From a virus: a DNA stretch of 34,573 bases. How positions within the stretch are numbered: position 1 is the first letter of the stretch; every line of letters begins with the position of its first letter. Positions 1-34,573 of the stretch are shown one piece after another. The position numbers and the translations under genes are program-made. The notes below the pieces were generated by a model that was not told the DNA's origin, did no database searches, and was given only the letters and a program-made list of their open reading frames with translations. The stretch spans positions 1 to 34,573 of IMG/VR virus record IMGVR_UViG_3300033146_001394, one strand, 5' to 3'.

Positions 1-860
1 CCGTCTATTTTGGTAAACTTTCCGGTAGCCTCCACCCCTGTTTTTATCTTCATGGTGCCTCCTTCAAGTTGGTACCTCTTCTGTAACTCAGCTCCTATAG
101 TCTCTGCGACTATCTCGTAATCACCCATAACGGTTATTCCTTCTTTTTCCAGCTCTTTCAAGTGAGACATGGTATAGTCTGTCAACTCTATATAGTGAGG
201 TACATCTGAGGCCTCTTCTTGGAAGCCTGCTTGTTTTCGAGTCAAACCATAACAGTAAGGGTCGAATATAAGTTTAAGGCGATCTTCTTGAGTCTTCTTG
301 TAGTTGGGTACAGCCCGTCTGCCTAGGTAGGTAATATCAGGGATCCCGAACTCTCTATGCCAATCATAGAAATTCTTAAAATCCCAGAACGGAGACCACT
401 TACTCATTCTAAGTTGGTGATACAGCTGAGAGAATGACTCACTATGAGGAGTAGCCGACATGTAGAGTATAGGATTTCCCCAAGCGTACTCAGCCACTTT
501 TAACATAATCTTCCCTGGTTTAGGGTAAGCTGATAAGGCGTGGTGAGCTTCGTCTAACACAATTATGTCGTGGTTCTTGTGCTCTATTTTATGTACCGAC
601 TCGTAGTTGATAACGGTGAAATGTTTGCTTACTAACCCGGCCTCTTTCATGGCCTTGATTGTTTTTTCAAAGTCAGCGATTGCGGCTTTCTTCGTAACAA
701 TAAGACAGTTTTTTCTGTTGGACAGCTCCACTATGTATATCACGGAAGCTGTCTTACCTGTACGCTCTTCTGATATATTGTAGGCCAGCCCCTTCTCTTG
801 TAGGATGCGATATCCTTCGTGGGCTTGGGTTCGTTGGTAATCTCTCAATTTAAAAGACAT
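1..860 (-). CDS. SF2 DNA/RNA helicase, 3' end outside window
   Basis: The first ~286 residues of a superfamily 2 helicase are read leftward and the frame is still open at base 1. A Walker A-like motif (SEERTGKT, residues ~29-36), the Walker B/DEAH box (VLDEAHH, near residue 107) and motif III (SATP, near residue 137) are all present, in the order and spacing of DEAD/SNF2-like phage helicases. The start ATG at 858-860 is preceded by a strong ribosome site (AGGAGAGGAG). It overlaps the upstream small gene by 11 bases. A phage enzyme of this type could unwind replication or recombination intermediates; the C-terminal RecA domain cannot be examined. SF2 identity is secure, exact subfamily is not. 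Confidence 0.85.
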   Translation of the reverse strand, partial: MSFKLRDYQRTQAHEGYRILQEKGLAYNISEERTGKTASVIYIVELSNRKNCLIVTKKAAIADFEKTIKAMKEAGLVSKHFTVINYESVHKIEHKNHDIIVLDEAHHALSAYPKPGKIMLKVAEYAWGNPILYMSATPHSESFSQLYHQLRMSKWSPFWDFKNFYDWHREFGIPDITYLGRRAVPNYKKTQEDRLKLIFDPYCYGLTRKQAGFQEEASDVPHYIELTDYTMSHLKELEKEGITVMGDYEIVAETIGAELQKRYQLEGGTMKIKTGVEATGKFTKID

Positions 861-1062
861 TGCGTTGCTCCTCTCCTATTATCCGGAGATGGTCTACAGC
901 TACAAGGCACACATCTTTATTTTCGTCTTTCAAATAGACACAATCCAGACCATCTCTAACAGTTATGGGAACATAGTTAGCTGGATGGCCTGCTTTGTCT
1001 AAAGACATAACCCTACCATTATAAAAAGTGTAATCGGGATAGTTTAGTATGTTTCTCTGCAT
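850..1062 (-). CDS. small unknown protein, NUMOD4-like N-terminus
   Basis: A 70-residue acidic protein of unknown function. Its beginning (YPDYTFYNGRVMSL) has the look of the NUMOD4 motif, a short DNA-contacting element of homing endonucleases whose pattern is roughly Y-x-V-S-N-x-G-R-V-x-S-L, but no HNH or GIY-YIG nuclease residues follow. It resembles the 70-residue protein encoded at 1304-1516 (both have Y-T-F then G-R/G-V-V near residue 15 and a hydrophobic/acidic C-terminal strand), so the two may be paralogues. The ATG is preceded by AAGGAAAAGCA. Its 3' end overlaps the helicase gene by 11 bases, which suggests translational coupling. Confidence 0.7.
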   Translation of the reverse strand: MQRNILNYPDYTFYNGRVMSLDKAGHPANYVPITVRDGLDCVYLKDENKDVCLVAVDHLRIIGEEQRNVF

Positions 1063-1294
1063 TGCTTTTCCTTTTGTAATTTAAATGACCAATATTCGCA
1101 GTCGTTCTTCTTCTGAGTAATCTTGGTTTTTGTTTCGTTGTGGGTGTGGAGGATGGCCAGTAGTGGTTGAAGTTTTGAGATCCGTTAGCGTGTTTCGTCG
1201 GAAGTTGGAAGTAACCGTCGTAGGTGTACTTCCTTACAACACCCGCCCGTGAACGCTCATCGGCTTCTTGTTTAAGTGTTTTTCTTGGAGGCAT
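1019..1294 (-). CDS. small basic unknown protein
   Basis: A 91-residue very basic protein (many Lys/Arg, pattern KPRLLRRRTT in the middle), unrecognised. The upstream sequence AGGAGGCCGTGATG offers GTG at 1297 or ATG at 1294; AGGAGG is only two bases from the GTG but five from the ATG, so ATG at 1294 is preferred. Its 3' end overlaps the next gene by 44 bases, which is long for this genome, so the last ~15 residues or the gene as a whole are less certain. High positive charge would suit nucleic-acid binding, but this is only inference. Confidence 0.55.
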   Translation of the reverse strand: MPPRKTLKQEADERSRAGVVRKYTYDGYFQLPTKHANGSQNFNHYWPSSTPTTKQKPRLLRRRTTANIGHLNYKRKSNAEKHTKLSRLHFL

Positions 1295-1303
1295 CACGGC
1301 CTC

Positions 1304-1516
1304 CTAAGTTTCTGTTTGTTGATCTAGTTGTTCGTATAACCACTCTCTGGTTACGACCTCCCATGCGTCTTCAGAGTTTTGAAGTAAAAAGGAAGCCTCC
1401 TCAGCTCCCTGGATTTGTTGGACTTCGAATACTAGTCCTAGTACACCTCTGTGTGTTACCACCCCTCGGGAGGTGAAGGTATAAGCCTCGAACCCCGGAA
1501 TTTCCATAGAAGTCAT
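1304..1516 (-). CDS. small unknown protein, paralogue-like of 850-1062
   Basis: A 70-residue acidic protein, unrecognised. It begins MTSMEIPGFEAYTF and goes on with SRGVVTH, resembling the N-terminal half of the product of 850-1062 and, more loosely, a NUMOD4 element. No catalytic motif is visible. It starts one base after the folE stop codon, with GAGAGGGG upstream inside the end of folE, so it is likely co-translated with folE. Whether it belongs to the modification cassette or to the following helicase group cannot be decided from position alone. Confidence 0.65.
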   Translation of the reverse strand: MTSMEIPGFEAYTFTSRGVVTHRGVLGLVFEVQQIQGAEEASFLLQNSEDAWEVVTREWLYEQLDQQTET

Positions 1517-1517
1517 C

Positions 1518-2204
1518 TTAAACCCCTCTCGTCTGTGAAGCTATAGACATGAACTCCGCTCTTGTAGCCTCATTAGTTTTGAAGGCTCCTCTCAGCGCAG
1601 ATGTAGTTGTTGTTGACCCGTGAATCTTTACACCGCGGGAAGACATACAACCGTGAGCAGCTCTGATGAACACAGCCACACCTATTGGTTTTAGTAGAAG
1701 GTCCAACTCATCGGCTATCTCTACTGTTAATCTTTCTTGTAGTTGAAGGCGTCGGGCGAACATGTCAACTACTCTTGCATACTTGCTCAGGCCGATAAGC
1801 TCTTTGTTTGGTATAATTGCTACACAAGCGAAGCCCGTAATAGCCGCTAAGTGATGCGAACAAGTACTGTGTACTGGGATGTTCTCTACAATAACCATCT
1901 CGTCGTAGTTTTCGTCGTTAGGGAAAACAGTTAGGAAGTCTTCCGCCTTCTGGTTATAACCCGCACCCCAGAAATCTCTCCAAGCTTTTACAACGCGGAA
2001 AGGCGTATCAACACAGTTAGGGTCGTTTAAATCAGCCCCGATGAAGTGCATCAACTGAGCTACGGCCTGGGCCGCTAACATCTCTGCTTCTGAAACAGGT
2101 GTTACATCTTCTACAACTGTTGCCTCAGGAATTAAACTCTCCTCAAGGGCGGCACTCGCTGCACTTGGTTTATCCATGAATTCATATTTACGTTTTTCAG
2201 CCAT
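1518..2204 (-). CDS. folE: GTP cyclohydrolase I (FolE)
   Basis: This enzyme converts GTP to 7,8-dihydroneopterin triphosphate, the entry step of the 7-deazaguanine (preQ0) pathway. The 228-residue product carries the family's zinc and catalytic residues: C115 and H118 within VHSTCSHH, and C186 within HGCMSSRGVK, plus the conserved stretch GLSKYARVVDMFARR at 139-153 and QERLT at 156-160. The first ~40 residues are a low-complexity extension absent from minimal forms. The ATG overlaps the stop of the MazG-like gene as TAATG. In a phage lacking folate genes but carrying queC, queD, queE and dpdA, it most likely boosts the supply of preQ0 for DNA modification. Confidence 0.96.
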   Translation of the reverse strand: MAEKRKYEFMDKPSAASAALEESLIPEATVVEDVTPVSEAEMLAAQAVAQLMHFIGADLNDPNCVDTPFRVVKAWRDFWGAGYNQKAEDFLTVFPNDENYDEMVIVENIPVHSTCSHHLAAITGFACVAIIPNKELIGLSKYARVVDMFARRLQLQERLTVEIADELDLLLKPIGVAVFIRAAHGCMSSRGVKIHGSTTTTSALRGAFKTNEATRAEFMSIASQTRGV

Positions 2205-2443
2205 TACATTTTCCTCCTAGCCATATCAATCATCATACAAGCGTAGTTGATAACATCCCCACACTCTAAGATGAACTCTTCTTTTGTTTTAGCTTCGCCT
2301 AATTCCGTTACCTCACGTAGAAGCTCCTCGTGGAGCTGTTCCCGGGATTTATACTCCCAGGAACCTTTGTCTTTGTGGATAACCATTTTAGCTTTCGCAA
2401 CCGCCATACCATCTTCGTGGATTTCGTTTACTTTAGTTGTCAT
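2204..2443 (-). CDS. small MazG-like nucleotide pyrophosphohydrolase
   Basis: The 79-residue protein has the metal-binding pattern of all-alpha MazG/dUTPase-like pyrophosphohydrolases: acidic helix EELLREVTELGEA (~40-52) followed by ECGDVINYA (~60-68), matching the ExxE and ExxD pairs. It is about the size of a single MazG domain. Such enzymes hydrolyse NTPs or dNTPs to monophosphates. It sits between queC and folE with ATGA and TAATG overlaps on both sides, so it is translated as part of the preQ0 cassette. It could shape nucleotide pools during modification, but its substrate cannot be read from sequence. Confidence 0.75.
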   Translation of the reverse strand: MTTKVNEIHEDGMAVAKAKMVIHKDKGSWEYKSREQLHEELLREVTELGEAKTKEEFILECGDVINYACMMIDMARRKM

Positions 2444-3168
2444 GAGAACAAACCCCCAACAGTCCCCTTACGTGGAGGACTTACAACGAAAGGACCTACA
2501 TCTCCGCTTTCATATTTTTCGTACCCTGCAGCTCTAAGCTCACAAGCAGGACACTCACCACAACCACCACCCCAAGGGTTTCTGGTATCCATATCTCCGT
2601 TGTAACATGTCACGGTGTCTTCCACAACAAGCTCGATAATCCCTAGGTCATCGGCGAGTTGAAATGTTTGTGCTTTGTCTAGGTGCATGAGAGGTGTCTC
2701 AATACAGATGTCAGCTTCGGAGCCTGAGTTCAGGGCTTGTTCTATGATTTGGATGAAGTCAAGACGGCAGTCAGGGTATCCCGAGTAGTCCGTCTCACAC
2801 ATACCAGCTACGATTGTCTCCGCACCTATCTTCTGTGCTAGTGCGTGAGCTGTTGTCAGCATGAAGGCGTTTCTGTTAGGTACGTAAGACGCAGGGAGTC
2901 CTTCTTTGTGAGGATGTGGTTGGGTTACATCCCCTCCTGTTACCAACGCTGAATCTCCTAACTGGGAGAGGATGTCTGTTTTGAATACATGACGCTCCAC
3001 ACTTAAGGCTTTGGCTACAAGATCTCCTGTAGCCAACTCTATTAAGTGTTTCTGTCCGTAGTCAAAACTAATTGCCACCACTTCCGTAAAATGGGCTAAC
3101 GCCCAACCTAGACAAGTAACTGAATCTTGTCCTCCGCTTAGTAGCACTACTGCTTTTGTTTTCGGCAT
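2440..3168 (-). CDS. queC: 7-cyano-7-deazaguanine (preQ0) synthase QueC
   Basis: QueC turns 7-carboxy-7-deazaguanine into preQ0 using ATP and ammonia. The 242-residue product has the PP-loop SGGQDS (11-16), the substrate-region motif CETDYSGYPDCR (124-135), ETPLMHLDK (157-165), and the four zinc cysteines C188, C203, C206 and C209 (TCYNGD and CGECPAC). Length is that of canonical QueC, so this is not the GAT-QueC fusion that makes the formamidino base. The ATG is preceded by AAAGGAAA. Its stop overlaps the MazG-like start (ATGA). Confidence 0.97.
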   Translation of the reverse strand: MPKTKAVVLLSGGQDSVTCLGWALAHFTEVVAISFDYGQKHLIELATGDLVAKALSVERHVFKTDILSQLGDSALVTGGDVTQPHPHKEGLPASYVPNRNAFMLTTAHALAQKIGAETIVAGMCETDYSGYPDCRLDFIQIIEQALNSGSEADICIETPLMHLDKAQTFQLADDLGIIELVVEDTVTCYNGDMDTRNPWGGGCGECPACELRAAGYEKYESGDVGPFVVSPPRKGTVGGLFS

Positions 3169-3183
3169 TCTGTTTTCCTTTGG

Positions 3184-3381
3184 TTAATCACACCCTGGGC
3201 AAGTTGCTAAGTTGCATCTTACACAGAGTAAATATTCTTGATCCTCTTGAGGATGAGCCGCGGGCTTTTCTGAGGTATTTGCAGATTCCGCAGAGGAGAA
3301 GGTAATACCCTCTGTAACTGCGGAATTCTCTGTTATACTCAAAGTATGAGGTGTTAAGACACTACTCTGCAGGGTAGGCAT
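3184..3381 (-). CDS. small protein with C-terminal double CxxC
   Basis: A 65-residue unrecognised protein. The first ~45 residues are Ser/Thr/Glu-rich and probably disordered; the C-terminus CVRCNLATCPGCD has the pattern C-x2-C-x5-C-x2-C, which could bind one zinc ion or an iron-sulfur cluster. The ATG lies inside the end of dpdA (20-base overlap) and has a well-spaced AAGGA, supporting that it is real. It sits between dpdA and queC, so a role as an accessory to base exchange or preQ0 synthesis is possible but unproven. Confidence 0.65.
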   Translation of the reverse strand: MPTLQSSVLTPHTLSITENSAVTEGITFSSAESANTSEKPAAHPQEDQEYLLCVRCNLATCPGCD

Positions 3382-4258
3382 GGAGTAATCCTTCTATGTA
3401 ACCTATATTGTAGGTGCTCAACGCTGACAAGGTTTCCTTGCTCTTAAAATCTACGGGCTTTGCGAACTTCTCGTGAAGGTCCGAAACAGCTACAAGAGAG
3501 TAACTAGACCATACAGCCATAGACGTATCCCAACTATAAATAGAAGGAGAGAATCGTCTAAGGCGTGCGAACTCATCCACAGTTGTAGCTCCTAACATAT
3601 GGAGCTTCTTAGTGTTGATGTCTTTCAACCAAGAGAGTACAGTAAGGAAGTCTTCACGTGCTCTAGGGTCTGCATCCGTGTACTTTCGATTTTGTAGAGC
3701 GTCATACAGGTCCACATCGCGAAGCATATCATCCGTAATGTCTGAAGGTTCTTCTACCAGTTTACGCATATACGTAACAGCATGAAGGTAAGCAATACCT
3801 ACAAAGGTAACCTTGTCATCACCCAAACCTAACATTGCTTGGGATAGCATGTCATCTCCAGCTGGTACAACCATTACATCGAAACCAGCCTCTCTTATCT
3901 TGTAAGCGTCTACAGTGTCAAACCCATCAGGTGCTACTAAGCAGTTGGCTTTAATCCGGTGTCCAGCTTCGATAAGCTCGGGAACCGTACAAGATTGACC
4001 AAGCTCAAAGGCACTGTTATCTAGATAGATGTATACGTTGGCAGGCAAAAGACCTACATGTTTTTCATACTTAGAGTTCTCTTCGCACAAGTGATGAAGG
4101 GCCATAAAAGGTCCATCATAGGCTCTTGCCATAAGAGGTATTGTATCCGTAGGTGTGATATGACATACTAAAATACCATCTTGTGTAGACGCCTCAGGTC
4201 TTATGTGTTCCTCCATTTGGTCCCTGTTTAAGGGAGTCACACTTTTACGCTTTAACAT
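3362..4258 (-). CDS. dpdA: DpdA-like DNA guanine transglycosylase
   Basis: DpdA enzymes are relatives of tRNA-guanine transglycosylase (TGT) that swap guanine in DNA for a 7-deazaguanine base. The 298-residue product retains a TGT-type barrel outline: LDNSAFELG (79-87) aligns with the TGT signature DSGGFQ and supplies candidate catalytic D80; VAPDGFD (108-114) and VVPAGD (130-135) follow; FVGIAYLH (152-159) occupies the glycine-rich region; and YSWDTSMAVW (241-250) aligns with the FDCVxPTR segment, giving candidate second Asp D244. The TGT zinc motif CxCxxC is absent; only four scattered cysteines exist (C32, C58, C90, C106). Its placement among queE, queD, queC and folE is the strongest support. 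Start ATG follows GGAGGG and overlaps queD by 14 bases. Confidence 0.85.
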   Translation of the reverse strand: MLKRKSVTPLNRDQMEEHIRPEASTQDGILVCHITPTDTIPLMARAYDGPFMALHHLCEENSKYEKHVGLLPANVYIYLDNSAFELGQSCTVPELIEAGHRIKANCLVAPDGFDTVDAYKIREAGFDVMVVPAGDDMLSQAMLGLGDDKVTFVGIAYLHAVTYMRKLVEEPSDITDDMLRDVDLYDALQNRKYTDADPRAREDFLTVLSWLKDINTKKLHMLGATTVDEFARLRRFSPSIYSWDTSMAVWSSYSLVAVSDLHEKFAKPVDFKSKETLSALSTYNIGYIEGLLHAYPAE

Positions 4259-4802
4259 TTTTCCCTCCTGTATATGTGGCTGAAGATGTAGGCGATTCTT
4301 TTATAGTTACACTAGTTAGTGTCACCCCTTTAGGTATGCTGGTTTTTACGTACTCGAACAAATGTCTTGCGATCTCCTCAGAAGTAGGAACGTAGTCCAC
4401 TACAATGAAAGACTTCAAAATATCTTGGTGAGCCAAACTCTTACCTTTAATAACAAAACCATCTTTTTGAGGATCCAAAGACTGAATCCCGTAAGCTTCC
4501 GCAGCCAGGTGACCTTCCATACCAAATGTTAGGTTGGCAAGTTCTGGGTCTTTTCTGTCTAGCATAAAGCGATGGTCGAGGTGGTTATCTATCCAAGCTT
4601 TTACGAACTTAAGGTCGGTGAAATCCATCACCATATTCTTGTCCAGCTCGTCAGCACTTAAAGCTACCACGGCCTCGTAAGAGTGGCCGTGGAGCATTTT
4701 ACATTTACATCCTGAAGAACAGCTAAGTTCAGCATCAAGTGATTGGTTGTGTACTCTGTGGCCCATAGCCCAAGAGAACTCTTTTGTTATTGTGTATGTC
4801 AT
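4245..4802 (-). CDS. queD: 6-carboxytetrahydropterin synthase QueD
   Basis: QueD converts dihydroneopterin triphosphate to 6-carboxy-5,6,7,8-tetrahydropterin, the second step toward preQ0. The 185-residue protein carries the three zinc histidines H15 (AMGHRV) and H38/H40 (CKMLHGHS), the catalytic Cys four residues before the HGH (C34), the Asp/His region NHLDHRFML (~73-81) and a C-terminal Glu in TIKES. A cluster of extra cysteines (C28, C32, C34) precedes HGH. It is longer than many QueD (about 120 residues) through insertions in the middle. The start overlaps the queE stop (TAATG). Confidence 0.95.
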   Translation of the reverse strand: MTYTITKEFSWAMGHRVHNQSLDAELSCSSGCKCKMLHGHSYEAVVALSADELDKNMVMDFTDLKFVKAWIDNHLDHRFMLDRKDPELANLTFGMEGHLAAEAYGIQSLDPQKDGFVIKGKSLAHQDILKSFIVVDYVPTSEEIARHLFEYVKTSIPKGVTLTSVTIKESPTSSATYTGGKNVKA

Positions 4803-5413
4803 TATTCGACTCCTAATATTTTATGTAATTGAACACTTAAACCAACGGAAGGCCAGCGTCTCATAAGCTCGATACAGAGTCTTAAATTAGCTTCACTGAC
4901 TTCGACTTCACTGTTGATAGGCTGGAAGAAGATCTCAGCTCCTAGTTTCTCCGCTGTACGGAGGGCTGTCTTCAAGTCCTGAGTGTTGTAACTATCATCA
5001 ATGAGAAGCTTCATAGAATCCCATCTACCTTCGGGAATCGGGTATGCTTTAGGCGAGAGACATACATGATTTGCTTCTTGTACATTTTCATAGTGAAGCC
5101 CGTTGGTCTCTACCATCACTTTAAAACCTTCATACTGAAGAAGTAGAATAAGAGGGTTCAAATCTTGAAGGCTTGGCTCCCCACCTGTGATACAAACCCA
5201 GTCTACTTTAGAATCCTGAGCTATACAAACGATGTCGTTAGCTGTAAGCTGTTCAATAGCTTCTTTGTCTTTGTGTGTAGGTTCGTCGCAGAACGTACAA
5301 GCTAAGTTACAACCGAATAAACGGATGAACTGCATGTTTTTACCTGTGTGAGTTCCCTCACCTTGGATGGAGACGAATCTATCTACTATGTTATATGAGG
5401 GGGTTTCTCTCAT
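4802..5413 (-). CDS. queE: 7-carboxy-7-deazaguanine synthase QueE
   Basis: QueE is a radical SAM enzyme that contracts carboxytetrahydropterin to 7-carboxy-7-deazaguanine. The 203-residue product has VSIQGEGTHTG (14-24), the family's substrate-side motif, and the 4Fe-4S ligating triad C35, C39, C42 in the canonical CxxxCxxC spacing (CNLACTFC). VCITGGEPSLQ near residues 72-82 is the SAM-binding GGE motif. The start overlaps the stop of the upstream phosphoribosyltransferase fusion as ATGA, so both are translationally coupled. Confidence 0.96.
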   Translation of the reverse strand: MRETPSYNIVDRFVSIQGEGTHTGKNMQFIRLFGCNLACTFCDEPTHKDKEAIEQLTANDIVCIAQDSKVDWVCITGGEPSLQDLNPLILLLQYEGFKVMVETNGLHYENVQEANHVCLSPKAYPIPEGRWDSMKLLIDDSYNTQDLKTALRTAEKLGAEIFFQPINSEVEVSEANLRLCIELMRRWPSVGLSVQLHKILGVE

Positions 5414-6129
5414 GAGATTTCCTTTTTCTTTTCGATGTCTACCATCTGACTGATAGGCATGTCTATGTATTTTTGGTTGTGGAGGGTTGTACCTACAAAG
5501 TCTAAGTCTGCTGTTACCTCACCACGAACGAACAAAGTCCCCGTAACCACCCACGGGGCGTAGTTTTTAACTTTTCCGCAAGTCTTACCTGTATCATAGA
5601 TATCATCTATAAAAATACACGTACCTTCCATGTCTGCGGTGTTTTTTAACTCTTCCACCTCTGCCACTATTACAAGAGGACAGTCCAAGGCATAAGCGAC
5701 CTGAGCCGCAGCCCAAGCCCCACCACGCCCGTAAGAATATACGGTTTTAAAGTCACAGTCACTATAGGTTAGCAGACTGAGGAGTTTGTGTAGAGCTTCG
5801 CCTTCTTGGCTGTGCTCTATAGCCTCTAAAATAGTAGGTACGTTTAAGGAGGAAGTTCTTTCCTCTTTTGGAGGCTCCGAAGATACGGTTACTGAAGTGT
5901 GTACAACTTCCGCTGTGTATTGGTCCTGTAAAATGTATTCTAGGCAGGACATAGCTTTAAGAATATCTTCGGCCCCGTTTTTAGCTTGGTGGCGTGTGAT
6001 ATACTTGATCGCTGTACCTTCTACAAAAGGTATCTTGTTTCTTGTAATGAAATCAATGGGTTGGATTGGTAGCTGGTAGTGGTTGCCACCTTGTTGTTGT
6101 ATTTTGGGTGTTTTTGGTATTCTTAGCAT
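5410..6129 (-). CDS. DUF3310-phosphoribosyltransferase fusion protein
   Basis: Two regions are visible in 239 residues. Residues ~13-70 match the phage DUF3310 pattern (GGNHYQLPIQPIDFI, then EGTAIKYITRH, then KNGAEDILKA). After a Ser/Glu-rich linker (~75-95), residues ~120-220 look like a type I phosphoribosyltransferase: YSYGRGGAWAAAQVAYAL (132-149) precedes the PRPP-binding motif IFIDDIYDTGKT (172-183), with the acidic pair and T-G-K-T at the expected positions. These enzymes join a purine or pyrimidine base to PRPP. The gene heads the preQ0 cassette, overlapping queE by four bases, with GGAGCAG before its ATG. A guanine- or deazapurine-recycling role is inferred from context; no substrate hood is recognisable. 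Confidence 0.8.
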   Translation of the reverse strand: MLRIPKTPKIQQQGGNHYQLPIQPIDFITRNKIPFVEGTAIKYITRHQAKNGAEDILKAMSCLEYILQDQYTAEVVHTSVTVSSEPPKEERTSSLNVPTILEAIEHSQEGEALHKLLSLLTYSDCDFKTVYSYGRGGAWAAAQVAYALDCPLVIVAEVEELKNTADMEGTCIFIDDIYDTGKTCGKVKNYAPWVVTGTLFVRGEVTADLDFVGTTLHNQKYIDMPISQMVDIEKKKEIS

Positions 6130-6191
6130 TTCTGCTCCTTTATGTTTTATACGTGGTTGTTCACGGCCTCTCCAAAAAGAGAAGCGGTTGT

Positions 6192-6722
6192 TTATGTTGA
6201 AGGGACGTTAGCAGGGTTTCCTTGTGTGTCATCCGCCGCTGCGGCCTCTGTGACTTTCAAGGGGTTGATTCTGTTTTTGTAAACATCTTGAAGTTGTTGT
6301 TTAATCTCTGGGTTTACATTTTGGTGATACAACGTGAAGCCGTAACCTTTGGCTTTGGTGCCGTCTTTGAACTTCTGACCTTTATCCCATGTCTTCTCAA
6401 TTCTGTAAAGCTCGTTCGTAGCAAAAGAACCGTCTTCAATCTTGTTGTTTAACAATACATTTGGAATGAAAGAATAAGGGGTCGCAGTTTCAAGTAATTC
6501 ATCTACAGAACCAGCTGAAAGATTCACCTTGAGTCCTTGACAGATAATAAAGTCGCCGTACTCTTCAGATGTGGCTTCTTTTATAGTTGTCCAGAAGAAT
6601 CCAATAGATTCGTTAAGGCCTAGCTCTTGGCGGATGTCGCCTTGTTCATGTTGGTTTTCTGAGAGAACCTGTTGTTCCTCAAATAAACCCCCCGGGTTAG
6701 TGTCATTGTGTTGTGTACTCAT
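6192..6722 (-). CDS. unknown cytosolic phage protein
   Basis: An unrecognised 176-residue acidic protein ending in an Ala/Asp-rich tail. The start chosen is ATG at 6722 (MSTQHNDT), which has GAAGGATACTT directly upstream; the frame is open 23 codons farther but that stretch is a simple repeat without a ribosome site. Residues ~35-155 contain alternating hydrophobic segments and aromatic residues (IGFFWTTIKEA, YGDFIICQGLKVNL, YGFTLYHQNV), compatible with a beta-rich fold. Its place next to replication and modification genes would suit a single-strand DNA-binding or accessory protein, but there is no diagnostic motif. Confidence 0.75.
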   Translation of the reverse strand: MSTQHNDTNPGGLFEEQQVLSENQHEQGDIRQELGLNESIGFFWTTIKEATSEEYGDFIICQGLKVNLSAGSVDELLETATPYSFIPNVLLNNKIEDGSFATNELYRIEKTWDKGQKFKDGTKAKGYGFTLYHQNVNPEIKQQLQDVYKNRINPLKVTEAAAADDTQGNPANVPST

Positions 6723-6733
6723 AAGTATCCTTC

Positions 6734-6760
6734 GTTTATCTAGTTTATCTAGTTTATCTC
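6734..6760. repeat. three tandem 9-bp repeats before a start site
   Basis: The unit gtttatcta is repeated at 6734-6742 and 6743-6751, and again with one change (final c) at 6752-6760. The array lies 12-38 bases upstream of the ATG at 6722, just ahead of the ribosome site, in the 5' untranslated leader. It could be a protein-binding operator or a translational control site. Confidence 0.75.
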
Positions 6761-6785
6761 GTAGTTGTAGTTGACCTTTTGGAAA

Positions 6786-6811
6786 TCCCACCCTCTACAA
6801 CAAGGGTGGGA
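6786..6811 (-). terminator. perfect 9-bp stem-loop in leader
   Basis: tcccaccct and agggtggga form a perfect 9-bp stem with an 8-base loop. In the minus-strand transcript the stem is followed by only three U, so it is a weak candidate for an intrinsic terminator; attenuation or RNA processing is equally possible. It lies 64 bases upstream of the start at 6722. Confidence 0.5.
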
Positions 6812-6824
6812 GGTGTGTTACGTT

Positions 6825-6942
6825 TAAGCCGGCTGTGTATGGCTTTGTAACTATATAAATGCCGGCTTAGGACGACCCCCCACTTATAGGAACTCTCTAC
6901 AATTTTTAAGGAAACATCAAGAGAGTGAGGAGCCGTCCTAAG
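6825..6942 (-). ncRNA. structured leader with two overlapping long hairpins
   Basis: Two perfect 9-bp inverted repeats occur: taagccggc (6825-6833) with gccggctta (6861-6869), and cttaggacg (6866-6874) with cgtcctaag (6934-6942). The second encloses a further actctc/gagagt pair (6892-6897 and 6921-6926). The inner arms overlap by four bases (6866-6869), so both stems cannot be fully formed together. With the stem at 6786-6811 this makes three successive structures in ~160 non-coding bases between two genes. This architecture resembles cis-regulatory RNA or a small RNA. No known riboswitch consensus, including preQ1 types, was recognised. Confidence 0.5.
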
Positions 6943-6979
6943 CCCCCTCCGAAGAAGGAACCAGGCGAATATTATTTTT

Positions 6980-7756
6980 TTACGCTTGTTCTAGGCGATA
7001 CAGCCTTCGCATCTGTTGAAGTCTTCGCATCTGTTGAAGTCTTCGCATCTGTTGAAGTCTTTGCATCTGTTGAAGTCTTCGCATCTGTTGAAGTCTTCGC
7101 ATCTGTTGAAGTTCTGTTGAAGTCTTCGCATCTGTTGAAGTCTTCGCATCTGTTGAAGTCTTTGCATCTGTTGAAGTCTTCGCATCTGTTGAAGTCTTCG
7201 CATCTGTTGAAGTCTTCGCATCTGTTGCAGCTCGTTCACGTGCCTCCTTCTCTCTTAAGGCCGCTTCCGCTTTTTTAGCTGCTTTCAGGCCACCTTCGAA
7301 GGCTACTGACTCAGCTGCGTAACCTTTAACCTCTTCACCTGCTGCGGCTGCTTTACGCTTAGCTCTGACAGCTTCCAAAGCTTTCTGTTCGACAGCTCTT
7401 TGAGCAGCAACCTTAGCGTCTCTTTCCTCTGCAGTCAACCCATTTGTACTTCCGGCTCCTGCTCTTTTCTGTGGCGCTGGTCCGTACTTGGTTAAAAGAA
7501 TCTCTGCCATTCTTGCTTGAGAACACCCAAGACCCATATCTCTCATCATTTTAAGAGCCGCATGACGTGAAATTCTCTCATCCGGAAGAAGCTCAATGAA
7601 TACTTCGTTTGAAGTCTGTACTTTCTCTTTCACTTTTGTGTCTGCTTTCACTTTTGTGTCTGCTTTCACTTTTGTGCCTGCCTGTGTTACTTTAGGCTCT
7701 TGTTTTACCGCAGCTAAACCGGTTGCTGTTGTTGTTGTTGTTTTTTTGTCTGACAT
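6980..7756 (-). CDS. Ala/Lys-rich protein with repeat tail and frame switch
   Basis: A 258-residue protein of unknown function. Residues ~25-46 hold three TKVKAD-type repeats; ~50-95 form the only compact-looking region (VFIELLPDERISRHAALKMM and AEILLTKYG), possibly a small helical domain; ~105-180 is a highly charged Ala/Lys/Glu helix; and from ~181 the chain is repeats: six TDAKTS units, then six LQQMRR-type units and the end RLYRLEQA. The change of repeat sequence is caused by one repeat unit being 7 bases short (7113-7123). Without that loss the protein would continue in TDAKTS and finish about 14 residues after the array with a basic tail (VSPRTSVKK). Start ATG at 7756 follows AAAGGATACAAAA. 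The charge pattern recalls histone H1-like proteins; function is unknown. Confidence 0.65.
   Translation of the reverse strand: MSDKKTTTTTATGLAAVKQEPKVTQAGTKVKADTKVKADTKVKEKVQTSNEVFIELLPDERISRHAALKMMRDMGLGCSQARMAEILLTKYGPAPQKRAGAGSTNGLTAEERDAKVAAQRAVEQKALEAVRAKRKAAAAGEEVKGYAAESVAFEGGLKAAKKAEAALREKEARERAATDAKTSTDAKTSTDAKTSTDAKTSTDAKTSTDAKTSTELQQMRRLQQMRRLQQMQRLQQMRRLQQMRRLQQMRRLYRLEQA
7005..7231. repeat. 18-bp tandem repeat array, 12 full and 1 partial
   Basis: The plus-strand unit cttcgcatctgttgaagt is repeated six times at 7005-7112 (unit 4 has t for c), then an 11-base remnant at 7113-7123, then six more units at 7124-7231 (unit 3 of this block has the same t variant; the last unit has two changes at its end). 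The five-unit stretches 7023-7112 and 7124-7213 are identical including the variant, which points to a block duplication. The unit has no stop codon in the three minus-strand frames, so any length change leaves a readable product. Confidence 0.95.
7631..7684. repeat. 18-bp tandem repeat, N-terminal coding
   Basis: Two identical 18-bp units start at 7631 and 7649 (cacttttgtgtctgcttt) and a third at 7667 has diverged in its second half. They encode the TKVKAD repeats near the N-terminus of the same protein that carries the larger 18-bp array. The two arrays share unit length but not sequence. Confidence 0.85.
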
Positions 7757-7786
7757 TTTTGTATCCTTTAATGTTTTATATTTATA

Positions 7787-7830
7787 ATTATATACTACGT
7801 TTGCTTTACTTACCCTGAATTAAAAGGGTA
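7787..7830 (-). promoter_or_regulatory. short intergenic region: stem-loop and TATAAT box
   Basis: Between the repeat-protein gene and the 5' nuclease gene lies an 87-base AT-rich gap. On the minus strand a 6-bp stem TACCCT/AGGGTA (7811-7830, 8-base loop) follows the nuclease stop, and a TATAAT hexamer lies at 7787-7792, 31 bases before the next ATG. No good -35 hexamer is found at 16-18 bases, so a promoter here is only tentative. Confidence 0.3.
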
Positions 7831-7843
7831 GGTGGAAGCTTTT

Positions 7844-8920
7844 TTAAATCGGGGGCGGCGTCCACAACGAAATGTTTTTGTGTTCGTCTAATTGGTTTAA
7901 GTTGACTAGGCGCATCATTAGGATAGCGTACTCCTCCGTATACCCCGCTTTGTTGAAGGTTTCGAGGACCTTAGCCCACGCATCTTCTGGGCCTTTCCAC
8001 TCAGGTAAGGCTGCCTTGGCTTTAACGGCGCCTACTCTATAGATACCGGGAATTCCATCTGAACTATCTCCCGACATACACTGACGATAATAAAACAAGT
8101 CAGCTTCTTCTTGTGTCGTGTGTTGTAGTTCATTTTTGTTGAAATTGATATGCCCCACACTCCCGGAAGGAGTCCCACCCAAGATGTCTTTGTCTATGAC
8201 TGCCAGCATAACGTTCTCAGGGTCCTCTGTTTTAAGTTTGTAGGCGTAGTCATCAGCCTCACACCCACCACAAGCTACAGCACCTGGAAGGCTTAAAGCC
8301 CATTCTAGAACCTCTTCTACGTTTGTAGGTGTGGGCATTCCCACTCTGTTGGCTTTGTAACCCGGAAGAGGTACATGCTGGATTTTTTCATGCTCCGGTC
8401 TTCGGCTGTTAACAATGTCATATACCGTCTTCTCTTCTTCGTTGTACTCTTGAACTAAAGCATACCGGAAGTTGGGCTGTAAACCATGACGCTTTCTGTA
8501 GGCCGCTTTAGGTGTGTACAAGGTAACAATCTCTTCCTCCACCCCAATACCTCGAGGGTGTAGGGCGGACTCAGCTAAATACTTTATATACTGTACTCGG
8601 GAAGCAAACACTTCCTTCTGTTCTTGAAGCATGGACAGTACGGTCTCATCGAAGAGAGTGGCCTCGTTCTGAGGCGTGTTCTTTTCATAGTTCTGTACTC
8701 CTAAGTGACAAGCTTGATACACTAAACTGTCCGCGTCTATAACAAGAGTAACTTTTCTTGTTATTTCTACAGAGGTGGGTTTAGCTTTTTCCTCTTCGAA
8801 CAGAGATGTGTCTTCGTCGTCAATCCAAGGGATGTACATATTAACCTCAGGCTCTTTAATGACCTCAGCTGGTTTTTCGTTGTGTTTGAATTTGTCTTCT
8901 ACTTTTGTTTCGGTGAACAT
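7844..8920 (-). CDS. 5'-3' exonuclease / flap endonuclease (FEN-like)
   Basis: The 358-residue product belongs to the phage 5'-3' exonuclease/RNase H family that removes RNA primers and trims flaps. After a ~55-residue acidic extension, VIDADSLVYQA (60-70) gives the first metal-binding Asp pair (D62, D64). CEADDYAYKL (220-229) and AVIDKDILGG (240-249) give further metal ligands, and MSGDSSDGIPGIYRVGAVKA (282-301) is the helix-three-turn-helix with D285 and D288. A Lys/Arg-rich arch segment (PKAAYRKRHG, ~137-146) is also present. Ribosome site GGAGG precedes the ATG. It lies 10 bases downstream of the DNA polymerase gene, so it probably serves primer removal on the lagging strand. Confidence 0.88.
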   Translation of the reverse strand: MFTETKVEDKFKHNEKPAEVIKEPEVNMYIPWIDDEDTSLFEEEKAKPTSVEITRKVTLVIDADSLVYQACHLGVQNYEKNTPQNEATLFDETVLSMLQEQKEVFASRVQYIKYLAESALHPRGIGVEEEIVTLYTPKAAYRKRHGLQPNFRYALVQEYNEEEKTVYDIVNSRRPEHEKIQHVPLPGYKANRVGMPTPTNVEEVLEWALSLPGAVACGGCEADDYAYKLKTEDPENVMLAVIDKDILGGTPSGSVGHINFNKNELQHTTQEEADLFYYRQCMSGDSSDGIPGIYRVGAVKAKAALPEWKGPEDAWAKVLETFNKAGYTEEYAILMMRLVNLNQLDEHKNISLWTPPPI

Positions 8921-8930
8921 AAGGCCTCCT

Positions 8931-10988
8931 TTATTGTTCTATGCATTGGATTTCATCAAACGCAGCCATGTTCTCCAGCAAAGTACCTTGGACTACGTAA
9001 CTCTTAGCTGCTAGGTACTGTTTATGGTTTCCGTCGGCTCTATATTTTAAAGAGAACTTACCTTCGTTATCTATTTCACCCCAGTTCTTCCCTATGAGGG
9101 CTTCGGTAGGCATCTTCAGTGTAGGGTATAAGGAGTTTTGAAGCACCTCGAACCAAGCCACAATCATACACCAAACAGTTACGAAGCCCACATTCTGAGC
9201 CTCTACAATGTTATCAGCAAGATGTATGTATGAATCATGAACAGCTGCGCCTGTACGAATACCTGGCATGTTTTTCTCCATATAGATATGAGCTAGTTTA
9301 AACACCTCGGCTGAAGACCCCTGCATTTTAATGGCATTCAGGTCTGTGTACAGTTTCGCTTTATACATACGGCCTAGTAGGGTGACATCTTCGTTTGTCT
9401 TAGAGCGTCCATTACGTCTATGCCACTCATCCATGGCGGGGAACGTCTTCTTCCATCTTCTGTGTAGTGGACGCATATCTTCTTCACTCATATAGATACC
9501 AGCTTCTTTAATCAGCATAGTACAGAGCCGAGCAACACCTGCCCCATAACCACCAGAAAAATTAAAAAACTTTCCTATGAATCTTTCTGCTTTGGTGATG
9601 ACCTCTGGGGCTTTCTCATATACTTGCGTAGCTGCGAATACGTGAAGGTCTTCGTCGTTCATAAACTTAGAAATCATAACCTCTTCTCGAAGTACAGCCG
9701 CCAACATTCGAAGCTCCAATTGGGAGTAATCCGCGTATATAAGGAAACGGGAATCTTCCGGAGTATCTTTATAACCGAAACAATCCTTTAAACTTCTAGG
9801 GATGTTAGTCATGTTGACCTCATCACTAGCTATACGACCTGAGATGGTCCTAGGACTTATATACCCCTTAACCCTCCCGAATCTTTCATGTTGTTCTTTG
9901 TAGGCTTTTAAAGCTTCCATACGTTTGGCTGCGGAGCGGTACTCTCTCAAAGCTTCCGCTATACGCTTTCGATAGAGGAAAACATCTGGGTCATCCCGGT
10001 AGAGGACGGCCGCTTCGATTAAACCTTCAGGGGTTCCACCTTCCACACCCACAGGACATACTACCATATCTGAACCGTCGACTACTTGCGCGAAATACTG
10101 ATCGTCGCTCTCTACTGAGTTGAGTAAGGCTCTTACCTGTTTGTAACTACGAGGGTTAAAACCTTCCGGAAACAACTGGGTACATTTCTCTCTAGTATTC
10201 GTGAGGTTGTTCGTGTGCAGTTCCCACTTGTCTTCATCCAGTGGAAGTCCTACATGTTGGTATTTCACACAACGGTCGATGAACAGATAGTCCAATTTTA
10301 CTATGAACTTCTTCTCTTCTTCTTTAAAGGCCTTATATATCTTAGGCATCACCATAACGTCCAAAGCCCCGTACACCAACTGTTCTTTGTGAAGAGGCTG
10401 GCTTCTCTTGTCTGACTTCGGTGTATCTAGGAAAGACTTCTGCATGAACTTTTTATAACCTACAGGGTCAGAAGCCCCGATAGCTACAGCGTAGTCGTGG
10501 TAGTAATCAGTACCGTGTACATACTTAGCTACCTTATCTAGACCAAAACCGTCTACTTTATTAAACAGAGCTTGACGAGCTAGTAAAAATGTGTCTGAGT
10601 GTTTTTCAAAGGGAATCCCTGGGAAGTACTCAGACCACAGAACATCCTCAGGTTTTGTGTCATTCTGGAATGTACTAAGCTCCATAGTTAACATGTGGGC
10701 TACGACGTGATTGTCTTTTATCGCTGTGTGAAGGTCTCTGATAGCTATATCATTAGTATCAAAGATGATTGCTTTTGGCCAGTGCTCTTGGTAGAGTTGG
10801 GCTGTACGAATATTTTCATAAGTGTACGAGTGAGTCTCGACATCCAGGTATAGAGGCTCGTCCTTACGCAGAAAGAAAAGACTTTCTTTGTCTGCGGAAG
10901 TTAGACTCTCGGGAGTATCCATCATATATCTGTAGTACTCAGTCTCGTCCGGTCCCTCGACCAGAGGGGTTGTTAGTTTATTCGCCAT
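8931..10988 (-). CDS. family A DNA polymerase
   Basis: A 685-residue replicative polymerase of the PolA family. The N-terminal 3'-5' exonuclease domain has YLDVETH (D49, E51) as motif I and YGALDVMV (D210) as motif III. Motif II is unusual: the family's HNxxxD appears as AHMLTMEL (H98 to E103). The polymerase domain shows motif A ADYSQLELR (D420), motif B R469-x3-K473-x3-F477-x3-YG, and motif C VHDSY (H584, D585). The Phe at 477 is the residue seen in E. coli Pol I rather than the Tyr of T7. Paired with the primase-like helicase and the FEN-like nuclease, it forms the phage replisome. Confidence 0.95.
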   Translation of the reverse strand: MANKLTTPLVEGPDETEYYRYMMDTPESLTSADKESLFFLRKDEPLYLDVETHSYTYENIRTAQLYQEHWPKAIIFDTNDIAIRDLHTAIKDNHVVAHMLTMELSTFQNDTKPEDVLWSEYFPGIPFEKHSDTFLLARQALFNKVDGFGLDKVAKYVHGTDYYHDYAVAIGASDPVGYKKFMQKSFLDTPKSDKRSQPLHKEQLVYGALDVMVMPKIYKAFKEEEKKFIVKLDYLFIDRCVKYQHVGLPLDEDKWELHTNNLTNTREKCTQLFPEGFNPRSYKQVRALLNSVESDDQYFAQVVDGSDMVVCPVGVEGGTPEGLIEAAVLYRDDPDVFLYRKRIAEALREYRSAAKRMEALKAYKEQHERFGRVKGYISPRTISGRIASDEVNMTNIPRSLKDCFGYKDTPEDSRFLIYADYSQLELRMLAAVLREEVMISKFMNDEDLHVFAATQVYEKAPEVITKAERFIGKFFNFSGGYGAGVARLCTMLIKEAGIYMSEEDMRPLHRRWKKTFPAMDEWHRRNGRSKTNEDVTLLGRMYKAKLYTDLNAIKMQGSSAEVFKLAHIYMEKNMPGIRTGAAVHDSYIHLADNIVEAQNVGFVTVWCMIVAWFEVLQNSLYPTLKMPTEALIGKNWGEIDNEGKFSLKYRADGNHKQYLAAKSYVVQGTLLENMAAFDEIQCIEQ

Positions 10989-11304
10989 CGGATGTTCCTT
11001 TCACCCCTAAGAGGCGTGCACAAAAGATGGGGTGTAGTGTGGCTGCTCTATCATGAGAGATAGACAAGCCCGCTCTCCCCACCGCTTGTTTAAATTGGTT
11101 GGCGGATATTTCCGCTTTTGGGTCTGCTTCAAACACCTCGAAAAGTTCGTTATCGGTGTTTTTAGAAGTCCCATGAAGGCTGTTCCCTTTCTTAGCTTGG
11201 GATTCCGCTTTAAAGACAGCTAGAAACTCCGAAGGGTTTAAAGTCCCTCGGGGTCTCTTCAAAAGAGCTGCCACCTCTTGGGGTGTATATTTTTTGCGTG
11301 CCAT
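10978..11304 (-). CDS. small unknown replication-region protein
   Basis: A 108-residue basic protein without a recognised family. It has two Lys/Pro-rich helical-looking segments (YTPQEVAALLKRPRG at 6-20 and NPSEFLAVFKAESQAKK at 23-39). Start ATG follows GGAGGTCGTT. It overlaps the DNA polymerase start by 11 bases, so its translation is coupled to that of the polymerase. The helix-turn-helix-like beginning could contact DNA, but this is weak. Confidence 0.7.
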   Translation of the reverse strand: MARKKYTPQEVAALLKRPRGTLNPSEFLAVFKAESQAKKGNSLHGTSKNTDNELFEVFEADPKAEISANQFKQAVGRAGLSISHDRAATLHPIFCARLLGVKGTSDGE

Positions 11305-11313
11305 AACGACCTC

Positions 11314-12078
11314 CTAAGTGGTAAGGGCTTTTAACTCTTCGAGCATCTTAGCTACTTGAGGGTCCTCCTTAGCCAGTAAGGCGAAGATGGCTAATTCCTC
11401 TGCCGCTTCTTTACGTTCGTGAAGTTGTTTCATAATAACCTCTTTACGGTCAGTAGCGGCCATACGGGCTAGTTGATCTTTTGTGTCGATGGTATCTACA
11501 ACCCAACCAACTATATTATTGTAAGCTTTTACAGTGTCAGGGTTTTTAAGGTCCATAGGTAAAACATCCTGAACCATCATAATTGTAAGAATCCCACCGT
11601 CAACAACAACTAAATCACCTTCTTTAACAGAGGCAGCCAAAAGCTTATCCATCTTAAAAGAATATATTTTTGTGTATGGGGTGTTCTTTGGATCTATAGT
11701 CTCTTTCGCTTTCGCTCTTACAACTATATACTCCCCGCCTATATACGACGCCGCTTTACTTTTTTTGTTGAATTCTAAATCTGCCATTTTATTTCCTTTT
11801 ATTTTACGTGCGTAACCATTACGCCCTAATGTTACCTCTACGAGGTCGTTTGAACTTAATACAGTCTCAGAAGGCCAAGAACCTATAAAGTCCCATTTTG
11901 TTCCGCTGAATTTTATATACTCCCAAGCTTCAGCCCTATCATTCCAAGCGAAGCTTAAGTTCCGGCGGTCCTTCAACCAAGGTTTACGCTGGAAGAAACT
12001 TTTAAGGTAACATTCAGCCGGTTGCTCCCTGCTATGAAACGGGGAAGTTGTAGAAGGACTCTCATCGAATAAGCCCAT
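11314..12078 (-). CDS. unknown protein with probable internal start
   Basis: A 254-residue protein, unrecognised. The first ~95 residues contain aromatic motifs (WNDRAEAWEYIKFSGTKWDF, ~45-64). From residue 98 (MADLEFNKK) the remainder is a separate-looking part: beta-rich up to ~180 (YIGGEYIVVRAKA, EGDLVVVDGG), then a charged helix to the end. The codons just before M98 create AAAAGGAAATAAAATG, a good ribosome site with start at 11787. The gene could therefore yield both a full-length protein and a 157-residue C-terminal protein. It lies among replication genes with GGAG before its main ATG. Confidence 0.75.
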   Translation of the reverse strand: MGLFDESPSTTSPFHSREQPAECYLKSFFQRKPWLKDRRNLSFAWNDRAEAWEYIKFSGTKWDFIGSWPSETVLSSNDLVEVTLGRNGYARKIKGNKMADLEFNKKSKAASYIGGEYIVVRAKAKETIDPKNTPYTKIYSFKMDKLLAASVKEGDLVVVDGGILTIMMVQDVLPMDLKNPDTVKAYNNIVGWVVDTIDTKDQLARMAATDRKEVIMKQLHERKEAAEELAIFALLAKEDPQVAKMLEELKALTT

Positions 12079-12081
12079 AAC

Positions 12082-12657
12082 TTACTCCTTAAGCTGTTGC
12101 TGGAGGAAAGCGTACAGCTCGAGAATCTTACAAGCTTGTGTGTCCTCTCTATAAGGGAGGGCCATGGATATATCCCACACACTTCCTAATTTCAAACTAC
12201 CTGTAAGGGCTCCGGTTTCTTTCGCTCCTCGTAAGAGATTCAAAAGATCCAACTGGATTGGACTGCTTAAAGTGCACATGGAATCTAAAGTAGAGACCAG
12301 TCTGTACTTGGCAGTCATCGAATTGAAAAAATCTCTATTGTAGCAGAGGAACTGGACTTCATCGTCTTCAGACTCTACAAAACCCACAGTCTCCATCAGG
12401 AGCTCTTTGAAAGCGTGAGCGGTGTCAACCCCGTGATGTTTTTCAAGATTTAAACCAAACATCTTCTTGTTGTAAGCGATCGCAGCTGAGTCAATCAAAG
12501 CGTCTGGAGAGACTGTAACGTTCTTACTACCCGCAGATAGAAGTTTAACAACCCCCTCCGCCTCTTCGCCTATGGCGTAATCAATACGCTGTATAGCGTG
12601 TTCAGATGTAAGCCCTGTCGTAATGAAAGCCAGTGCTAGAACAATTTTTCTGTTCAT
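12082..12657 (-). CDS. unknown protein with signal-like N-terminus
   Basis: A 191-residue unrecognised protein. The N-terminus MNRKIVLALAFITTGLTSEHA has a basic start, a hydrophobic run of about 12 residues and small residues after it, like a signal peptide or membrane anchor. The remainder is helical, acidic and has few cysteines. It lies downstream of the big helicase gene behind a good promoter candidate and just ahead of polymerase genes. An exported or membrane-tethered protein would be surprising in this block; the run is short and may be part of an ordinary helix. ATG is preceded by GGAAACATT. Confidence 0.65.
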   Translation of the reverse strand: MNRKIVLALAFITTGLTSEHAIQRIDYAIGEEAEGVVKLLSAGSKNVTVSPDALIDSAAIAYNKKMFGLNLEKHHGVDTAHAFKELLMETVGFVESEDDEVQFLCYNRDFFNSMTAKYRLVSTLDSMCTLSSPIQLDLLNLLRGAKETGALTGSLKLGSVWDISMALPYREDTQACKILELYAFLQQQLKE

Positions 12658-12680
12658 AATGTTTCCTTTATATTTTTTAT

Positions 12681-12742
12681 CAATATCTGTTATTGATTCC
12701 TAATTATACCTAATCCTATCTTAATACCAACTGAATTAAGAT
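12681..12742 (-). promoter_or_regulatory. sigma70-like promoter with dyads
   Basis: In the 103-base gap before the gene at 12657, minus-strand TTGGTA (12725-12730) and TATAAT (12703-12708) are spaced by 16 bases, a good match to a host vegetative promoter. A perfect 8-bp dyad atcttaat/attaagat (12718-12742) overlaps the -35 box, and a second dyad caata/tattg (12681-12695) lies just downstream of the -10. This arrangement would suit a repressible operon start for the polymerase-nuclease block. Confidence 0.55.
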
Positions 12743-12760
12743 AAAAACTTTCCTTTATTT

Positions 12761-15700
12761 TTAAGAGCCTAAAAAAGTAGGATTTTCAGACAACAGCGGA
12801 GCTTTCACAGAAGTCTCTTCTATGATGTAGTTTGAATCGTCTATAGAGAACCAACCCAACTTAAACCTGAAATGTGTCTTCTCTTTCCTTGAACGAGAAG
12901 GTATCTCCGTGAATCCTCCTACAAGCTTCTGCTCCGGAGGTGTTACTACCCTGTTACGTGTTATAGAAGGTCCTTCGTAAAGAGTTATGCGTCCTATCTT
13001 TCTTAGGTAAGACAACGGGTTTTTCTTTATCTTTAATATAGCCGCTTTTGTCTCTTTGTGTTTGATGTAGTCGTGCAAGAGGGCCAAGGCTTTCGTCACC
13101 GGGTAAAATGTATCTTCTTGTAACATCTCCTGTATATATAAATAAGAAGCACTACACAAAATGTTGTTCTGTCTTAAAGCCTGCTGGGCCAACCCTACAT
13201 CTTGGTGCATAGCTTGGAAGAAGTCCGGATTCCACATAAAACGCTTTACCTTCTCGGGATGTAGTATATACTCCGTAGGCAGTAAACCCACAGAAGGGTC
13301 ACACGTAGGCGTCTCGGGTACTTCTATCTTACGTATATCTTGTTGGGCTCTGTCCATAGCTTTACCTACGGGCGGTGTGGACATGAAGATATCAAACTCA
13401 GATTTGGACATATCTTTGATTCTATCTTTGTACTCCCTCACACTTAGGGAGTGCTCCTTACCCAACGACAAATCACTCTCTATATCCTTGGTCTCCTCCA
13501 TATAAGACGTTAAACCCCCACCCCATGGACCTTCGTAGGAATCCCTATTGAAGGCCACATACTTGTCTTTCGCTTTGTAGTACACAGAGGCCGCTTTGAA
13601 CACATCAAATCGAGCTAGTAAAGTTTCTTCGATTTGATGCTTTACAGAAGGAGTATCGAAGGTGAGGATGTGCTCTCGTACAAATGTTGGTGTTTCTTCT
13701 TTAGTTTGCATAGCCTCCGCTGTTTTTCGGCTTTCCTCTCCTCCTTTGAGTTCCGTGGAGAGTACCTCTGTTCTGTGTTTGTTCAATGCTAGACGTTTTG
13801 ATGACTCGTAGTCCATGGATTCCATAGGGTGGGTAGTTGTTCTTAAAGGCTGTGGTGAGAGGTTCAGATCGTCGCCTCTTTTAAAGCGCGTCCCGGATAT
13901 GACAAGAGTACGCTGAACATCCGGGTGTCGGGCTCTCGATATCTTTTGTACTTCTACAGAGCGGACCTCTAGAGGAGCAGGAATCCCCTGCATATCAACA
14001 ACACAAAAGTCGTAAGCTCGGGAGAGGGAGGTACCTGCAGTTAATGCCGTAGCTACTACGAAATCAGCCTTATTTAACTCTTCGTTAGTAGGGCGCGTGT
14101 ACTCTTTATAGTCCACTGTACCATCTTCTTTATAGTAAGGGTACTTTTGAATCGACATCTCTGTGGCATTACGAGGAAGCCCTATATATAATAGTATGGT
14201 TTTCTCTTTATGAACCTTTAGAAGCTCTTCATAAACACCCACAGCCTTCAAAGCGGTAGCGGACATGATTAAGGCGGAGTCTGTCTGAGGGGAAAGAATC
14301 TCCTCCCACGGAAACTGTGTAGTCACCTTTACCATCCTAGGTTTTTTCAAGTTATAACTGTCAACGACCCACTCCCCAGGATCCGCTGAAGTAGGAAGCC
14401 AAGCCCGGTCATGATAACCCGGGAGAAGCTCAGGAGTGATGCTAGCCGACATTACCAAGAGACGGTCAAAATGTAGTTCTCTTTGGAGTATCCTATAATA
14501 CATGAAAGCTTCCACTGAGGAGTGGTGGGTGAACAGTGTATGAACCTCATCCAGCACAAACGACCACTTACTTGTATCATAGGGTTCTTTTTTACTCTCT
14601 TCTCCCATTTTGGCAAAGTCTATCCGACTATGATTAAATGTTTGTTTGTTCTGGGTTCGGCTGTGAAGCTCACCGTGTAGTTTACTCATTGTACATATTA
14701 CAAAATTATGCTGTTCGAAGGCGTCAAACTTGTCAACCCCCGCATGTATAGCTTTAAACTTCACGCCTTCGGTCCCTAGGCTTTTCACCTCTGCTTCTAT
14801 CGACTGCAGAGCTGCATAGTCTGGGACTGTCCACACTACCTTATGTAAAATGTTCTTTCGCAAGAGGGACAACACTTTACTGATTACATGATAAGTCTTC
14901 CCGGTACCTGTGGGGGCTATTATACAATGGTTATCAAAAATGTCTTCTATCTTCTCTGTGGGCAGGTATTTTTCAATCTCTATAGTTTCGGCGTCTTCTT
15001 CAGCGTCTCTGTTTAGTACTATAAACCAGCGGGACTCTGAGTAATGGTAGACGTACATAGACCCATCAGGTTTGAGTACAACATAACAGTTGTTGACTCC
15101 TCCGTTAACGGGGTCTAGTATATCCGAGATGTTGGTTGTGACGTCTTTATCCTCTACAAATAAAGCATCGCCTAACTCCTGGCGTGCTTCTTTCTCCATG
15201 GCCTCCCGTAGACTTCCGAAAGTACCCCAGAGTTTGTTGTTGAAATACACAGGGTCGCTCCTATATAACTCTCCTGTCTGTAGGGTTCTACCCGTTCGCT
15301 TGGTGTCTTTCGCGAAGTCAGAAGCTGTTAGGTTCGTGTTGTTTACTAGGTTATAAGAGGCTGCGTCGTCCGTCATCTCTCGTAACTCTTCCGGAGTGTA
15401 TAAATCTTGTTGCTCTACGGGGTGCTTCTTTGCGTAGGTTAGTGTCTTTGCTATAAACGACTTGGTTATAGAGCGTCCTTTCGTGTTGGTACTTATGATT
15501 CTATCTGTCAAGTCTCCTTGGATTAAGAGGCGAGCGGCGGAGTAAACAGACATATCCGGAGCTGAAGGGGCCGTTCTTACCTTCAATTGACGATTCAACC
15601 CCTTAAGTTTCTGCGGAAGTAAATCATCCAGAGGGCTGAACAAAGCGGCTACGAAGGAAGCCTGCTCTTCAGGGTTCATCATAGTCTTCAATTCGAACCA

Positions 15701-16207
15701 AATATGCATGTTAGTCTTTGTATAACTGCCTTTATCGTACTCAATTAAGCGTCCATATGACGTAGATTTGTATATCAGGTGATTTAACTTAGTCAAGTCA
15801 AGACCCAAACCAGCGAAAAAAGCGAACACCGTATCTTCAGTAGGTAGGTGTGCGATTGCTGGATGTGGTAAACCTTTGAGTTTTCCGTACACATCTAGGA
15901 GTAAATGTACATCTATATCTATAACAAGTAAGTAAGTTTTATCCTGGATATGCTCTTTTGAACGGGTGAAGTTGCCGTCCAAGGCTCTGTTGCTGGTGTC
16001 AAATGTTGTATTTGTGGGTTGTGTTTTGGTCCCTAAGAGGCCGTAGCTTATTTTATGTTTCCTCGGAGCATACGGCACTATCGTCGTAGATGACTTCATC
16101 TTCTCTACAAACTGAGAAAAATTCATCTTTTTTACTACCTCGTAGGCCGTATTGGCATACAAGGCCTTTTTCCGGTGGTGTTTATTTTGGAAGAAAATAG
16201 CGTTCAT
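12761..16207 (-). CDS. primase-like / SF2 helicase fusion
   Basis: A 1148-residue protein. The N-terminal ~240 residues show archaeo-eukaryotic primase-like motifs: LVIDIDVH (94-101, D97 and D99), a possible histidine motif NMHIWFEL (166-173, H168), and DMSVYSAARLLIQG (218-231). The middle is an SF2 helicase: Walker A APTGTGKT (431-438), DEVH box (553-556), motif III SAS (587-589), a second SATAL (~650), motif V VVATALTAGTSLSRA (~717-731), and motif VI QKISRARH (~754-761). The last ~350 residues are unassigned. It would act as replicative primase and helicase or origin opener. It begins 10 bases after the small gene at 16217 and lies downstream of the dyad-rich region 16412-16847. Confidence 0.8.
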   Translation of the reverse strand: MNAIFFQNKHHRKKALYANTAYEVVKKMNFSQFVEKMKSSTTIVPYAPRKHKISYGLLGTKTQPTNTTFDTSNRALDGNFTRSKEHIQDKTYLLVIDIDVHLLLDVYGKLKGLPHPAIAHLPTEDTVFAFFAGLGLDLTKLNHLIYKSTSYGRLIEYDKGSYTKTNMHIWFELKTMMNPEEQASFVAALFSPLDDLLPQKLKGLNRQLKVRTAPSAPDMSVYSAARLLIQGDLTDRIISTNTKGRSITKSFIAKTLTYAKKHPVEQQDLYTPEELREMTDDAASYNLVNNTNLTASDFAKDTKRTGRTLQTGELYRSDPVYFNNKLWGTFGSLREAMEKEARQELGDALFVEDKDVTTNISDILDPVNGGVNNCYVVLKPDGSMYVYHYSESRWFIVLNRDAEEDAETIEIEKYLPTEKIEDIFDNHCIIAPTGTGKTYHVISKVLSLLRKNILHKVVWTVPDYAALQSIEAEVKSLGTEGVKFKAIHAGVDKFDAFEQHNFVICTMSKLHGELHSRTQNKQTFNHSRIDFAKMGEESKKEPYDTSKWSFVLDEVHTLFTHHSSVEAFMYYRILQRELHFDRLLVMSASITPELLPGYHDRAWLPTSADPGEWVVDSYNLKKPRMVKVTTQFPWEEILSPQTDSALIMSATALKAVGVYEELLKVHKEKTILLYIGLPRNATEMSIQKYPYYKEDGTVDYKEYTRPTNEELNKADFVVATALTAGTSLSRAYDFCVVDMQGIPAPLEVRSVEVQKISRARHPDVQRTLVISGTRFKRGDDLNLSPQPLRTTTHPMESMDYESSKRLALNKHRTEVLSTELKGGEESRKTAEAMQTKEETPTFVREHILTFDTPSVKHQIEETLLARFDVFKAASVYYKAKDKYVAFNRDSYEGPWGGGLTSYMEETKDIESDLSLGKEHSLSVREYKDRIKDMSKSEFDIFMSTPPVGKAMDRAQQDIRKIEVPETPTCDPSVGLLPTEYILHPEKVKRFMWNPDFFQAMHQDVGLAQQALRQNNILCSASYLYIQEMLQEDTFYPVTKALALLHDYIKHKETKAAILKIKKNPLSYLRKIGRITLYEGPSITRNRVVTPPEQKLVGGFTEIPSRSRKEKTHFRFKLGWFSIDDSNYIIEETSVKAPLLSENPTFLGS

Positions 16208-16216
16208 ACCATACCT

Positions 16217-16411
16217 TTATGTTAATCGTCCGTATCGTTTAGAGTGTTCCACGACTGGTTTTCTTTTCACCTTCTGTGTAGACCCTACAAAACTGGCCGG
16301 TTTTATAGAGTCAGGACGATGAGCCGGTATGAAGCTCTCTAAACAATTACTCTTTATTATAGGCAAAAAACACTTCAAATAAGCTGAGAAACGTGAAAAA
16401 AGATTAGCCAT
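16217..16411 (-). CDS. possible small basic protein
   Basis: A 64-residue open frame with a basic C-terminus (VKRKPVVEHSKRYGRLT) and a hydrophobic-plus-Phe N-terminal part. No ribosome site is visible before the ATG (GGTCGATTTTAA), unlike nearly all other genes here. It is kept because it fills the gap ahead of the primase-like helicase in the same orientation. It may be an untranslated leader instead. Confidence 0.35.
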   Translation of the reverse strand: MANLFSRFSAYLKCFLPIIKSNCLESFIPAHRPDSIKPASFVGSTQKVKRKPVVEHSKRYGRLT

Positions 16412-16495
16412 TTAAAATCGACCAACGTGAGCCCTCAAAACATAAAATTAAAGTGGGGCTCGGCGAAATTCCGGCGTCCCTCATTTTACTCATTT

Positions 16496-16542
16496 TTTGC
16501 GCCTCAGTTTCACTTCAGTTTCATTTTAAACTGAAGCGCAAA
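16496..16542. repeat. bulged inverted repeat with iteron pair
   Basis: cttcagttt (16513-16521) pairs with aaactgaag (16528-16536) in a perfect 9-bp stem with a 6-base loop. Flanking tttgcg (16496-16501) and cgcaaa (16537-16542) extend it after an 11-base one-sided bulge. The bulge carries a copy of tcagtttca also found in the stem, so alternative pairing is possible. Confidence 0.8.
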
Positions 16543-16727
16543 GGAAGGGTGTAAGTATTACGTATGTTTTGAAGCCCCCAGGTCAAACATATATAATACT
16601 ATATAATATTTTTAAATGTAATTTTTATTCGGTTTTTGCAGATAGTGAGGGGCGATAAAAGGGCTCATAAATATAAAAAAAAGAGCGCACATTTTTTCAC
16701 GAGCCCACATTTCTACCTAGCCCCTCA

Positions 16728-16748
16728 AATACGCGAAATTTGCGTATT
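16728..16748. repeat. 7-bp inverted repeat
   Basis: aatacgc (16728-16734) and gcgtatt (16742-16748) flank a 7-base loop gaaattt. It is perfect and lies in the non-coding region ahead of the replication genes. Confidence 0.75.
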
Positions 16749-16794
16749 CCGCTATGCATTCGAGTAATGGTGTAGGTAAGTATATAAAAATGTA

Positions 16795-16833
16795 TTTATG
16801 CGCGTGTTTTGTGCGCATAAACACTATATATAA
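16795..16833 (-). promoter_or_regulatory. conserved intergenic motif, copy 1, with 9-bp dyad
   Basis: tttatgcgc (16795-16803) and gcgcataaa (16813-16821) form a perfect 9-bp stem around gtgttttgt; a TATA-rich block follows on the right (ctatatataa, 16824-16833). Read on the minus strand this gives TTATATATAG then GCGCACAAAACACGCGC, sharing CACAAAACA and the TATA block with two other intergenic sites at 17384-17458 and 25484-25563. It lies immediately after the endolysin stop. Confidence 0.5.
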
Positions 16834-16847
16834 CTCTTACTACCCCG

Positions 16848-17342
16848 CTAACTCTTCAAATCTAAAAAAGACTCCAGGGCATCTTGGGAGAAGTGATCTC
16901 TTACGTCCCACCCGGCTTTAAACCCCGGAGTTACCTGCCAATGTGGTTTGTCTTTACCCCACAAATCATAACCCCACTGGATTGGTAGGTTATAGTCGTG
17001 AATGACACTTTTAGCTGCTCTTTCTATGCCACCATAGGCGCCGTCGATGTCTTGCATATCTTTTATGTTGTCCCAGTATGCTCTCCCTTTAAACCACACA
17101 ACTAGGTCTACAGCGTTGCCGTCTAGGTGGTTGGAGTTTAAGGTCCAAGATGTTCCCCTCTCTACGTAAGCAACTTGTAGTTTTTTCAGTCGAACACCTT
17201 CGAAAACAGTGAAGTCCATTTGTGTGCGTCGGATCGTCATTGCAACGAAGAAGGCAAGAACAGGGTTAAGACCTATGAGGTTCTTACGACTTCTCCTGCC
17301 GAGGGAGAACCGGTTTTTGGTTTTGATTTTTTCTTTATTCAT
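16848..17342 (-). CDS. M15-family endolysin (L-Ala-D-Glu/D-Ala-D-Ala peptidase type)
   Basis: The 164-residue protein is a peptidoglycan peptidase of the VanY/M15 type used by T5-like phages to cut the peptide stem at lysis. Zinc ligands are visible as H72 and D79 in SNHLDGNAVDL (70-80) and H134 in PHWQV (133-137). The N-terminal ~25 residues are basic; residues 12-62 (RFSLGRRSRKNL to VERGT) align with the usual start of the family. No signal peptide or transmembrane segment is visible, so export depends on the holin. ATG follows AAGGATAAGTAAA. It lies downstream of the holin gene with the second copy of the conserved intergenic motif between them. Confidence 0.9.
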   Translation of the reverse strand: MNKEKIKTKNRFSLGRRSRKNLIGLNPVLAFFVAMTIRRTQMDFTVFEGVRLKKLQVAYVERGTSWTLNSNHLDGNAVDLVVWFKGRAYWDNIKDMQDIDGAYGGIERAAKSVIHDYNLPIQWGYDLWGKDKPHWQVTPGFKAGWDVRDHFSQDALESFLDLKS

Positions 17343-17383
17343 TTTACTTATCCTTTGATTTTATTGTATTCCGACGGCCTAAC

Positions 17384-17458
17384 ATGCAATTATGTAGGGA
17401 GTGCGGGGATTCTGTGTTTTTGCTTGTGTTTTGTGCTCGTATGCGCTATATATATAAG
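17384..17458 (-). promoter_or_regulatory. conserved intergenic motif, copy 2
   Basis: The 162-base gap between holin and endolysin carries attctgtgtttttgc (17409-17423), then ttttgtgc, then a TATA block (17446-17458), plus the dyad acat/atgt (17384-17397). In the transcription direction the order is TATA block, GC-CACAAAACA, GCAAAAACACAGAAT, small dyad, ribosome site, ATG. The same order occurs upstream of the gene at 25459. A TTGACA lies at about 17493-17498 but without a well-spaced -10. A CTCTTAAGAG palindrome is at 17470-17479. Confidence 0.6.
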
Positions 17459-17504
17459 ATTTGTAAGCTCTCTTAAGAGGTAAAATTTCTATCTTTGTCA
17501 AGCT

Positions 17505-17927
17505 TCACGACGCACCGCTGTTTTGTATTCCCTGGGATTTCTCCCAAGTACGCAACCCCGCAATACCTAACATGGCCATCACCAAGTTGGTGAGCAACCC
17601 TATATCTAACTCGGGTAAGGGAAATGTTATCCCTCTAGTATAGAGTATGCCGTTCAAAAGTGGAGCTATTATGAAGTTGTAAGCTAAGGCCCCTGAGGTT
17701 ACCCACCCTATCGAAGGACGCCACCCACTTGTAAATATGGACGATGACGCCGCTTCTATTTTATTAACTGCTAGTTGTCCTTCTAGTAGTTTCGCTTCTA
17801 GTTGTTTTAATTGTAGTTCCAGGCGAGCAATCTCTAAAGGGTCAACCACGGTCTCCCCCGTGATTGCTTCTCTCAGATCTGTAAATATAGTACCTACATC
17901 GCCTAAATCTATGTTGTTTGATATCAT
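17505..17927 (-). CDS. holin, 3TM gene-transfer-release type
   Basis: The 140-residue protein fits the family of holins with predicted transmembrane segments used for lysis and gene-transfer-agent release. An amphipathic, charged coiled region (~30-60, LELQLKQLEAKLLEGQL) leads to the signature SGWRPSIGWVTSGALAYNF (67-85), with hydrophobic segments at about 75-93 and 108-126. It would open the inner membrane so that the endolysin encoded next can reach the wall. ATG at 17927 with GGACGTCCA upstream. Confidence 0.8.
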   Translation of the reverse strand: MISNNIDLGDVGTIFTDLREAITGETVVDPLEIARLELQLKQLEAKLLEGQLAVNKIEAASSSIFTSGWRPSIGWVTSGALAYNFIIAPLLNGILYTRGITFPLPELDIGLLTNLVMAMLGIAGLRTWEKSQGIQNSGAS

Positions 17928-17972
17928 TGGACGTCCTTTAGTTTGAAATATACCAACATAAAAACGAACATT

Positions 17973-19094
17973 TTACAGTGCATAACTTAGATGCACAGAG
18001 GTCCAGTGGTCGTCTACTGTTACACCAAGTAAGTCCCCGTTAGGCAAAATGTCTATTCGTGCTTGTCCTCCTGCTGATATTGAGTGCATTAACTCTCTTT
18101 TAGGAGGGTAGGCCCAAGGAGGTAACTGACACATTACAGCGCTTGTCTCTCCGCTATCTATAAGACCTCTGAGGTGAACAACACCTTTAACTATACGAAA
18201 TTCTGGTATTTGGTACACACCACCGTAGATCTTCCATCCGTTTGTAAGCTCCAGAGGCGCCCAATCAGTGTTCCGGAATTGCGGAGAGGCAAGAGGACTT
18301 CCTGGGTTGGTGTCTATTTCGCTAGGGTCTGTAACAACTCGGATTTCCCACCCTTTGTGCCAGTCTTCATTTTTACCTTTGTAACCAACCATTAACGTCT
18401 CTAGTTTTACATGTGTAGCGAACCACTCTGTTCCTGTAGGGTCACCTAAAACGATACATTTACGTTCATTTGCAGCGCCGTGAGCGAAACGCACATCATG
18501 GAATGGGGCGTTACCTTCTAAAGTAACACAAACATCCGCCCATTCTAGGTCGTCTGCGCTGTCATATCCGTGAGCTTCTAGAACCCATGAGTTACCTCCT
18601 TTACCGTTAAAACCTACAACTCTGAGGTTTAGGCGGGTATCTCTGTTACAAGCTTTGTCCGGTAACCAAATAACTAGAGCACCTTCTGCGTCATCTGCTT
18701 CGTAATATTCGGCTAGGTTATGATGCGTGATGATATCCTTAGCTTCTAAAGTAAGAGCATCTCCTATAAATCGGGCACTCTCCACTTTCGCATCAGAGCG
18801 TTTTACTTCCCCATCACCTGAGTTATCATAAACAGGTATGTGGTTGAGCTTGGGGTTATTTATTTTAGTCATCTTGTTGTTAGCGGCATTTCCTGTTTGA
18901 ACTAACCCAGCTCCACTAAGTCCTGCACTGGATACATCCACAGGAACAGTTATATCTGCATTTGTAGGGTTATACCACAAACGACCGTCTATGAAACGTG
19001 TTTCTCCTGGTGCAATTACGTCACCCGCATCTGCGTTTAGTTCGGCTAGAGTTGCCGCATTCTGGACAGCTGGTCCTTTTCCTTGTACTACCAT
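17973..19094 (-). CDS. tail fibre / receptor-binding protein
   Basis: A 373-residue structural protein. The first part (FIDGRLWYNPTNADITVP, ~36-53) resembles fibre attachment modules; from ~285 the pattern NTDWAPLELTNGWKIYGG, then a beta strand FRIVKGVVHLRGLI and LPPWAYPPKRELM matches the C-terminal domain of many phage tail fibres, with W-x-x-L-x-L-x-N-G-W and LP-x-W-x-x-P. A TTG codon two codons upstream could be read as a start, but AGGAGA is best spaced for ATG at 19094, two bases after the TGA of the gene before it. It probably contacts the host surface. Confidence 0.75.
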   Translation of the reverse strand: MVVQGKGPAVQNAATLAELNADAGDVIAPGETRFIDGRLWYNPTNADITVPVDVSSAGLSGAGLVQTGNAANNKMTKINNPKLNHIPVYDNSGDGEVKRSDAKVESARFIGDALTLEAKDIITHHNLAEYYEADDAEGALVIWLPDKACNRDTRLNLRVVGFNGKGGNSWVLEAHGYDSADDLEWADVCVTLEGNAPFHDVRFAHGAANERKCIVLGDPTGTEWFATHVKLETLMVGYKGKNEDWHKGWEIRVVTDPSEIDTNPGSPLASPQFRNTDWAPLELTNGWKIYGGVYQIPEFRIVKGVVHLRGLIDSGETSAVMCQLPPWAYPPKRELMHSISAGGQARIDILPNGDLLGVTVDDHWTSVHLSYAL

Positions 19095-19096
19095 TT

Positions 19097-19435
19097 TCAA
19101 TCTCCTAATAATTTTATGAGGCCTGCCGTCACCAAACTGGTTAGTAACAAGCCTACTGTACTATAAACAACCGATTCTAGTCGTTTAACTTTCTCTTCAA
19201 CCAATTTTCCTCGGGTGTCACACTCCTTAATAGTAGGAGCTCCCTTGTCTAGTTGGTTTTTAATGTGTTTCAATTCTACCTGAATAACATCTAGCGGGCT
19301 TAAAGCCTCGGTTAAATGTTCTACGGTGCTCATTAATCTGTCTATGTTTTTGCTTGTGACACCTTGGGCTTCATGCAAAATAATTACATCCTTGGTCAAG
19401 GTCCCTAGCAGGGCTTCTAATTTTTCTCCGGTCAT
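19097..19435 (-). CDS. coiled-coil protein with C-terminal membrane segment
   Basis: A ~112-residue protein with a helical coiled-coil N-terminal part (heptad-like Leu/Ile to ~90) and one hydrophobic segment at ~90-110 (VVYSTVGLLLTSLVTAGLI). This layout is like XhlA-type haemolysin/lysis accessory proteins of phages. It lies between tail-tip genes and the final fibre, five bases from the preceding gene, so a tail-tip role is also possible. GGAGG favours ATG at 19435 over the in-frame GTG at 19438. Confidence 0.6.
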   Translation of the reverse strand: MTGEKLEALLGTLTKDVIILHEAQGVTSKNIDRLMSTVEHLTEALSPLDVIQVELKHIKNQLDKGAPTIKECDTRGKLVEEKVKRLESVVYSTVGLLLTSLVTAGLIKLLGD

Positions 19436-19445
19436 CACCTCCTCC

Positions 19446-21413
19446 TTAAGGGCAGAATATTTCTCGTGAGGCGTTAACGGCTATTTTAAAGAAAGAAGCA
19501 TTAACGTTGGTTACCTCATCTACAACATCACCAAAAGCGTACATCTGAGGGAGCCCCGGAATTATCATTTTTGGTGATGTTGACCCTGTTGTTTTTTCTG
19601 TAGCCTGCCCCATTGTTATATCCGCTTGTGGTACTAAACCTGGGTACGAACATCTTTTCACTACGTAAGAGTTCCTAGGGAGCCAATAAATAGAGCCATC
19701 GAATTGTTGTATGGTGGTGTAGGTCGTTAAGGGATCAAAAACAGTTGTTAACACCGAACTTACAAACGCTCCTGCGGTTGTGTATCTGGCAAAGCGAGTT
19801 AACGAAGGGGTGGTAGCATCCGAACCCAAAAACAAGAAATGGTTGCCATCTTCAGATATCGTAAACATACGTAAATCATCCATACTCGCGAGCGTCTTAT
19901 CCACCACTACTTCGGTGTTGGTTGTAAACTCTTTAACTTCTTGATCCCCCAGGTAATATCCTTGGTTGCCTATGAAACCAATCCCTCTAGGCCACCAAGA
20001 GTTAATAGTTGCTACCTGCGTCTCCACAAGGGTAACAGGGTCGAGTGTCCATATCGTTTTATTCGATTTACAATAGTGAATAACACCACTACCGTTTATA
20101 CCCGCTCCTGCTCTTGTGGAAGGTACCACATGGATGCTTTGTAGGTCTAGAAAATATTCATCTGTATAACAAAGAGCTGTTTGTTCGCAAGGTATTTGAG
20201 AAGCTTCCGTACCAAACTCCCACACTCTTTTAGTTGGTAGAAGGCTTACAATACCGGTACCATACCATTTACCATTCCATTTTACTATGCTACGACCTGA
20301 TGCGTTTGCTACAGCTGGGGTAGCTGGGTTGTCTACAGAAGTCCAGTCGTTAAGAAAAAACTTTCTTACGCCTCCGGGTATTGCTGGGTTTCCTCCTGAA
20401 GCTGCTGTTTCTGGGTATGGCTGATAAGCATGCCCGTCTTCTTGCCAGAAACCACAACCCGTAGCCTTGATAAAGTCCGTATTCGTAACCTCAACAGACA
20501 TGCTTGCGTGAAGACGAAATGTGGTCGTGCTCCAATAATCTATCCAAGTACGGGCGGGATCTGTTTTATCCGCCCCCGCCACTATAAAGAATTTACCGTC
20601 TTCTGTTATAGATAATTGCGTGTTGTTTGTTACATGACTATTCGGGTTGGTACTAAAGCTTATTCTGGTCGTCTTAGTACCTACCTCTCTTATATAAACA
20701 CCTGTACAGTAGTATAAAATACCGTTAGCAGACACCAAACCTCTAATAGCGTAATCTGTTACATTTAACTGTTGGTTTGTAAGTATACCTGTTAGGGGAT
20801 CTAAATCATAAATCTCTCTGGAGTTATTCGCTTTGATTAAACCATCGTGAGTACCCATAACATTTACGGCCATATTCACCCCATTATAAGTGGTAATTGT
20901 TGTAGGGTCAATTGTCCGAGGAGCCGCTAACGTACAAGTGCTTGTAGGGCATCCACAACTGTTGGTAAATATACGACCTAAAGGTACTTCACACCAAGAT
21001 GTTGATGTTCCTGGTTCGTCTGTTGTGGACGAGGGAGCTCTCCATATCTTATTATTGTGCCTTCTGACACGCCCAGCGTCTACGTTACCTACAGCCCAGT
21101 CTTCTATCTCTAAACCGATTCCCCGAGGGCTGTACAACAAGACCCAGGACACACCGTCGTATAAATACTTTGTTGTGTCGGGGAGTATTGCAATGTCTCT
21201 GGAGTGGGCATTTAAAGCATCCCTAGCTGCTATATCGGCTACATCCGTAATTACAGGCTTATTCTGTATACTGTTTTTACCTGTGTTGATCGTCCAGTCT
21301 CCTGTACGAGCTAAACTTAAAGAGGTAGAAACCCCACCTATTGTCGTAAATGTTAATGCTTGTGTGCTTGCATTATAATCACTCTGATTAAATATATCGT
21401 CTGGTAATGGCAT
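19446..21413 (-). CDS. large tail-tip protein, propeller-like body
   Basis: A 655-residue structural protein. Residues ~1-60 (YNASTQALTFTT then TGDW then NKPVI) and ~105-155 (VDAGRVRRHNNKIWRAP then EPGTSTSWCEVPLGRIF) parallel the 145-residue product upstream, so the two share a module. From ~180 there are repeated short strands such as TITEDGKFFIVAGAD, ISEDGNHFLFLGSD and GNQGYYLGD, which fit a beta-propeller. The pattern suits a receptor- or saccharide-binding component. Its start directly follows the TAG of the previous gene. Confidence 0.65.
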   Translation of the reverse strand: MPLPDDIFNQSDYNASTQALTFTTIGGVSTSLSLARTGDWTINTGKNSIQNKPVITDVADIAARDALNAHSRDIAILPDTTKYLYDGVSWVLLYSPRGIGLEIEDWAVGNVDAGRVRRHNNKIWRAPSSTTDEPGTSTSWCEVPLGRIFTNSCGCPTSTCTLAAPRTIDPTTITTYNGVNMAVNVMGTHDGLIKANNSREIYDLDPLTGILTNQQLNVTDYAIRGLVSANGILYYCTGVYIREVGTKTTRISFSTNPNSHVTNNTQLSITEDGKFFIVAGADKTDPARTWIDYWSTTTFRLHASMSVEVTNTDFIKATGCGFWQEDGHAYQPYPETAASGGNPAIPGGVRKFFLNDWTSVDNPATPAVANASGRSIVKWNGKWYGTGIVSLLPTKRVWEFGTEASQIPCEQTALCYTDEYFLDLQSIHVVPSTRAGAGINGSGVIHYCKSNKTIWTLDPVTLVETQVATINSWWPRGIGFIGNQGYYLGDQEVKEFTTNTEVVVDKTLASMDDLRMFTISEDGNHFLFLGSDATTPSLTRFARYTTAGAFVSSVLTTVFDPLTTYTTIQQFDGSIYWLPRNSYVVKRCSYPGLVPQADITMGQATEKTTGSTSPKMIIPGLPQMYAFGDVVDEVTNVNASFFKIAVNASREIFCP

Positions 21414-21851
21414 CTAAAATCCTTCACAAAAAATGTTCTCTAGGTTGACCACAACCCAATCAGCTCCCGCACCAGGTATCTGTGTTGTAGGTCCTGCGTT
21501 ATTGTTTCTATAAGTGACCCCTTCCTTAGAAACAACATCTTTACTTTGGTAGGTTCCTGCCAGCCAAACGTCAGCCGCTAAAGTACCAGAGGAACCAGAG
21601 CCACGAGACAACCAAGAAGAAGAGAGCCTGAAACCTGCCCCTTGTGTTTTGAAAGATAAAGGTATCGTAGAGGAATTGATTCCTATAGTTGGTTTGTTCT
21701 CTACAAAAGATAAATCTGTAGAGTCTGTAGTTCTCCAGTTTCCTTCTGTAACTACAGTATGCGTCACTGTAGCTCCATTCACCCTGGTTAGGGTAAGCTC
21801 TCCGGAGGTCGTGTTGTAAGAAGCTCCGGTGTAAAACTCATCATAATTCAT
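21414..21851 (-). CDS. small tail-tip protein, paralogous module
   Basis: A 145-residue protein that looks like a free-standing version of the N-terminal modules of the 655-residue protein next to it: YNTTSGELTLTRVNG, then EGNWRTTD, NKPTI, and a C-terminal WLAGTYQSKDVVSKEGVTYR, PGAGADWVVVNLENIF. The second half has a W-x-x-G-x-Y pattern like carbohydrate-binding modules (CBM5/12 type). Likely a structural tail-tip or fibre-adapter protein. ATG follows GGAGACAGT. Confidence 0.65.
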   Translation of the reverse strand: MNYDEFYTGASYNTTSGELTLTRVNGATVTHTVVTEGNWRTTDSTDLSFVENKPTIGINSSTIPLSFKTQGAGFRLSSSWLSRGSGSSGTLAADVWLAGTYQSKDVVSKEGVTYRNNNAGPTTQIPGAGADWVVVNLENIFCEGF

Positions 21852-21860
21852 ACTGTCTCC

Positions 21861-23480
21861 TTATGCGCATGGTATTGCACCTTCCGTCAGCTCATAACCT
21901 CTGTGAGTGTCATGGTCGTTAGGGAAGTTAGCATCATCTGTGCTTCTGTGTTTGATTCCTTGTAGGACATCACTGCTGTCGAAGTATAAGCCTAATAAGT
22001 ATGTGTCTGTTCCGTTCGCTATGGCAGCGGTCGAAATGTCTGTTTCATATACCTTATCTCCTGTCGTACCATCACAACAAACTATGTAGTCGTCGTTTTT
22101 AATATATAACACTTGGTTGTTCACCGGATGGAATCTGGCTTGTGTCGGTGTATGGAAGCCTGTCGAGTGGTTCCCTAACTGTCTAGTATATAATAGGTTT
22201 GTGTAATCTATGCTATCTAGTACGTGCCAAAGGTTATTACTCATATGCACCCACAGATTATCGGAACTATCTAAGAACTGTAAATCTTTATTGTCGTAAG
22301 TAGAAGACAGGATGATGTCAGAACCTAGCTGTGTTCCTGTGTAGTTAAATCTACGAAGGGTGTTAGGTTGTTGGCTTTTACGTATCACAAGCTCGGCCGC
22401 ATTTGTCTTACCTAAGATGTTCTGTAGCGTACCCCAACTTTCACCGAAGTCGAAGACAAATACCTCTGTGCCGTTACCTCCTGTTGCTTTAAACAGACCA
22501 ACATCTCCCCCTGCGTTCGTACATAGTTTGTACATAGAGTTATCTGTACCCAAAGCTAAATCATAACTACCCGGGTCTATGGCACTTGTACTCGCTACGA
22601 AATTATACCCAAATGTTTCCACTACAGGATCTGGTACCGTAACACCCGTACAAGAAGCTACAACATCAACATCTCGAGTTTTTTGGTCTGTGTTACCGTC
22701 GATGTCGGCTACGTCATAAACAACAGTGTAAGCACCCACAACAGCCGTATCAACATTTGACGTTGTTACTATGTTAGCTGTTATGTCGCCGTCTTCTGGG
22801 TCGGAGGCCGTCGCTCCTTCATCTGTATAGGTTGTGTTCTCTAATACAGTAACAGGCGTGGAACCTACAATTGTTATAGTAGGAAGCCCTCCACTTATAT
22901 TAACAACCAAGGTAGCTACAACTAAACTGGTTCCTGTATCTACTTCGTAATCCACATCAAATGTACTCCCATTGGGGTCTTTTTTAATTGACTTAATCCA
23001 AGGGGTGTAAGCCGCCGGTGTCACTGTGGCCGGTTTAATTACATATGTTGCATGGTCGCCGGTTGTATCCGGATTTGGTAGTGGGACTGTTATAACAGGA
23101 ACCCCTAAGAGAGATTCGACGTCTATCTTGTCTCCTACTTTCAACCCTGTCACCCAATCAGCCGAAGGTGTTCCATTTGTTTTTGGTTCTGCTGATGTCC
23201 CTGTAAGTGAGACAGCCAACTCGCCTTCGTACCATACAATCGTAAGATAGTCGTAAGAACCTGCCTGCCACTCAGGGATTACAATTCCCGTAGAGGCTCC
23301 GTCAGAGTTACGTAAAAGCTCCCAACCACCTAAGGTACCCAGATATAGAGAGTTATCATCAGTACGGAAGTACCAATCCCCCTCTATGGGAGTCACTGCT
23401 GTTTGGTCTGTACCCTCATATACTTGAGGCCTTCCAGTTGTGGAAGTGAAATCTATTTGTGTTTCTAGTGTATGTGTCAT
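21861..23480 (-). CDS. tail fibre-like protein with Ig-like (DUF5011) domain
   Basis: A 539-residue structural protein. Residues ~34-56 (GDWYFRTDDNSLYLGTLGGW) resemble fibre N-terminal modules; ~70-110 (WQAGSYDYLTIVWYEGELAV to PSADWV) is a chitin-binding-like module shared with the neighbours. Residues ~199-275 form an immunoglobulin-like DUF5011 domain: TITIVGSTPVTVLENTTYTD, DPEDGDIT, VGAYTVVYDVADIDGN. The remainder (~285-539) is beta-rich and propeller-like. Ig-like domains on phage virions often provide weak surface adhesion. ATG follows GGAAAACAG. Confidence 0.75.
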   Translation of the reverse strand: MTHTLETQIDFTSTTGRPQVYEGTDQTAVTPIEGDWYFRTDDNSLYLGTLGGWELLRNSDGASTGIVIPEWQAGSYDYLTIVWYEGELAVSLTGTSAEPKTNGTPSADWVTGLKVGDKIDVESLLGVPVITVPLPNPDTTGDHATYVIKPATVTPAAYTPWIKSIKKDPNGSTFDVDYEVDTGTSLVVATLVVNISGGLPTITIVGSTPVTVLENTTYTDEGATASDPEDGDITANIVTTSNVDTAVVGAYTVVYDVADIDGNTDQKTRDVDVVASCTGVTVPDPVVETFGYNFVASTSAIDPGSYDLALGTDNSMYKLCTNAGGDVGLFKATGGNGTEVFVFDFGESWGTLQNILGKTNAAELVIRKSQQPNTLRRFNYTGTQLGSDIILSSTYDNKDLQFLDSSDNLWVHMSNNLWHVLDSIDYTNLLYTRQLGNHSTGFHTPTQARFHPVNNQVLYIKNDDYIVCCDGTTGDKVYETDISTAAIANGTDTYLLGLYFDSSDVLQGIKHRSTDDANFPNDHDTHRGYELTEGAIPCA

Positions 23481-23489
23481 CTGTTTTCC

Positions 23490-24008
23490 TTATGCATAAA
23501 CCAACTCACCTTTATAGCTGGCAGTAGTGTGTTCTATTGTTGCTGTTCCAATTTGAGCAGAATCAGGAGCTAATACACCTCCGTTTATAGGAACCAGAAT
23601 GGTTGTGAATTGATTCCCGAATAAAGTGGAGCCATTTATACCGACTCCGTTATAAGCTATACTTAGGGTGGCGTTTATCTCTTCGACCATCAGAGGAATC
23701 TCCCACACACCATCATTCAGTGTATGGGTAGGGTTCAGCTTTAAAAGTCTAACAGCTGCAGCCCGGAAACCTTGGAGGGTACGTAACATGATAATAAAAG
23801 GTTCAGTACCATAGTTAATTGTGTCCTCATAGAAAAAAGACCAGTCAACTATATTATCCGCTGTTACTACCACTTTTAACTCGTAGCGGGTAGCTGCCTT
23901 GAATATACGACCTCCCAGGCCTATGTGTGTTGCGTTTTTCACCTTTAAAGGCTGTACAACAGAACATGTTCCTACGGTGTCATAGGGGAATACTGCTATA
24001 TCAATCAT
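23490..24008 (-). CDS. unknown tail structural protein
   Basis: A 172-residue beta-rich protein without a recognised family (short hydrophobic strands, no cysteine cluster). It overlaps the end of the preceding 484-residue tail gene as ATGA and precedes the fibre-like genes, so it is probably a distal tail or baseplate component. ATG is preceded by GGGAGCAAG. Confidence 0.7.
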   Translation of the reverse strand: MIDIAVFPYDTVGTCSVVQPLKVKNATHIGLGGRIFKAATRYELKVVVTADNIVDWSFFYEDTINYGTEPFIIMLRTLQGFRAAAVRLLKLNPTHTLNDGVWEIPLMVEEINATLSIAYNGVGINGSTLFGNQFTTILVPINGGVLAPDSAQIGTATIEHTTASYKGELVYA

Positions 24009-25459
24009 ACTTGCTCCCTTATTATAAATTTAGCTTGAGCTAACTCGGCCATTCTATCTTCTACTTTTTTACTACTCAGTGTCATGGATTTCAAACGACC
24101 TACCATCATTGTAGCGGTAAAGCGGTTACGACTATCCGGTATTTCATTATTTAAGGTATCAGACCCATTAAAGATGATCAACCCCGTACCCAGAGAGAGT
24201 AGTAAGCGGTCATGCATATCAAAGTTCTCTGTCCAGAAGTTACAAGAGCCTGTGTATTCTCTTACTTTTAAACCCTCTGTGTATTGGATAACATTAAACA
24301 CCTCTTCTGTCGGGGAGAAGTCGATAAACTTGGTGGAGAAGACTAAATCAGTAAAACCTAAATCTACAGCCACTCCCGGAGTTATACCTCCCAGACTTGT
24401 TAATGCTCCTATGAGCTTGACCACCACCAAACCTCCTGCCTCTATGGGGGTTGTAAGCTCTGTGTCAGAGGGGCTATAAAAGATGTGGGTTGTGGGGTGT
24501 GAAGACATAAGGCCTCTTCTATCTCTGTTGGATTCGATGTTACGTATATGAGGCCCCGAGAGAACATTTCCGCTGGCATCCTTAAATGTTATCTCTACGG
24601 AGTCAGCTATTAAACCGGTCAAGGCCACAGTGTCAGCTATCTCTTCAAGTTTTAACGTGTACTCACCCCAACCCCTAACTAAAGAAGTTGTATAGTTTTT
24701 ACCGTCCGTAACAGATAAAGCGGGGAAGTCTTCTACAGATATAAACCGCGGATCCCCTGCAGCTGAGAGGTCTGTGTTAAACACTATATTCTGCGTACCA
24801 TCTCTTATGATTTGTGTCTGTGTGGAGCCGCCGCCGTAAGCTCTACCCATAGTAGAATGTATGTCGTAAGTAGCTACGTCTGTAAGCCATAAATGCCCCG
24901 CGTATTCATTTGAGAAGTCTGCGAAGGTCATAGTTGTCGTCCCTTGAGATGTACCAGGTGAAGCTGGAGATGTTCCTCCTGTGTAAGTCGTTCTCTCTAC
25001 ACCTCCGGAAACCAAGTGAAACATTACATAGTCGTGAGGATCTGTAGTCTCTGTAAAATTACCTGAGGCATCTGGGTTTAATACCTCATCCATATCAGAT
25101 ATCATAGGGCGATCAAAAAGTACAAAGTCGTAATCATACTTCCACGTAAAAACGTTATTAGGAGTAACATCTTCATCTATAAACAATTTCGTTATTTTCG
25201 TGTGAAATGTTGTCACCCCTCCTTTGTAGTGTATCCGTTGTAAATACTTAGGTTGCATGTCGTTTAACTTGTTATATATATCCGTTAAAGGGCGGTTCTC
25301 TACGTCTTCTAAAGCCTGGTAAAGTTCGTGGTCGTGGGCAACTATGTCTCCTGTTTGATAAGTGGTTACGTCGTCCAAGACATACTGTTCAATGGCTGGG
25401 TTGGTGGAGGCCTGTTCGAACGAATATAGTGAGGCTTGGGTTGGGATGCTTATGGTCAT
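24005..25459 (-). CDS. minor tail protein with N-terminal binding module
   Basis: A 484-residue structural protein, first gene after the tape measure, where distal tail or hub proteins are expected. The first ~65 residues (YVLDDVTTYQTGDIVAHDHELYQALED) have the CBM5/12-like W/Y-x-G-D-I-V-x-x-x-x-x-Y-x-A pattern; the rest is beta-rich and unrecognised, ending in a charged helix. ATG has GGAGAAAA upstream. It follows the third copy of the conserved intergenic motif, so it may start its own transcript. Confidence 0.7.
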   Translation of the reverse strand: MTISIPTQASLYSFEQASTNPAIEQYVLDDVTTYQTGDIVAHDHELYQALEDVENRPLTDIYNKLNDMQPKYLQRIHYKGGVTTFHTKITKLFIDEDVTPNNVFTWKYDYDFVLFDRPMISDMDEVLNPDASGNFTETTDPHDYVMFHLVSGGVERTTYTGGTSPASPGTSQGTTTMTFADFSNEYAGHLWLTDVATYDIHSTMGRAYGGGSTQTQIIRDGTQNIVFNTDLSAAGDPRFISVEDFPALSVTDGKNYTTSLVRGWGEYTLKLEEIADTVALTGLIADSVEITFKDASGNVLSGPHIRNIESNRDRRGLMSSHPTTHIFYSPSDTELTTPIEAGGLVVVKLIGALTSLGGITPGVAVDLGFTDLVFSTKFIDFSPTEEVFNVIQYTEGLKVREYTGSCNFWTENFDMHDRLLLSLGTGLIIFNGSDTLNNEIPDSRNRFTATMMVGRLKSMTLSSKKVEDRMAELAQAKFIIREQV

Positions 25460-25483
25460 TTTTTCTCCTTTATTCCGTTTGTG

Positions 25484-25563
25484 CAGGCATACTCTTACAT
25501 GCCTGTAGGTGTAATTCTGTGTTTTTGCGCTTGTTTTGTGTGCTATATTTACACTATATTTAC
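25484..25563 (-). promoter_or_regulatory. conserved intergenic motif, copy 3
   Basis: The gap between the tape measure stop and the next gene carries aattctgtgtttttgcgc (25513-25530), then ttgttttgtgtgc, then two TATA-like blocks (to 25563), and a 7-bp dyad caggcat/atgcctg (25484-25490 and 25499-25505). The shared core with copy 2 runs for ~45 bases with few changes, plus acatgc and tgtaggg-like words. Order and orientation match copy 2, ahead of a gene start at 25459. It could be a phage promoter or an RNA element. Confidence 0.6.
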
Positions 25564-25564
25564 A

Positions 25565-28500
25565 TTATGGTTGTTGAAAGCTCGCTCTTTCTGTAGCTTC
25601 TGTCTGTGATTCAAGTTCGCCTAAGATATCTTCCATCTTAGCGTATACATCATTGATATTTTTATCTTTATTGTTAGCTAGTTCGTCTACATATAGGTTG
25701 AACTTTGCTTGATAAGACTCTACCGTTGGGCTTGACTTATAAGCTTGTTCTGTTGCCGCTTTCAACAACTCTATATATGTAGAGTCTGATACCTCTGGGT
25801 TAGAACCTAACTCACGTAGTAGTTGCTCTGCTTCGGCCGAAGTATAAATAGAGAACCCACCGGTTATAGCATCTTTCAAAGAAGAGTTATAACTAGCCAT
25901 AATACTGTCCGCTTCTGACAAAGCCTTGTCTCTCGCATCTTGTTTCTTTTTCTCTAAAATTTCTAAATCTCTAGCCGCTTTCGCCGCCGCTTTCGCCGCC
26001 GCTTTCGCAGCTCTTTCGGCCTCTCGAGCTCCCCTATCCGCCGCTGTTTGGGCTTCTTTGGCTGCTCTTGCTCTCTGGTCTTCTGCTGTTTTGTAGTTAG
26101 CTTCCATCTCTGTGTATCTTGGAGCTAACTGTAACATAGTGATATATAATTCTTTACCTGCTTCAGTTGTAAGGTCTATACCCTCTACATACTGAGCATA
26201 AGCTGCAGCATTGGAAGGAAAAGCCACCCCAAGAGAAGAGAGTTGAGCTTGTAAAAACTCTTGTTGTTTCGCTGCTTTATCCCCGGCTTCGTAGAAGTTG
26301 TTAAAGAAGCTAGAAGTCAACGACGTAAATGTATCTATGCCTCCGGCCTCTCCAACTAGTTGCAAAGTATCGAATGCACTTAAAGCTTCCTGGTTTAAGT
26401 AGAAAAGACGTTCACTAGCCGCGCTGAACTCCCCTGCAATCCGTAACAAAGTATCCAATGTAGACTCAGATGTTAGCGCAAACTCATCAACGAAACTCTG
26501 TACTTGGGAGGACTCAGCCAATATCGTACTATAGACATCATTCGTGTAGGTTTCAATAGCTTCTTTTAACTGTTCAGCCGTCTCCTCCCCACTAAGTCTT
26601 AAGGAATCAATCCCTACTATGTCTTTTAGGTCTGACCATTCGATAGCTGTTTCCTCACCTAAGAAGTCACTGATATTGATAGTCGTCATACCTGCCGCTG
26701 CTTGGGCAAACATTTCTTGTGTAATAAACTCTACGGATTCACTCCAAGCCGCTGCTGTTGCTAAAACTGCGGTTGTGTTAACATCGAAATTAGAAGACAC
26801 AGTAGGATATGCTATCTCTAAGTCAGCCGCATCAGGGGAATAAGCCGTCAGGTTTTTAATACTATCCAACGATGACTGTAGTTGGTTTTTTATAGGAGAT
26901 AAATCTACATCTGTGATAGATAAGTCGCCTAAGGCCTTTGTTACCTCTGTCTCTATTCCTCTCATGTAACTGTCGAGTCTTTCTTTGGCATCTCCTGTGA
27001 AAGTGTGAAGAGCTCCGGCTTGTCCTGCTACCTCCGCAAATGCCGGAGCTAGTTGTAACAGTGTCAACAGCAGTTTACGTCCTTCTTCTGTAGCGCTATC
27101 TTGAGCCTCAACCAACTCCATAAAAGCGGCTTTTGTAGGAGGGACAGCCAGTTGTAAGTCTTCAAACACACCAGACACGTAGTTAGCTTTGTTTCTTTGT
27201 ATCTGGGCTTCTGTAAAGTAGGCAGCCTCATAAGCTTGAGTAAGAACGGCTAGGTTATCCAGCCCTCCTGCTTGAGCTACAAAGTCCAGTGTATTCTCTT
27301 GGCTTTGAGGCTTCAAACGAACATCTTCCAGTAACCGCGAAGCTTGTTCATACTCAAAAGCGATTCGCAACAAAGTTTCTAGTGGCTTCTCAGCCGCTGT
27401 CGCATATTGATCTACCAAATCGTTAAACACACCCAACTCACCTATAACTGCTGATAGTGAAGAGCTTAAAGCGTCTTGTATCTGTTGTTTGGCCTCTTCT
27501 GGTTCTAGTCCTTTTAACTCAACATTTAACTCTTCTAACTGGATAGTAGCCATTGCTGCTTGGAGTTGAGCTGTGCTTATACCCAAAGCCTCACCCGCTG
27601 TTAGTATTAATTCCTTACCATTACTGTAGGCTTCTGTTGTGTATTTTTGGAGACTGTCCGATACGGTTAAGATGTCTTTGTGTATGTCCGTGTCTGTGAA
27701 GACTCCCCAGAATCCACCTGACTCTGTTTTTATAGTTTGGTATCCTTGGACGATGGCCTGTTCTGTTGCTTGGGCAAAAGACTGCTGAGCTATGGTAAAG
27801 CCTGAGGCTATCAAGTCTTCGTCAAATTCAGTAAAACCGAAAAAGGTAGAGTCGCTACGTTCTTCGTAGTCGGACCCTGTTAAGTCTGTTATGAACTGAG
27901 CTTCTCCGGCTGTTCTGTAGGTGTAGTCACTTCCGCCTGTACCTCCGGCTGTTAGGGATAAAGCAATGTTATCTGCTATACGGTCGCTGGTCTCTAGGAG
28001 CTCATTTGTTCTTCTTGTTAGGCTTAGTAGAGGGTATATTGCCTCCGCGTATAAGTCGCCTAAGTTTGTTAAAGACTCATCTTTAAAGTCAACTGTACCT
28101 GTACCGTTTTTAACTGCTTTTTCTATGTCGGCGGAGGCTGTACCCCAAACACCTTGTAGAGCTGTTACAATCCAACCAAACCAAGAACCTGTACTTCCGT
28201 ACTCCCCACTTTTTGCGGACTCTAACGTGGTACTAGCTGCGGCTTTTAAGGCTTCACTTATATCGTTAGATGTTGCGTATGCATCCAAGAAGCTAGCGGC
28301 TATGTGTTTGACAGACGTTACCGTCTTATCCCACTCTTTTCTCTGGATCTCGGCCAATTGCTTCTGGAGGGTAAGTTCATGAGTTTGTTCTTTTAAAATC
28401 TTAACTCGGTTGGCGTCCGTCATTTCCAGTGTAAGGTAACCATCTTGAAGTTGACGAGAGGCAAGAATCTCTGCTTGAAGTCGTGCTTGTACGTAGTTGT

Positions 28501-30397
28501 CATTTTCATCAGCGAAGATAGGTGTCTCTTGTAATTCTCCTATATCTCCTCTGAGTTCCGCTTGTAGTGCTAGTTCCTTAGATATTAAACGGGCAGCCTC
28601 GAAAGATTTTCTTAGAGACGCGAACCAGCTTACTTCCAACTGTTCTATTTTAATCTTGGACTTTAAGATAGCCTCTTGAGCTTTTTCAATCTCTTTTTGA
28701 TACCCAAGACGATCTTTTTCAGTGGCATTTTCTTGTAAGGCTTTGTAAGCTTCAATCAACTGCTGAGCTTGGCCTATCTTCTGGAACTCTAAAGCCACGG
28801 CTGCCTTGGTTGCTCTTTTAGCTTGTTCCAAAGAATCCAACTCTCTATTTTGAAGAGCTGCTAGTTTGTTACGTAAGGCGACCTGCTTCAATAGAGATTC
28901 GTCAGTGGCTTTGTTTAGCTTTGTTATGTCCTCTAGGTTTTTTCGTTCTCCGGCAGAGATACCTACATCTTTCACAACGGGTACGTGGTACAGCGGCCGG
29001 GCTTTCTCTGTTACGGCTCTTTCTTTCGCTTCTTCTTTTAATATTTTACGTCTCTCGTCTACACTTATACGAGCCATTTTTAAAGCTGCAGCTGTGTTCG
29101 CTGTTACGACCGCCGTTGACTCTGTATATGTAGACTCTAACTCTTCAACAGTACTCTTGTGAATTTCCCTAGCATCTGTAAGCCAGGTCTTCCATAAGAG
29201 CAACTCAGATTCAGCTTTTACAAGTTCTGCATCCGTTACAATGTCTGGGGTTACTTGAACACCTGCAATAGTTACACCCGAAAGATAGTTTAACAATTTC
29301 ATGAAATCAACTTGGATAGACTCTATAGCGTAACCAAAACCGTTGATAAGTTCTTCTTTTAACAATGTAGTCTGTGAAGCTATCTTACCAAACGTAAACA
29401 CCGTATAAGCATATACCTTAGTAAAGAACTCGATCAAAGCCTCCCATCCAAGTAAAATGTTGTCTATGAGGAAAGTAGTCCAAACTACTATAGTTTCACT
29501 TAGATCAACCCAAGTGTTTTGAAGGCCAATAGCTTCCTTATCTGTGTCCGCTAAAGACCTTCTTAACAGGTCAAGAACGGAGTTTACACTTTCTGTGATT
29601 CCGATCGTCTTATCTAGCTCTCCTAAGAAACGAGCCCAAGAGTTCTTCATTTGAACTGTGGCCTGGGTCATCGTTCTTTTCATAGAGTCAAACTCTTTAT
29701 CTATTGACACAGCTTGGCTCTCTATGGCTTTTATTACTACTTCGGTTGTTAACTTACCCTCTGCGGCTAACTCTCTAAGACGTCCTACACTTACACCCAT
29801 ACCTGTTGCTATCGCTTCTGATACTCTTGGGATTTGTTCCATTACGGAGTTAAGTTCTTGACCTCTTAAAGCGTTGGCAGCGAATCCCTGTGTTAACTGG
29901 ACCAAAGCGGCATCAGCTGACTGTGCACTAGCACCTGAAATTATCAAGGCTTTAGATATGGCTCGTGTGACTGTTAAAAGACGGGAGGTTTCTATACTTA
30001 CACTTTTCGTGTTTCGAGCTATCCGAGTATACAAAGCCGCTGTGGATTCATAACCCACTCTGGCCTCTTGTGAAATCGCGAATAGTTCTTTTGTTTTTTT
30101 CCGAAGTTCTTCTGTGGTGTTTACAACTAGACGAATTCTACTCTCTACCAAGTTCCATGTATCTATTGACCTAGCTACCTGGCCCATGGCATGAACTCCG
30201 TAAGCTCCGATGATTAAGGAGGTGAGCTGAAGGACGGAGGCTGTTGAAGAGTTCAACGCCTGACGTACAGAAGAGAAGTCCCGGGTCATACCCGCTGTAG
30301 TTGAGCGTGTTTGAGAACGCGCAGCATTTAAATCTCTTCTAAGCTGGGCGAACTCTGCTCTTAATTCTACTCTTATTTGTTCTCTTACTGTTAACAT
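25565..30397 (-). CDS. tail tape measure protein
   Basis: A 1610-residue tail length-determining protein. Residues ~60-280 match the N-terminal tape measure domain (SIDTWNLVESRIRLV, TAALYTRIARNTKS, ANALRGQELNSVMEQIPRV, AAEGKLTTEVVIKAIE). Hydrophobic stretches near 290-345 (IVVWTTFLIDNILLGWEALI) may be membrane-active at DNA entry. ~440-680 is charged coiled coil. Residues ~991-1122 and ~1300-1431 are an internal duplication (TLLRIAFEYEQAS / TLLRIAGEFSAAS; LLLTLLQLAP / LYITMLQLAP). An Ala/Lys/Arg helix with AAKAAAKAA lies at ~1452-1492. Its length predicts a tail of roughly 240 nm at 1.5 angstrom per residue. It follows the frameshifting chaperones, as in lambda. Confidence 0.93.
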   Translation of the reverse strand: MLTVREQIRVELRAEFAQLRRDLNAARSQTRSTTAGMTRDFSSVRQALNSSTASVLQLTSLIIGAYGVHAMGQVARSIDTWNLVESRIRLVVNTTEELRKKTKELFAISQEARVGYESTAALYTRIARNTKSVSIETSRLLTVTRAISKALIISGASAQSADAALVQLTQGFAANALRGQELNSVMEQIPRVSEAIATGMGVSVGRLRELAAEGKLTTEVVIKAIESQAVSIDKEFDSMKRTMTQATVQMKNSWARFLGELDKTIGITESVNSVLDLLRRSLADTDKEAIGLQNTWVDLSETIVVWTTFLIDNILLGWEALIEFFTKVYAYTVFTFGKIASQTTLLKEELINGFGYAIESIQVDFMKLLNYLSGVTIAGVQVTPDIVTDAELVKAESELLLWKTWLTDAREIHKSTVEELESTYTESTAVVTANTAAALKMARISVDERRKILKEEAKERAVTEKARPLYHVPVVKDVGISAGERKNLEDITKLNKATDESLLKQVALRNKLAALQNRELDSLEQAKRATKAAVALEFQKIGQAQQLIEAYKALQENATEKDRLGYQKEIEKAQEAILKSKIKIEQLEVSWFASLRKSFEAARLISKELALQAELRGDIGELQETPIFADENDNYVQARLQAEILASRQLQDGYLTLEMTDANRVKILKEQTHELTLQKQLAEIQRKEWDKTVTSVKHIAASFLDAYATSNDISEALKAAASTTLESAKSGEYGSTGSWFGWIVTALQGVWGTASADIEKAVKNGTGTVDFKDESLTNLGDLYAEAIYPLLSLTRRTNELLETSDRIADNIALSLTAGGTGGSDYTYRTAGEAQFITDLTGSDYEERSDSTFFGFTEFDEDLIASGFTIAQQSFAQATEQAIVQGYQTIKTESGGFWGVFTDTDIHKDILTVSDSLQKYTTEAYSNGKELILTAGEALGISTAQLQAAMATIQLEELNVELKGLEPEEAKQQIQDALSSSLSAVIGELGVFNDLVDQYATAAEKPLETLLRIAFEYEQASRLLEDVRLKPQSQENTLDFVAQAGGLDNLAVLTQAYEAAYFTEAQIQRNKANYVSGVFEDLQLAVPPTKAAFMELVEAQDSATEEGRKLLLTLLQLAPAFAEVAGQAGALHTFTGDAKERLDSYMRGIETEVTKALGDLSITDVDLSPIKNQLQSSLDSIKNLTAYSPDAADLEIAYPTVSSNFDVNTTAVLATAAAWSESVEFITQEMFAQAAAGMTTINISDFLGEETAIEWSDLKDIVGIDSLRLSGEETAEQLKEAIETYTNDVYSTILAESSQVQSFVDEFALTSESTLDTLLRIAGEFSAASERLFYLNQEALSAFDTLQLVGEAGGIDTFTSLTSSFFNNFYEAGDKAAKQQEFLQAQLSSLGVAFPSNAAAYAQYVEGIDLTTEAGKELYITMLQLAPRYTEMEANYKTAEDQRARAAKEAQTAADRGAREAERAAKAAAKAAAKAARDLEILEKKKQDARDKALSEADSIMASYNSSLKDAITGGFSIYTSAEAEQLLRELGSNPEVSDSTYIELLKAATEQAYKSSPTVESYQAKFNLYVDELANNKDKNINDVYAKMEDILGELESQTEATERASFQQP

Positions 30398-30411
30398 TTT
30401 TACCTTCCTTT

Positions 30412-31073
30412 TTAACTGAACATGCTCCTTATGGCGACATCCAAAGCTGCACCTTCGAGCTTTGAAGAGTCGGGCTCTTCTAACCTAGTTTTACTTATCA
30501 TAAAGTCCTCATAGGTCACATCGTTATCTTTGTTTCTTACTTTCATCGCCAGACTTAAAGCCATCTGAATCTCTTGAACGTTGAAAGGCTCATAACGGAA
30601 ATATTCCATCCAATCTCTGTACTCGTTAACCGTCAGAGAGGCGTCCAGCTCTCTTACTGTACGTCCTAACTTAATAGCTAACTTGTGTTTGAAAAGGTTT
30701 ATTTCTCGCTTTCGTTTGGGTTTTCAACACCTAAGGCCTCAGCCTCTGCAGCTGCTTCCGCTTCTGCTGTTACAGGGTCTACAAGGAACATCAACTCTTT
30801 AATGGCTCCTTTAGCTTTTCCACTTAAACTTTCCAAATCGTCCGAAGACATCTTAGGATCCACAAGTGCTTTACTCAGTTTTACATATTTCAAACTGAGA
30901 GCTTTTCTCATATCCATTTTAGGTTGGCCATCAGCGTCTACACCGTCTACTATACTATTGGTGATTTCGCTTAACTCCGCAAGAGTCAAATCTCTAAGAG
31001 TTACTTCCCCTCCTAATGCTTCAATGAAATGTGTTTTTTCTTCTGGTTTGAATTGATCGAAAATGGTTGTCAT
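30412..31073 (-). CDS. tail assembly chaperone, -1 frameshift fusion (G-T type)
   Basis: The second chaperone is made by a -1 frameshift near the end of the shorter one. The downstream frame is open from just after a TGA at 30724-30726 to the stop at 30412 and encodes HKLAIKLGRTVRELDASL, NEYRDWMEYFRYEPF, a pattern typical of gpT-type extensions (LGRT-x-x-EL, EW-x-x-Y-x-x-x-EP). No ribosome site precedes the later ATG at 30609. The fusion would be ~220 residues: 119 from the first frame and ~101 from the second. gpG/gpGT proteins coat the tape measure during tail assembly. Confidence 0.85.
30699..31073 (-). CDS. tail assembly chaperone, short form (G type)
   Basis: A 124-residue protein between the tail tube and tape measure genes. 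It is helical, with LTLAELSEITNS and ALSLKYVKLSKALVDP, and ends in an Ala/Glu-rich stretch and NPNESEK. This size, position and ending are those of lambda gpG-type chaperones. Most ribosomes would make this form; a fraction shift to the longer product. ATG at 31073 follows AAGGATACAAC. Confidence 0.85.
   Translation of the reverse strand: MTTIFDQFKPEEKTHFIEALGGEVTLRDLTLAELSEITNSIVDGVDADGQPKMDMRKALSLKYVKLSKALVDPKMSSDDLESLSGKAKGAIKELMFLVDPVTAEAEAAAEAEALGVENPNESEK
30717..30723 (-). promoter_or_regulatory. -1 programmed frameshift slippery site A AAC CCA
   Basis: On the minus strand the zero-frame codons AAC CCA are preceded by A, giving the canonical X XXY YYZ heptamer A AAC CCA. It lies five sense codons before the zero-frame TAA and one base after the TGA in the -1 frame, the only window where a productive shift can occur. 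Slipping re-pairs the codons as AAA CCC. Confidence 0.8.
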
Positions 31074-31172
31074 GTTGTATCCTTCTTGTGGTTTGGGTTA
31101 TTAATGTCCCTGGGAACATTGAGTGACGACAGTGAATACGTGCTTAACCCGAGCCTGTCGCCCCTCAATATT

Positions 31173-31193
31173 CCAAGAGGCCGAAGCCCTTGG
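31173..31193 (-). terminator. UUCG-loop hairpin after the tail tube gene
   Basis: The transcript reads CCAAGGGC UUCG GCCUCUUGG, an ~8-bp stem with a stable UUCG tetraloop and one bulged C. It begins about three bases after the tail tube stop codon. No U-tract follows on the gene strand, so it may be a partial terminator, RNA 3'-end stabiliser or processing site limiting expression of the chaperone/tape measure genes relative to the abundant tube. The rest of the 122-base gap also has a near-palindrome aatgtccctgggaacatt. Confidence 0.6.
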
Positions 31194-31195
31194 TT

Positions 31196-31645
31196 TTATG
31201 CTGCAGGTACAATTGCTGCGGCTGCTTGGAACTCCAAAGAGAACTTAGCTTCGATTTTACCATCTTTAGGGAAGCCCATATCAAACTCGGCTACACCGAA
31301 TGGAGCTTCAATAGTGGTCCCATTGGTTCCTCCACTGTTAGCGAACTCAATCTTCACCTGTAGAGGTGTGTTGTTTTCAAAGGCGGTTTGAAGTTTAGCC
31401 TGCCCATCTGTACTCTCTTCATTATATAGAAGGTCAAAAGAAATAGGGTCTCTTGAAATGGAACCTAAACCAACTGTAGATTCGTTTGAACTCATACACT
31501 TGTACTCTTTTTTACTTCTGGTCTGTTTGTAGTTCCCCAAAGCCATTACACATGCGAGTATTGTTGGGGCTGCGGCTGGTACGCCTGCTACGATGTGGTC
31601 TATTGTAACTGTGACATTCTGGGTGTCAATTGCATTAACTGCCAT
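31196..31645 (-). CDS. major tail tube protein
   Basis: A 149-residue protein in the slot between the tail terminator and the chaperones. It starts MAVNAIDTQNVTVTIDH, typical of tube proteins, and has YKCMSSNESTVGLGSISRDP, LLYNEESTDGQAKL, ENNTPLQVKIEF, and ends with a beta-strand FSLEFQAAAA. Fold prediction by pattern suits the gpV/HK97-type tube. Strong ribosome site GGAGAAAG. A hairpin follows its stop, in line with high expression. Confidence 0.85.
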   Translation of the reverse strand: MAVNAIDTQNVTVTIDHIVAGVPAAAPTILACVMALGNYKQTRSKKEYKCMSSNESTVGLGSISRDPISFDLLYNEESTDGQAKLQTAFENNTPLQVKIEFANSGGTNGTTIEAPFGVAEFDMGFPKDGKIEAKFSLEFQAAAAIVPAA

Positions 31646-31657
31646 TTTTCTTTCTCC

Positions 31658-32026
31658 TTAATTTCTTATTGGAATACCTATACGGTAGAAGTATGTATCC
31701 GAAGATACATCTGCTTGGTGTATAGGTTCTGCTGTTTGGGTGAAGAAATCACCTAGGTTTCTGTTCTCTATAAAAACAGCTACGCTATCAGCTAGTGCGG
31801 CCGCTTTTACTTGGTTTGGGGCATAGCAAGTAACATAAATCATATGTTTCTCTAGTGTACACCCCGAAGAGTACCCGATGTCTGCGGAGCTTAGAGCGCG
31901 TACAAGTAAATGAATCCATGTACGAGCATCATCGGCTTTTTTCCCTGACTCAAAATGTACGGGTGTCTGAGCCCAATTGTTTTTGAATTCTGACTCTACC
32001 GTAAACAAAATGTCTTGTAGTTGCAT
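31658..32026 (-). CDS. tail terminator / tail completion protein
   Basis: A 122-residue protein. Position between the HK97 gp10-like and tube genes, size, and internal pattern (an N-terminal helix, a strand with ARTWIHLLVRAL, MIYVTCYAPNQVKAAALADSVAVFIENR, and YFYRIGIPIRN at the end) fit the tail terminator family (lambda gpU-like). It would cap the tail and join the head. ATG preceded by GGAGCCCCG. Confidence 0.75.
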   Translation of the reverse strand: MQLQDILFTVESEFKNNWAQTPVHFESGKKADDARTWIHLLVRALSSADIGYSSGCTLEKHMIYVTCYAPNQVKAAALADSVAVFIENRNLGDFFTQTAEPIHQADVSSDTYFYRIGIPIRN

Positions 32027-32035
32027 CGGGGCTCC

Positions 32036-32416
32036 TTATTTTATAACGAACGGAGGACGTCCTACTCTTCTGAGCGCTGACGTTCCCCCTGTTCTTTTGT
32101 TGAACTGCATCTTCCGAAGACTCTGCATTAAAAGCTCTCTACGGGCTCGAACTATAGGGTCTCCCCCCAAAGGGAGTTGTTGAGACGACCCATGCCATAA
32201 CCCCTGGACGTAATCGTATCCTTTAGGGCTTACTACGTGGTTGACTATAACCCAACCATGTTGATTACCTCGGATAGCCCAACCAGCTTTAGAAGCTCCT
32301 GTCTTAACGGGCCAGACTCTTTGAATGTCGGCTTTCAAAGCGTAAGAGTGATCTCGCACTGTAGCACGGGCTGCTTTCTTTATGACCCCAAAGAGATCTT
32401 CAAAAGCCACCCGCAT
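32036..32416 (-). CDS. HK97 gp10-like neck/tail completion protein
   Basis: A 126-residue basic protein with the HK97 gp10-type signature WPVKTGASKAGW (35-46), NHVVSPKGYDYVQGLWHG (59-76). This family sits between the connector and tail terminator. The start overlaps the preceding stop as TGATG. It ends with a basic segment (GGTSALRRVGRPPFVIK). Confidence 0.85.
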   Translation of the reverse strand: MRVAFEDLFGVIKKAARATVRDHSYALKADIQRVWPVKTGASKAGWAIRGNQHGWVIVNHVVSPKGYDYVQGLWHGSSQQLPLGGDPIVRARRELLMQSLRKMQFNKRTGGTSALRRVGRPPFVIK

Positions 32417-32814
32417 CAGTCAGCTCCGGTGTATAAGGCCTCGTAAGCTATAGGCTTCCCGTTCACCATATAAGGTCTTAAATCTGTGAAAGCGTATGTC
32501 TTGTTGTTATAAGACAAGCTTCCTGTTTCTGTAGGTTCTTCCTCTTCTACAACGTAGAAAAGAATCCGCCCTTGTACAAAGCGATCTAATCCTGTGTCTC
32601 TTTGTAAAGCCCTTCTATGTACATCTTGGTCTTGTTGGGTTGTAAGTTTGACAAACACAAACATGACATCAATTATAGGCCCATCCGAAGATGTTTCTCC
32701 TGTGGCTGGGTCGTATTCGTAGTCCGTCAAAGGTTTACATTTTAAAGACCCTAAAACTCCGTTGGAGTCTATGTTGTGTTTTACGTCAGCTGCAAAGCGG
32801 TCGGCGTTCATCAT
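32416..32814 (-). CDS. head closure-type connector protein
   Basis: A 132-residue beta-rich protein in the place of head-closure proteins (between adaptor and gp10-like genes). Segments such as GPIIDVMFVFVKLTT, GRILFYVVEEEE and TYAFTDLRPYMVNG alternate hydrophobic strands. It starts with two Met codons (ATGATG) overlapping the previous stop (ATGA). The family is not identified by motif, only by order and fold pattern. Confidence 0.65.
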   Translation of the reverse strand: MMNADRFAADVKHNIDSNGVLGSLKCKPLTDYEYDPATGETSSDGPIIDVMFVFVKLTTQQDQDVHRRALQRDTGLDRFVQGRILFYVVEEEEPTETGSLSYNNKTYAFTDLRPYMVNGKPIAYEALYTGAD

Positions 32815-33260
32815 CTGTGACGCCTTACGGTTCCTACGCCTCCGAAGGTGTTGGTGTCTAGCTTAGCTCCATTGGCTTCTAAACAAGCCCGCACCTCGGC
32901 AGGTAGGTCATTCACAACTGATAAGTCAGCGTAATCATTCTTGAAATACTCTTCATACATAACATCAAATTTGCGTACTCTATGTTGTTGGCTTTTCTCT
33001 TCCTGAAGTCCGTTTTTCATCTGATGTAGGACTACAAGAATCTGAGACGCCGCTAAACAAGCATCCTGAGGAGCTTCTGGAGCGAACCCTTCTAAGTCGA
33101 TAAACATGCGCCCTGTAAACAATAACCATCTTTGTTTGTCTTCAACGCTCAGCCCATCCCATAGTTCATGGGATAGAGAGTCAGAAGCCAAAGTATCCGC
33201 GCCCGCAACATCTGTAAAAGTGTTGAAGTCAACGGCTGGGTATGTATTTAGCGCAGTCAT
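32811..33260 (-). CDS. head-tail adaptor-type protein
   Basis: A 149-residue helical protein immediately after the major capsid gene. ELWDGLSVEDKQRWLLFTGRMFIDLEGF, and ACLAASQILVVLHQ follow the pattern of phage adaptor proteins (W-x-x-L-x-x-x-DK-x-x-x-L-x-x-A/G-x-x-x-D, then paired helices). These bind the portal and start the neck. Starts one base after the capsid TAA. Assignment is by context and pattern. Confidence 0.7.
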   Translation of the reverse strand: MTALNTYPAVDFNTFTDVAGADTLASDSLSHELWDGLSVEDKQRWLLFTGRMFIDLEGFAPEAPQDACLAASQILVVLHQMKNGLQEEKSQQHRVRKFDVMYEEYFKNDYADLSVVNDLPAEVRACLEANGAKLDTNTFGGVGTVRRHR

Positions 33261-33261
33261 C

Positions 33262-34233
33262 TTAGATTCCTGAAATCAGAGCTGCGAACGGAACATTCTT
33301 ACGTTCCGTTGTACGTTGCCAGTTGGCTGCAAGTTCAAACTCTGCATTCGTAGGGGATAAAGAAGCCATAGTTGTACTAAGGAATCTGTGCCCATATGGG
33401 TGGATACAGAAGTTCTTTCTAACCCATAGAGATTCTTCACCTGAACCATTACCTGAACCCTCAACGGTTTCAAGAGCATATGGCTTTTTGTGTTTACCTT
33501 CACCATAACCAAGGAAAGCACCACCTACAATATAAGAAGTGAAGTTCCCAGCTGTAGGAGAGTCTACAGAGTCTGTAATCACCAGACGAAGACCCGCAAG
33601 AGCTTCATATAAATATTTACCAGTCGAATCATCGTAGATTCTATCTGTGACTCCTGCTTTTCTCAGACTGTTTCTGATTGCAGAGTGAACAATGGCTACA
33701 CCAAGAACATCTTGGGCGTCTCCCATTGTTTGCTGGGTATCTAACATCAACTGAATATCAATAGATGTACCCGAGTGGTCTTCAACCATATCAGAAGCGT
33801 TATTAAGTACGTTAGCATTCATAACACCTTTAACAATTGAAATCGCTGTGAAGTCCATTTGACGAGCCCAGTAAGCTCCAACTCTACCTGCGATAGCTAC
33901 CATAGGATCACCTAAATAGTTTAAGTTAGCTACAATGTTTCTAGCCGCCCAAGAACGGTTTCTATAGTTACCTACGGCTCTGTCAGAGTCGGTTGTGATT
34001 TTATCTGTCCCGGCAATTGTGTTGCTGTCGTCAGAAATTCTACCTTCGTTATCTACAAGGTCGTTATAGTAATCAAACTCAAAAATGGAACCTATATTGG
34101 CCATCATTCTTGCCTCTAACTCTGCGTCTCTTTGAAATACACCTGACTGCCAAAAAACAGATTTACGTATACTCACTCTCATTACTTCACGTGCGAATTG
34201 CTCGTGTTGAATTACATCGGATAAAAGTACCAT
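33262..34233 (-). CDS. major capsid protein
   Basis: A 323-residue protein in head-gene position. It begins VLLSDVIQHEQFAREV, with SVFWQSGVFQRDAELE (25-40) and FDYYNDLV (53-60), features of a phage coat-protein group in which the beginning is helical and the middle carries GTDKITTDSDRAVGNYRNRSWAARNI (~74-99). The size is that of a HK97-fold shell protein lacking a cleaved scaffold domain. GGAGAATCAC upstream of the ATG is a strong ribosome site. Family identity is from pattern and order, not a database match. Confidence 0.82.
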   Translation of the reverse strand: MVLLSDVIQHEQFAREVMRVSIRKSVFWQSGVFQRDAELEARMMANIGSIFEFDYYNDLVDNEGRISDDSNTIAGTDKITTDSDRAVGNYRNRSWAARNIVANLNYLGDPMVAIAGRVGAYWARQMDFTAISIVKGVMNANVLNNASDMVEDHSGTSIDIQLMLDTQQTMGDAQDVLGVAIVHSAIRNSLRKAGVTDRIYDDSTGKYLYEALAGLRLVITDSVDSPTAGNFTSYIVGGAFLGYGEGKHKKPYALETVEGSGNGSGEESLWVRKNFCIHPYGHRFLSTTMASLSPTNAEFELAANWQRTTERKNVPFAALISGI

Positions 34234-34403
34234 GTGATTCTCCTTATCTATTAAAATTTGTTTGGATTTTATAGTAAGCTTCCGCTAGAGGCCCGCCCGG
34301 AGCCTGCTCTATATTTTAAAATTATAAAACGATTTACCTTAGAAGTTGCTGAGAGGGGAGGGGTGTTAGTGAAGCCTTCGGGACCGTAGAAGTCCCTTTG
34401 GGT
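34234..34403 (-). other. 170-base leader before the capsid gene
   Basis: Non-coding. In transcription order it holds ggtttagacg/cgtctaaacc at the end of the previous gene (listed separately), a 5-bp dyad gggac/gtccc (34380-34396), a TATAAT at about 34322-34327 without a clear -35, an AT-rich block, a GC-rich patch around 34288-34306, and a ribosome site. It could carry the capsid promoter, but no reliable match was found. Confidence 0.35.
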
Positions 34404-34430
34404 TTAGACGTTATAGACGTCGTCTAAACC
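34401..34430 (-). terminator. 10-bp perfect stem-loop at the end of the upstream gene
   Basis: ggtttagacg (34401-34410) and cgtctaaacc (34421-34430) pair perfectly around ttatagacgt. It overlaps the last eight codons and stop of the partial gene. No U-tract follows in the transcript, so a processing or stabilising hairpin in front of the capsid message is as likely as termination. Confidence 0.55.
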
Positions 34431-34573
34431 GTGTTTTTTCTGTAGTGATTCATAAAGAGTAGCATCACTTTTTTGTAGTTCGATTTGTTTAGTCAAACTG
34501 TAATCTGTATGATTTGGGTCAAAGTAGTTATCCCATGCGCCTGTTCCTCCGGCTCCTCCAGCTCCCCCACCGG
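34404..34573 (-). CDS. C-terminal end of an upstream head-region protein
   Basis: The last 56 codons of a gene entering from the right, stop TAA at 34404-34406. The fragment begins with a Gly-rich run (GGGAGGAGGTGA) then WDNYFDPNHTDYSLTKQIELQKSD and ends LQKKHGLDDVYNV. Position immediately before the capsid gene suggests a scaffold or other assembly protein, but the fragment is too short to name. Confidence 0.65.
   Translation of the reverse strand, partial: GGGAGGAGGTGAWDNYFDPNHTDYSLTKQIELQKSDATLYESLQKKHGLDDVYNV

Follow-up and report, generated by a model that had tools for sequence, protein, structure and literature searches.

An 18-bp coding repeat array with an internal change of frame in the tail of a small phage protein

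A minus-strand gene in an uncultivated-virus record carries a tandem array of 18-bp units whose reading frame changes at an 11-base remnant unit, which raises the question of whether the array is a switch, a sign of gene decay or an ordinary coding repeat. The window, which comprises the whole 34,573-bp record, contains phage genes identified by profile, including those for the tape measure, major head and tail proteins, holin, endolysin, a family-A polymerase and an exonuclease.

Layout of the repeat array

The array occupies the 3' part of its gene (Table 1). The unit-by-unit layout and TRF, which scores the array at 383 and thus far beyond chance expectation, confirm the 18-bp array and the remnant that a sequence-only reading had described. 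The array has the formula UUUVUU-r-UUVUU plus a last unit, in which U is the common unit, V is a variant with CTTTGC in place of CTTCGC and r is the remnant, and the variant occurs once in each array half. In translation, the repeat peptide reads TDAKTS before the remnant and LQQMRR after it, as had been proposed. The two identical blocks that had been taken as a duplication are indeed identical, and their identity bears the duplication out, but each block is 101 bp rather than 90 bp long. The identity ends exactly at the block boundaries. The unit is open in all three minus-strand frames, as had also been pointed out, but this is hardly noteworthy, given a chance of roughly 0.56, or (61/64)^12, for an 18-bp unit in which one frame is already open.

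Past the array, the two frames other than the assembled one end in AVSPRTSVKK, with a stop just beyond the end of the ORF, or in GCIA. Every frame meets a stop within about ten codons of the array, so the protein has about the same length in any frame. The tandem units exceed 6 bp and lie in an open frame, as in an intragenic coding minisatellite. A search of IMG/VR for the unit gave no match. The RNA fold of the array is unremarkable (z -0.35).

Table 1. Features of the window
Feature	Position	Strand	Remarks
FolE, QueC, QueD and QueE homologs (preQ0 set)	1518-2204, 2440-3168, 4245-4802, 4802-5413		By profile
Array-bearing gene	6980..7756	minus	258 aa; orthologs in L002 and L004
Unique 3' end after array	6980..7004	minus	LYRLEQA, then stop, in assembled frame
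Whole 18-bp array	7005-7231 (227 bp)	minus-strand gene, 3' part	Plus-strand consensus CTTCGCATCTGTTGAAGT
Last part of array in gene direction	7005..7112	minus	Six full units; LQQMRR after shift
Two identical tandem 101-bp blocks	7012..7213 (7012-7112 = 7113-7213)	none
Remnant unit	7113..7123	minus	11 bases; shifts frame
First part of array in gene direction	7124..7231	minus	Reads TDAKTS
Five full units	7124-7213	minus
Twelfth unit	7214-7231	minus	Imperfect
Conserved core	7307..7624	minus	Residues 45-150; predicted helical, weakly helix-turn-helix-like, without family match
N-terminal in-frame 18-bp repeat	7627..7681	minus	VKADTK, 3.1 copies

The conserved core and the gene neighbourhood

The protein consists, from the N- to the C-terminus, of a low-complexity region, a conserved core, an Ala/Lys/Glu-rich stretch and the repeat tail. 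Profile and neighbour searches of IMG/VR yielded two relatives, L002 and L004, both distant. Searches with the core profile found only these two, genome contigs gave nothing, and DNA and protein searches of a phage collection returned no match. The three genomes share the gene order polymerase, exonuclease, array-bearing gene, a conserved ~170-aa neighbour, a DUF3310-like protein and Que genes; the DUF3310 and Que names come from profile matches in the window and were extended to the relatives on the basis of gene order and visual inspection. In matched segments, the core is 55% identical to that of L002 and 61% identical to that of L004. It lies intact upstream of the array, which speaks against the earlier suggestion of a degraded gene. 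The tails of the relatives differ from the array tail and have a high content of T, D, K, S and P, and the proteins end in ...GDDSKPTEKTKDSKSI (L002) and ...PEDEAPKDEDTK (L004). The L002 gene contains repeats of 51 and 45 bp, both multiples of three, elsewhere in the gene, and the L004 gene contains no repeats of note. Any comparison of unit number is thus confined to two distant genomes with different or no repeats.

The protein has no match in Pfam or PHROG at E 0.001, only weak family matches at E up to 1 and a single sequence match in the PDB (E 0.31). The predicted structure of the full-length protein has a mean pLDDT of 61.8; that of the core, built from three sequences only, has a mean pLDDT of 70.6 and consists of three short helices followed by one long helix. 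Foldseek searches with the predicted models gave no significant match. The top solved structures retrieved with the core model are mostly winged-helix DNA-binding domains, headed by those of the Fur and ArgR types, and all have E >1. A DNA-binding role for the protein, near replication genes, is a guess. Nothing in the libraries searched matches the gene, so its conserved core is left unannotated.

The phage lineage of the array-bearing gene carries a preQ0 (7-deazaguanine) gene set. FolE, QueD, QueE and QueC make preQ0, which is used by some phages for DNA modification (PMC6884629). Of the proteins scanned, none was recognized as a DpdA-type transglycosylase, and a 298-aa protein at 3362-4258 has no Pfam match. 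The spacer 3' of the array gene contains an imperfect inverted repeat in the window (6723-6979), L002 (6433-6714) and L004 (6676-6866), with arms of 21, 23 and 11 nt, respectively, loops of 38-41 nt and no evident shared sequence. The RNA fold z values of these spacers are -4.6, -1.8 and -4.1, respectively, and the inverted repeat could be an RNA element, a terminator or an origin. A similar 9-bp repeat of the TAGATAAAC type is located just before the start of the ~170-aa neighbour in the window (6734-6759) and L002 (6676-6704). A 12-bp repeat (2.9 copies) is found within the tape measure gene (25974-26008).

Original frame and origin of the remnant

The original frame of the array is most likely TDAKTS, as suggested by codon usage, tail composition and a silent variant, each of which is modest evidence. 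Codon usage, expressed as log2 odds per codon against the window, is +0.22 for TDAKTS, -0.06 for FNRCED and -0.27 for LQQMRR (gene mean, +0.26), a contrast that stems from a six-codon unit only and is modest relative to the spread (sd, 0.27 in frame and 0.93 out of frame). The tail composition score is +0.62 for TDAKTS and -1.23 and -1.04 for the other two frames, on a yardstick that takes in the N-terminus of the same protein. The GCG to GCA variant is silent in the TDAKTS frame only, although silence in one given frame is fairly frequent by chance alone. The LQQMRR half, which is open and is predicted with confidence to be helical (block pLDDT 90-98), counts against an accidental shift of frame, although the confidence of predicted structures is often too high for simple repeats.

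Two models of the array match the 209 bases at 7005-7213 letter for letter. In one, a six-unit (108-bp) in-register copy was followed by a 7-bp loss; in the other, a single out-of-register duplication of 101 bp occurred. The array letters fit the one-step and two-step origins equally and cannot separate them. With a probability of about 0.55, we regard the array as an ordinary intragenic minisatellite in the variable tail of a phage protein, in which the frameshift is recent or artefactual and no switch operates. The minisatellite would give a small phage protein a hydrophilic C-terminal tail that is probably disordered. Slippage in register, by whole codons, would enlarge the array, and a six-unit copy would take it from 7 units to 13. 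The 7-bp loss, or the equivalent out-of-register 101-bp duplication, would then generate the 11-base remnant. The remnant would shift the frame of only the last part of the tail and leave the core unaffected. Because every frame stops shortly past the array, the frameshift is probably nearly neutral.

Whether the remnant is present in the actual DNA molecule is a matter of inference, and the striking change of frame within the array may stem from one indel or misjoin in a metagenomic contig. It is quite possible, at appreciably less than even odds, that the real array is in register and has another number of units, and that the assembler joined its two ends out of register; the sequence-only reading had itself listed an assembly error as something to check. 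The source is an uncultivated-virus contig, in which such a misjoin would yield identical letters, and the array matches or exceeds the typical short-read length; tandem repeats that exceed the length of reads or k-mers are known to give rise to misassembly (PMC6868369). Moreover, in a small control of 81 loci (652 kb including the window, period 20-399), the array blocks are the only exact tandem duplication found that lacks excess homology; the one further exact case, in L002, shows an excess of 17 bp. The block length coincides with 101, a common Illumina read length. However, any 7-bp loss combined with the 108-bp spacing of the variant units also forces an exact run of 101, and the number is therefore weak evidence for a read-length artefact. 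De Bruijn assemblers, in addition, seldom generate junctions that are missing from all reads.

Readings that give the repeats a function fare worse. The repeats are unlikely to act as DNA, that is, as iterons to which the encoded protein binds, in the manner of the origin in the lambda O gene. They are direct repeats within a gene, and the predicted core is weakly helix-turn-helix-like by Foldseek (Fur and ArgR types, E >1), but the repeats are not conserved in the relatives, with L002 having different repeats at other gene positions and L004 none of note, and the unit does not recur elsewhere in the window, even when up to 4 mismatches are allowed. Still less probable is the phase-variable tail proposed by the sequence-only reading, in which slippage at the remnant would alternate the C-terminus. 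Slippage was modelled as every deletion or duplication between matching 12- or 18-base stretches in the array. In this model, slippage across the remnant would alter the tail, with deletions leading to RTSVKK and duplications to CEGCIA. However, gains or losses of the 18-bp unit on either side of the remnant keep the frame. Deletions that erase the remnant and restore TDAKTS account for 19 of the 37 products (14 of 28 with an 18-base match), and the remaining deletions, about half, leave the frame unchanged. The remnant is retained in none of the restoring products, so slippage would not switch the frame back. Such an array is also absent from both relatives, and the protein, whose gene sits among replication and nucleotide-metabolism genes, has no surface or receptor-binding family match. 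A reversible switch is not expected from the model, and a mixed population of tails is possible. A one-way ratchet, in which the basic LQQMRR helix would regularly slip to TDAKTS and the population would mix two tails that differ in binding, is the most improbable of these readings.

Comparison with known repeat systems

Bacterial contingency loci undergo phase variation through simple sequence repeats. The phage array resembles them in its position within a coding region. Unlike at those loci, where unit gain or loss shifts the frame and switching is reversible, the unit here is a multiple of three, no frame switch accompanies a change of one unit, and the change of frame in modelled slippage is one-way. 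The lambda O gene contains the iterons of an origin, and these are likewise direct repeats inside a phage gene, but the repeats analysed here are not conserved in relatives, and an origin or protein binding there would be hypothetical. Intragenic tandem repeats that encode low-complexity regions in proteins of prokaryotes and phages have been surveyed (PMC6821194). The array shares with these repeats a short in-frame unit, a unit number that may vary and a location in the tail of a protein whose core is conserved, and it differs from them in the single remnant unit that interrupts the frame midway through the array.
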